Part shown: positions 1 through 64,000 of the stretch, in pieces
Position numbering within the stretch: the first letter of the stretch is position 1
Layout of the letters: every line of letters starts with the position of its first letter
Source of the DNA: Membranipora membranacea
Taxonomy: Eukaryota > Bryozoa > Gymnolaemata > Cheilostomatida > Membraniporidae
Assembly: GCA_914767715.1 (NCBI GenBank)
Contig: OU612071.1
Span: forward strand, 23,929,681 to 23,993,680
Length of the DNA stretch: 64,000 nucleotides
Direction: 5' to 3'
Notes under the pieces: generated by a model
What the model was told of the DNA's origin: nothing
What the model saw: only the letters and a program-made list of their open reading frames with translations
Database searches by the model: none
Position numbers and translations under genes: made by a program

Positions 1-116
1 GATTCTCAAGAGAATAAAGCATCTGTTGACGGTTTACCATACCAATTCATCAAAAGCCATATTTCAACACATTTTACTTCAGTGATGAGATGTGATAAAT
101 TATGGGGGTGACTCAC

Positions 117-3100
117 GTGCATTACTCCACTGGTGTTCAGGGTGTAGGTATTGGAAGAGTTCACGTTGGTAATATTGAAAGATATGTATAAGCCGCCACT
201 ACAATTAAAAAAACCTGGGAGTTCTATAAGATTGACATCGAAACACGGCATTGAAATTATGGTAATGGAGGTTAAATGTGTAAGCACAACAAACTGTAGA
301 AAATAATTCAGATTGTGATGATGAGAAAACCTCTGGGCACAAGATGCTCAAAACTGCATAGGTAGTGCATAGAAAGTTTAAAATCTGACGCATCTTCTCG
401 ATCTACATGTTTGCCCAGCAGTTTTAAACTTATTTGTAAATGGAATTGTTTTAATTATTTCATATTCATTCACCTCTCAATCGTGTCTCTGGACAGTACA
501 GCATTTATGGAGGGATTCTTTAGATACGCGTAGCTGAAGGTCTGATTCAGATCCTCAGAGACTTTGAAGATCACAGCAGTTGTTCCTACTGTATCTCCTT
601 CAGGCATTTTAAACATCAACTCATTTCTTTCTCTACAAAAAAAAAGTGTTTCTGTTTCTTAAGATCAAGGAGGTGTTTTGCACAACATTAATTCATCAAT
701 TTTTTAACCATCAAACCATCCACAGAAATACTACCACATATCCCCTCAAAACAGTGGTGGTGGTGGTGGTGCCATATCTCTAGTCATTTACTCACTTTTC
801 TGTGCTTGAAGATGCTTGCTCAGCTGCATTAATAAGTAAGCTGACTCCATCATCTGGTATCAGACCAGAGACTGTAACAACTGTCCCCCCAGCAAGCTGA
901 CCAGATGTAGGAGATAACATCCACGCATCCTCTGATGTCAGCTGGAACAAACCAAATACTTTAGGCTAGTAATCTTTCAGTCTCACAGTAATGTATTTGT
1001 AGCATGTGAGGCATCCCAACTTCATGGCATGAACTCAAACTACTTTATAGCAAGAGTTGAATGACATCTTCTCTTACCTCAAAACAATTTGGAAACGGTT
1101 CAGTCCATTGGTTATTCTCACCACAGGTCCGTTCCTGAGATCCATTTATAGCATACCCTTTAGGACAGCTGACAGTAATATTCTCGTTTATGAAGTAGAA
1201 TGTGTCATATGGAGATATGATCTCATTTCCAGCAGTTGATTCAGGTAGACATTTTGAAACTGCAAAAAAATGTATGAGAACATAATAAAGACCTGATGAT
1301 ATCTATTCAGGGTGGAAAGGCCGGATGAAATTGCAAGCAACTTACATGCAAAATCAAATACGGATCGAAAATTGTTTGACGATTTATGCATGGGATGGTT
1401 TTAAATTGAAAGGTGTTTGAGAAAGGTTTACATTAACTAATAGCCTAAAGTTGGTCAGAGATAGAAAAGAAGAGATAAGAGATGAAAAAAACGCTGCTTA
1501 CTCTCTGTTGTAAGCTCCCACAAAAATGTTTCCTCAATATTCCAACTGTATTCTGAAAAGTCCTTGTTGAGAGAAGCTACCATTATAGTGTCATTGCTAG
1601 TAACGGTGATACCAGTGGGAGTGTTCAGCTTGCAGACTTTAAGAGCCCCTGGTATCGTCTCAGTCAATTTCTTATTCCCTTTAAAACGAAAGAGATCATC
1701 ACATTATTAAGTATCGGCATAACCAGACATATTATTATACAAGTTTTGTTGTAGTCCAATAAACATAATCAGGTTGTTTCAAGATCAGTTGACGTCATAT
1801 AAATTTGAGCATATTATAAGGAACATTATGATTTAAAACATGGAGGAATGGTGGGACTGATTATAAGCACAAAACCATAACATGAAGAGAACTTCCATAT
1901 TGCTCAAATATTCACCTACCGTTACAAATTGAGTATACTTGTTCCTGACGAAGGTCAATGATAACAATAGCTTCATTGCTCATGCGCCCCATAGAGACTA
2001 GCACCTGATCGCGGATGAGCCAACTGAAACTGTCGAGACCTCCAGTTTGTGCAGTTTGGAACGGTCTAGGAACAAGCGGGATGTCACTTTGGCCAGTAAG
2101 AAGTGTGATCTCTTTGGTGTGAAGATTATATCTTGAGACTCCATATGCATGGTTTATATATATGTTGTTTTCTTCTCTGTCTGCTATTGCATTCAAGGGT
2201 CTTGGGCACTTTCGAGCCAGTGCCACATCAAGGACTCTCGTTTTCTCAGTAACAAAGTCATTTTGAATAATGACCTTGAAAGCGTTATCAAGAACAAGGA
2301 GTTTGTTCCATTTTTCTAGCAGTGTTATAGTCAAAACTGAACTGAACTGGGCATCCAAAGAATCTTTCAATGTGTTTTCATCGTATGTGTCCCAGCTTGA
2401 TGGGACGATTCCTCTCCCAAATGAGTCACACGTACCGATGATTGTGCTGACCATCCCTATTTTGGAGTCATAAAGTCTAACGCAACCATTCTGAAAGTCA
2501 GCGATTGCCATCTTTGTTTGGTTGAATTGAACAAAGCCACTGATTAACGAAAACTCTGCCACAGAAGCGTTCCCATCTCGGTAACCTTTATTGACATCTT
2601 CCTGCGTTTCGTTCCCAACAACAAGAGTGACAGGTTTTCCTGGTACAAGGCGTTTGATAGTCGTCCGAGCGTTAATAAAGAATGTTCCCGGATTGTAACG
2701 ATCCTCTTGAATGACATCGATAGGTCTATTCTTAAAGTTTCCCCAATCTACATCAACTTTGGTCAACGAACCAAAATCAACATCTAACTCACAATTTGCA
2801 TTATCAATAAGTATGTTGGAGCTATCCACTGAGACAGCATCGACGTCGAACACATTTTTCACTTCTTGTTGACAGTAAGTAATCTCTTCTCTGCCTATTC
2901 CTAAGGCATACAACTGACTTGAGTCTGAAGTAGACACATAGATCGTGTTTTGAGAAACTGCAAGGCCAGACGTTTGATTGAGTTTACCGACATCCAGAGA
3001 TCCAGCGGTAGAAATAGATCCAGAGACATCTACGGGAAATAATTGGAAATTAATAGAAGAGTTGTGATACTTAAATATTTGAAACCTATGTGGGCTGCCA

Positions 3101-5066
3101 CAAACCTGAATTATCTAATGACCAACAATGTTTGCTATATTGTGATGCTAACCAAAAACCTCGATGGAGAGATTTTAGAATCCATATTTTTACGAATAAT
3201 AATTTGTAACACCTAGACAGCTTATAGTAAATTATCTAAGTCGTCTCTTCTGTTGAAAGGCGAAAAACTTACACAAGCACCAGGGCACAAATGAGATACA
3301 TTGTTGGAGTTTTTCTTGATTTAGGACTTATAAGGGTATGATACAACATGATTTTAATCTATATTTACCTTTGCAGACAGAATATGTCTTTTCCTCAGTT
3401 AAGTCAAGCAGAGCTAGAGAGTTAGTGTGTGAGGCCACCATTAGTTTGTCCGGGACCATCCAGCGCAGTGATGACAATGCCCCTACATGTGTGTTGTCAG
3501 ATCCAAATGGTCCTGCTTGGAAAATGTCAGACCCCTCGATCGAGTTCCTACCGACAAGTCGCCTCAACTGGCTATCTGTCATTCTCACAGTTGTTACAGC
3601 GTAGTGGTGAGAAATATATACGATCGATTCATCACTGGTAGATAGCAGGGAAAGTGGCTCAGCTATATTCCGATTTGGCAAAAAGAGCTCCAGAGTTTTA
3701 TCTCCAAATTTGTACGTATATATGATTTTGTAAGTACCATCTATCGTGAGAAGCTGTTTAGAGTTTGCCAATATAAGAAGGGCAGTCGGGTTTCCAAAAT
3801 TAAACTGGTCGGCTAGCACAGTCTCGCCTTCTGCAAGTGTTTGGGCATACTGATTCTGTTCGCAAGATCCAATAAGATTGGTGATCTTATTAGTGTTACT
3901 GTCAAATTCTTTGACACAATGGTCTGGGGAATATTCACTTATTGCAAACTTGTTGTTGCTGTATTGTGCAACATCTAAAATGTATCTGAAGATCTGACCC
4001 TCCCCATCACCTGCCGCTCCTCCATCTTTAGCCAGCATAAGACTTCCAACAAATGGGATTGGAGCCTCTCCCGGGTTAAATTTGAATAGAGCCGCGTTTG
4101 TACCCTGTCTGACGGCGATAAGTGTTGCTGGGTTGTATTTGTCTTCTCTTATTATGGCTAGTTCGTCATATTCTTGTGATCCTTTACTCAACTCTTTGAC
4201 ATCTTTGAGTCCAAACTTACTGACATCTTCCACTGCGAGTGATGATGAAATATTGTTGCTAAAAGATAAGAAATAAAAATCATTAGGACAATGAAAAGCT
4301 ATCCCATCAAACCCATTCCCACAATTCCACTATGATTGTCTCACCTATTTTTTTCATCTAATTGTTGTTGGTAATTGCTATAGTCAAGGCAGGGAACTCG
4401 GGACAAACACTCTGGTCAAGGGTAACCTCCCTTGGGTAATTAAGTGGAATATCATGTCTTAGAAGTTGTCTTCGCATTATATAATGGAAGGCAACTTTGT
4501 GCTCTGCAGAAAATTAATATAAGTTTAAATACTTCGACATTTGAAAGAGATAACATTATGAATTAGTTAGTGACTGCAAACATTCGCTATATGTTGATGG
4601 AGAGGTATTAGGAGGGAGTTCATCACCTACAGCTTGCAGTGAATTATCCAATGTCTCTTGCAACAAGAAACGAACTAGTGAAAGTCTTATCAGCCAATAA
4701 TATTGTAAATATGTGTTTACCAAAATTGTTGAGCATAATTGATTGTGAATGTCAGAGTCGAAATAAAACAGACATTCCATGTGAACCTATAGTCACAACT
4801 AGTGGTAGTAGTTTTGACGATATCACTTGTAACACTTTTAATTGCGGATAAAAACCGATGTAGTTTTTTGCCCCGAATCAGTAGAAACATCTTCACACAC
4901 CTCAAATTACCCTCCTGCTTTGTATAAACCCTACTATATTTTCTCCCATCTAGAGTTGATCAGGTGCTAGCTCAAGGATAGCGTAGGTAACATGTTATAC
5001 AATAAATAATAACACACACCTGAATAATATTGTGAAGGCAATGACCATGGATGGAGTGATAGACAT
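117..5066 (-). CDS. Secreted NHL-NHL-CCP-IPT/TIG multidomain protein (3' end outside window)
   Basis: Eight exons read leftward: 5066-5020, 4258-3369, 3029-1920, 1678-1502, 1259-1078, 941-796, 632-474, 198-117. All junctions are GT-AG, and phases 2,1,1,1,0,2,2,0 agree; the sum is 2793 nt, exactly 931 codons. Exon 1 encodes a hydrophobic signal peptide (MSITPSMVIAFTILF). The two large exons hold related NHL-type propeller sequences, with DG-x-G then F...Y and IGSC/IGTC endings; both share an EDKYNP/EDRYNP segment, so they arose by duplication. Exon 5 is a CCP/sushi module with four cysteines and a conserved W between the last two. Exons 6-8 form IPT/TIG sequence (SPTSG.LAGGTVVTVSG, later SRDTI and SGGLYISFNI). 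The protein is probably extracellular or membrane-anchored, perhaps in adhesion or recognition; that role is inferred. The first start codon of exon 1 is used because the signal peptide follows it. No stop codon is reached inside the window. Confidence 0.85.
753..775. repeat. GGT trinucleotide microsatellite
   Basis: A short run of GGT repeats lies in the intron just left of the 796-941 exon of the NHL/CCP/IPT gene. It is a simple repeat with no other visible role. Confidence 0.8.
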
Positions 5067-5497
5067 TTTGATATTCTGACAGCTACGCTTCCTGTTTTTT
5101 TATATCCTGGTTGGTTGTATGAAGCTATAATAGGGTGTTGAATGATAATCTAATGATTCAACAATCACTTGATATCATAGTGTTGAGTGCATTTCTCTTC
5201 TCAGTTCTGTTGTGTTTACCAGCTCCGTCTAATACTCGCTGAGCTACAAAATATAACCAAAGTTGGCTACTAGTGGTTGAATGTAATATGAGCTCTAAAC
5301 CAAAGATCATGTAAGCCAAATTAGGGTGTAACTTCTCCGTCATAGAGATTAAAGTTAATTCAACACATGAAGATTTGTCATGGCAGTAAAGATAAAATGA
5401 CTGACAAGCACTATCTCAACACATAGTAGCGATATATCCTTACTCTGTGATCTCAAGTTATAAACAACAGTAATTGGCTCACTGTCGAACCCCATAT

Positions 5498-6200
5498 CAC
5501 AGAGTAAGGATAAGCAGAGGGGACACTTCAATGATCGTTATAGTGCCTGCGGTTTTTATCCACTGGGGGAAATTCATCAATCTGGCCACCTGCCAATTTC
5601 AGAATATATATAAGTTACAGTGGAGTTTTGTCATGCAGACATAGCCACCTTTGATAGGTCATAATTCATTCTGTATTTATCCTTAAGACTGATTTCTAAC
5701 TCTTCTGAAATGTCCAATCTTCGAGCTATACACCATATTATTGTCATTTTTTGCTAGGATACATAGGCTATGACTAATCCAGGTTTTTAAAATGAGTTTT
5801 ATCATATAGATTTACATAGGGCATAGGTCAATGCACGGACATTTCCTAATTTTGATGACCAGCCGTCTATCAATTGTCACATGTAAATCTATATAACAAA
5901 ACTCATTTCAAAAACCTGGATTACTCTTAGCCTATGAATCCTAGCAAAAAATGACAATAATATGGTGTATAGCTTGAAGCTTGGACATTCCAACAAAGTT
6001 AGAAATCAGTCTTTAGGATAAATACAGAATGAACTATGGCCCATCAAAGGTAGGGATGTCTGCAAGAAAAATGCCATTATAACATATAGAGATAATGAGT
6101 TTTTGGCATCCAGCTGTGCACAATTTTCCCCCAGTGAATCAAAAACCGCAGGCACTATAACGATCATTGAAGTGTCCCCTCTGCTTATCCTTACTCAGTG
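5498..6200. mobile_element. Foldback MITE with about 340-bp terminal inverted repeats
   Basis: The left arm starts CACAGAGTAAGGATAAGCAG and the right arm ends with the complement of CACTGAGTAAGGATAAGCAG. Each arm is about 340 bases and pairs with the other over most of its length, leaving a spacer near 5825-5880. CCCATAT occurs immediately outside both ends (5491-5497 and 6201-6207), which is a target-site duplication. There is no coding capacity. Parts of the same family recur at 30412-30736 and 37542-37922. An inverted copy of the terminal 15 bases sits just outside at 5435-5449, so a second end, perhaps of an older element, is nearby. A 7-bp duplication does not settle the superfamily; hAT (8 bp) with one mismatch is possible. 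Confidence 0.85.
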
Positions 6201-6207
6201 CCCATAT

Positions 6208-9200
6208 GTTGAATAACTGCAATTTATCATTATCCTTTCTCCTGCTTCCAATTATAATATCAACAAAGTTCAATTCTGGATGGGCAAGATGATTGATGAC
6301 TTAAACTATAGCAGCTGAATCCCTTCAATCCTGGTCAGAAAGTAATCATTTTAAGCCATGGAAGAAGAAGCAAATAAATTGAAGGCAAGGCAAAGGTTTA
6401 TAGCAGATTGGGAACTGGTTCCAATCAATGACTAACTTCACATGTTACATTGAGCAAATTTCAGAACATGTTTGAAAGTTGATCAGACTGGTTAAATCAA
6501 GGAGTAACTACTCGGTTAAATGACTTGTCTGCTCCATAACACCTTGCTCACCAGGCAAAATGATACTAAATCAATTTTCCAACTGGAGTAATGTCTTACC
6601 AAGGAGTTAAATCCTTGGTCTTACACAACACAACATTTTTGCTGATTAAATGTCAAAAGATTTAATCTGTGTTTATTAAGGGCAGATATTGCAAACCAAG
6701 GATGATTCAATCCGGGGCGAGAAATACAAAAACAAAACAGCGAAGACATCTTTTGCATAGCCGCAGGTATTATTCATGCAATAAAGTGAATCCCTCAATT
6801 GCTCACGGAATAAGGCCTAAAAAACAGAATCAAACACCTTCTGACCTTTCAGTGGTCTGCTGTTTCAGGTCTAGGTAAGAGCGTACAAGCCCACCAGACA
6901 GAAGTCACAACACACATCACCTTCTTCGAATACCCACATGTATGATATACGTTTCAAACTCCCCTCACATGACGTGGGTTAAAATTGTATACCCAACACC
7001 AATTGAATGGGATTTGTAGTGAGAGTACCACAGGCTATATTCCTGAACCAATTAGCTTTGATTTTCACGTCACATACCTTAGATGTGAAGCAGCTTCTAC
7101 AGACAGCTTCACTCAGTTACTTGATTAGAGTGTTCTAATCGTCTCACCCAGCTGAAGTTAGTAAATAACTGTCACTAATCACTAATAGCCGACACTTATT
7201 CTATCACTGCAGTGTTATTGCTCCGACATCCAGCGTAGATGACATGCTGTGACCAACTGCTGATAACAAACTACTACCAGAGTTATGACATGTGTTTCCT
7301 TGTATCAAATTCGCTCAAGAGGTCAACTATAATCGAGGCATGAGGTTTTGAATAACATTTCCATTGCATTATCATAGTCACACTTATCATGATAATAAAA
7401 CCTGTCATTGTGTTGATATGAGGTCGCTTGATTCAAATTAGAGGGCTGAAAGGTCTGCTAAAATCAGCTATAACTAAAGCTAAAACTACTCAAGACCACA
7501 ATCTACTGTCTTCGATATTATTGCCAAAGATACCAGAACGCTTGAAGCTATGAGTATGATAACACTTACTTGGGGTTATTATTCACCACATGCTACTGGC
7601 AAATTACATCATACTAGCCATACTGGTACAGTCATGTATTGAGATCGGTGTCATAATCTATGACTGTGTAGCCGTCGATTGGTGGGACACTTTAAAAAAA
7701 AAACAGAAAACAACTTAGTGTTTACAATGCTAATAAACGTCTTATGCCCCTCACTGTCACATTCACTAAACAATAACACGTTGATGTATCAAATCCCAAT
7801 CATTCCCATGATAACAACCAACACATGACCTGTGCTGTGCTATTTTCACCTGTAAGATAAAATGTTTTTTGCTATAGGAGCTAATCAATCAATCATGCAA
7901 TCATGTGGCTATAGCTACGGTCCTTTAATATAGAAAGAACCTGCAGGGCATTACCAGATATCAATTATTATTGACCAGACAGGCCGCACAAAATTACGAC
8001 CAGGAAGTAAATGTGCCTAAAGCAAAATGTAGCTTGAGCTATGTATGTAGTAATCCTTAGCAGGTGCCTGCTATGTATTTAGATAGAGATTTTCTGTAGA
8101 TTGCATGAAAGGCTAAACTTGAATGATAGCAAATTACTTTTGTAAGTTGTATAGTTGTCCCCTCTCTCTTATTTCACTTATACCTAGCTGAGACCAATCT
8201 ACACATATTTAATTGCAGTATCAGAAGGAAGTTCATCATTATCAGCACGCATGACAAAACACTAAACACTGTTGTTTGTTTTTGTTGTCTATGGACCTCC
8301 CTCACAAACAGCAGGTAGTCGTTAATGATGACTACCAGAGCATATTCATTGCGGGCCAGTACAAGTTACCGGAGCGTAATTTTCCTACAGTTGTGGTATC
8401 TATCTCAAAGAGAGATATGACATGAAGTAAACATTGAGGTATCATTGTATACCAGCTGTGGAACAGGAAGTAGATCTAACATTGAACTTTAGATTATAAA
8501 CCAAGTCTGAAATTAAGATACTTACTAAGTTTGAGAATGCAGCCTCATAGTATAGCATGTGTTCTTACTTGGTTTAGGGAGCGGTAATACTCACACCCCA
8601 TTGTACAAGGAAGTAAAAATTATGATGAGCTATCTTGATCTGGCTTAGACAGATTAAGGTTTGATAGCAAACTGTTAGATTTATTCCCAAATCCTGAGAG
8701 AAAGTCATAAGGCCTCTGCTCCGCATGCAAGCTGGCAAATTACGTCTAGCCAAGCAAAACATACCGGCTTAGCTCAGAATGCCCACATTTATCATTGCGC
8801 GCACACGCAACCAAGTTTCAACAGAACAATAACAAGGCTAACAAAGGTAGGAATCAGCCAATGATAGTGCAAAAAACAAAGCCTGCTCAGTGTCATAAAC
8901 TGGTTGAGCTCGTAAATGTAAACAAATTTACACGTGTTTGGAAATTCCCATATTCAGGTACTTTTGATTGGATGAGCTATTTTTAATTGCCATGCCAAGC
9001 GACTAATAATATTATCATTTTGGATAAAAACATGCCTGTGGTTTATTGACTTGAGTTTGAACTTTGATGCCTTGCATCATTGCGTTGATAGTCGATGCAG
9101 ATTTATATTCACTGTAAAGCAGCTGTACTGGCTGGCTGGCTGTAAGTTTGAATAACAAAATGCTATGGATCCTAGTTCAAGCTCTGAATTTTTATGTTTA

Positions 9201-9329
9201 TTCCTGAATTTTCACTAAACAGTTTTGGATAAAAATACTCTTAGCAGTGAAAAACAAGCAACATTCGCTCTTGGATTCTGGAATAGGTGAGTGACTTTAT
9301 AACACAATAGACATTAACTTTGCATGGTC
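6208..9329. other. Intergenic stretch without recognisable genes
   Basis: AT-rich sequence. Reading frames are short and scattered, none has convincing exon boundaries or a recognisable motif, and no strong repeat was seen. Confidence 0.5.
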
Positions 9330-10806
9330 TCAATAATGAAGGTAGTGGTTGATAGCTCTTATTTCCCGATTGCAAAAATCTCTCTCGGTGAAGGCTTGTT
9401 CATCGCTCATAGCTCTTATAAACCCAACTTCATTTATGTTTTTTAACTCAAATCTTTTTATTTTCTCTCTCGTTTTCTCTTTTGCAATCTTGAGTATCAG
9501 TACTATTTTAGAGCGGACATCGTAGTAGCTTTGTTTGTTGGAAGGTGAAGATTTAACCTTATACTTCCACCGCTTTGACAGAAACTGGTCTGCTAATTGA
9601 GTGCCAACTAAGGATAAGCTCTGCAAAAGGTTAAATCTGTCATTAGTATCATTAATCATCATAAAGTTGCAATATTTCGCTTTTGATTAGTATGTCAGGT
9701 TGGGCCAGGTCAGGTAGGCAGTGCAGGCTTTTATAATGAAATCATATTACGAATAGATTGCAAGATGATAGTGATGGTAATAAACAAACATACCATCTCC
9801 ACTCAAGTGAGTCCCACTCTTCTCATTTGTACTGTCGCCATCTACAAGGTTTTCAGCTCTAGGGGTTAATTCACCTAAAATTTAGTATGTTGAATTTAGG
9901 ATACAAACAAACTCACATGTATTATTAAATGTATTTCTACAACAGGGATAATAGCGCTCAAATTTCGCCTCCGTCCCTGTTAGGCAGTATTCATCATCAC
10001 CCATAAACACTAACAGATACCTGGGCAACATTCGATTTGCTAATGATGTGCTACTTTAGTTGTGATCAACATGTATTAATTTAATTCACTGTCGTTTTAT
10101 TTCGTTCCAGGCTTCAGTCCTTGCAATACCTGAAGGGTGTATCTCGGAAACAGAGAGGTCGGTGATTGGTGTCTTCGATACATGCGATACATCCAGTCTA
10201 GGTTTCTTGAATGGAGTACACAAAGTGCTGCTGAGTGAAAGATCATTCACACCTTCAAGTATAAATTCCAAGGTTTGTGTTATAACTTCAACCATTGCTA
10301 GGTTTCAATGCACGTGATTGGGACAGAGAGAATTATGGAAGATCCATAAAAGATCAAAATTTAGGATAAAATTTACAGATTTGGGCACAAGTCTGTAACT
10401 AGTGAAAATTAAGTTAATACTTGCTAGTCTTGTAGAGGAGATATGAGAGTCACTGTCAATATATGATTCCTGACATACTTCCTCATCTGGAGGCACTGAA
10501 ATTCTCGAGACGAGACTATTATTATTCCGAGATCATGCCAAGTAATTATCCATACCCCATTCACCCACCGTGTAAATGTGTAAATCGTGCAAACTCACCT
10601 AAAAAGTACCACCAGTATTATGGGATCAGCACACCAAATATACCCCAATCAAAACTTAACTATTTCTGTTATCATCTCTGGCTCATCTTCTTCCTCCTGT
10701 TGTTGCTGGTTTGATTCACCCATATCCTCCAGCAATTCAGCCCTTTCCTTCTGGTCATCAAATTCATCATCAACATCAGCTAAATCACAGCTTGCCAGTC
10801 GTTTAG
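9330..10806 (-). CDS. Unrecognised multi-exon gene, probably nuclear protein (partial)
   Basis: Exon-like segments read leftward: 10806-10661 (very acidic, with DVDDEFDDQKERAELLEDMG and a Q/E-rich run), about 10495-10433 (PPDEEVCQESYIDSDSH), 10252-10130 (contains a basic KKPRLD that could be a nuclear signal), 9874-9794 (GELTPRAENLVDGD) and 9620-9330 (basic, ending in a stop). Each has an AG before it and most have a clear GT after it. The 10252-10130 and 9874-9794 exons join in phase 1. Phases do not agree between the first and second segments, nor into the last one, so an exon is missing or the last segment belongs elsewhere. The composition looks coding rather than random. No start codon and no known domain were identified. 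A transposon origin cannot be excluded. Confidence 0.45.
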
Positions 10807-13473
10807 CTTAGTAGGCTGAGAAGCAGCTAGTGATATGGTCCCAAACATCATTTATATTTTCATCACTGTAAATAATGACAGTGATAATATGCCATTAAAA
10901 ACTTCAATATGCAATGAGATATGGATGATCAACTTTAATAAATCCAACTTTGCTCAGTATGTAACAGACCAATACTTTCTTAAATAAATGAAAAAAACAG
11001 AAAGAGTAACAGCACAAGCGTGGTACAATATACTTTGTTCTGCCAACATTGTGCTGAATTTGGCAAAGTCAAAACTTTGCTTTGCTCTGTAGAAATATAT
11101 TGTGGTTATTTGGTGATTCTTATCTAGTGTGGTTAATCAGTTTATAAACTATATTTTATTGTTTTATATTCTCTACTCCCCTTGATAATAAATTCTTATA
11201 CAATTATACAGCAATGCTTCTACAGCAGTGTGTTGAGTTACAGAAATAGTTTTTAAGGCAGTATTATTGGCGAGATGGCTAGATGGGGCAATCAGCTAGC
11301 TCGCTTGGGAGAGCTTCAAAGGTTTATTGCTCCAGCCCAGCCCCCAGTACTATCTGGTGTAAACCTCTCTTGGCATAATCATTGCTTTACAAAGGACTTG
11401 CTGCTCATGATGCTGTAAAATATTAAATCAGAAGGAATTTGGAGAATTTTTGAATGACATGTTACAAAGATTGGAGTTGTCCAAATTACTGATGTATGCA
11501 ATGAATGATACAACAATACTAATTTGGGTTACTAGAGTATCCTGATGATTTTCCAACGGTTTGCCTTGGTCTGGTTTTTCTAGGGTTTCCTGAGATAAGG
11601 ATTTGAATTGGTGACTCAAACCTAGGAGTTAAATGTCTTTAACTCCTTGCTCAAACCATCCTTGTAATCAGCACCGAGGTGATGTATGAAATTCTGTAAA
11701 ATGCATTGATGATAAAAATATCATCGAGTTAATTTTTCAGTAAACACTAAATCCTATTACATTGCAAGAAGCTGCTGACTCTATAGGAATTTTGAATTAG
11801 GAAAATTGATCACAGAGTGTGGCCATAACAAGTTGTAATGCTCTGATCTCTTATAACTTCAAAATCCTCAGAGTCAAGTTGCACTTCCCTCTTTGACTTT
11901 AAATACTCCGATTTGAATTCCCTCCCTATGCCGCCAGTCCCTCCCCCAAGCCTTTGAGACAAAGACATGCAAAAATTGGAGTTGTCTGCAAATGTACTAG
12001 ATTTCATTTATTGTTGGGATAACTTGTTGTCCAATCAAATCGATCGTTAGATGTGTGAACTTTGACATTCTGCATTATGCTGTGAGCATGGATTATACAA
12101 ATGCCACTGGGCTCAAATGACGATCAGACGCTGCAGGTTACTGACTGGCGTGGATCGTGTATTTGTGGAGCAGCAAGAGGACTAATTGATGCTGTATAAA
12201 TAGTACATGTGAGTATTTACCAGTATCTGATGATTAATTGGTTATTTTTTTGTGTGATGAGGTGTGTAAGTAGTGAAGTAAGTGTGTACAGACCTGCCAA
12301 CCCCTGAGGGGGGAATTGGAGTGAGAATGGGAAAAGGGGAAAAAATCACGCGTGAAAACTGCTGTTAGGGACAAAAATCGCGCGTGCAAACTGGTCTTCG
12401 GGGTAAAATATGAAGCCTCTAGTGCATGGTATAGGCCATCAAATTATGCTAGGCTGCCATATTTGAGCATTCGCTGCCTGAAAGTGAATTCTGCACTGTC
12501 ATGTGAGTTAATTGGTACCAATAGTAACTGGCGGGTTTGTAACACAACATGGTATGTAGAGTGAGGGTTATGATGGTAAGGTGGTCGCAGAGTGCCGAGT
12601 GGAGATGCAGCTCTAGACGGTTGATAAGAGATGATATATTGAATGGTGATCCATAAACAGTTGAGACATCAAATAGTACTAAACTTTCGTAACAAATCCG
12701 CTATTTCTTTGAAAGAAATAATAAATTTGTTACATGGATACTTGTTAACATTCACAATGCCTAACTGTAGGAGTAGGAGTGCCGTAATATTGTATTCTAT
12801 TCTACTGTACACACTGTGTCACACATACATACCATATCATATGTTGTTCTGCTAATGTTACTTTACTCTACTGTGTAAATTATTCAACTTAAAACAAATT
12901 CAGATTTCTGCAATCAATCTTGTGGCAGAGAGACTAGCATGTTATATATCACCAAAGTTAGCTGATTGTTTATTGGCCCCTGAACATAGTGCTAGCCAAT
13001 TAGCCAAATTTAACTCTTGAACAAAAGATTGAGCTCGGCTCACTAAAGAGACAGGAAATCAACATACCAAAACATAAACAAACTTGAGAGATACAAGGAA
13101 ATAATGTCAGATTGGCAAAACGACTTTTATAAGCTGCAGAGGAGAGAAACCTTGCAATTTTGAACTCAGTGCGGTGATATCACAACATTCTCATTCATAA
13201 AATTGGTAGGGTAGTCCCTACCTGTATAAAAGCCAACTGCATTCCCTTGTCTAGTCTAGAAAAGTCGGAGCTCTCCTCTTTTTTTATCTTTTGATGTATC
13301 TATCTGATACACTGAGGGTTATCCCATCTTTCCATTATGGAGGACAACTCCAAGTTCCCGATTTCTAGTTATAGTTTCGCCTTATCAGGCCATCCACATT
13401 TGATTTGATTTGAGAGTCTCTCGGGGAAGTACAGTACCCTCTACCCTAACCTCTTTTTTTGGTCCTTTATACT
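10807..13473. other. Intergenic stretch, no supported gene
   Basis: I see only short frames, a G-rich patch near 12300-12330 and AT-rich spacer. A weak tRNA-like block near 11270-11325 is not convincing. Confidence 0.45.
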
Positions 13474-13778
13474 CTACTCATTGATCATTTGTTCAAAGTT
13501 ATTATCGCTTTTTTTCCTTTCAGATTTTCCCACTTCTCCATTTTTTTTTAAACGAGGTAGCTGTCCATGTTGTTTTTTTTTGTAATATTTGTATTCGGCC
13601 TCAGCCAACTTTTCCATCACCCCATCTATTATTGACGAGTCTGGCCTGTTGCATATATTATAGAAAAGGCCGCATGATGGCAACCCTCCCATCTTCAACT
13701 AAATACAAAGCGTTGAAGTCCGTGGTCTCCTCCCCCGACAACCTCTGATATTCTTCATTGCTCTCTTTGGACAGGCTA
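13474..13778 (-). pseudogene. Exon-like fragment, two competing frames
   Basis: Two overlapping frames both look protein-like. One starts after a TTTCTAG acceptor near 13778 (LSKESNEEYQRLSGEETTDF and on to MRPFL, then a stop). The other runs from about 13705 to 13474 and is lysine-rich, ending MINE. This may be one exon with a frameshift or two alternative acceptors. I recognise no domain, and the setting among transposon debris suggests a mobile-element remnant. Confidence 0.3.
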
Positions 13779-14187
13779 GAAATGAAAATTATGAATTATG
13801 TCAAATAATTGCCATGTATCTAAAGGTGCTACAAATGTTTTTAGGGGATTTATTAATTCCAGTTTTCGATATTGGATTGTATGAAAATAAGTACCTTGCT
13901 CACTACAAGGTCAATAACTTTCATCAAATGAAAAGTTTGTTTTGACATGAATGCTGAGAAGAGATATAATGATTCAGCTCAAGTGGTTGAATCTGTTTGA
14001 AATAGCACAATACTCTTCACATCAGATGGTATTAGTGATACAATTGATACCATCACTGTTAAAAATAAAATTTGTGAACCTTCTTGACCTGGTATAGTAA
14101 TCAGCTGCAGTTTTTAAAATCTTATGGACTAAAAACTAACCTCCATGTTATGCCTGTGCGGCATTTTTCAAGAATGATGGCATAGGT

Positions 14188-14487
14188 TTAGGAATTATCT
14201 TTCATGCTCTCAGGAAAGTTGTCTTCAAGTTGTGTACTGGCCTTCTCCGTGGCATCGTTTACAACTCTAGTGCTGTTTGGGCAGCAAATAGGGAACCTCT
14301 CCATGAAGGCATCATTTCGCTGCTTTAGAATGTAGAAGTTGGTGAAAAAAGGTTCTGGCTGATGATATCCAACAATACAAGTTGATATTGCTGGTGGTAT
14401 CTCTGACCATATCATTTTGTGACCTAGGTTGACCTTAGCAGTGTTAGTTCTCATCCATCGTATAACTCGCAGATACACGTCCTCTAC
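14188..14487 (-). pseudogene. Exon-like ORF, possible transposon-associated DUF3987-like fragment
   Basis: The open frame reads leftward and ends with a stop at its left edge. A segment with GYHQPEPFFTNFY followed by RNDAFMERFPICCPN resembles, by eye only, the part of DUF3987-type proteins where a Q-P motif is followed by a DGF/LDRF motif. Those proteins are common passengers of invertebrate mobile elements. The frame has no start codon context and no confirmed neighbouring exons. The family assignment is a guess. Confidence 0.3.
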
Positions 14488-14496
14488 AAGGGGATG

Positions 14497-14520
14497 TGTG
14501 TGTGTGTGTGTGTGTGTGTT
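14497..14520. repeat. GT dinucleotide microsatellite
   Basis: An uninterrupted TG/GT run lies next to the preceding fragment. Confidence 0.9.
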
Positions 14521-15079
14521 TCACTGAATGTAATCAAACTTTTCTACTCTGAATGAAACTACAAGGTAAATTGATATCAATCACCAACTTGTGTATAATG
14601 AGAAATAATCGATTTGAGAAGTATATGTTCATAATACTCATGTGTAAGAGTACCCGAAGCCAATGCATATTGAATTCTTTGCCAGATAAACTGCCAATAG
14701 TGGCTACAGCCTCTAGCAGTGTACCATTACACTGGTCAGTCGGTGAGAATTGTCCCTCTAGGGTTTCGAAATATAGCTGGCAGATTTGTAAAGGCATACT
14801 GTTTTTACCTCGGAAATAATGCTTGAAATTCCACCGCTTTATCATAATCACTGATAGTATGTATCACATTTTCGCCCTTTGATGACTCTGCATGCGTAGG
14901 CTTAGGACTTGGTGACTTTGGTTCAGTCTTAGTTGCCTTGTTGATGTGGATGCTAATGTCAGGCAGACTCTCACTATTAGATCCTGCATCAGATCGGTTA
15001 AATTCTTACCGATTTCCTGTAATGGACATATACCAGTATTAACAATATATACAGGGAGTGTGTATACTTCTACCATGTG

Positions 15080-16636
15080 TCACCGCTGGTCATTATGACA
15101 CTTAATCTCACCAAGTAGCAAACCACATAAAAGCATAAACATAGTCAAATTAACAATCAAACCAATTTTAACTTTGTATTGATTTCAGTTGATGTTTCTG
15201 ATAAACAATCCTAGGCTGTCAAACACCCTTGTCTGTCCATCGGCAGAATTTACGTTGGACCCTGCAATCTAATGTTGACCCTCTTGAGTTGATTGAAGAA
15301 TTTATGCAACATTTCGTTCAATATCACCTGTCATAAACCAGTCTTCCTGCTTAAGTATATATAGTGAACCCTCCGCTTTGCCTGAATACTGTCTGTAACT
15401 GCATAGTCCGAGTTATCTGTTTAATTTTTCCTGCTCAAAGGAATCCATCAGATTCACCAAGAGTTGTCTTCCCTGTCCATAAAGGAGGACAACTCCATGT
15501 TTTTCTTTGGATAAAATACATTTCAGGATGCATTCAATTTATGCTTTCGAAGACTTCGCATTAGCCCTAAATATTTGTTCAACTTTCGATTGTTTTTCAT
15601 AAAATTGATACCAACCTTTTTCAGTTTTTTCAACGGTATTTTCTTCCTTTGAGTGACTCTGTCAGGAGATTTGAAGCTCTTCTAGCTGATATCATAAATT
15701 TGGCCTATCTCAACACATTTGTAGTTTCCTTTTTTTATCAGTTGTATATCTCCTCTGATAGAAAGCCAAGTAACAAATTTGAAGCTCGTAATAACCCTCT
15801 CCTCTAGTGAGGTTCCTGGTAGAAGAAGATGATTTCCGCTTCTGTTGCATTTGTGTGTAAGCCGAGGGTACATCTCACTTATTTATTTATGATTTTTAAG
15901 CATGAAATTGTCATCCGAGATCAACTCGGCTAAAGAACCAGGCAATGATAATTCATATTAGTTGGCCGCACATAGAACCTCAGAGGGGATAGCGCTGACA
16001 GAAGGTTTCTAAGCGGCTTCATTTTTTCTGTGTAGCAGGCGTTACGTGCTAGCAAACACCATTAGCACACATTACTATTTCCAAGCGTTCACACACAATT
16101 TGATAACTTACTCCATAATGGCTCAGTTAAATCAACACTTCACTGAGATATGCCTGTCTCTGAATTATCAGGTGGTGCTTACAGTACATCTCCACCAGTG
16201 TTGGTACTATAATGACAACTCACCTAGTTTTGGTTCATCATTTTCCTACAACATCTTGAAATTGGAAAACTATGAGTTAATTTCTTCCACTGTCTTCTGC
16301 TAATGGCATCAGTGAGTTGATATGTAGCTCGGCCAGCGTAACCAGTTTTGATATGGTTTTACTGTTGCAGTGGTAGTTGAAACCAAGGTCAATTGTGTTT
16401 TTCCATGTATGCTACAGCACTTCATACATAACACCAAATAGCTAGGTTTGCATCTTTTGAATATAATATACCTATTGGATTATAACACTCTTTGCCTTTG
16501 GTAGATCACAATAGTCTGCATCTATTTGCATTGTATCTCAGGTTGTCTCAAATTGACTGGCTGCATACGTCTCCAGATCGCGTCGCTAACGTCGTGGACT
16601 AACCCACGGACAGTAGATGCCCCGAGTCAGTAATGC
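15080..16636. other. Stretch without supported genes
   Basis: One leftward frame at 15682-15873 looks mildly protein-like (it contains LEERVITSFKFVTW) but lacks supporting splice sites or a known motif. Otherwise nothing was recognised. Confidence 0.4.
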
Positions 16637-17090
16637 TTATGAATGGTCTCGTAGTTTGCTCCTGTTGTCAGGTGCCTTTGGATTTAGAACTACAACACTA
16701 ATGTTCTTCATCCGCTTCTCCCGAGTTCTGGCCAACATTTCATGTACTTCCTTGCTCTCTGGTGCAGTCTGGACATATTTTATCTCTGTCTCAGCAGCTG
16801 CATCACTAGGAACCTAAACATATAGCCACATATTGATTGACTTCAGTGTTGCAATACGATTGTTGTGTAGCAGTGCTATTACATTGCACTAAGATTCTGA
16901 TTCAGTTTACCCAATTACGACAGTGTGTGAGAAACTAGCTTTTTGTATATTGACGAGAGATAACAGATATAATTTGCTGTACCTTGCTTCTTTTCATAGG
17001 GAATGGCGGTGGAATAGCTTCTGCAGCAGCACTTGAAGTAATCATTGGCCTTTTCTTGGCTGTTGTGTATTTCTGCCTCATCACTAGTAC
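16637..17090 (-). CDS. Two 3' exons of an unrecognised gene
   Basis: Exon 16983 to about 17090 ends AGCAAG with a GT donor and joins in phase 0 to exon 16813-16637, which has a TTTAG acceptor and a stop at 16639-16637. The joined frame encodes an alanine/proline stretch (SSAAAEAIPPPFPMKRSK) followed by a charged helix-like tail with ARTREKRMKN. The clean splice pair suggests a genuine gene end. No domain is recognised. A degraded DUF4806 exon lies directly to the right, so the exons could instead be part of that transposon copy. Confidence 0.4.
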
Positions 17091-17104
17091 CTCAGGGCTC
17101 ACTA

Positions 17105-17580
17105 GGTTCTATCGATATTTTTGAAATTTTGTTTGAGCTTCATCCGCCAAAGGCATTCGTCTGCTGATTTCCCGCCAATGGTTTTGATATATCTCATCTA
17201 AAAATGCAGAAACAGGAACTATTATACTGAACTAAGTGCCTGCAAGGGACCTACCGACACTTCTAGATCTGATGGAACAAGTGACATTGTAAGAATTTGT
17301 AGAGCCTCTCAGTGCCCACAATTAGTTAACTTCTCATATTATTGGAAGATGATCAAATCGGTTATGGAGAATCATTTCCGCACTTTTCCCGACAGCTTTG
17401 CAAATCTAAAAAGAGGGACATAGACTACCATCAGTTAATGCCATATTGACCCCCATTCACTTCTTAGTTCATGGCATTATTGGGCATCTGTTTTTGAAAT
17501 TCCTCAAGTACTTAAAATTCTGTTTCGCTTTGATTTTTCAGCAACCAGTTCACCCTCGAAGCATTCAAATCAAGCCACAC
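17105..17580 (-). pseudogene. Degraded copy of the DUF4806 transposon gene (exon plus intron)
   Basis: Leftward, 17205-17110 encodes YIKTIGGKSADEC, almost the same as the exon at 41797-41956, but it soon runs into a stop. The DNA to its right matches the intron preceding that exon in the 41.5 kb copy, including the block with the AGTGCCTGCAAGGGACC sequence. Conservation of intron as well as exon shows a DNA-level element copy, not a processed transcript. The orientation is opposite to the intact copy. Confidence 0.65.
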
Positions 17581-17599
17581 TTTCCAAAGGGTTGAGAAG

Positions 17600-19360
17600 A
17601 TAGTCATTTAACTCAGGCCTAGTTTCTGATGTGCTGTAAATACTTAGAACCCGACCTAGAAAATAAACAAACCTCGTGGTATAGACTCTCTCTCGTTCCT
17701 GAAAATCAGTTACCTCTACTAAGTTGGAATCTGAAAACTTTTAATACTGATCTATGATCGTAGGTACATTTGACTGAGAAATAAAAATTATATAACCACG
17801 ATATGATCATGATAACAGTGATAAAAGCTGTCCAGGGGACCTCCGACCGACTGACTGATCCTGTTAATGGCAGACAGTATATAGGAGGTTATATGTGCAG
17901 CCCTAAACACTACAGGCTGAGATTTTGTGGACATATAACCCCACCAATGACTTCCCTCAAGTCTTTCAAATTTTTGCCTTACCTCCTTTTCGTTGCAGGC
18001 TTTTCATTATTTCTGTTTCTACAATAGATGAGCACCTTCCCTTTTTTGCGCTTATGAACCACCCAGAATCCTGTAATCATGCAGAGGTACACCTTTGTAG
18101 AAACTCGAGCTCCTGCTTCATAATTTGATACCTTTTGGTAAGTTTCGCAGTTTGCGGATCCAACCGTTTGAAGGGATTTTGGTTGTTCTTTTTTCAAGTT
18201 TTGTAAGAAGCTCTTTGTCGCTGTCTTCAGCTGTTGTTCCCTGATCCTCTGTATACAAAACAGAATAAGAGAATGTATTAGCTCACCTCAGAATTAAGTG
18301 TGCGTCTCATAGCAAAGCTGGTCCATTCCTCTTTCCCTTATATTTATTTTACACTTTTTCACAATACTTTGTCTCTCCTCGATATGAAATATATAGATAA
18401 CTATCCAACCCGAAATATCTCAGTCATCTTCCTCTAACAACTGAAGTGAAATCTCCCTCTGGTCTGTAACTTTATGTAGTGTCTCTTTGCTCAGCTTCAT
18501 GGTTGCGTTCAAAGGTGGATGAGCTGCTGCTATCACCTTTCCCATTTGGGTTATGTATTCTCATCTCCCCGCCAATGTACAGAGACTGCAGATCCAAGCC
18601 AATCAAGGAATTCCGGGTCAAGAGCATATGTTCTATTTGTGGCCCCAAATATATGCATAAACTGACCAGAACTTGCAATGCATTAAGCATGACATGATCC
18701 TCAGCGGACACATTTTTGTTCAGCATGATACAGTATTTTAATGGATAAGTTATTTATTGTTTCTACATTTCCGGTATGGCCGGTATCCTACGTTTAAAGC
18801 ATAACTGCTCACTTGCTTCACAGGTAGACACCCTCAAACCTCGCATTTGTACCTGCCATGTGGTGGCTTGTAGTCTGTGCAATCTGTGCATCGCCCCCTC
18901 TCTTGATCCCTTCGATCTTTCATCTGTCAAATATAAATTAATTTGAAGTTTGCAGACTCAGACACTTACTATGTAAACCATGAGATAGGTTTTATATAAA
19001 GGCATTAAAGCATTACACCACCAGTAATACCTTCATAGTTAGTGAATGTTAATCTTAGCTTACTTTTATACATGAGCCGACAGTCACAAGAATTACACAC
19101 ATATAATAAACAAACATCGATGGAAAAATCAGACAAGGTTATCAAAATAACAAAGCTTTAAACATTTCGGCAAAAATAAATTAAAATGACATTTATGAAC
19201 TAACTATAATATTCAGTAAGTAGTTTACAAACTTCATGAATTTCCATGTGCAACATCACTTTCGTAGATAAAATAATGCATCGAAGATTAGAGTGGGTTT
19301 ATGTTGACAACTCCCAATCGCCAGATGTGTAAGTATCGCATGACATGGTTGTTACTCACC
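17600..19360 (-). other. Scattered exon-like fragments, low support
   Basis: Possible leftward exons lie near 18251-18137 (acceptor GTATACAG, two frames open) and 18726-18472 (contains LNALQVLVSLCIYLGPQIEH), with a small cysteine-containing segment near 18925-18830. None is joined by agreeing phases and none matches a family I know. They may be remains of a larger transposon. Confidence 0.25.
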
Positions 19361-19370
19361 GAATTGAAGA

Positions 19371-19518
19371 CTCCTGCAGTGTTTTTCCCTCGGACAGTCA
19401 GAGGTAGCTTAGCCAGGATATCTTCCTCGTCTGTCGTTTTAAGCTTACTTCTCAGCTGTACGATTGGTATAATTACCAAATCCCCATCCATAGTCATGAA
19501 CACACAAAGGGTGTCCTC
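19371..19518 (-). CDS. Single unassigned exon
   Basis: The segment has an acceptor (CTGACAG) and a good donor (TCG followed by GTGAGTAA). It encodes a hydrophobic-then-acidic stretch including VFMTMDGDLVIIPIVQLRSK and TTDEEDILAKLPLTVRGK. It looks like real protein sequence. No neighbouring exon was connected and no domain is recognised. The longer plus-strand frame across it is considered a shadow. Confidence 0.35.
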
Positions 19519-21429
19519 CAGATTATTGAGGCTCTGTCAGTTGCATCAGTCTCTTTGGATACTGCTGACTAGTCTGGACAAGACAACAGTCCCGGATAGT
19601 GAATTGTTTAAAGATGGATTTGCCTGCAGTGTCAATTTCCATGTCAATCAACAAGCATTGAGGTTGAAGAATTTGGTCATGTGCTGATGGCTTAGCAGGT
19701 TGTTTATGTGAGTTAGACTAGGATGCTGGCCATGTGATATTAATAAGAGACAAAAGCTGGTTCTGTTTCCCAGTGGATTTATATTCTCTGTTCAATGTTG
19801 TCCTAGTAATCATTATTCTTGCCTTAGCTTTCATCGACAGGCATCAATTTCTCGTAGTGCATGAATTTAATACGCAAACAAGCGAATAAGGTTGGCCTAT
19901 CACAGGCGAGACATAACTGCTACATCAAAGTATTTGTAAAAGTAATAAGGGCAAAGGGATATCAGAACGTTTACGATAATTGAGGTAGTAAGCTGTTGTA
20001 TATTTATGACGCAACCTTTTCGATATTATTAGATTAAGAGTATATGTCTGTCACTGAGCAGTGACTAAGGTCTCAAATTGTTAATAATCAGGTCTGAACA
20101 TCATCTACCTTTGCTCTCTCCCCATCCAACCACTCCATATATAGTGTGTGCAGAGAGAGTAACAACTGCCACACCTCACCAATATCCTTAAAATCTTTCA
20201 CTGCAGCCATGATTAGGATTTTATGTGATGGTTTCAAAGGAATCAAATATATCTCTGAGTATATCAAGCTCCTTCAGATCTGCCATGAGAATTTGTAGAA
20301 TTTCACCCATGGCAGTACAGAGTAGGTGTGCTGCACATCGGGAGATTTAGTTTAAAGTCCAACAGATGTCGATAGGTTTATTGATGGTTATTTTATTGTA
20401 CTATGCTATAGACACCATAGACACAGTGAAAACTGTAATGACTTAATAGTTATGGGATAAAATATGATAATCAAACATTAAGTGATTGTCAGCATTACAG
20501 TATAAATTGACAGGTTAAAATGGCAATGAAAATGTAACAATTATGTTAAAAACAAATAATGATCAAATAATCATGAATGCAAGCATGAGGTGAATTGTTC
20601 TTAAGTTGTCAAACTAGATAGAAGGAAAATAATACCTTGTTCGCCTTCTCCGGTGATATGCAATAAAGGTTGAGTTTAATAACAGAAGTAGATTGGTTAG
20701 TATAAAATCTCAGTCGTCTGATTTAGTTGAGACTAGTAATTTAGACTAAATGTCTTCAGAGTAACAGATTAGGCAGCTTGATTGAGCGATGCCTTGACTT
20801 AGAATGACCAATAGCAAAAATGTTGTAGAACTGAAGGATTCTAGCAGTAAATAACACTGAATCATAATTATTGCAAAATAAGTATTTATAACAAAGAAAG
20901 TAAAATGTTGCTGTCAAAAACGGCAGCCACAAAACCAACGGAAGCTTGATTAACCTATACCAGGACATTGATGTGACAATTGATGCTGAAATCATCTTGT
21001 TTGTTTTGATAATAATTTGCTATGCGCTAGAACTAAACTAAGGGATGATTATGGTGTGACTAAATAAAACATGACCTAGTGATGGGTAATAAAACAAGGA
21101 CAATGATATTTTCAATCTTACAGTAAGTCACATTCCTTGCTATATACCAAGGACAACATGATGGTCATTTTCTCCCGGAGCAACAATACATCTTGGTCTT
21201 TGTTATTGATCAGATGATCTTTGCAGATATCTGGGTCTTCGTTTCTTGCCTCCAACATGCGAGGTGTATTTTTCTCTAATTAGAACGCTCTTAAAATCTT
21301 CACAGTGTTGTTTGAATAACCTTTCTCTTGAAAAAGTCAAATGAAGTAAAGAATTGAAAACCCAAAACAAAGCGCAGATTTGATGAATGGCTCTGAGCAT
21401 GCTAAATATGTACATACAATAAGTATTTC

Positions 21430-21700
21430 AATAGCTACCCTGTTGGATGGTTTTGATGTATCTTATCTACAAATGCAGACAAGAATTAAAAAACAATCAG
21501 GGACTTTTCTATATCTGATGTAACAAAAGTGGCATCGTAACAGTTTGTCAAGCTATCAGCCCCCAAAATTAGTTCCTAACTTTTCGCAGCAGCTTGCTTT
21601 TGCCATATTTGTTTCCATTTACTGCTAATTGAGCTAAAACATGGCATGATTATGCATCTCTTTTTGAAATTTCTAGCACTTTCGCTTGGGACTAACCTTC
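21430..21700 (-). repeat. Relic of DUF4806-element intron/exon DNA
   Basis: The stretch resembles 17140-17500 and, in reverse complement, about 41480-41830 (GGTTTTGATGTATCTTATCT, then CTACAAATGCAGA and GATGTAACAA). It is more diverged than the other copies and has no open frame. Confidence 0.5.
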
Positions 21701-21846
21701 TAAATGTCGCAGTTGACAAAATCGCTGCAAATAATATTCAGTGTTCATTTTACCCCCCAACTGTCACGATAGCGCCCCGATACAAATAGTCCATAATACC
21801 ATCTTGACTGCTGTGATGTACATATCTTTATTAGTAGACTGCTTAC

Positions 21847-21969
21847 CATTGTCTAGCTGCAGAGTGCCTGATGGTCTGTGTGTATATCTCTTGTAAGTTT
21901 TATTCCCTCTGTGTTCATGTATGCTGATCAGATAATAGAGCCTTCCTTTTCTCTTTTCCACATTCAGAC
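21847..21969 (-). CDS. Single phase 1-1 exon, unrecognised
   Basis: The 41-codon exon has a GTGCAG acceptor and an AATG/GTAAGC donor. It encodes a basic stretch including EKRKGRLYYLISIHEHRG and YKRYTHRPSGTLQLDN. It is open throughout and looks coding. It sits 150 bases from hAT-like sequence, so it may belong to a mobile element; no domain is recognised. Confidence 0.35.
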
Positions 21970-22009
21970 CTGCACAAGTACAATTTGGAGATAGTTACAT
22001 GAACGAATG

Positions 22010-22190
22010 TTTGATTGAGTTTAATATTCAGGAGCAGTTCCATGTGGACAAGGCATTAGTCTGACGAACTTGGTTTGAGGCACATCACCATCACATATTC
22101 TGAACAAGATTGACAGTCCTTTTTCTGCACCATGATCATTGCTGTCATTAATCATCAATGTGAACGGATGTATCCGCATAGTCTCGATAA
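22010..22190 (-). pseudogene. hAT-like transposase fragment
   Basis: Leftward the frame contains FTLMINDSNDHGAEK, then LFRICDGDVPQTKF and CPHGTAPEY before a stop. This resembles the start of the hAT RNase H-like domain, where a D-E-S-(N/T)-D-R-G motif carries the first catalytic aspartate. Here D-E is replaced by N-D, so activity would be doubtful. A diverged direct repeat of part of this stretch lies at about 23179-23345. The assignment is by motif only. Confidence 0.4.
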
Positions 22191-23178
22191 AACTCAAAAT
22201 TTACTCTTCGCCAATTGTATTAACTATGTGGGGACAGGCTGGCTGTGCAAGTCATCTTTAATTTCCACTTCTCCTCAAAATTCTCCTGTAATTTCGGCCT
22301 GGTTGTGCCGTTTGTGCGATGCTGGAAAGCCTAAATACAATATCAACAAATGAGAGCTGCACTGACACAAGCCCTGTAGCCGACACTCATTACGACTCCT
22401 TGTCTGGTCAGTGATGATCAGGATATGACATGTCAGTATTGTTCACAGCAATATATGGGTACCTCACCTGTTACATATTGATTTAACTCTGTTCAGTTAA
22501 TTTATCAGTTCCTGTAAATAGGTAGTAAATAATCATGCATCACTTGGCACGCAAGATCAATTTGGGAGCCATATGAAGTTAATAAAAATGCATCAGATTT
22601 TGCTTAATATTGTTACACATTATCCTTATTGAATCTGATTAGCTCAAGATGACAATCGCTCTTAGGTTAAGACACAAAAAACTGTGTGTTTATTCCATTA
22701 ACCAACATCTGACCCTGAATTTGCCCATAATAGCCATGTCTAGTTTTCAGTTTAATTTCTTCATCAAAATATAAGGCACATCTTTCAGTTCGGTTGAAGG
22801 GCATTTTATCTCAGCAATCACACAAAACTAGATTGGGTTGCATGATCAATGACAAGCCCACAATCTCCGATGCTGATACCAGAGTACCCATCGCCACTCA
22901 TCACAGAGACCAGCTTATCCACAGCAGAAGCTCCTAAATCTCTTCCTCAGAGAATTTGTGGCAGATGATCAGGTGGTGTTGGCTCTACAAATGTCCTCAC
23001 CAGATTTGAGCAGTCTTAATTTGGATTTGTTTAGCGACTCTTTTTTTTTTATGTATACCTAATAAATGTTGAAGGCAGTTAACCTTCCCTTTCTCAGCTG
23101 GGACCAGAGTGGATTTTTTCCTTGACCGATGGTTTTTGCTTCTAGCACCCTTATATCCTCAGGGCACAAGTTGACAAA

Positions 23179-23345
23179 TGGTTGATTGAGATGAATATTC
23201 CAGGAACAGTTCAATCTGGACAAGGCATTAGTCTGAAGAACTTGGTTTGAGGCACATCACCATCACACATTCTCAACATGTATTAACTATTTGGTTACAC
23301 TTTGAGGCTGAGCAAGTCAGCTTTCCTTTCCGCTTCACCTCAAAA
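23179..23345 (-). repeat. Diverged second copy of the hAT-like fragment
   Basis: It shares long stretches with about 22010-22110, including the GACAAGGCATTAGTCTGA block and the following CACATCACCATCACA block. The reading frame is broken. Confidence 0.5.
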
Positions 23346-23483
23346 AAGTGGGAGTACCTTTTACAATATAATATTTCAACCAAAGACCGGATCATTCGCA
23401 CCAATAACTTTCTCCAATATTTTTGAATGAAAATTGCATGCGGGTTATTTAGTAATTCTTTATTTAGGTCCAGCTCCCTTTAA

Positions 23484-23965
23484 AGGGATAATACACTTCT
23501 GATCTCTGTTTGGCAGCCAATGGAGCACAGAAAAATGTATGTACATACAAAAACTCCTTATTTGTAATTCAAAACCCCTTGTTCTGCTCAAATGTGCAGC
23601 CCAGCTTAACACTTTTACTACCATAACCGGATATGGTAATAAAAGTGTTAAGCTGGGCTGTTAGAAAATAACAAGCTAAAGTCAAAAGGTCATCCTTATT
23701 GCACATGCGCACTTTGAGTATCTGGACAATTGAAACACTAACCAAGAGGTAGGAGCACACAACCGCTCACAAAATCAGCTTTTTTCAGATCACAAGCAAT
23801 TCTGTTAGTTGTCTTATTTCTTGTTGGAGATGCACAACTACAATTTAGAATGCACATTTGAGCAGAACAAGGGGTTTTGAATTACAAATAAGGAGTTTTT
23901 GTATGTACATACATTTTTCTGTGCTCCATTGGCTGCCAAACAGAGATCAGAAGTGTATTATCCCT
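23484..23965. mobile_element. TTAA-flanked foldback MITE with nested hairpin
   Basis: Arms at 23484-23598 and 23851-23965 are nearly perfect 115-base inverted repeats beginning AGGGATAATACACTTCTGAT. TTAA is present directly outside each end (23480-23483 and 23966-23969), the signature of piggyBac-type insertion, although the tips are not the usual CCC. Next to the left arm a second hairpin (23597-23617 with 23640-23660, 21 bases each) lies inside the spacer. No coding sequence is present. Confidence 0.85.
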
Positions 23966-24127
23966 TTAAATAGTATCCAATAAAAATTAAAAAAGGATAA
24001 TATACATAGCAAACCCAAACGATCAAGTGTGACACAATCATGACACAGCATCTAAATAATAAATAATAACATGCAGATAATACAAACTCATCTTAGCAAA
24101 GGTGCACTTGTTTACCGGTGTCTTTGA

Positions 24128-24133
24128 TTTTAT
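24128..24133 (-). terminator. Poly(A) signal AATAAA downstream of rep
   Basis: AATAAA on the minus strand lies about 42 bases after the Rep stop codon, a usual distance for a transcript end. Use of the signal is inferred. Confidence 0.45.
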
Positions 24134-24145
24134 TCTCTTTCGGGT

Positions 24146-24173
24146 ATTGAGCAGACTCTTCTCATTGCTCAAT
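24146..24173. other. Stem-loop directly after rep stop
   Basis: ATTGAGCA pairs with TGCTCAAT across a 12-base loop, touching the Rep stop codon. It may be a second intergenic hairpin of the viral genome or part of transcript 3'-end formation; either role is inferred. Confidence 0.5.
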
Positions 24174-24174
24174 C

Positions 24175-25065
24175 CTACGCTCTGACAGAACTCGACACGG
24201 GAATAATGTTGTTTGTGGTTGACGTCGCAGAATATAAGGCCGTAATCATATCTACATAACTATATGACTTCGAATATTTGTTACCTGATCTGGCAACACC
24301 CGTGTAAACAAGACACAACTTGTAGCCTCCTTTCACTGTACTCGGTATGGGTGTCTGTCTGCTAACTTTAGTAGTTCCGTACTTGACCCAACCATAAAAG
24401 TCATCCATGATTACTAGGTCCTCTCCTTCATAACCGTCCCACCAGGGTCCTCTAGGTTTGTAGTATGTGCTTTCTGGGAAGTATCTTTTGCTCAAACTGG
24501 CAGCAAATCTGCTTTTTCCACATCCGGTTTGTCCATGGATCACAAGGAGTATCGTCTTCCTCTCTCTCTTAGCTGATTCCTTGAGTATGGAATTGTATTC
24601 ACGGATTCCTCTTTGATACGTGATGAAGCTAGTGGGATGTTCAGAAGCAACTTCTTGGACTGTTTTTCCTTCCTCAAGGCTGGCTGCAACTGCATGCAAG
24701 TCTGTTCTTTCTCCTTGTCTTGTGCCCTGTCCATATTCTTTGAAGTTGCCTTCTTTGGAACAATACTCTCTGCTTTGTGCAGGGTTACCCCTGGCTCTCT
24801 CCAAATGTGGAGTGGCGAAAACGAACATATCACAAACTTGACTGAATCTTTTCACTGCTGTCAGTTCAACGTAGCCCAATAAATGAGGCGTCCCTTCTTT
24901 GCCTTTTTCAACGCCAACGATGAGGTACTTGGCCTCTCCAGGGTAAAGAAGTCCAATCTGTTCATACTGCTCAGTAGTATAATTGTTAATAGTGAAGCAC
25001 CACCGTATACAAGCTGTATCCTGTTTAGCTTTAGGCATCTCTGCACAACTGATTTTATTCTGCAT
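24175..25065 (-). CDS. rep: Endogenous CRESS-DNA virus replication-associated protein (Rep)
   Basis: The frame is open for 296 codons, near the usual circovirus-like Rep length. The order of motifs is right: rolling-circle motif I CFTINNY near residue 28, motif II HLLGYVEL (usual HLQG, with Q replaced by L), motif III YCSKEG with the catalytic tyrosine, then helicase Walker A GQTGCGKS and Walker B VIMDDFYGW. Rep nicks and rejoins the viral origin and unwinds DNA. After Walker B, about 24335-24378 reads less like the family than another frame does, before the usual VKGG region resumes. This suggests two compensating indels, and the C-terminus after it is atypical. The start may be the first ATG or the one 27 bases in (25038). 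No capsid gene is seen on either side. An old viral copy, open but probably impaired. Confidence 0.9.
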   Translation of the reverse strand: MQNKISCAEMPKAKQDTACIRWCFTINNYTTEQYEQIGLLYPGEAKYLIVGVEKGKEGTPHLLGYVELTAVKRFSQVCDMFVFATPHLERARGNPAQSREYCSKEGNFKEYGQGTRQGERTDLHAVAASLEEGKTVQEVASEHPTSFITYQRGIREYNSILKESAKRERKTILLVIHGQTGCGKSRFAASLSKRYFPESTYYKPRGPWWDGYEGEDLVIMDDFYGWVKYGTTKVSRQTPIPSTVKGGYKLCLVYTGVARSGNKYSKSYSYVDMITALYSATSTTNNIIPVSSSVRA

Positions 25066-25104
25066 TGCTCTCTCTCTCTCTCATATACTATTTTACAATG
25101 CATG

Positions 25105-25113
25105 CGGAATATA
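25105..25113 (-). promoter_or_regulatory. TATA-like element upstream of rep
   Basis: TTTATATTC on the minus strand lies about 40 bases before the first Rep ATG, between it and the origin hairpin. Function is inferred from position. Confidence 0.3.
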
Positions 25114-25122
25114 AACAAAGGT

Positions 25123-25181
25123 AGGTCCAAAGAGGTGCTGGTGAGTATTACCCAGCACCTCGGACCTTGGACCTCGGACCT
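25123..25181. other. CRESS-DNA virus replication origin with hairpin and iterons
   Basis: A perfect 10-bp stem (25132-25141 with 25152-25161) encloses a 10-base loop TGAGTATTAC. The loop holds GAGTATTAC (25143-25151), which fits the NANTATTAC consensus that Rep nicks. Directly to the right are three tandem 7-mers, CGGACCT, TGGACCT, CGGACCT (25161-25181); on the left an inverted copy of TGGACCT occupies 25123-25129. Such iterons are the Rep-binding sites of circoviruses and relatives. The nonamer is on the plus strand, opposite to rep, an arrangement more like geminiviruses than circoviruses. It lies 67 bases upstream of the Rep start. Confidence 0.9.
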
Positions 25182-25309
25182 ACTTTCTTATTGGCTACAG
25201 CATGACTCATAACTTTATTTACCCCGTGTCATTATGGCCTTTGATGTTGGAAGAACTTATTTTGCGATTGACTGACAACTGACAGCGTACTCAGCGTACA
25301 AAAATACAT

Positions 25310-25530
25310 TGGAGGTGATCGACCATCTGAACTTGATCACAGCTGACAGGAGAAGGTTGATGTTCGGTATTTTATCATGATTCGGGCTGGTTTCCCAATA
25401 TCTGATATGGTGGTACTGACTATTAGAGCACCCACATTGAAACTAAACTACGCTCCCTTGATTATGTGTCTCAATGTCATTATGGCAACTGCGGTAAGGG
25501 CAGCGAGAAAGAAGCTCCATAAGCTTCTTG
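25310..25530. repeat. Direct repeat, copy 1 (partner 26297-26510)
   Basis: Both copies contain GATCACAGCTGACAGGAGAA, then CGGGCTGGTTTCCCA and a GGCAGCGAGAAAGAAG block in the same order and orientation. The copies flank about 770 bases. This copy begins about 130 bases right of the viral iterons. Confidence 0.7.
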
Positions 25531-25707
25531 TGTTACTATATACTTAAGCTCATCGTACCAATGACTATGAAGAAAAAGCATTCAGTGATGAGTTGGCTAT
25601 GCACTATGACTATATAGCGTTGCCCAAAATAAGAGAAATGCACGGCATTGTTTGCTGCAAGATAGCAAATGCATGTTGATTGACCTACAGTAAATAACAA
25701 AGATTAT

Positions 25708-25762
25708 AACTTATGACACATTAATTGCAAAGTTGTTCTTTGCAATTAGTTATGTGTCACAT
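25708..25762. repeat. Imperfect hairpin
   Basis: TTAATTGCAAAG and CTTTGCAATTA face each other across five bases, and pairing extends outward through TGACACA/TGTGTCA with a small bulge. It could be a small MITE or a remnant of one. Confidence 0.5.
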
Positions 25763-26296
25763 AATTAACTAATTGACTCACAAATTTTTGATTGGTTTTG
25801 AATAACGCTGGCAGATCCTCAGCTGCAACTTATTATGTTTAAACTGGCCTTGATGTTTCTTAGCATCAAGCAAGGTGTGGAATTTTCTTATCAGGGTCCT
25901 CAGATGTGGATTCATTTGCTGATATTCCTTGATGTATAGTTTTTGGCTGGAGTGTTTGCTGTCTGTTTGGCCCTCTTCCTGATGTGGATGAAGTCCGAAA
26001 TGTCTTGTCTTGGCAGGCCGTTCTGTATCCAAAGTTCTGTCAGTATCACCTCTACATTATAAAATATTATCGTCAATATTTAATTTCAGTTTTTATTTAG
26101 ATTTACCAGTAACTGGTATTAGATTTGTCACTCTCAAGCATTTTATATTACCGGGCAGGTGAAATGCTGCTATCATTTCTTGCATAATAAGCTGCATATT
26201 CATATTGGTGAGCATTTTCACGTTAGTTTACTCCAAGTTGGTGACTGAGGGATAGTACATTGTAGTAACCTGAATGTTCTGTATGTCCATCTTACA

Positions 26297-26575
26297 AAGT
26301 ATGTAAGTATCGATCGAGCCACTGAACAGGATCACAGCTGACAGGAGAATGATGATGATTTTTTTTTTATCATGAATCGGGCTGGTTTCCCAGTACCTTG
26401 TCGCATTGACTATTATAGCATACACATGGAACTTTATGGACGCTCTTTTGATGTTGTGTGCCTCAACGTCACTATGGCAACTGCAGTAAGGCAGCGAGAA
26501 AGAAGGTCCATGAGTGACTTATGTGATACTATATACTGTGTTCTCAAACCCATGACCAACATGGAATGGTGAGAA
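26297..26575 (+). repeat. Direct repeat, copy 2, with exon-like ORF
   Basis: This is the better-preserved copy of the repeat at 25310. It carries a plus-strand frame (MNRAGFPVPCRIDYYSIHME and onward) ending at an AATG/GTGAG donor-like site. The frame is broken in the other copy. It is probably part of an old element; no domain is recognised. Confidence 0.4.
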
Positions 26576-26859
26576 AAATGGATATATCAATATATTTTTT
26601 ATAAATGACAGACTATATTTATGGTTTCTAGTGGCAAACATACCACAAATAATTCCAAGATCTATCAGCAAGTACTTTGAAGTGCTAAGGGACAATATGA
26701 GAGTAGGTATATTACGTGGATACTGAGTTGTCTACCCTTTTTCAGTTTTAAGCATTTATAATGAATTTGTTGCAAAATATCAAAAAAAATTTGTAATAGA
26801 AAAAGACAATCCTTCAAAATGTCTGATTGTTGCCAAGATATTTACACGCAAAAAATGTT

Positions 26860-27560
26860 AATGATTCAATTGAGGGAACTCTTATGTTATATCAAGTCTT
26901 TCAAAAAAGTTACCTTATAATTTTGCCACCCTTTTGGTACGCCAGCTATTTTCATTTCCATTCCCTTCTGGGTATAACCCTGCTGTGTCAGCGCCCCTAC
27001 ATAACATGAAGCTTCTCCTGGGATCTTATCTAGAAGCTCATTATTTGAATGTGTTGTGTGATGAAAACTAAGCCCTAACGTCATGAATAACAGCTGAAAT
27101 ATATTATATGGATTAGGGGACCCACTTCGGAACAAGTATATATCGCAACAAGCATATTATATTTCATTTTATGCATGATTGATGGGAAGCATCTATGTTA
27201 TTTTATTCAGAAATAACATACAGCCGACCCTATCAATCAAACCGCAAAGCAAAAGCTACCAGATTTTAGCTTTCTCCAATTACTGACACGAAGTAACCCA
27301 TGCTTTGTATTTTACCACCAATCCATTAAAACTCACATATCTATGTTTACAACTGACTAGCATGTGACGTTCCATGGCAATCCAATGTTTCAAGTTATAC
27401 AATCTGAAGCTGGAAGTGTATAAATATTTACTGACACTTCTCTATCTGATGGAATAAGTAACAATGTAGAAATTTGTAGAGCTTCTCAGCGCCCACAATT
27501 ATTAACATCTCAAATTATTGGTTGGTGATCAAATTGGATATAAAAAATTTCCATCGGATT
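26860..27560 (-). pseudogene. Degraded reverse copy of the DUF4806 transposon gene
   Basis: Leftward, 27012-26917 encodes GALTQQGYTQKGMEMKIAG, matching the exon at 42433-42532 (ALIQQGYTQKVIDLKIAD), with the same flanking splice sites. DNA at about 27290-27560 matches the neighbouring intron of that gene near 41640-42060 in reverse complement. The frame elsewhere is broken. Confidence 0.65.
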
Positions 27561-28189
27561 GTTTTTTTACTTTTAACAACAACTCGAGAAATTAATCAAG
27601 ACAAACGGTATCCATCGCTGATTACCATCAGTTCTGTTGATGGTATTTGAGCTCAGCCAATGATGGAGTACAGCAGTCACAGGAAACTAGATAGGGTTGC
27701 AGTATCAATGATTTCACTCTCTGTTCTGATAATCTACAGTTACTTTTAGCAACTTTCATAAGAAGAAAAATCTGGGAGAAAGTTATACAGTATTTTTAAA
27801 CGAAACACCGAACAATTGGAAGCACTTAATTTCTCAAGCATCATTGAATCAAAGTTGCATTATAGAACTATAATAATTCATCATTTATGTCCAGCTTCCA
27901 CTAAATAGTAATTGATGAACTTGCTGTTTAGTCTCAAAAACTTAATGTGCAAAGCAAAACCAATGATCAAATGTGACACAAATACAGAATCAAACAGTAA
28001 TAATGATAACAAGTGAATGATACAATCTTATCTTAGCGCTGCCACTGGTCATTTACTCATCACCGTTGTTTTTGAACGTCAGGATGCATATAACTGTCGG
28101 TATGCATGCTTCTTGGTGGTAATTAGATGACAAAAGAATCCCAACAGAAACCAAAAGAATGCAACAGTCAACCTGTAGGTTTGTTTTTT

Positions 28190-28300
28190 TGTGGTGCATG
28201 AATTTAATACGCAAAGAAGCAAATAAGGTAGGCCTGTCAAGGGCCAAAAGCAGCTGCATCCACAACATATTTGTAATGATGACAAGGGAACATTAGAAGA
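28190..28300. repeat. Dispersed repeat, partner near 19850-19960
   Basis: GTGCATGAATTTAATACGCAAA followed by AATAAGGT.GGCCT is shared in the same orientation with about 19855-19960. The nature of the element is unknown. Confidence 0.5.
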
Positions 28301-28353
28301 AATAATAATTGTGGTAGTAAGCTTCAAACTGAGTCTACTGTCTTATATTCATG

Positions 28354-28559
28354 TTACAATTTGGTAATCTTCTCTAGTTCGAGGTGCAAGAATTTCATAG
28401 CTTTCATATTGTCTCCCCCTAATCTGGCTCCCTCGATTGCGATGCATTGTGTGTCTGTCAACTGTTTGCTAATCAGAGTCGAATCTTTGGCAGTCGATAC
28501 TGAGAGGAGCTGTTTCAATATAGGTATGCTGTCTCTTGATGATTGCCTGTACATCTGCA
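28354..28559 (-). CDS. Unassigned 3' exon
   Basis: After a CTGCAG acceptor the frame runs for 66 codons to a stop, with MYRQSSRDSIPILKQLLSV and a helical, leucine-rich end (MKAMKFLHLELEKITKL). The composition looks coding. It could be the last exon of the gene starting at 33409, but the phase leaving the 31385 exon does not fit this frame directly. Confidence 0.35.
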
Positions 28560-30411
28560 GATTTAGTTTACTCCTTTGTACTCTATTCCAGCATAAGTCA
28601 AGTCACCATCAGTGACGTTTTCATCCTTCATTATGTTAGCAGGTTAAACTTGAGCATTCTGTGCATGCTCAGCTCTGGGCATGAGCTGATCTCTGCAAAA
28701 TTGAGTCTCAGAATTCCGAATCCATCTGATTGGCTACCTGCTCTGGTGACATACTCCCCAAAGCGTGCGGAGTTATTATTAATGGTTATCCTCTCTTGTC
28801 ATTATTAGCTGATTTAGTTTATGCAGGGGGTATCCCATTTCCCCTTTCCAAAGTTACCTTCAGAACCAAAACTAAACTCAAATTCAAGTCACGCATGATG
28901 CATACTGAGCCTTACGACACCTGCTTTGTGGTAATGATAGCCTAGTTTATCAGTGATCTACATGCCCAGTCAGATCATGAGAGTCAGTATGAAACTTGAG
29001 GCCAAATTACCATCAGGGATTGTACAAATGGCATTACAGCTCAATTGCTCTATTGAGTTGTCTTCTTCCATTCACATGAGGGGACAACACTTTGGTCTAT
29101 TATCCCAGATTGCCAGACTGATGATTAATTGATCCAATAAAACATGTGTGCATTATACTAAGTTATATCATTATTTTCATATTATATTTCACTATTTAGA
29201 GAAGCATTTCCTAGTATGAGTGAAGTTACAAATGAGGTATAATACTAATTTAATTAATAACATCATTTCTGGCAATTAGCAGGGAAATTGGCCATAATAA
29301 AAATATGCAGTATGATGAGACTTTACTGAGCAAGATAATTAATATGCCTCACCGGCGTTATGAATATTTAAATCTGTGCCCCTGGTGAACCAATTGGTAA
29401 TAAAATAAACTTTTACAGTAAGTCGCATATAGCAAAAAAAAGATTAAGTTACCTAACATCACTCAAATTTGTTCACTGTGCTCCCTAGGGATACTAATAC
29501 TTGTTGATTTTGGATAGTGATATCTTTGACTTTCAATAACATCAAGTTATATTAAGTTAAGACTAATATTAGTATTATAGTATTATTATTACTAGTATTA
29601 TTTGGTTATAATAGCTAAAATGTAGCAGATTTCTAGTGAATAAGAAAGCTGCGCTATCATCATCATAATTTCATGGTTTTGTTTGATATCACCTATCTTT
29701 CTCACCTATAAAATGGGGTATAGGAATTATTACCCGCGCAAAATCCTTCATTATCTCACAATGTCAGACCAATTCTTGATAAGTTCTGCCTTCATACCAG
29801 CTGTCAGATAATTATACAACTATTCTCACGTTTACATAGTAAATGGAGTATGCTCCTGATACATTATTTAGTTAGTTATTTCTAACGTCGTCCTTTCCCT
29901 CAAAAATACAAAATCTAAACAGCCTGCCGCGCTGCAACGTAAATACAAAAGTGGCTGTCAGATCTTTAACAAATTATTACTGTCAGCTATGACAATCTGA
30001 TAAGCTGACATGATCTGTTGTTGTTTCCAATTATTTATTTTGTGTTTCAGGGCTTTCTTTCACACTACAACAAATGATTTATAAAAATAAAATATAGATA
30101 TAGAAAAGATAATGGAAAATGAATAAGCCAATGATTATTTGAAATATAAAATAGCTTGTAGGTGCTGATGCCTATCTCAAACCTAGCTATTGCAAGTACT
30201 GCTATTGAGAGTTGTCCTCTATCCTAGTATTTGGTCGACAGATTTTGAGACAGCGCACTAAAGATTCATCTATTTTTAAGGCAAATATACAAGATAAAAA
30301 TTTTGTGATGTTAGATTTTGAACCTGATCAAGATTATACATAGTTTTCATGGTCAAGATTTATCTCTTGCCATTTTTCATGAGGATTCTATAAGTGTACA
30401 TCTGTTTTAAT
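28560..30411. other. AT-rich stretch without recognisable genes
   Basis: Only short frames are present, with no splice-supported exon and no strong repeat. Confidence 0.5.
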
Positions 30412-30736
30412 TTTGATTCACTGGGGGGAACTCATGTGCAACATGATGCCAAAAACTCATTATTCTCTATGTGTTACAATGGCAATTTTTGTTGCAGACA
30501 TACCTACCTACAATGCGGGTCACAATTCATTCTGTATCTAACCTAAAGAATGATTTCAGACTTTTTTGAAATGTCCAATATTCACATATACGCCATATTG
30601 TTGCCATTTTGTGATAGGATACATAGGCCATGAGCTATCTGAGCACGACTTACCAAAGCCTGTGTTCTCTCTGGCGTTGAGTGGTCCCTATATCTGCATG
30701 GTGTGTTCAAATCTGATAAATCTTCAACCTAAACAT
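30412..30736 (+). mobile_element. Truncated copy of the CACAGAGTAAGG foldback family
   Basis: It is almost base-for-base the same as 37596-37922; one difference I can see is GTCCAATATTC against GTCGAATATTC. It lacks the outer tip. The short ORF inside is repeated in the other copy because the DNA is, not because it is a gene. Confidence 0.75.
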
Positions 30737-30787
30737 GGGTACCAATCGTGGGATATATAATATATTACACTTTATTGCACAAATGTG

Positions 30788-30805
30788 TGTATATATATAT
30801 TTATG

Positions 30806-30848
<43 letters not shown>

Positions 30849-30850
30849 TT
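30788..30850. repeat. TA then GT microsatellite
   Basis: An alternating TA tract is followed directly by a GT tract. Confidence 0.9.
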
Positions 30851-31384
30851 GGTGTAGCTGAGGAGCCCTAAACATATTTGCTAAGCTGTGTTTATTTTTG
30901 TTGTATCGGTGGTGCATAGACCATTGTCTTGAAAAATACTGGGTTAAGACCTATGAGAAAATTGTCATCCTTTTTTGAGTTAAATGGTTAAAAGAAAGTG
31001 GAGAGGTTCTCTTTGCAAAAGCGATTTATTGCATTTTCCTAAGAATATTTTTTTATAAACAAATAATATTGAAAAATTGTAGTGTGTAACCAGCTACTTC
31101 TTTCTTTTAAGTATACCTCTGCTGATATTTTTGTGCTGAAAAAAGAAAGAAATTTTCTGGTACAATTTCAAGCGTTCAGCACAAGGAACATTCAATTTTT
31201 ACTATCCACTCAATGAGGCAAAACAAATAATTATTGTTGTTTACCAAGTTAGTGGTTTTACATTTCAAGTCATTATGATGATAGATATCTGATTCCCTGT
31301 CTGGTATAGCCACCCGCTTTACAATAGATCATTATTTTGTTTGAAGGTCACAAGGTTGCAAAAAATTGAATACATGCGACCTAC

Positions 31385-33409
31385 CTTCCACCTCCCATTT
31401 GATGTTAAGGGCATCCAGATACTCTGCAACTGGCTGCAGTGCGTCCCTTGTAGTTTGTTTCCGACACTGCAAATAAATATAAAAAACACTAATTACCAAA
31501 ATTTTCAAAATGATTATTCCAAGAAATCTCAAGGGAGGGGAGGTTGAAAAATAGGATATCATAACACAGAATGGAAACAGGTGTCTTGTTACATTTCTCT
31601 AAACATCTTAGCAAATCCTAATTTATAATCATTTAAAATCTGATAAAATAATGTTGCTTGATGGTTGTCATGTATGAATGGGTAATTTAGACGATGCTTG
31701 AAATTTGGATTGCAATCACAGCTTGACAGTCTGTGAATGTGATAATGCTTGGGCTTACAAGGTAGTCAATCCCCTACCACAAAGCACTAAATACCTCAGT
31801 ACAAGAGTGAGATCAAAGAACATTGCTCAAAATCTGTACTACATGTCATGTGAAGCAATCTTTGTTCGATGTCAGTTTTTCAAAAACTGTTATCAAATGC
31901 ATGTTACTGAAGTATTAGGGCACAAGGGAAACCTATACGGAAAACAAAATAATTTTAGTACATACCTCTAGCCTGTACACATACCGTATACTTTTAGCCT
32001 GTAAAAAAAATACAGAGAACTTGTATCAGACTAACACATACATGACAAGTTACCCTATTTGGTAGGGTAACACCAGATATTTGGGCTGATTACCCTGTGA
32101 GACCAGATGACCCTATAACCAGCCCACTTTTGCACCTAAGAGCTTAGTGAAGTCTTATTTGCTTATTTTGCTGTCATGAGGTCTAGTTGTCAACGTAATA
32201 TGACAAATTGTATTAGTTTAAACATTTACACATAGTAAAATTCTTTCTAATGCTTTCTAGAATTTTGTAAATTATAGTTATCTAACAATAACACAGCAGA
32301 AAATCAAATATTTTAAGAGCTTGGCCAACTGGGGTGTTGCCCTGGGGTGTTGCCCCGGGCCGCCGGCGGGAGTATTTTAGGGACCCCCAGACCAACCCAG
32401 TCCGCAAGTTTATGCATCACCAGGTATTGAGCCCAGCCAACTTGTCATGTATGGACTAACATCTGGCAGGGCTTACATTAGGTACTCAGTTATGTCTAAA
32501 AAATTAGATTATTGGCAAACACCAATGAAGCAACAAAACATACCCTATTTCCAGAATTTCCTGACTCATACCAAAGAGATAACTAACTCCTTGCTCATAC
32601 TATGAGACAATAATATTTTTTTATGGATGCTGGTGGTGAATCCTACAAAAAGTTATTGATAATCTTACCTTCCCATCTGCTTTTTCTAAAACGTATAACT
32701 CATTACCATCCTCATCAACCTAAAAACACAAATAAACCCAGTCACAAGATTATTTACTGAACATTGCTTGGAATATTTGAGGTTAGTAGTCGTTGCAGCC
32801 AAATCTTGCTTTTCTAAAGACAGCTCCCTAAATATTGGCTCCAAATTTATCAAGATACAATTCATACAGTGGTGCGCGTACCACTGCACAACTCACAGGT
32901 CTTCAGCTTCAAAACCATGAGTCAATCGCTGTTTCGAGGCCTTCTCTAGTACTACCTCCTCATGGCCGGCCCCAGCAGCATGAAGCCACCCCTGTTGATG
33001 AGCATCAATCTATTCGATCCCTCAGTGCATTTTGTAAGTTTCGGTGGTTTAACATAATTGATGTGTTCACGCTGTTGCGCAACCGGAGAGGCTGACAACT
33101 CTTCATTGTTTCAGTGCAACAATGTTCGCCCCATCACTCTCATGCTTATACTCTAAGCCAAACCAGTGCAGGGAGGTTTGCTTTCCACCAAGTCGTCGGC
33201 ACAAAGCCGCTATCGTCAAGGCACCGGCCCCTCGTGCCATAGTTCACTACTCAAATTCACCACATTGAGCATAGTACAACTCATACACAAGTCAGAGAGA
33301 TGACTTGTTTGAGCTGATAAGAAAATATTTGAAAAGAACAAATGATTTACTGTGTGTATAAATTACCTACCTGACGCTCTCTGACAATAACATCTGCTTT
33401 CCCGGACAT
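31385..33409 (-). CDS. 5' part of an unrecognised gene, four small exons
   Basis: Exons read leftward: 33409-33371, 32719-32669, 31998-31966 and 31466-31385. They have CAG/GTAGGT, AAG/GTAAGA, GAG/GTATGT and GAAG/GTAGGT donors and pyrimidine-rich AG acceptors, and the first three introns are phase 0. The start is the ATG at 33409-33407 (MSGKADVIVRERQ). The following exons give VDEDGNELYVLEKADGK, AKSIRYVYRLE and CRKQTTRDALQPVAEYLDAL up to WEVE. The protein is soluble, charged, without signal peptide. I do not recognise the family. The 3' part was not found; 28354-28559 is one candidate for a later exon. A MITE sits in the second intron. Confidence 0.6.
32037..32453. mobile_element. hAT-type MITE with perfect 8-bp target duplication
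   Basis: The 15-base inverted tips CATACATGACAAGTT (32037-32051) and its complement (32439-32453) bound a 417-bp element. GACTAACA is repeated exactly outside both ends (32029-32036 and 32454-32461). Eight-base duplications are typical of hAT transposons. The interior has a GC-rich patch near 32330-32365 unlike the surroundings, and no coding frame. It lies in an intron of the gene starting at 33409. Confidence 0.88.
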
Positions 33410-35049
33410 TTTGATGCGAATGAACTTGATGACTACTATAGTCGGTATGCGGGAAGTAAACAAGAGGCCACAATGGAATGACCGAGTCATTATCAGAGAT
33501 TGGTTTTGCAGCGGTAGCACACCTGCCTCAAAACTTGGATGCATCAAGTGCATATGAGATAAATTAACCAAAATTTGGCCAACCTATATTTAACACCAGC
33601 CTAATGCAAACAATTCTTACATGAGCAATTAGAAGTTTGAACGGCACCCCTTTATGTATTGGTCATTTCATGCATTTTTGATTTATCTAACACTTTCTCT
33701 ACCTAACAGCAGGCTTTATGTTGGATACTAGGTCATCATGGCATCAATACATCACGCAGATTCTTTTCTACTTTTGGCTTCTAACTAGGAATAAAACTAG
33801 TCCGAGAATGAAAGGCGGAGGTTTTGTATTTAGAAAATAAAATTAATTTTTCTATAAAATCATTCTTCCAATATCTTTATATAAATATATAGATAGGATT
33901 GATGCAAAAATACGTAAGTTCATGTTAGGAGCAAACACAAAATTATTACATTTCTTTTTGCCTGTGCCACTTAGAAAAAAAGTCTGTCTTAAAACTATGC
34001 AAGAAACAATAACATATATCCAAAACATGTCGCAACTCCATTAATTATGTTATATCAACCGCTAGCTTTTTAGCTGACTGTGAAGTCCAATCTCTGTGCG
34101 AGGTTTTTACCAGAGTTTTTAAGAACCGTTGTCTTCGTATGTATGCAACAGACAATGAGCCAATCTTAGCCCTAGCTACACTTCCATCAGGGCGCTACTG
34201 TAATATCAAATGTAGGATAGAGCTACGGAGACAATGCTTTAGAGCACAATGTGTGAAATTTTTAAACTCCGTTTTCTTCAAAAGATAATATTTTATAATG
34301 TGCAGACTTTTATATCACTAGTAACTTTTTAGCTCTACAAAACCAATATTTCTTAACCATAACGGCAGAGACAGAATAAAGTATATATATAATAATGTCA
34401 CAAAAAATACATGGCAGCACCAATATACTGTTCCTGCGCAGGGCAAACTGAGTTTCAATAACAATATACTCTAGATGTTGTATGGAAGATGGTTAGACAG
34501 AACAAAGAACAAAGTGCACATATAAACATAAATAACAATGGGAAGACAATAATCCCGAGGTTAATCTAACAGTTTCATATTTGAAAAATCATCAGCGTAA
34601 GTTGTGGGAATGAAAAAAAGTACAAATTGACTGCCCAGTGACTGTCAGTAGACATGAGTGGCGATATTATGGTTATCCCCTATTAGCAGCCTCTGAAACT
34701 GGCTTATAAATTAGACTATTGATTATTCTAGATACTGACTGCTAAATAGCCATTTTAGTTGAGAGGCGCACATGTGCAGAATATGAACAGATGCGACTCG
34801 AAGTTAAATTGTAAGGCGAAACAGCCAGAATCGGAACACAACTTAACTAAATAATTATTGTAACTAAAATATTGGCTTACAATTGGTGAACTAGGGCCTG
34901 CACTATTGTCATGCCCTCGACTGTCATTTTGAAACATTTCCTATCAAGTTTGTTGGCTGATACATACTCTAGGACTGTCTCCAAAACATTAATGCGGTAT
35001 ATATCTATCAAGGATGATGGACACGGTTTTATGAAATAATCTGATTTGC
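33410..35049. other. Spacer between the 33.4 kb gene and the transposase
   Basis: No supported gene was found. The left transposon end should lie in the right-hand part of this stretch, but I could not identify its terminal repeat. Confidence 0.4.
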
Positions 35050-37076
35050 TCAGATATTTTTACAGAGATAGGATTTCGTAACCTGGCCGTCAGAGTCATT
35101 TACAAATCTCACTCTTAGAAGATCTACAATGTCCCCGCCTTTTGTGAGATAAACATTGTTTGGTGCCTGTGTCCTTATAACGTGCAAGTGTTTTTTATGT
35201 ACCAGAAGCTGATTTTTGGATGACAAATTTTCCAATTCGCCCAATCGTGCCACTATCTCAACTAGTGGATTTTTACGTTGCCTTACTAACCTCTTTATAT
35301 GCTGCATATAGTTTTCAAATACGAATGCACTACATTGGTTAAGATCCCCATAGATTACTGTTTGTTTGGCTATGTGGAGTAGTGAATGGATATTATAAAC
35401 CAAATAGTGTTCCCCATAAAGAGGCTCAATTCTTTGAACGAAGTATTCCAGTAGCTCATGGGCAAACTCCCAGTACTCCCCAGCCATAGATGAATTTAGA
35501 AGAATTGTTATGGCGACTGAGAGGCACAGAAAGTGATCATACTGATCTTTGCTCAAATGATTTTTCAAAACAATTTTACCAGTGTATAACAAAAAGCTGC
35601 GAAACTCAGTAGCTTTAAAGTGTGGTAAATGCTTCAGAGACCTAGGTTTACGGGCTAGCTCTCTTGGTGCTTGTTTAGATATGTGAGTAAGAAGGTTATT
35701 GATGGCAGTAACAGAACGAAAATTCAGGCGTCCACGACCTTTTTTTTCATTGATCCATATATTCAAGAGTCTCCGCTGGGTACCAAGAAGAACCTGGTGC
35801 ATATAATCTATAGGGAAGGCATTTATCATATCTGGCTGTTGAATTTTTATGAAGGGTGTGGGTCCTGTGTGATGTTCATCATTTGTTTTGGCTCTGAATG
35901 ATTCATCAGTTCGAAGAATGAGGTTTCTTATCTGAGGATAGGTTATTTTCATAAATTTGTGTGAATAAACACCTCGTATTTGGCACCCATCACACCCAAA
36001 ATATCCAGAGAATGACTTAATTCCTTTACACATAGCCCTAGCTGGGGCATCACACACCACTTGAAAAAGCTCAACAGGCACAACACGTAATGAATAGGCA
36101 AATCCATGGGCAATCATATTTTGAATCTCCTCAAGTGTCTGGTTTAGAAATGCCAAATCGCTAGGTTTCGCAGAGGTTGAACACATAGCTACTGGAAATA
36201 CTCCAAACTCAGGTGCATCATATACCTTGCATAAAATTGGCCACAGGGAAGTTGAGAGAGATCCACTTTTGGAAATTGGCAAACCATCTATATTCATTAC
36301 CAGTCTGATGCTAGGAAGCAATGGGTGTGCAGTCAAGAGTTTGGTGAGCGTCCTCTTGAATCCAAAAAAAGTGATATTGTCTTCCAGACATATTCAATGG
36401 TTTTTCTACACTTTCTGTGCCTAGCAGTGTTCTTGCCATTCGAGGCAAGTTCGCATGTCCATTGGAGTGCAGTATTTTCAGTAGACTATCCACTGATCGG
36501 TGAGTGCATTTGAATTCCAGGGCCCACTGCTGAAGTTCTCCTCTCAGCTTTCCTCCAGAGTCACTAATCATTTCCTCCTCAGTTGATGAATATGTATTCT
36601 CGGTAGGGTCAGACTCCTGTAAATATATAGTTAAATAAATTCAAAAATTGTTATTACTTTCCTGCTAATTTGAGCACCTACAATATCAGCAATCTTTCCA
36701 TGCAATCTAGGTAAGGCATATCCTCTTGCTAAACTCAACCTGATGGATACATACTACTATCAGTGTTTCCCCCTGTCATGTAGCGGGATTAAATAGCATT
36801 GCAGATGGCAATCAAGTTAATACGAGGAACGTGTGGCCCAGCTAAGCGTAGACAAGCCCTCAGCCATGCATAAAAAATTCCTGGGCTATTCTTCAGTTCA
36901 AATTTTGAGTTACATTTCTATGCGAGCAATGGAAACATGCAAACCAATGACCTTATACAGTATTAGTTGACCTCAATATTGAATAGCAATAACATTCACC
37001 ATGAATTTTGAGATCGGCCTCGATCTCAAAATATGCAGCCATTCCCAAGATAGAGCTGAGAAAAAAAACATCAAAA

Positions 37077-37162
37077 ATATCTGCCGCTGGGATTTGAACC
37101 CCAGCCTCCAGTGTCAAAGTATGTGATGCTAACTGGAGCCTCGCAAGGCCGCTGTAGTGCAA
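37077..37162 (-). repeat. tRNA-like SINE head
   Basis: Leftward there is a perfect T-arm (CTGGG, GTTCAAAT, CCCAG; 37104-37087) containing an RNA polymerase III box B. The rest does not fold as a normal tRNA, since the apparent anticodon arm has a 19-base loop. It lies inside intron 2 of the transposase. Confidence 0.5.
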
Positions 37163-37541
37163 GCTAATATATGCGAGCTACACCTTGGACCTCAGGCCAA
37201 TCTTGGAGCAATTTCCATAGCTCGAAGACCATCCAAATTAGCCTCAAAGCGACCTCTAAATTAACATGGAAACACAGTGAATATGAGGTCATGCCTGTCA
37301 CCAAAAACAGTGATCTTGCGCATGATGGCACATTTTTCAACCTGGTCAACACCTGCCAAGCAACAGTTCAATGAAACAAGTGACCCTAAAGTGACCCTAA
37401 GGCTGACCCTAAAGTGACATAGTGTCCAGACTATTTTTCATTATCTTGTAAATAAATATATTAGGAGTTTATTGACATAGAAGGGTTTAATCCCCCCATG
37501 CTGAGATCAGAAATTGATGTGGACAATTGTATAGCTAGAAT

Positions 37542-37922
37542 CACAGAGTAAGGATATAAAGAGGGGACACTTCAATGATAGTTATAGTTCCTGCGGTTTT
37601 TGATTCACTGGGGGGAACTCATGTGCAACATGATGCCAAAAACTCATTATTCTCTATGTGTTACAATGGCAATTTTTGTTGCAGACATACCTACCTACAA
37701 TGCGGGTCACAATTCATTCTGTATCTAACCTAAAGAATGATTTCAGACTTTTTTGAAATGTCGAATATTCACATATACGCCATATTGTTGCCATTTTGTG
37801 ATAGGATACATAGGCCATGAGCTATCTGAGCACGACTTACCAAAGCCTGTGTTCTCTCTGGCGTTGAGTGGTCCCTATATCTGCATGGTGTGTTCAAATC
37901 TGATAAATCTTCAACCTAAACA
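37542..37922 (+). mobile_element. Left arm of a CACAGAGTAAGG foldback element
   Basis: It begins CACAGAGTAAGGATA like the element at 5498 and continues through the same CTGCGGTTTTTGATTCACTG block. From 37596 it matches 30412-30736. The right arm is missing. It inserted in the transposase intron. Confidence 0.75.
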
Positions 37923-38594
37923 TATCAAAAAACATAGAGCCATGCAGGACCAATTTTTAATACAGTCGCTCAATACACTGAACAATGAAATTAAATCCCA
38001 GATATACCTCCAAAATATCAAATGTCACCCATTTTAATCAATACTTTGTGAACCTTTAGCATTATGCATTATAAAAACAGGGAAGGTTGTACTGACAGGA
38101 GACATCCACCCGACCGTCCAGTTGGTTTTCAAGGTTTCTCATAAGGTGTCTTAAAAAAATGAAATAATAAAAACTTACCAAAAATCCCTCAGCTTTGTGG
38201 ATGGGATCTGGGGCGTCTTTGCAGTGATAGATCATCTCATTCTGATCATTTGGAATTGGTTCCAGCTCCTAAAATTGTATGAATAGGAATTATTATCTTA
38301 AAATCTGAAGTACACCGAGCATGACATGTTGTGTTTCAGTGTTCTCCACAAGATATTATATTGTGGCATTGATTTCAATTGATTTATCTCCACCATCACT
38401 TTTGCAGTGATAACACCACTGGAATGGAGGAAGCTCAATTTTACAACTAAATCTCCAGCCAGGCTACAGTAATTACGAACTCTCGTGCTTACCTCTTCGA
38501 TACTTTCATCCAAAATCCAGCAAACTTTTCTCTTCTTTGCCCTATATGCTGCCATCCAACGGGCTTTGTATCCTTTCCTTTTGATGCTGCTCAT

Positions 38595-39267
38595 TATGAC
38601 GATAAATATCAACTTAACTTCACAAGATTAATCCATTCAGTTCCCAATGTGTCTGCTATAGGTAGTGAGTACAAGATCACTCCACAAAATCAGGACATTC
38701 TCATTGTAGCCTCCTACCATAATATGTTATCTTTACTTGCTAAATTCCTGGTGTCTGATAATAGGATCATGAGTAATAAGCAACTTTGTCCGCTTTGTCC
38801 ATCCAATGGAAATAATGACTTAGCCTATTATCATTTGTTTCTGTACTGCCTAAAACCCTGTGTGACTGATATAATGAATTATAATTTGTAAACAACTTGT
38901 TAAACTGAAAAGTGAAGTCTGCTTTTATTTTGTCCATCCAATGGAAATAATGACTTTTCCTATAATCTCTTACAAGTACTGCCCAAAATCCTGTGTGACT
39001 GATAATAGCAAAGATAATACAATCATCGCTGTATTGTAAACAACTTGCCACATGAAGAGTGGAACCTGCTTTGTTCATCAAATGGACATAATGACTTATC
39101 CAGAAGAATGCATATTGTGGTGTGAAGTGCTCAAAGACACATGTTTTTCAGTTCTACTTTACCAAAGATTATAAATACTCATTGAATTTACTCAACAGCC
39201 AACATTCGTTAGCAGGCCTTTCATTTACCTAAACATAATTTTCAACCCGCACTCATAAATTTGGAAA
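38595..39267. promoter_or_regulatory. Divergent intergenic region with tandem repeats
   Basis: This is the only spacer between the leftward transposase and the rightward DUF4806 gene, so it should hold both promoters. It contains a block TTTGTCCATCCAATGGAAA followed by TAATGACTT at about 38795, 38930 and (diverged) 39071, spaced 135 and 141 bases. Each is followed by a CCTGTGTGACTGAT segment in the first two copies. In CACTA elements such repeats can bind an element-encoded DNA-binding protein; that role here is inferred. Confidence 0.55.
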
Positions 39268-42200
39268 GCAACCTATCATGGATTCTTTGTTGCTGATTTT
39301 GTAAGCGAAACCCCCGGAAGGAAAGGAACTGTCGGCATAGTCAGTCATAATTGGATTAAGTCCATGGCTAAGGAGAATAAAACAAGTATTATGGTATGTA
39401 TGAGCAAAAATTATAACTCTTCTTTGTGTCACCTTGTCATGTAAAGTTTCACAGGGAATGCTGTTTGGCATGCAAGTCAAAAATATCATCCTTGTGAACA
39501 TATTGTTTTATTGGTAATACTGACTAAAAGTAAATGTATTTTTTATGTGCAGTAAAAGAGTTAGCTCATTGATGCAAGCTACACCTGAATTGGTATGATA
39601 GAATGATGTGCAAGGCAGTCATCAAAAACACCTGTACCTGTACCTCTGTTATTACACCTAATCTTTTTTTTCAGAGTTGCTACTACCCTGAGAAGATGCC
39701 TAATCAGAAATCACTGCTGAGCAACCATGCACACCCCGATCCGGAGACCTGGACGCTTTATAACAATGTTCAAGCTCTCAAACAATTAGGTAAGTTTTGA
39801 ACTTTTGATATGTGATTTCATCTTGAACAGCAGAATCAAGAATAAACATCAGGATAAATATTTTGTGTGCCAGTAATTTACACTCTATCCAAAGCAAATT
39901 GTAGTACTGTTATCATTGGACAGGGTATTGAAATAATTAGATTTAATCAATATTAAATAGTGATTAGTATTAGAAGTGTAATTTGTTATTTTTTGACCAT
40001 GTGTGAAATTCAATTGATTGGAACCAAAATAATCTATTTCAAGCCTGTAGAGTGGGGCTCCCTGCACACAAAGCTGTCATCAATTTCTGTGGAGCAAAAT
40101 AGGGCAATCTTCAATTTTAAAACTGTCATCTTCAGAATAAATTCTTCAAAACAACTGATTGACTGAACCTAATCTGTAGAACTGAGCCAGCATTGGGAAA
40201 AAGTTTAAAAGTAAATGGAGAAATTCTCTCCTCTTCAGTAGTCTAGCTAGTATAGCAGCAATTGAAATAGTTTTGTGGTTCTATTAGAAAACCACTAGAT
40301 CAGTTTTTGTCATCAATATCAAACTAGCTGCGAGTCAATCGGGCTTACCTTTTTTGATGACCTCATTCATAATTTATCACTAGTTTCAAGCTGGTTTAAA
40401 TTTGAGATACATTCTGTTATTTGTATATACACTGGAAGAGGCAGATTATTATGCAACGAAGGCGACGGGGACTGAAAAACTGACAACTGGTAGGTTCTTC
40501 ATGACAACTAGCCTCATGTGCAAGGCTTCTAAATTCAATTTCTCTAAAAATGTGTCTACACATTTGGTATGTGCCGGTTTTAATTGTGGCATTCCCTGAT
40601 ATTTTTTTCTGTCAGCTTGAAATACAAGGTATCCCCCAAAATCAGCTAGGTTTTGACATTCACCTAGCATCCTGCTCAGATCTGTTTTTTTTCAGACACC
40701 AGCGGAACAGCATTTATGTTTCGAATTAAGCCACCAGCAAATAGTGTCAGAAATATCACTGCTCTCAGGCTTCTCAAGGCTATTATCAATCTATTTTGGC
40801 ATTGTGTAATGTTTTAATACTTCTTCTAATACTTTGTTTTTAGATGATGAAGGGAATGGAACATATTTCTGTTCATTCTAATAGTGTTAAAAGGGAACTC
40901 TTAACCCCACAACCCATTTAGACCTAGTGATATAAATAATTTCCTTGTTACTCATTTATTGTAGAAACAGAAATAATGCACAGCCTGCAAAGGATAGAAG
41001 GTAAGGCAAAACTTGTAAGACTCGGGGGAAGTGGCTGCTTGGGCTATTTGTCCCCAATAAGATGCGTATTTAGGTGTTTAGAGCTGCACATACCTATATT
41101 GTATGCCACTAACAGTTACCCTGGACAGCTTGTATTATGGTTATCACTGTCATATCGTGATCATATTGTTTTTATTTCTCAGTAAAATGTTCCCGCAGTT
41201 TGGGGTCAGCATCAAAAATGTTCAGTATTTAATTTAGTAGAGTGAACTTTTTTTGGCTGATTTTCAGGTATGAGAAAGAGTCTATAAATCAGGTTTATTT
41301 ATTTTCTAGATTGGGTTGAAAGCATTGACCGACGGTGGATCAGAAAGCAAGCAGGACCAATTTAACGACTATCTTTTAGACCCACTGGAAAGTGTGGATG
41401 AATTTGATGGTTTTGAAGGGGAACTAATTGGCGACAAAGCTAAACGCAACAGATTTGTAAGTACTTGAGGAATTTAAAAAAGAGATGCCAAATGATGCCA
41501 TGAACTAAGGGGTAAATGGGGATAAATATGGCAAAAACTGATGGTAGTCAGTGATGGATATTGTCTCTATTCATATATTTGCCGAGTTGTTGAGAAATGT
41601 ACGGAAATAATCTAAGCGAAATTTTCTAATACCAATTTGATCACCTATTAATAATTTGACATGTTAACTAATTTTTGGCGCTGAGAAGCTCTACAAATAC
41701 TTACAATGTCACTTGTTCCATCAGATAGAGAAGTGTCGGTAAGTCCCTAGCAGGCACTTAGTAAAGTATGATAATTATTTTGTCTGCATTTTTTAGTTAA
41801 GTTACATCAAAACCATTGGCGGCAAATCGGCTGATGAATGTGTTCTCAGGGCCATGAAGAGGATCGGATCAAACATGGTTTGGTCTGACTTTTCTCTCCA
41901 TGGAACTGAGATTAAAATTGCCTTTGATGCAACACGGATATATCATGGAATAGGCAGTAAGTAAATATTCATACACTTCCAGCTTCAGATTGTATAATTT
42001 GAAATATTGGAATGCCGTGCAACGTCACATGCTTGTCAGTTGTAAACATTGAAACATGCATTTATTGATCGGTTGTAAAATACAATGTAATGGCCTTCAT
42101 AAACTCAAGCAAGCTACTTGGCTTGAGTGTTTTACAAGGATCGGCTGTATGTTATTTCTGAATAAAAAACTGAAATCCGTTCCATCAACCATGCATAAAT

Positions 42201-42989
42201 AGCCATATATGCTTGTTCAGGGTCAGGTCCCCTAATCTATATAATATGTTTCAGTTGTTGTTTATAATGTTATGGCTTAGTTTTCATTGCGCAATACATT
42301 TAAGTAATGAGCTACTAGCTAGATAATATCCCATCCAGGAGAAGCTTTCTGTCATGTGAATGAAAGTATAGGGAAGTAAGACTTTGATTTAATTTATCAT
42401 ATTTATCAAATTGATATTCTATTGTGTTGTAGGAGCACTGATACAGCAAGGTTATACCCAGAAGGTGATCGATCTCAAGATAGCTGACGTTCTGAGAGCT
42501 GCCCCTCACCAAAAGGGTGGCAAAAATACAAGGTAACTTGTTTGAAAGACTTGACATTTATGATAAGAGTTTCCTCAATTGAATATTCATAATCCTATAC
42601 ATGTTTTGCGTGCAAGTATTTTGGCAAGCATTAGTAATTTCAAAGGAGTGACTCTTGGATCACCAATTGATTTTTTGACATTTGGCATTTTGGAATTAAA
42701 TTTTACTGGGAGTTGTAGTGACGCTGACAAAGGGCAAACAACTCAGTATTCACATAATATACCTTTTCTCACATTGTCCCTTACCACTTATAAATAGTTG
42801 CTGAATTTTTTTTAATTCTTTCATTATCTACCGATCTGAAATGGAATTTATTGTGAATATATATATATAATATGTCCCTTTACTACTATCTGTTACAGCC
42901 TCCGTCTAACAGGGCACAAAAAGAATCGACGAGGTGTTTTGAAGATTCCGATGGGTAGTTTTCAAACTCCTCCCGAGTTCCGATATTAA
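39268..42989 (+). CDS. DUF4806-type protein of the CACTA-like element
   Basis: Clear exons: about 39268-39393 (VADFVSETPGRKGTVGIVSH), 39675-39789 (SCYYPEKMPNQ), 41311-41456 (PLESVDEFDGFEGELIGD), 41797-41956 (YIKTIGGKSADECVLRAMKR then WSDFSL), 42433-42532 (ALIQQGYTQKVIDLKIAD) and 42899-42989 (ends PPEFRY, stop 42987-42989). Weaker exons: 40445-40489 and about 40970-41003. Introns between 41456 and 42899 agree in phase. The central part follows the DUF4806 pattern: L..V.EF..FE.EL, then GGK, then W..FSL.G, then AF. This domain is found in proteins accompanying invertebrate transposases. The first exon has no ATG in frame, so the start lies in an unfound exon. The exact function is unknown; DNA binding at the element's repeats is a possibility. 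Three degraded copies occur elsewhere in the window. Confidence 0.65.
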
Positions 42990-43440
42990 ACACTTTAATC
43001 TTATTCCCTTATCTTCAAAAGTTTTGGCATCATTTTAATGGTAATTGAATTCCCCATGCACTGCATCAGATATTAAAACTTATTTTGACACCTTTTTTAG
43101 TGGTTATTAATTAATAAAATGCAGAATTATTACATGTTGATTTTCAAATTGATCTTTTAAGATGTTATGATCTTATTATGTTGCACACTACTTGTCTTGG
43201 ATACAGAGTTCAAGAAATTATCATTTCGATTTAATTCTTGACAATTAAAAAATATGCATAGACCGCTCAAATTCAATTTTTCATGCACAGTATGAAATGA
43301 TGGGAATCCCACATGAGGTTGCTGTTGTAGCCGTCGCCATTAGATTAGGATGACCTTTTGCATTGAAATATGTTTTGTTGTAATACTATGGCCATATTGC
43401 TAAAGCATTACTATGCCATATAAATTGGCTTCCTCTTACG
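42990..43440. other. Spacer right of the DUF4806 gene
   Basis: The right transposon end is expected here. I could not find a CACTA-type terminus or a target duplication. Confidence 0.35.
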
Positions 43441-43480
43441 GACAAAACTGCACCATCATTCTTTTTTCATTCATTATTTC

Positions 43481-43985
43481 ATAACATTTTTATAACATCG
43501 AAATCTACCGTCACCTGGCGATATTATAACGTTATCGAATAACGTTCTAACGATGTTGGGTAACAACATTTGATAAACGTGAATCAATAACATTTTAAAT
43601 AACATGACCATAACGTTAAAATGTGTCCACAGTTTTCGCAATTATAACATCACACAAAAACGCACTGGCGAGAAATCTTGAAGGTTATAGCAACGTTATC
43701 ATCCTGGTATAGGAATGTTGACCATCATTCTGTAATGTTACTTCATAACATTTTTATAACATCGAAATCTACTGTCACCTGACGATATTATAACGTTATC
43801 GAATAACGTTCTAACGATGTTGGGTTATTGATAAATGTGAATCAATAACATTTGAAATAACATGACCATAACGTTAAATTGTGTCCACAGTTTTCGCAAT
43901 TATAACATCACACAAAAACGCTCTGGCGAGAAATCTTTATAGGTTATAGCAACGTTATTATCCTGGTATAGGAATGTTGGCAGTT
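43481..43985. repeat. Two-copy tandem repeat, 264-bp period, AACGTT-rich
   Basis: ATAACATTTTTATAACATCG recurs exactly 264 bases later and the two units remain alike to their ends, apart from a short deletion in the second. Each unit carries four AACGTT palindromes, eight in all over about 500 bases. There is no coding frame. Confidence 0.85.
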
Positions 43986-44206
43986 TTCTGGGTAATGAAA
44001 TTTAACTAGTCATCGATAGAACATTGCACATTTTTGGTTCAACTTCAGCCTAGAAAGGTACTGATACAATGCTACAAGATACTGCTGATATAATATCATG
44101 GCCGTTTGAACTAACGCCTACCTGACATTTGTCAATCATAGAGTAAAATACAGCTATGTCCCCTCTCACTGGTGGGTAAGTAAGAGTGCCTGATGCACGG
44201 AGGTTC

Positions 44207-44716
44207 TCAAAGTCTGAGCATCGGCTTAGGGCCACAGCCAGTTGTCAAGGTCGAGTTAGTTAGGTAAGTTTTACATGGACGATCTGTATATTCTCCTGGT
44301 CCGTGCCAAACGTAGAACAAATTGTCTCCTACAACCTCGAAGTGAGCCGAGGAGAGCCTTTTGACTTTAATAGATGACCAATCACCTTTGAGGAGCACTG
44401 AGATAATGTCATAGTTACATTCCTGTACAACCCCTGCCCTTCCATTAACCAGAATATTGACTCTATCGATGTCTGTCGTCAAAATGACATTTCTTCTGTC
44501 CTCATTTAACAAGGTACCTGCAAAACGATGTATCCAAATAATAAGCCTACTGTACTACAAACTCACTATCACACATCACCCACACTGACCTGTCATCCAC
44601 CATAGAGGGGACCAGTTTGGACACCTTGACTCTATTTTTGACAAATCTTCTGCGATTTGCCACCATGTCTCTTCCTGAATGACGAAACTGGACACACCTA
44701 TCAACAGGATAGCCAT
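44207..44716 (-). CDS. Small secreted protein, two exons
   Basis: Exon 1 is 44716-44590 and exon 2 is 44517-44207, joined in phase 1 by a GT-AG intron (TTTTGCAG acceptor). The total is 438 nt, giving 145 residues plus stop. The N-terminus MAILLIGVSSFVIQ is a short hydrophobic signal peptide, followed by tryptophan-rich sequence (EETWWQIAEDLSKIE, then CPNWSPLWWM). Exon 2 contains RNVILTTDIDRVNILVNGRA and a C-terminal part with cysteines (DRPCKTYLTNSTLTTGCGP). Few cysteines and one N-glycosylation-type NST suggest a secreted globular protein. I do not recognise the family. The same-strand gene to the right ends about 185 bases upstream. Confidence 0.7.
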
Positions 44717-44900
44717 GAATGAAAAGCTGAATAATTTAAAACTAAAGTTAAGGTAATAAGCTGCTTAATTTGAACAGTCCAACAATTATTTAGATTATTA
44801 TCACGATTTACACTGGTGTGGTTGAAACTACAGAGCAGTTCATTTTTCGATCTACACGAATCGCAGATTTTACAGAATAATCACTTAGGCATTAAAATAC

Positions 44901-45577
44901 TCAGGACACATTGAATGGTTTCGGACCATATTGTACATTATATCTAAATACCCGATAATCGTTGTTGGTTTCAACAACCAGAAAGAAGAGCGGCAAGGGA
45001 GAGCAGGTAGTCTCATATGACACATCCAAACGTACAAGATCATTACCATACTTCTCAAGCAGAACACGATGCTCCTCAAAAGAGTTTTTGGCTTCCCTCA
45101 AACTTTCCTAAATACACTCGTTCTGCTCTGTTCTCATATTCCCTTTATTTTGATTGGTCGTTGGTATCATAACCAAATATAAAATAAATGATGGAACAAC
45201 TGATAAATCCTATGGACATGGAAACAGCATATTAAAAGCATTTAAAATCTTGAAGATTCGATGAGTTAATTTTTGTTTTTTTGTCATTATCTTATGCAAT
45301 TCAAAGGTATTCCTTGCATGATTTCAAAGCTATGTTTTTAGTTTTAATTCATGTATTATAATCTCTGTATTACGCTGGTTTCCTTGAGTAATATGACTAT
45401 GAATAGCAAACACATTAAGATCTATCTCGGGAAATACAATTGGATTTACTGTGTCTTTTTGTTTTAAATATAAGAAAAAAAATTGACTTACAATGTTTTT
45501 TCTGAGGCAGTCCTGCACTTCATTGATGATATCTTTGTCATTTGAAAACAGATAACGTATTTTTCCACGATTTGATA
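44901..45577 (-). CDS. Unrecognised gene, last two exons
   Basis: The exon ending at 45492 (NDKDIINEVQDCLRKNI, GTAAGT donor) joins in phase 0 to exon 45107-44901 (ESLREAKNSFEEHRVLLEKY, then LFFLVVETNNDYRVFRYN, stop at the left edge). The acceptor is GTATTTAG. The first of these frames stays open to about 45615 but its true start is unknown; no ATG is present. The sequence suggests a helix followed by a beta-rich end. No family is recognised. Confidence 0.55.
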
Positions 45578-46044
45578 AAGACCAAAATAAAATGGCAAAT
45601 GTATATATATAAATGAAATTTAAACTTTAAAAATCAGATTGCCACAATGTACGTTTGTTATGACAAGACATAGGCATCTGCTTATGGTTCCAATAGGACA
45701 GCCTTTTTACAATATTGCAAATGGTTGCACATTTAAGTATGGTGTTCACACCAATATAATTTGTGTGAAATCGCCAGGGAACCAGTCAACCAATCACAAT
45801 CACACAAACATTGTTGTAGGTACTGGTACGCTCAAAAATATGTAATGATTACCTAAACTATACCCAATCTACCAATGCTAAAACCCATTTGCTAAACAAA
45901 GACAAGCAGTGGGAGTGAATAATATAATGATAAATAAGTGTCAGAGTTACCTTATGCAACTGATCGGAACTACTTTTTACCATTACAACATGATAGAGCA
46001 CACCAAACATTTACCTTCCTCTTTTGTCCTCTGGCTCTGTTTAT

Positions 46045-46420
46045 TTAAGTGATACTTGTCTGTCTTTTTAAGCAACTGTTATGGAGACGTAACGAACTCT
46101 GTCCGAGGACAGTTGAAATGTCAGAGGAGCCATTTGAACTTCTAGAACTAGCACAGTGCTGAATGTTTGGCAGTCCTTGAGTGGCTGCAGTGTTTTCTGG
46201 TTCTTTTGAGGGATCTAGCAGTTGCCATAGAGAAGCCCTCTCATATACTAAGGTTACGCTTGTTTTTTGAGTTGGTATGAGTGAATCAGTAGCTTGTGTG
46301 CAAATGAAACGAAGGAAACACTGCTCCTCAGTCCCAAATGACTTCTCTCCAACATGCTCGAAAGCATTGATTAGTATTACAATTTCTGGTTTTGATAACA
46401 CCGATATCAGGAATGAGAAT
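46045..46420 (-). CDS. Unassigned exon-like ORF with stop
   Basis: An open frame of about 120 codons runs leftward from a TTCCAG acceptor-like site. It includes PEIVILINAFEHVGEKSFGT and a serine-rich end (CASSRSSNGSSDISTV). An AATAAA lies directly after its stop on the minus strand. It could be the last exon of an unknown gene. Confidence 0.4.
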
Positions 46421-46439
46421 GTTCTGGAATTACAGGATG

Positions 46440-47000
46440 TTTGCTGAAAAAAAGCAACGGTATACTACTATCTCTTTTATCTGATATCACTTTGTTCTCC
46501 GCTACCATCATTTACTTGCTCTCTGTAAGAATATTTGGGGCATCTGCTCTGATCATATGTCACCTAACAATATTTCGGGTTTATGGCGATATTGTAAATT
46601 TCTACATGCACCGATTTATCAAGGTAATTTAGTAAATGTCTTTATCTAAAATGAAAAAACTTCCCATGTTACAATGCATAATACTTCACATTGTTTGATA
46701 TTATACAAAGTTAAATTATTAATCATTGGTCATAAGGTCATTGAGGCATTGTTTGTCTGATATATTGCATAGAACTGGTTGTGATAACAATGTTGACAGG
46801 AATGACCTGGAATAACAGTTTGTATGCAGATGAATGGCAACGGAATACCACAATCACCTTTACCTGATGTCACTTTGTTCTCCGCCACCATCATGTTATC
46901 GCTATTTGTTAGCATGTGGAAGTCATCCGCCCGGATTTCATGGGTTTTAGCTGTCACCAAACAATTATTTGGGTATATTGCAATATATGAAGTATCAAAA
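46440..47000 (-). repeat. Tandem paralogous exon-like segments
   Basis: 46455-46625 and 46830-47000 are diverged direct repeats sharing CACTTTGTTCTCCGC.ACCATCAT. Leftward both read ...MMVAENKV followed by I/T-S. The right copy is open (THEIRADDFHMLTNSDN) while the left copy has stops. This is probably a duplicated exon of an unknown gene, with the left copy decayed. Confidence 0.4.
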
Positions 47001-47140
47001 ATGAAACATACTACACACTTTATAAGGCACGCACGCTACTTCTAGGATACAATTGCAAGGTCAGGTCATTGAATATGAGTTATTTAAATTGATTAAAGAA
47101 TTATTTTTTCACCAACTTTGGTGTTAATTTACATGTCCAT

Positions 47141-47640
47141 TTACACATTCAGCATGAATTTAGCAACTGGATTGTAAGAAATTATCAGCATTTCACTACA
47201 AGCATTATGTTCTTTCTTAGTTACAAAATGTTTAATTGTTTTATCGAACTTCTGCTGTTCTGGGGTAAATTTATCCCAATGGACTTTTTGTATAGGAGAG
47301 AAACTGCAGTTTGTGTTTAGCATCAGCTTATTTCTTCGCCCAATTAAGGCTCCCTCCAAGACCTTTCTATGCTGTTCTGATACACTTAATAAATGGTGGT
47401 ACTGGTTTTTTACAGCCTTTTCCTTTTTCTTCAGAATCGAATGCATCGATTCAATTTCGTTCTTATTAAATTTGTCATCAATTCCAAGGACTGCCTGAAG
47501 TCTGCAGGGGGCGATGGCCCCTGTGCAGAAGAGTTTGGTTATTGTGTTTAAATAGTTGTAAAATCTATCCCCCCTTTTGCCATGAAAATTAGCAGGGTCA
47601 GATTTGAATTGTTTTTTTATTTATAAAAAAATATCCCTAT
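47141..47640 (-). CDS. Unrecognised 3' exon, about 160 codons
   Basis: The leftward frame is open from about 47630 to the stop at 47141 without an early ATG, so it is probably a terminal exon. It reads FHGKRGDRFYNYLNTITK, then CTGAIAPCRLQAVLGIDD, a lysine-rich helix (MHSILKKKEKAVKNQYHH) and FTPEQQKFDKTIKHF. No signal peptide or membrane segment. Several plausible origins exist (host gene or transposon); no family is recognised. Confidence 0.5.
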
Positions 47641-48773
47641 CTTACTTTCTATCTTCAAAGTGCTTACCACAAAGTATAAGATTCGTAAAACGGGAAGTGT
47701 CTTTTAAAGCCATCATGCATTTCCTTTGCTGCGTCTGTGCCTAATGTAAAGGTTTAGTCTTTTGATCGAGGCCGCGCATCTATGAGTGAAAATTTGGCAT
47801 ATATGTTATTAGAATGTTGTAAAACAGAATCTAGCAATTATATGGTGAGTTGAAGCTCAACTATAATAAAAATCTCAATCCATTCGAGTGTCAAATATAT
47901 GATCCTACTGTGTGTTTTAATTGAATCAAATCATTATCAAACTATGGTCAACTACCTTTTCAATGAATAACTTGTTAACATGTAATAGTTGTAGAACTGA
48001 GCACATATGCACTGAGTTTCCATAAGCCATAGATCTTTTTTTCTCAACAATCACAGTAGCCTAATATTTTAGTTTGAACATTTCACACAATAACCTGTCA
48101 TTTTCTGTGCGCTTATACTTCTATAGTTTCTTACAAGAACATAGTTACATTTATTAATAAGAACACACTCTCAAATACCATAATATATTGGGATGACAAT
48201 GTAAATATTTAACCAGGTTTGAGAATGTCTAGATCAAAGGGTGATTAGTCCATGGCACACGACTAAATCAATAACATATTACATTAAACATGAATCCCGT
48301 GAGCTAGTTCAATTTATTGTATTCGGATCATGGCTCTGGACATCCCTCTGACTTTCAGCATCTGGCTCCTCATATTCATTTGTGGAATCTCATTAAGTAT
48401 AAGTAAGAAGTAATTTGGTTTTGTTGCTCTTATATATTTATAATCAAAATTATTATTCTGTTCAAGACCATGCATAAAACAAATATCATAGTTCATCAGG
48501 TGAATTTGTTAAAAATATTGTTATCATGTAGGGCAGTCTGAGTCAAAATAATATATTACTGAGCTACATCAATAATCTGTCTCTAACATCCAACCTGTTG
48601 GTGGTGTACCTTTTGCTTAGCATCTACATAGTCGAGGCCTGCCTATATGCTGCTCTGAACTGGACACTATTCGGGTTTTCTTTATGGCCACCTTAAGCTC
48701 TCATAATGGAGAAAAAGTGTTCCAGCATATCTGGATTGAGTTGATTGTAAATAATAACTTGGCCTCCCTCACG
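47641..48773. other. Stretch without supported genes
   Basis: Short frames only; nothing recognised. Confidence 0.45.
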
Positions 48774-49079
48774 TCAGGTCAGCCCAATGCAGGCGTAGTG
48801 CTTCAATAGATATCTTCCATCCCTCAAGGGAACTGCTGCATCGCCTCCTCCGTAAAATGTTTTTTTGTTCCATGCTGTTTGTGAATGTGTTGTGCTGGGT
48901 TTGCCACTGTTGATTTGATGGCTGTTGAGGAGGTCAAACAAGTCATTGAAAAATGATATAAAGGTAATGGTAGGTGCTGCACTCTTAGGTAGTTTTCTCA
49001 ATGCTTCCAGTGTCTGACATACCGGCAGCAACGGTGTGACTCTTGAACTGTGCTGCATGATTACTCTTATATCCTTGAA
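48774..49079 (-). pseudogene. P-element/THAP9-like transposase, C-terminal fragment
   Basis: Leftward the frame reads VCQTLEALRKLPKSAAPTIT, then FFNDLFDLLNSHQINSGKPS, ending at a stop. The pattern of a helix followed by F...FD.LNSR/H is typical of the middle to late region of P-element-type transposases with THAP domains. A compatible upstream fragment lies at 52365-52622 in the same orientation. No full frame connects them, so this is a relic. Confidence 0.5.
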
Positions 49080-50770
49080 TGCTGGAATGTTGATATGTTT
49101 TTTGTCACTCTCAGTGCCATCCTCAGCGACTGAGACTTGTCTAACTCAAAGAACTGCACCAAATCATCCCTGCCAATTTCATCTCCACATACCCGTAAGC
49201 TTTCATTGTTGGGAGCAATATAATAATAAAAATTGTTTTGGCCTGTTTATATTTCGATGTATATATGTCCCAAATTTGTTTTGGGTTCCTAAATAATATC
49301 ATAACTTACTATCTGCGAGAGACTAAAGCTTTGTGTGATTTCTCTTATTTTTAACTGGCTGATGAGTTTCACTGCTCAATTCTGATCACTTCAAATGTCA
49401 GAACGTAAAATCCCGTTGCCATATGTCCACTTAATAGCTTAAGGGAAGGAAAATGTTTCAATCATAAGATAAACCTCGTCATCATCTGCTTTTGAGTTGC
49501 ACAAAAATGGCTCTGCCCTATTGTTATTACTTATCTTGGTATTTGGACTCTTGGGAGTTTGATGGCATATCCTTCATTCATAGCTTTCAGAATAGGACTG
49601 GTTGAGATTATATTGTTAGGGTTTGTGTTTAAGCAGTTTATTAACAAAATAGGAGTTGTCTGTTATTCTTTTCAAATGAGACAACTCTTAATAAGTAATC
49701 AAATAAGTTTAATAGTAGAATGTTGTACACACAATAATAATCGGAAGCATTCTGAGTAGAAAAGTAGTCAAGCTATTAAGAAAGTGTCGATGCTCAATAT
49801 GATGGGCCGGTGCTTTCCACCGAATATTGTATCCTTTTCCGTGCAGAAGTTGGATGATCCGTTCTTTTGAGCTTCTTCATTCTGAAAATGCAAAGGATTA
49901 AATTCTAGTTTAATAATTCTAGAATTCGGTCAAATAACTTTCAAATTCTGCTGATTCTAAATTATCAATATCCGGATGAACATTAACTAAGCTTTTTTGC
50001 GGGCATTTCAAAATAACAACTTGTTTAATTGCTCAGCATAAAATTCACTTTTGTAATTGACCTTCATGAGTTAATATGGTTTTGGCTGATACAAATTATT
50101 TTTTCTCCAAATGACAAAGTGTCATGCAGATGATGTAAGTTTTTTATGCTTAGTTCCTCACCTGACATTCCATGACTCGCAATAGTTGTTGGTCTGTGGT
50201 AAGTCATTCACTCTCATCATATGCATATTACATTTGTTCGAAGGAAAGCAAGGCTCCCCGGCCATTTCTCCTTGCCATGAATCCCAACTCATTTGCCGCT
50301 CGCTGCACTATTAAAGGATAACGTACATAGTTTGTGTCTATAATCATTATAACTGTTCTTGAACCTGCGATGTTAGTGTAGGTTAAATCAAATTTGTCAC
50401 TTTTTCAGTGTCTTTGCACTGAAAAAGACTGTATTTTCATGCTAAACTGCATACTCATGAACTCATCAACAAAATTTTCCCACACTATGCTCAATCATGC
50501 TAACCTTCATCATCCAAGAAATAGCATCAGTCGAAACCAGTCAGAACCCTTCAAGCCAAGACATAAATTTGGTCAAATTTAGAGAGTCAATCAATTTGCC
50601 ATATTCCACAGAGTTGGCGGTGCAATATTTGGCTGCAATTTCTACAACACACGTTTAGCCTTCAGTACACATATGGCCCAACAAACCCCACAGATCATCA
50701 AAATTCAAACGTAGAAACTTGCAACTCGCAGCTGTAATATAACTAACAAAAACAATACAGCTTGGCTTGA
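49080..50770. other. Stretch without supported genes
   Basis: It presumably contains missing parts of the P-like transposase, but I could not identify them. Nothing else was recognised. Confidence 0.4.
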
Positions 50771-50774
50771 TTTC

Positions 50775-51058
50775 CTTTGGTTACATATTGTGACATTATG
50801 GCAATGGTATCTTGGGATATGGTATGTTGTCCCAAATGGTATTTTGTCCAATCCAGCGTTATATCCACTGGTATTTTGACAAGACTCGCATTTTTGTACT
50901 ACTGGTGTTTCGGCATTGGTATAGTGTGCAGTGGTGTTATCGCCTATGTCCTGTGGCATTATGGCCATGACATTACGGTAATGGTATTGTGTAACTGGCA
51001 TTTTGCCCCAATGGCATTTTGCCCCAATGGAATTTTGTCACTATGGCATTCTGACAAG
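50775..51058 (+). repeat. Degenerate minisatellite, GGCATTTTGCCCCAAT-type units
   Basis: Units of roughly 16-24 bases built around ATGG(C/T)ATTTTG.CC recur across the stretch. The last ones, TGGCATTTTGCCCCAA at about 50997 and again 16 bases later, are nearly exact. The ORFs here are by-products of the repeat. Confidence 0.7.
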
Positions 51059-52364
51059 GAATCATCTAGAATATGCATGCTTTGCCGAAGATTCCTGGCA
51101 CTTCCTAGGTCAGAAGATCAAGAATAACAGCAGAAATGGACTGCGTTGGTTTACGCAAATGTTCCTGCTTTTGACAATACAGGAAAGAGCACATTTGTGT
51201 CATAGACATTATTTTACCAAAGGGTTGTTTCAAAACTCTACTCGACTGAAAAATAATCCTCTTAACTGTGTTCACTGTCTGTCTTGACTGATGGCATATG
51301 ATTGCGAGAACTTTTGCCCAGCAAAGGTGGGTATGGCGTAAGTGCACTAAATTTTTGAAATAGAAATGAAATTCCATCGGTCCGGTCAGCTGTTTATTTT
51401 GAAATGTTTAGGATATCTGCCCCCAGTCATGGGCACTAGTAAAGCAGAGATCAAAGGTCCAGGCTTGAAATGTGTCCCTTTGAACAACCACCCTTTGCAG
51501 TTGCGGCTTGCTACCTACAGTGATGTCGTAACAATGAATGATGTTTTACCATCATTGATTTTCTATTCGTCCATTGAATGAATCATACTTGCGATGGTAT
51601 GGCCATATTAACGGCACATAAAATGCATCAGCTATCGTTAAGCTTGCTTTTCTTTACAGAGTTATAGTCATCATTATAAATATTTAGTTGGGGGTGTGTA
51701 TTTGGTAATTTGCAAAATGAGGCTACTGCTCATCGAGGATTTACGTGATCAGTTGTGTTCTCTAAGTTTTGCGAGAGGAGGCAATATGAAAATTTGAGTG
51801 TATATGAGAAGAATTTACTTCTCTCAATGGCTCATTCCTTAAAATTGGGCCACAGACTTATTTAGAGCTTGCCACTGTTTTCCTAATTAGACTAAAGCTT
51901 CAAAACAATACCAAAACCTCCAAGGTGATCGGAGTGTTTTAATGAGCTTGCACAAATGTGCCACTTGAATGGGACATTGAAGCTTTAATCTTATGAGCCG
52001 GCCTCCCTCCACCCCTTATCTAGTTTGTTTGGTCTTTTTTTCTCTTGCATCAAACTGATCCTGGTTTTTTTTGTCACACCTGACTGTGTATGGTGTGAGA
52101 GTGGAGCCATTCTGTCTAACTGATAACCAAAATCCTCCACCAGCTGTTTTATATTGATCAAGCTTCTTTTAAACGATCAACAAAGCTTTTCTTTCTGCAC
52201 GGAGGCTATGTTGGCCTCCAAAGTTAATCATTAATATTACACAAAAACCTATATGATGTAATTGCTGGAGCAAGGGACAACGGGAAGAAATTGGGCAGAG
52301 TATCATCACATATACATGTGATTACTATCAGGAGAGCTTCATAATTATCTCACTTGTTTGTAGA

Positions 52365-52622
52365 CTATACATATACAATACAACGTAAAATGATAATAAA
52401 TTCCTGAATCTGTATTTCATCAAATACAATGAAGCCGCATCGGCCTCTCTTAGAAAGTCCTCTCCGGTCTGCTTCGAGGAGCATCCATTGCAGTTTCTCT
52501 GCACACAGTCCTGGACTTTGGTTGACAAAGTTCTCATACCTTGTAAGCTGCCTAGGGCTTGGTAGTTTCAGCACCTTTGTGAGGTTGAGGTAAGCTGTGA
52601 CTGATCTAGTAAAGAGATCCAT
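52365..52622 (-). pseudogene. P-element/THAP9-like transposase, RNase H-start fragment
   Basis: Leftward the frame contains LKLPSPRQLTRYENFVNQSP, then LQWMLLEADRR and GRCGFIVFDEIQIQEF. In P-element-like transposases an LPS..TL.RY segment precedes a short strand whose (F/Y)DE carries the first catalytic acidic residue. After QEF the match stops abruptly. It is upstream, in transcription order, of the fragment at 48774. Confidence 0.55.
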
Positions 52623-53008
52623 AGCAATCTCGATAACGGTAAAATAAGAACAAATGTAGTGTTAGAAGACACACCAGGAGAAAGTTTCTGACCAGGTAAT
52701 ATTTGATGCTTCGCTATATTTAGTGTGAGGGATTTACTGAAATTATTCGTTCGGAGTTATTACTTAACTAGCAATGGTTCAAGCCTGTACCATATTGTAA
52801 GTTGTACACATAACCATGTTTGTTGCTGTGATAGGCAATTTTGTCGTGTTGATTTTTACAGCATTAGGCGGACCACATGCGAGCGAGTAATAAGCCATGC
52901 GCGATTGTCTTTTATTTACTTAGTGACATAGGTTCCTCCCCTTTTTCTCGCTAGACTGGCTATATCTCGCTCGCTCGCTGGCTCATTGCTAGATGTGAAT
53001 CTTTTACC

Positions 53009-53099
53009 GCTCAATGGACCATGAATTATCACACAGCTTCAATTACAGCATAAAACGCATTCGATAGGCAGGCGTGCTACAATATAAATTATCATTGCC
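53009..53099 (+). repeat. 91-bp direct repeat (partner at right window edge)
   Basis: The copy at 63909-63999 differs at only a few positions (ACACAGC/ACACCGC, CATAAAACG/CATATAACG) and is cut by the window end, so the repeat may be longer. Confidence 0.85.
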
Positions 53100-53500
53100 C
53101 AAATAATGGCAAGAAAATTTATCTTGAAAAATTGATGTTACTCACCTATGGAAGCCTCTTACTCCTTTAATATTATATCAAATGGCAAAAGATTAAAAGT
53201 GTACAGAAGATGTTTTCTACCATCTGAGAAACATCAATAGTGATAAATTCAACAGGAAAGAAATTAAATCAGGTGGGTTAAGGGCATGTTTTTTTACCCT
53301 AAAAAAACCCTTTTTCCCCCAAAAGTGATAAAAATTTTGGTTCAACCCTCATGAAAGACAAAATGTACAATGACCCATTGAAAAAACCTTCGAATGATAG
53401 CTCAAATGACAAAATCGGACATCAACTGCTCAAGTTACCACATGCGGGTTAATCTCCATTGAAGTCTATATGTCGCAAAACAAGGCACAGATCTGACCTT

Positions 53501-53816
53501 AACTACACTCTATATCTTGTTCGTACATTCGTACATCCTGTTCGTACATCGTACATTCGGGCCACCTGCCATGCGCTGATGCAATGCAATCAAATCTCCT
53601 AATGCCATCTTGATTGGAACATAATATAAATGAAAACAGGAAATTGAGGGAATTGAAAGGAATGGCTTGACTATTTATCATTGATTACGTCTTTGGTAAA
53701 TACTTGGCCCGATTTCAGCAAAAAGACCAAAACAGAACACGACCTATACAGGATATCGTCATTGTGCAGCTATTCTAGTACCCATAGTCACACATGGGAG
53801 CCCTTACATCCTCAAA
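53501..53816. repeat. Direct repeat, copy 1 (partner 56130-56450)
   Basis: It starts in a TCGTACAT-rich stretch, runs through GGGCCACCTGCCATGCGCTG and ends near CACACATGG.AGCCCTTACATCC. Both copies are in the same orientation with only scattered differences. Confidence 0.85.
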
Positions 53817-55945
53817 TGAGAGTCTTTCCCCTTGCCAAAGATATACCCATTGACTAGGGCCGCCTCAATACAAAAGTGATAAATTACTTGGTACCACTTG
53901 TAGGACCTATGGGGATACTTTATTTCAACTCGCTAGTTGATCAAATCTATCTACATCCCCCATAAATTTATTATAATCCACTATTAAAACTTCATAACAG
54001 TATTACAAATAGTATTGTTTACACAATGTTGAATTTTGGAAAGGGGATACCATCGTGTTCTAAACAGATACTCTGTAGCATTTCTTTTCAACAACAAAAT
54101 TACTCAATTATCATAAAAAGTAGCACTGTGCCTAACAGAAATGTAAGGAAACTTTAACAATAGTAAAAATTGATAAGATTACTCAGTTAACACGACATTT
54201 GATGACAACACAAAAACAAGTTTTCATAGGGATGACTAACTTTAATCTTCTGTTTGCGATTTTGTTACCAACGTTTTCCTTTTCATTTTTATCTTCCTTG
54301 GATGAGGATCTGGCACAGACACAGGCAACTGTGTCCCAAAGGGTGAGAATTCAATCTTTTACACATGTGTCACGGACTTAATGGCTCAACAGTGAATTTA
54401 GAGCATATCCGCCATGCCATACCAAGTCACTGATGCCAAGCCCCTGATACCAATCGGCTGATACAAAGATGAGACGTTTTTATAACTCCATGGAGTTTAT
54501 TATTTGATTGCTTTTTCTTGCCGCTTCCGTTTATATTTGACAAATCTGACACCTCTTCTCATAATTGAACAATTAAAAATGCTGATGGATCACTATTTGA
54601 TAAATTTTGCAGAAACATAAAACCCACATTTGGCAAAAGAAAGAATATATTTTACACTATATCCTGCAACAACTGATTTATGTATTATATTAAATTGATT
54701 TCTGGCTTCCCTTGTGGTCGGAAATATACTCTTTGTGTAGCTGAAGGTTCCTATATTTATATCTTGTAGGGCTATGAAGAGGGGCAACTTCAGTAGTTGA
54801 GAAAAGTTTAGAACAGTTTTCATTCCAGTAAAGACACTAGTTTCAACTCTGTCCAGGCACAATTCCAAAGGTTGCCACAGTGCTCTTCATAAAACCTTTT
54901 ACATATAAACACCAAATATGAATAGGTTCTTCTATGGCTTTAAGTTATAATAAAACCAAATGTTTTGATGTTATCCAATTTATCCGATAGTGATCAATTC
55001 TAAACTTAAAAGCTGAGTCTTCTTCTCAATCTTTATGATGGTGATGCTCTTATCATATTGTAAAGTTCATTCATAATCAATTTATACAAAATATTCGGTG
55101 TTAAAGCTTTGTTCCTTTATTCTCTTTGTGAAAAAATTGCTTTGCATCCGTTTTAGCTGAATAGAAGAATCGGTAGTACATGGCTTCATTTTTTAGACCC
55201 TACGTAATGAGGGCTGTCGCTGGCACAACCCAAATGAGAATGCAATATCCCTTTTACATCTTGAGCAAATTTCCAATTCATAATGAGACATAAGATCATA
55301 ATACAATAGATACCCTATAACTGACATTCTTTCACTCAATTCTGTCAATATTTTGAAACATATCGTTGAAATGCAGCAACAATTTTTTCATGTTATTTAC
55401 TCATAAAATTCCGATGACAGTTTCCCGTTGGTTGCCAGAAAATTATAACAAAACCTAACCAAAACAGGAACAAATATCGTACAATGTAAAGTAAATAAGA
55501 TAGAAACCAGGCCAAAACGAAAGTCATTCAAAATAAATGAGTGACTTAAAAAAATTGAAATAAAACTTGCAAAAATACTTATGCGAGATTATAGTGTCCT
55601 ATAATTTCGTATTACATATCCACTCGTTCCAAATTGATGATACGCTGGAAACATAATAACAAATTTCATGATAAACTTTTGTTTTCTATTTGCTGTTTTG
55701 AAAACCTTGCAGTCTGTAAAACTTTTATATGTCTCTGATGGGTTAAATTCACGGGAGCCAAACAAGACAGCTTTTACCATTTAATCGGAGGATAATACTT
55801 TCTGACCAAAGCTGTCTCCACCCTTCAGACATCCAATAAACTTAGAAAACATCAAATCACTCAGAAAAAAAAATTGAGGACCATTGATAACACTAACTGG
55901 GTTACAGATAACATTGTATATAGATAAAACTTACATTGAAACTAT
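53817..55945. other. AT-rich spacer between the two repeat copies
   Basis: No splice-supported exon. The frames at 54593-54868 and 55589-55780 lack motifs and are probably chance. Confidence 0.45.
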
Positions 55946-55954
55946 AGGTCAAAT

Positions 55955-56190
55955 AAGGTTGCAAAGATTAAAATAAAATTTATATTTTTAATTTTTCTCT
56001 CATGGATGAGATTTTAGGGTCGGATAATATCCTGTTCGTATATCCTGTTCGTTACAAAGATTAAAATAAAAGTTAAATTTTTAATTTTTCCCTCATGGAT
56101 GAGCTTTTAGGGTCGGATAATATCCTCTTCGTACATCCTGTTCGTATATCCTGTTCATACATTCGTACATCCTGTCTGTACATTGTACAT
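55955..56190. repeat. Tandem repeats of AT-rich unit and TCCTGTTCGTA motif
   Basis: A unit from AAGATTAAAATAAAA through GGGTCGGATAATATCCT appears twice (about 55966-56040 and 56057-56130). It is followed by several copies of an 11-14-base ATCCTGTTCGTAC motif leading into the 56130 repeat. Confidence 0.75.
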
Positions 56191-56450
56191 TCGGGCCACC
56201 TGCCATGCGCTGATGCAAAGCAATCAAATCTCCTAATGCCATCTTGATTGGAACATAATATCAATGAAAACAGGAAATTGAGGAATTGAAAGGAATGGCT
56301 TGACTAGTAATCATTGATTACATCTTTGGTAAAAACTTTGCCTGATTTCAGCAAAAAGACCAAAACAGAACACGACCTCTACAGGATATTGTCATTGTGC
56401 AGCTATTCTAGTACCCATAGTCACACATGGAAGCCCTTACATCCTCAACC
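56130..56450. repeat. Direct repeat, copy 2 (partner 53501-53816)
   Basis: See the first copy: the same block order and orientation, with small changes such as AATGC to AAAGC in the middle. The chance ORF on the minus strand is shared for the same reason. Confidence 0.85.
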
Positions 56451-57239
56451 ACTCCTTCAACCCTTTGTGTGTCATCTATACGATCAGCCATAATATAATC
56501 CCTCCTGTTAGCTATTCTGGTTAAAATTCATTGGAATGACATGAGGTTATAAAACTTGTCATAACTCAAGAACTAATAAGTTTAGAAGGAAACTTTAAAA
56601 TGTAAACCTTCTCCATAAAGTTTTTGATCTGTCTATCCATGTTCTATCAGTCTAGCAATGCCAGAAATAATTTTAATGTCACTGAAACACACAACAAAGT
56701 GTATAAATAGTCTTATTATGTGTTTAGCTTATCACAAATGCCCTCATACTTGTTTTACACAAACAAGATTTATACCACTGGACAGGAAATTTCGTTTGGA
56801 TAAGAAATAAAAAAATAATGAACTCTTTACAGGCCATATCACAGCCATGCTGCAGGTTACAGCGGAGAGGGTGCAATAAATACAAAGTTTATGCAGGCAC
56901 TGCTATTGTATTATATTTATGGATCGATGGCTAGTAGTTGGAAAGCTGCTTTGTACTAGCTACTAAACAGCATTCGTAAGGTGCTGTGTACTAACTACTA
57001 ACAAGCATAGTAGTCTATCGATGCAACTATGTAGCTCAATTCAGGAATAAACCAACTTGTAATTTGCCTGCCTTTGTACAAGCGATGCCCAAACTCAAGC
57101 AAATCTCAGCAAGGCTGACTCACACACATGTATCCTCTTATGATATGCAACAAGATGTGATACCAGAATGCATCAGTATAAATCGAGTGCAAAGCCTATT
57201 TGTCCGTGATAAACCATGATTTTGAATTGAAAGAAATAT

Positions 57240-58480
57240 AAAGACCTTCATCGCATACGCGAAGTCATATGGATACCAGGTAATAGGATACAAAAAATGA
57301 ATATAAAAATGAGATTGCAGATCAAAAATGTGATCTGTGACACATTTCAAAGTGAATACCCTCAAATGATGGAGAAAAGTAATAAGATACAAAAAACTGC
57401 AGATAAAATGAGATGGCAAGCAAATAATGGAATCAAAGGCACATTTCAAAGGAAATGTCCCTCAAATGAGGGAGCAGTAATGAGATACAACAAACTGAGA
57501 AGGCCTCTCGGAGAAATGAGCATTGAGAAGCAGGCAAGTAAAATAAATATGACTATTTGTAAAAAAGATGAAGGAACACTGTTCCTAAGTGATCTAAAGA
57601 TAATACTAAAATCGGACTGATATAAAGAGTCATCTACGGCATACCTGAGTATGATACGGAGAGAAGAATTATGATTTGCCTGAGGTAAAACGGTACTGAT
57701 TGTCAAATAAAAGAATTCAATCAAAAGAAGAAAAACATCAGAGATGGCAGAGTAAAATTGTATGAAAAATTGATAAAGGAAAAACTATCGCAGGGTTGTC
57801 TGAGTCTGCAGTGTGCGCTGACCCGAAGAAAGAAAGCTTGATTGCAAAAGAGAAGGTCAGCAATCGAGCCGCATAGGCTTGTTAAAAAAAAGAGAAAACA
57901 ATGAGGAAACCGGGACAGGAACCAGCGGATAACTCGAAAAAGAGAGAATTTTGAGAATATTGACGCAAACAATAAAATAATGTTATATTTTGAAGTGGGT
58001 AATATTGATGATGCATTGAATAAATGTTGATTTTGAGAGTTTGGCACTATCAAAGGATGCCATAGATTGAAGTGTACTTGGCAAATCGAATTGGTGAATT
58101 GTGAATGGGATTATTTTGAGACATTGAGTCTGGAAAAAATTGGATCAAAAAAAGGGAGACTGTTGAGAGTTTGACTCTATCAAAACATGTCATAAATTGA
58201 AGGCAGCTCTGGAAAACCCTGAGTCAGTATAAATAAGGGATAAATTTTGAGAGATTGACTGGAACTTAAATCATAAACTGAAGTGGAGTCGGTGATAGCT
58301 CAGTGCTTTATTGAAAAAAAAAGAATAGTTTTGGAAGGATCGACTATATCGAATTGTCATACTTAGAAGTGGTCTCTTAACAATACCGATGCTGAATTTA
58401 AAAAAAAGGGACTCTGATAAAAGCTAGATCGAAAAAAAAGGAAAAATTTAGAGGAGATTGGCTTAGGCAAAGAATGGAAG
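57240..58480 (+). repeat. Purine-rich field of degenerate tandem repeats
   Basis: 57285-57490 holds two units of roughly 110-120 bases (ACACATTTCAAAGTGAATACCC...CAAATGA against GCACATTTCAAAGGAAATGTCCC...CAAATGA). Farther right, about 58030-58370 has four diverged units opening with TTGAGAG.TTG and including CAT.(A/G)A(T/A)TGAAG. A and G dominate the plus strand throughout. The ORFs on both strands arise from this bias. Confidence 0.6.
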
Positions 58481-58534
58481 CAAAAAGTCTACATGGTCGG
58501 AATAGAATTTAGAGCTGAAATCGAACATATGAAA

Positions 58535-59356
58535 ATGTTATGCAGCACCTGTGATAAATCCAATGTTTATAGGAAACTCAAAGTGTTGGGCATACCAATT
58601 TATAAAACAAAGGACATAACACCAAATTCGATCCAGAATGAACATACTAAAAAGGCTGCAACCATGTCAATGCAACTATAACATAACAAAACTGAAATGT
58701 GGAAGCTTAGACCCAATTACATTCGTACTTAAATAGAAACTGCCTCTTACATCACGTTTTTTAGCCTTCACTGCTGACAGGGATGCAGTTTTCGAGCTCA
58801 GCCTTGCTGAGTTTCATGTAAGCAGCATTTTATTATCAAAAACACCGTAACAGAACATCAAAGCACCATCTGCGAAAATGGAATAATCATGTTCCCTTGT
58901 CTAAATTAATCAGTCTCATCATACATCATAAAATGATTGCATTGCTTTCAATGAATAGTTTATGCAGTGTGTTAATCAATCAACTAAGCACAAACATTCT
59001 TCTAATTGTTCAACGCATACCCTGGTGAATTTATGGAGCATCCAGTAGGCTGCATTGAGACAAATCTGGCAAAAGGTCATAGACATTATTAACAAGATCC
59101 TAACATGCGGGCCTACACACAGCCATGTGGAATTGTTCCTCCTAACCATAAGTAATTTTGAACAGATCATTTGTCATCAGATTTTATGAAACACGGTTCT
59201 TCAAATAATCATTGCACACATATTTTTTCCGAAGCAGAGTACAACAATTTTGGGGTGAAAATAATTATTGCATTGATAATGTAGGCATCTATTTACAAAA
59301 ACTATGCACCAAAATCACGGTATTCCAGATAGTGCCTGTCTCACGCAAAAATGTCA
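58535..59356 (+). repeat. Long direct repeat, copy A
   Basis: An 820-base block is repeated at 61992-63175 in the same orientation, with high similarity over both halves (ATGTTATGCAGCACCTGTGA at the start, CACGGTATTCCAGATAGTGC near the end). Copy A has about 60 bases near 59190-59250 that copy B lacks. Confidence 0.85.
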
Positions 59357-59904
59357 AAATTGCCATTTACAAACCAACCTAAGTCAGCATCATCTATATA
59401 GATAAATGAATCATATGACTGCCTGCTACCAAAGCTAAGTTAAAACAAGCTCTTGATAGAATTTCAGCATCTGACTTGGACAAAGTGATGCAACAGCATT
59501 TACACAAGTAGTGTGGTATGATAAAATCAAATAGATAGAGACGAGCACAAGCAAACACGATTACTCAGAATTTATATGTCGTATAGCTAAACAAAAAAAG
59601 ATAATGTTGCACATAGCTACCTGAGTGATTGGCGATGATATAGCTAGATCTGATAGCAAAGAAGGCATCGACCTAGGGGCCGGAACCAGAGGCTGTAAAA
59701 ACATAACATTATAGTTTTAAAATAATTATAACTATAATAGTTCCGAGCATTGGCCCTCGCTAAGGCCCTCATGTCCCTATGAATATTGAGAGGAACAGTT
59801 GAACTCAGAGTTCAAATTTATTTATGTCGTACAATAGACCATTGATGGTTGAAGTCATAAGGGTTAGTCACTCAAAGAATCGTGACAGCGAAATAGTGTG
59901 TGCC

Positions 59905-60082
59905 TTAAGGGCGAGGCTGCAATGACTTCGCCAATTTGCTCTCAGTTTTTACGCAGTTAGGAGCACACCTGTGGTTCCAATCACTCCCAGTAGTCAGTGG
60001 ACTGCAGTTGGATTCAAACCAACGACCTTCAACACTTGCATGCTGAAGGACCGGCGCTCTAACCACTGAGCCACCTCCTACT
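59905..60082 (-). repeat. tRNA-derived SINE
   Basis: Leftward from 60082 there is a tRNA-like head with box A (GTGGCTCAGTGGTTAGAGCG) and box B (GGTTTGAATCC in a T-arm). An unrelated tail runs to about 59905. The anticodon arm is not canonical (loop of 11 or so), so it is not a working tRNA gene. It probably spreads by RNA polymerase III transcripts and another element's reverse transcriptase. Confidence 0.7.
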
Positions 60083-61002
60083 CCTATACAGTGCAAGTAT
60101 GCATACATTAAAAAAAATAAGAACAAATTACCAGGAAATCAAAGGCCTTATAACAAAACAAACATGCCGTTGTAGAGTGTATCCCCCGGGAAAGGCTTCA
60201 CTGACAAAACAGAATTCAAGGAGCCAGTGGGCAACAGTGGGAATGCAGACTAAGACCTTCTATCCATCAATCATTACACCAACCATGCTGTAAGCTTCAG
60301 ACCTTTTATTTATGAGTTGTAGCATAACATTGTTGCTTACAACCATCACAAATGACCTGGACATACAACCATACAACCAGACTTAAACTCAAACTAAAAG
60401 AAGTTATCACAGAAAACAAAATGCAACAGATATATGGCTTCTTGATTTCTGAAATTTGCAAGTCACAACTGAGTCACACACGGATGCATCATTTTTGGCA
60501 ACATTCCCACACAGTATTAGGATATTTGTGTCAGATTTCAACACATGGTTAGCCTCATACCAATCACAACAACAATAACTGTCTAAAGACCTGATACAAA
60601 TTATAGATATTTTATTTGACACTTCGGACGCCAGGCACATTAAAGCAGGACAATTTGAAAAACGATTTGTCACAACATGTCAAATCAATATGGCAGAAGT
60701 TGTTGTAGTTTGGCATAATCATCATCCCAAATGAGGCCTATATTCTATTTCCATAATAATGACATATTCAATTTTGTTTTTTATGGCCTTCTTAAATTCC
60801 AGCAATAGTATGTGAATTATTCAATGTAGAATAAACAGGATGCCAATTGATGAGCGCTGATATATTGGCCAATGAAGTGCCAAAATGCTTTAAAATCTTA
60901 TTTTGAATTGATCATGATGTGTTAGTCTTATCAAATAGCTGGATTTCTGAAAGAGATGCTTTGACACTAATCACAGTAATTAATGCCTTGAGAGAGTTGC
61001 AC

Positions 61003-61010
61003 ATATAAAT
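61003..61010 (+). promoter_or_regulatory. TATA box of the cysteine-rich peptide gene
   Basis: ATATAAAT lies about 82 bases before the ATG of the gene that follows, placing a start site near 61033 and leaving a short 5' leader. The prediction rests on position and consensus only. Confidence 0.55.
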
Positions 61011-61089
61011 ATGGGATTCTTGGCGAATAATTCAAAATCTAAGCACTTCTCCACCTGTTCATTTCAACTTACTGAAAACATCAAGCGAC

Positions 61090-61808
61090 ATGGTGAGTAC
61101 AAGTCTGATGTCATTCAAATTTGTTCGTTAAACATTGGGTGAGGCTATAGATTTGATAACTTGAAACACTGAGTAAAACAGATGTTCATCAATACTATTG
61201 TAATCATGTTATCATAGAATAGAGTTCCTCAGTTCAGTTTGAAAATAAACATATCATGCTATCAACATAAAAAATCACCGTCGGAAGGAGTTAGTCTCCC
61301 TTGAGTACAGGTGTTATTACATCTACTGAGCTACTCTTTAAATAGATGAGGCAAATGGGTTTCTTTTTTCAGCGCAGCACAGTTCAGTAAAAAAATCAGA
61401 AAATAAACATATCGTGCTACGAACCCAACATCAATATCAACATCAACATTGGACGGAGTTAATCTCTTTTGAGTTCAGGTGCCATTACCTCATACTGAGA
61501 TACTCTTATAATATATGAGGCAGATGAGTTTTTTTCTTTTTTGAGCACCCAGTGAACATCCAGTACTTTTCGTTTAATTACATTTTGCGGATCGGTCATT
61601 GATGGGTTCGGTTCTTCAGAGCTAGATGTGAAGCAACAACTTCACCTGCGCATTCCATTTTTTTATTTCACAGAGGATGAATATATTTTACGGTCTCGCA
61701 GCGCTCCTGATGCTAGCAGGAATCTGCAACGCAGGATGTTCTGGTGGATGCCCATCCGGAAAGTATTGTCAAGATGGCTCTTGTTTATGGATACTGAACA
61801 CCCAATGA
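61090..61808 (+). CDS. Small secreted cysteine-rich peptide, two exons
   Basis: Exon 1 ends exactly at its start codon (ATG 61090-61092, donor GTGAGT). Exon 2 (61674-61808, acceptor ATTTCACAG) continues in phase 0 to a stop at 61806-61808; total 45 residues. A second ATG just inside exon 2 would make a 43-residue form. The N-terminal MNIFYGLAALLMLAGICNA is a textbook signal peptide ending at an A-x-A-like site. The mature part has four cysteines with spacing C-x3-C-x5-C-x4-C, glycine- and serine-rich loops, and a short tail. The class could be defence, toxin-like or signalling; none is shown. A TATA box lies upstream and AATAAA (61866-61871) downstream. The gene sits between the two copies of an 0.8-kb direct repeat. 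Its length would escape ordinary gene finders. Confidence 0.75.
61231..61560 (+). repeat. Tandem duplication inside the peptide gene's intron
   Basis: Two diverged units, about 61231-61380 and 61381-61560, both carry AAAATAAACATATC.TGCTA, then GGA.GGAGTTA.TCTC and a GATGAGGCA-type block before a pyrimidine tract. The first ends TTTCTTTTTTCAG, which looks like a splice acceptor. Confidence 0.65.
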
Positions 61809-61865
61809 AGATGCTTGAAAGCAAATCCATCAGCATGAAACACTTTGAGTGGAGGTATCTCAAGA

Positions 61866-61871
61866 AATAAA
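61866..61871 (+). terminator. Poly(A) signal AATAAA
   Basis: AATAAA lies 58 bases after the stop codon of the cysteine-rich peptide gene, a suitable distance for its 3' end. Confidence 0.6.
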
Positions 61872-61991
61872 TATAAGCTTCAAATCATACCAAATCTTTC
61901 AATCGCAACTTAGTCGCTGTTTACATATATAGTCATCATGGAAATAAGTATCTATATCTCCATTACGTTTGTTTACCCCTTCTCTGAGCAA

Positions 61992-63175
61992 ATGTTATGC
62001 AGCACCTGTGATAAACCCAATGTCTGTAGGAAACTCAAAGTGTTGGGCATACCAATTTTGAAAACAAAGGACATTAACACCAAATTCAATCCAGAATGAA
62101 CATACTAAAACGGCTGCACCCATGTCAATGCAACTATAACAAAACAAAACTGAAATGTGGAAGCTTAGACCCAATTACATTTGTACTTCATTAGAAATTG
62201 CCTCTTACATCACACTGTTTGTAGCCTTCACTGCTGACAGGAATGCAGTTTTCAAGCTCAGCCTTGCTGAGTTTCTTGTAAGCAGCATTTTATTATCAAC
62301 AACACCGTAACAGAAAATCAAAGCACCATCTGCGAAAATGGAATAATCATGTTCCCTTGTCTAAATTAACCGGCCTCATCATACATCATACAATGATTGC
62401 ATTGCTTTCAATGAATAATTTATGCAGTGCGTTAATCAATCAACTAAGCACAAACATTCTTCTAACTGTTCAACTGTTAAAATTTACTAAGCCATCATTT
62501 TCTGACTGCTTCAAATTGTTTGGAACATTACCCAAAAGAACAGATAACAATGCAGGTTCTTGAGCACATATTCCGCTTCTACATGTCACCAGGTCCATTT
62601 CGGAAAATTTAAACCTAGAGGTTTGATATATTTGTAGGAAATGAAGACTCATTTATACAGGTTCTCATATAGAGATTTATATGATTTTATATACTCTACA
62701 TGTTCTCATCCTATTAAGATTTATGATTCAAAACTTGTCTTATGATGTCTAAGTCTTAAAGAATTTCATTTCCTAAAGTGACTGACATTGTTTGTCCCAG
62801 TCTGATGTCTGGGAAATGGAAGTACCTAAGGGTATGTCTATTCTATTCAATACAAACTGCTCCTAGTTTTCAAGCATACCCTGGTGAATTTGTGGAGCAT
62901 CCAGTAGGCTGCATTGAGACAAATCTGGAAAAAGGTCATAGACATTATTAACACGATCCTAACATGCGGGCCTACACACAACCATGTGGAATTGTTCGTC
63001 CTGACCATAATTAATTTTGAAGCTTTTGACAGATCATTTGTCATCAGTTTTTACGAAACACAAATTTTGGGGTGAACATAATTATTGCATTGATAATGTA
63101 GGTATCTATTAACAAAAACTATGCACCAAAACCACGGTATTCCAGATAGTGCCTGCTCACGCAAAAATGTCAAAA
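61992..63175 (+). repeat. Long direct repeat, copy B, split by an insertion
   Basis: It matches 58535-59356 on either side of an insert at 62474-62868. The matching parts are 61992-62473 and 62874-63175. See copy A. Confidence 0.85.
62474..62868. mobile_element. 395-bp insertion in the repeat, TTCAA on both sides
   Basis: The insert is absent from copy A, where the flanks are contiguous. TTCAA is present at 62469-62473 and 62869-62873, consistent with a short target duplication. No terminal inverted repeat or coding frame was recognised, so its class is unknown. Confidence 0.6.
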
Positions 63176-63908
63176 CAATATATTCATAGATCTTGAATCA
63201 TAAACATAATTATTATAGATTAATCAAACTGTGTATGTTTATACATTCACATTTCCCCAGCATTGGTCATTCATTCCACAATAGCAGTTTGGATATATTA
63301 ACTGTGGAACGCTTTCAGTAGCAATTCTGAACCTTTTATACACGACTCAATCAATTTAATGTGGTGAAAACAATGAAGAAATTGCGTTGGTCTTGTTTTA
63401 ATCTTATGACTGAGACAAGCAAGACAATGATTATGAAAGTTTCATCGCAAGACACAAAGAACACAATACGATTACAACAACTTAACCGATGAAAAGGTAA
63501 TACAAATTCAAATAGCAAGACAAATTTAGTTGTGTAGAGAGAATGAGTTTATCAGAAAGTAACACCAAAATATTTACAAATTTACCTATAAGACGTGACA
63601 CTGTCTGAATTTAAGATTAAATCCTCAAATGATTAACAGGCACAATTTACATTATGTTTAGACAGGCACAGGCTGAGGTACAGAAGTTTGGTGGTTACTA
63701 GTTCAGTACAGACAAGTCACTCAGGATTTGTCTACTAGACATGAACCTCAACCTCACGCAAGTTCAGAAAATCGTTCAAAAACGGGACTAAAAATATCAG
63801 AGGTGCACTGTGTGTTTGCAGTTTGCACACCCACATGCAGTTAAAAGATCCCCTCTGCCTCGTCAGTAACAATTAGCATGCAAGCGTGATCAAGGATGAT
63901 CAACAAGC
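63176..63908. other. Right-end spacer
   Basis: AT-rich sequence with no recognised gene. It leads into the 91-bp repeat (partner 53009-53099) that is cut by the window edge. Confidence 0.5.
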
Positions 63909-64000
63909 GCTCAATGGACCATGAATTATCACACCGCTTCAATTACAGCATATAACGCATTCGATAGGCAGGCGTGCTACAATATAAATTATCATTGCCA

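Follow-up and report, generated by a model that had tools for sequence, protein, structure and literature searches.

The window analysed here, a stretch of 64,000 nt from Membranipora membranacea, raises the question of whether a viral origin of rolling-circle replication has been preserved in animal DNA beside a replication gene (rep), and, if so, whether recent insertion or selection explains its survival. An earlier note, made from the letters of the window, had proposed an intact origin next to an open rep. The most probable reading of the locus is that rep and the origin of a cyclovirus-like CRESS-DNA virus were inserted fairly recently, that the resulting endogenous fragment is dead, and that it has decayed passively. 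The coordinates of its parts are given in Table 1.

Table 1. Features of the virus-derived tract and of the host repeats that flank it (window coordinates).
Feature	Position	Strand	Remarks
Left host repeat, like 27943-28037	23998..24097	+	73.5%, E 6e-9
Outer limits of the virus-derived tract	24098..25316		Set by host repeats; true ends inside
Rep-derived open frame, from likely start Met	24175..25038	-	Damaged, no working product expected
Other-frame piece matching the Rep profile after Walker B	24336..24410	-	Weak alone, E 0.061
Inverted iteron AGGTCCA, left of hairpin	25123..25129	-	
Origin hairpin	25132..25161	+	10-bp perfect stem, 10-nt loop; basis: direct reading, repeat search, folding
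Nonamer GAGTATTAC	25143..25151	+	Within loop
Three iterons, core GGACCT	25161..25181	+	Direct tandem, 7-nt period
Right host repeat, like 26312-26537	25317..25544	+	77.6%, E 9e-46

Judged by its anatomy, the stretch at 25123-25181 is a rolling-circle origin. Direct reading and a repeat search revealed two stem arms of 10 nt each (25132-25141 and 25152-25161) with 100% complementarity, enclosing a 10-nt loop (25142-25151), and the perfect stem and GAGTATTAC-bearing loop of the earlier note were thus borne out. By transfer of the family rule, the nonamer would be nicked between positions 7 and 8. Four matching 7-base iterons had also been claimed; their arrangement, one inverted at the left and three in tandem at the right (CGGACCT at 25161-25167, TGGACCT at 25168-25174 and CGGACCT at 25175-25181), was found as described, but the match extends only to a 6-base core, GGACCT, common to all four, the seventh base being C or T. 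The first right iteron overlaps the stem by one base. The GGACCT core occurs 16 times in the 64,000-nt window, counting either strand, and 4 of these 16 occurrences are at the origin. A chance nonamer was ruled out by comparison of stem lengths, by shuffling and by folding. NANTATTAC is matched 20 times in the window (9 on the + strand and 11 on the - strand), with a stem of 10 bp at the origin versus 5 bp at the next best site; the pattern GGTCC..NANTATTAC..GGACC was found once in the window and in none of 100 window shuffles; and DNA folding of a 66-nt stretch gave -15.7 kcal/mol (z = -4.6), a stability equalled by 0 of 200 shuffles.

The minus strand next to the origin contains a stop-to-stop frame of 301 codons (24175-25080), with a likely start Met at 25038, which, on the evidence of its domains and homologues, is a Circoviridae-type Rep. 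The endonuclease domain Viral_Rep (PF02407; 64.8 bits, cut-off 26, E = 8.8e-18) is joined to the helicase domain RNA_helicase (PF00910; 40.6 bits, cut-off 21.5, E = 3.8e-10), as in Reps of that type. At E <=0.001 the frame matches 11 distinct PDB sequences of solved structures (best 5.1e-48) and 263 proteins, with identities of 33-48% among the 120 listed. Three rows named cyclovirus, with identities of 35-41%, are present among the matches listed, and many of the best named matches in the phmmer ranking, again among the matches listed, are circoviruses, so that a simple best-match label would be unsafe either way. One relative, P0012 (300 aa), has the motifs usual for a Rep and is encoded on an ENA contig 356,261 bases long; it may represent a further endogenous rep whose frame is open.

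The type of the source virus is indicated by the strand of the origin and by a tree. In the available text of the ICTV profile (PMC5656780), the origin is placed on the rep strand in Circovirus and on the capsid strand in Cyclovirus. The nonamer here (+) is opposite to rep (-), which is the Cyclovirus arrangement, the capsid strand itself being unseen, with no capsid gene present. The opposite orientation had been pointed out earlier as unlike typical circoviruses, which is correct; however, it is no anomaly, being the rule for Cyclovirus in that part of the profile. The tree was computed from 70 rows: residues 15-234 of the window Rep, plus 69 proteins picked by hand from the 120 listed so that the named rows and the highest-ranking unnamed rows were included. 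The window Rep was sister to P0003 (support 100/99), followed by P0001 (94/93), and it shared its side of the tree with the three cyclovirus-named rows and with unclassified proteins, the circovirus-named rows standing opposite. The split that separates the cyclovirus side received 89/95, which is under the starred level of the tool, and the nearest rows, P0003 and P0001, are unnamed; placement of the window Rep on the cyclovirus/unclassified side has moderate support. Membership of Circovirus was ruled out by the origin strand opposite rep and by the side of the tree. Cyclovirus genomes are circular, 1.7-2.1 kb long and carry a capsid gene, whereas the tract here measures at most 1.22 kb and no capsid domain was found in the 12 non-rep ORFs tested of 25 listed. 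The source virus is described, from its sequence, as cyclovirus-like rather than assigned to the genus Cyclovirus. Two protein scans of viral contigs (14 and 66 pattern matches, none confirmed) and one DNA pattern scan yielded no related locus. P0003 is the closest Rep relative among the tree rows (62% over 160 columns) and comes from an ENA contig of 2203 bases; in it, the sequence that follows motif III is missing as far as into Walker A, and the gap might be an intron or a deletion, or a sign that P0003 is itself endogenous.

The earlier description of rep as open holds for the frame, which runs for 301 codons without a stop, but not for the gene, which is damaged in motif II, by a pair of frameshifts and in its C-terminal conserved columns. 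A Rep profile, built from 116 of the 120 listed Reps, matches the rep frame up to profile position 254. After Walker B, the profile is matched by a short piece in another frame (Table 1), behind which the first frame resumes, and the stretch can be read as bearing two mutually cancelling frameshifts. A column was counted as conserved when conservation among the 120 listed proteins reached 90% or more. Over residues 15-234, 2 of 49 such columns are changed, compared with a mean of 1.27 in the relatives, of which 36 of 119 are changed at two or more. Over residues 235-301, 11 of 17 are changed, a number reached by none of 115 relatives (largest value 6). The C-terminal changes are divided between the frameshifted segment (5 of its 6 columns) and the sequence behind it (6 of 11), and the latter proportion exceeds the expectation from 1-3% substitution, suggesting further lesions, a tail that was already divergent in the virus, or a higher divergence of the insert.

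One of the two N-terminal changes is the loss of the motif II glutamine, a residue kept in 120 of the 120 listed relatives; the sequence around this substitution is otherwise clean. In the part of the PCV2 Rep crystal structure report that was available, the motif II glutamine binds the metal, and the lost residue corresponds to this ligand by motif position. Motifs I and III, Walker A and Walker B are retained; with the motif II glutamine lost and the C-terminal columns changed, the set of endonuclease and helicase motifs is not complete. This copy of rep probably makes no working Rep any more. Residues 15-234 resemble those of a live Rep, and the uneven distribution of the damage could alternatively be caused by selection on this part.

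The frameshift indels might be sequencing errors. Extended to the whole locus, such an explanation would hold that the insertion is very young, that rep and the origin are essentially intact, and that the frameshifts and odd residues stem from sequencing or assembly. Short indels that compensate each other are a frequent kind of error and would fit, as would the few N-terminal changes and the GC content of rep (0.440), which is in line with youth, being above that of all 70 same-length window bins (largest 0.431). However, the motif II change is a substitution amid clean sequence, and a pair of errors would not account for the columns changed behind the frameshifted segment, so that this explanation is unlikely.

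The survival of the hairpin and of the open frame in a dead fragment was examined with a neutral model, in which transitions were weighted 2:1 and 5.0% of random substitutions in the rep frame give a stop. At divergences of 1, 2, 3 and 5%, the probability that rep acquires no stop was 0.65, 0.42, 0.27 and 0.12; that the 29 bases of the stem and nonamer remain unchanged, 0.72, 0.52, 0.38 and 0.20; and that the hairpin and the four iteron cores remain unchanged, 0.55, 0.30, 0.17 and 0.05. At 8%, the three values fell to 0.03, 0.07 and 0.01. With one assumed indel per eight substitutions, two indels correspond to about 2% divergence, an estimate that the damage in the tail pulls upward. CpG content (0.53 in rep, compared with a mean of 0.47 and sd of 0.16 in 70 window bins) was dropped as a clock, because it was uninformative. 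Under the model, a fairly young neutral insertion fits, whereas an old one would need selection. The recent insertion suggested previously gains relative support from the near-unchanged N-terminal columns and from the GC content of rep. Selection to keep the origin, the other suggestion, is unneeded, since neutral sequence at a few percent divergence could still retain the hairpin and the open frame; selection is possible, but the case for a special preservation of the origin is not made.

Host selection could nevertheless have retained the tract if the N-terminal part of Rep, the origin, or both were of use to the host; they might, for instance, act as a decoy by titrating the Rep of a related virus during infection. 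The open frame of 301 codons, the N-terminal part near the family consensus in front of a damaged tail, and the complete origin all speak for this; however, the metal ligand of the nuclease is lost, and the neutral model explains survival at low divergence, which leaves such a role quite unlikely. A narrower form, in which the near-consensus Rep N-terminus is kept together with a host-borne origin that is still bound, nicked or copied by the Rep of an infecting relative, is very doubtful; if true, a cyclovirus-type origin carried by the host would act as a decoy or as a recombination partner.

A passively decaying fragment also agrees with the position of the tract in the assembly, where the viral sequence is bounded on both sides by host DNA, as an endogenous element should be. 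The two bounding repeats recur elsewhere in the window, and the viral tract must therefore lie within 24098-25316. Together with the homology of rep, these flanking host repeats support the proposal that the origin of a CRESS-DNA virus adjoins rep in animal DNA. Exact junctions, a target-site duplication and an empty site of the viral insert were not found, the flank comparisons being no better than shuffles and yielding one unconvincing 7-base match. No capsid domain was detected in the 12 non-rep ORFs tested; 25 such ORFs with 58 or more codons lie between 22 and 27 kb, and short or diverged remnants would escape this search. The weak Pfam matches under the cut-offs included none to capsids, one ORF had no match among solved structures, and the frames to the right of the iterons lack an arginine-rich capsid start. 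The window contains no second copy of rep or of the hairpin, and Rfam and tRNA scans of it found nothing.

Origin and rep would also lie together if the contig had wrongly incorporated a free circle, either viral or of satellite type, during assembly. Such a circle is highly unlikely, in view of the small size of the tract, the lack of a capsid domain in the 12 non-rep ORFs tested, the damaged Rep and the single rep and hairpin in the window, and because host repeats bound the tract on both sides. Since rep and an origin are the minimum for rolling-circle copying, a mobile or amplified unit, copied through its origin in cis or by the Rep of another copy or virus, could also be imagined, but with a single copy in the window, a damaged Rep and no shared ends found, it is most improbable.

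For the favoured reading, a decaying fragment of a cyclovirus-like virus, the following course can be proposed. In the virus, by analogy with the family, the GGACCT iterons would serve as binding sites for Rep, GAGTATTAC would be exposed by the hairpin, and the nick made by Rep between positions 7 and 8 would start rolling-circle replication. The piece inserted into the animal genome would then have comprised rep together with the origin-bearing 5′ intergenic region. Neither the nonamer nor either stem arm is interrupted, which rules out opening of the circle exactly at the nick site; with its origin uncut and lying inside the insert, the viral circle would have been opened elsewhere. To the right, the insert would end no more than about 170 bp from the origin, and at its other end shortly past the 3′ end of rep, with the capsid gene mostly or wholly missing. 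Passive decay would have followed, and the origin would be perfect because a target of 30-60 bases has not yet been hit. In this account the anatomy, the homology, the damage and the host repeats at the flanks are seen in the assembly, whereas the way of insertion, the inactivity, the age and the lack of selection are deduced.

Related elements have been reported from other genomes. Dennis et al. (2018; PMC6069186) described, in the portion of the article available, endogenous cyclovirus-type elements in Varroa, Tropilaelaps and the ant Pseudomyrmex, which, like the tract here, are rep-derived, cyclovirus-like and located in invertebrate genomes; all newly identified elements in that study derive from rep, and some were called intact. 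Cyclovirus-like endogenous elements from a nematode, and uninterrupted endogenous reps, have been reported as well, according to the excerpts available. In the present case an origin hairpin with iterons is seen beside rep, whereas the main text of PMC6069186 does not contain the terms "stem-loop", "origin of replication" or "intergenic". Free Cyclovirus genomes, as presented in the available text of PMC5656780 and PMC8622408, likewise have a hairpin with a nonamer of the family type beside the 5′ end of rep and opposite to it, and likewise encode a Viral_Rep plus helicase protein; unlike them, the tract in the window has no capsid gene that was found, has a damaged Rep, and occupies at most 1.22 kb inside host DNA.

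Integrated CRESS-virus DNA that extends beyond a rep fragment is likewise on record. In the accessible parts of the reports, complete circovirus genomes are described in tandem in carp and golden-line barbel (PMC6372831), and whole CRESS genomes are integrated in Entamoeba and Giardia (PMC7493932). These cases are complete or tandem, whereas the window has one partial copy with no recognised capsid gene. Such complete genomes should include the origin region, the origins of the integrated copies not being described in those parts, and the earlier assessment of the completeness of the origin as unusual was overstated. Geminivirus-related DNA in tobacco chromosomes, as outlined in PMC3187698, is likewise DNA of a rolling-circle ssDNA virus in a host genome, but it concerns another family, a plant and several copies rather than a cyclovirus-like insert.

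A text search of the literature, in which few subscription journals were covered, found no published endogenous cyclovirus for which a hairpin and iterons are described, and the sources available characterise endogenous elements through rep and capsid genes and not through origins. An integrated cyclovirus relative that keeps both origin and rep allows the origin strand and the iterons to be read from a genomic fossil, and the strand read here conforms to the distinction between Cyclovirus and Circovirus. The combination of hairpin, iterons and rep could be used across animal genomes to ask whether origins outlast rep more often than expected under neutral decay; such a comparison would test the idea that host-borne origins act as decoys.

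Several other features were observed in the window. Not far to the left of the viral tract lies a MITE-like element (23479-23970), with 120-bp arms (23479-23598 and 23851-23970) that are 100% complementary and each start with TTTAAA. A TTAA target for this element would presumably recall piggyBac. The sequences on its two sides resemble 27766-27905 and 27943-28037, which are 37 nt apart there versus 513 here, and the copy at 27766-28037 appears to be one without the element. Two neighbouring ORFs on the minus strand (1912-3114 and 3328-4329; 400 and 333 aa) are alike by eye and NHL-repeat-like, by eye only; neither has a Pfam match, and the second has only 3 homologues, all unnamed, the best being 86% identical. 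A transposase-like ORF of 447 aa (35050-36393, - strand) has 1415 relatives, of which 120 were listed. PF02992 or PF13960 is present in some of the listed relatives, and those that bear a name are all from animals, namely crayfish, crab, mussels, Ciona, a gorgonian, hagfish and fish. The ORF at 48774-49145 (- strand) matches TNP-like_GBD at 24.9 bits (cut-off 24.8) and is probably a transposon remnant. Short arrays with units like ATCCTGTTCGTAC extend over 53514-56190, beside a 93-bp tandem duplication (55958-56145). Finally, a 99-bp tandem repeat of 2.2 copies (57280-57498) is located inside an open frame of 129 codons (57231-57620, + strand), and would therefore encode a repeated peptide, if translated.
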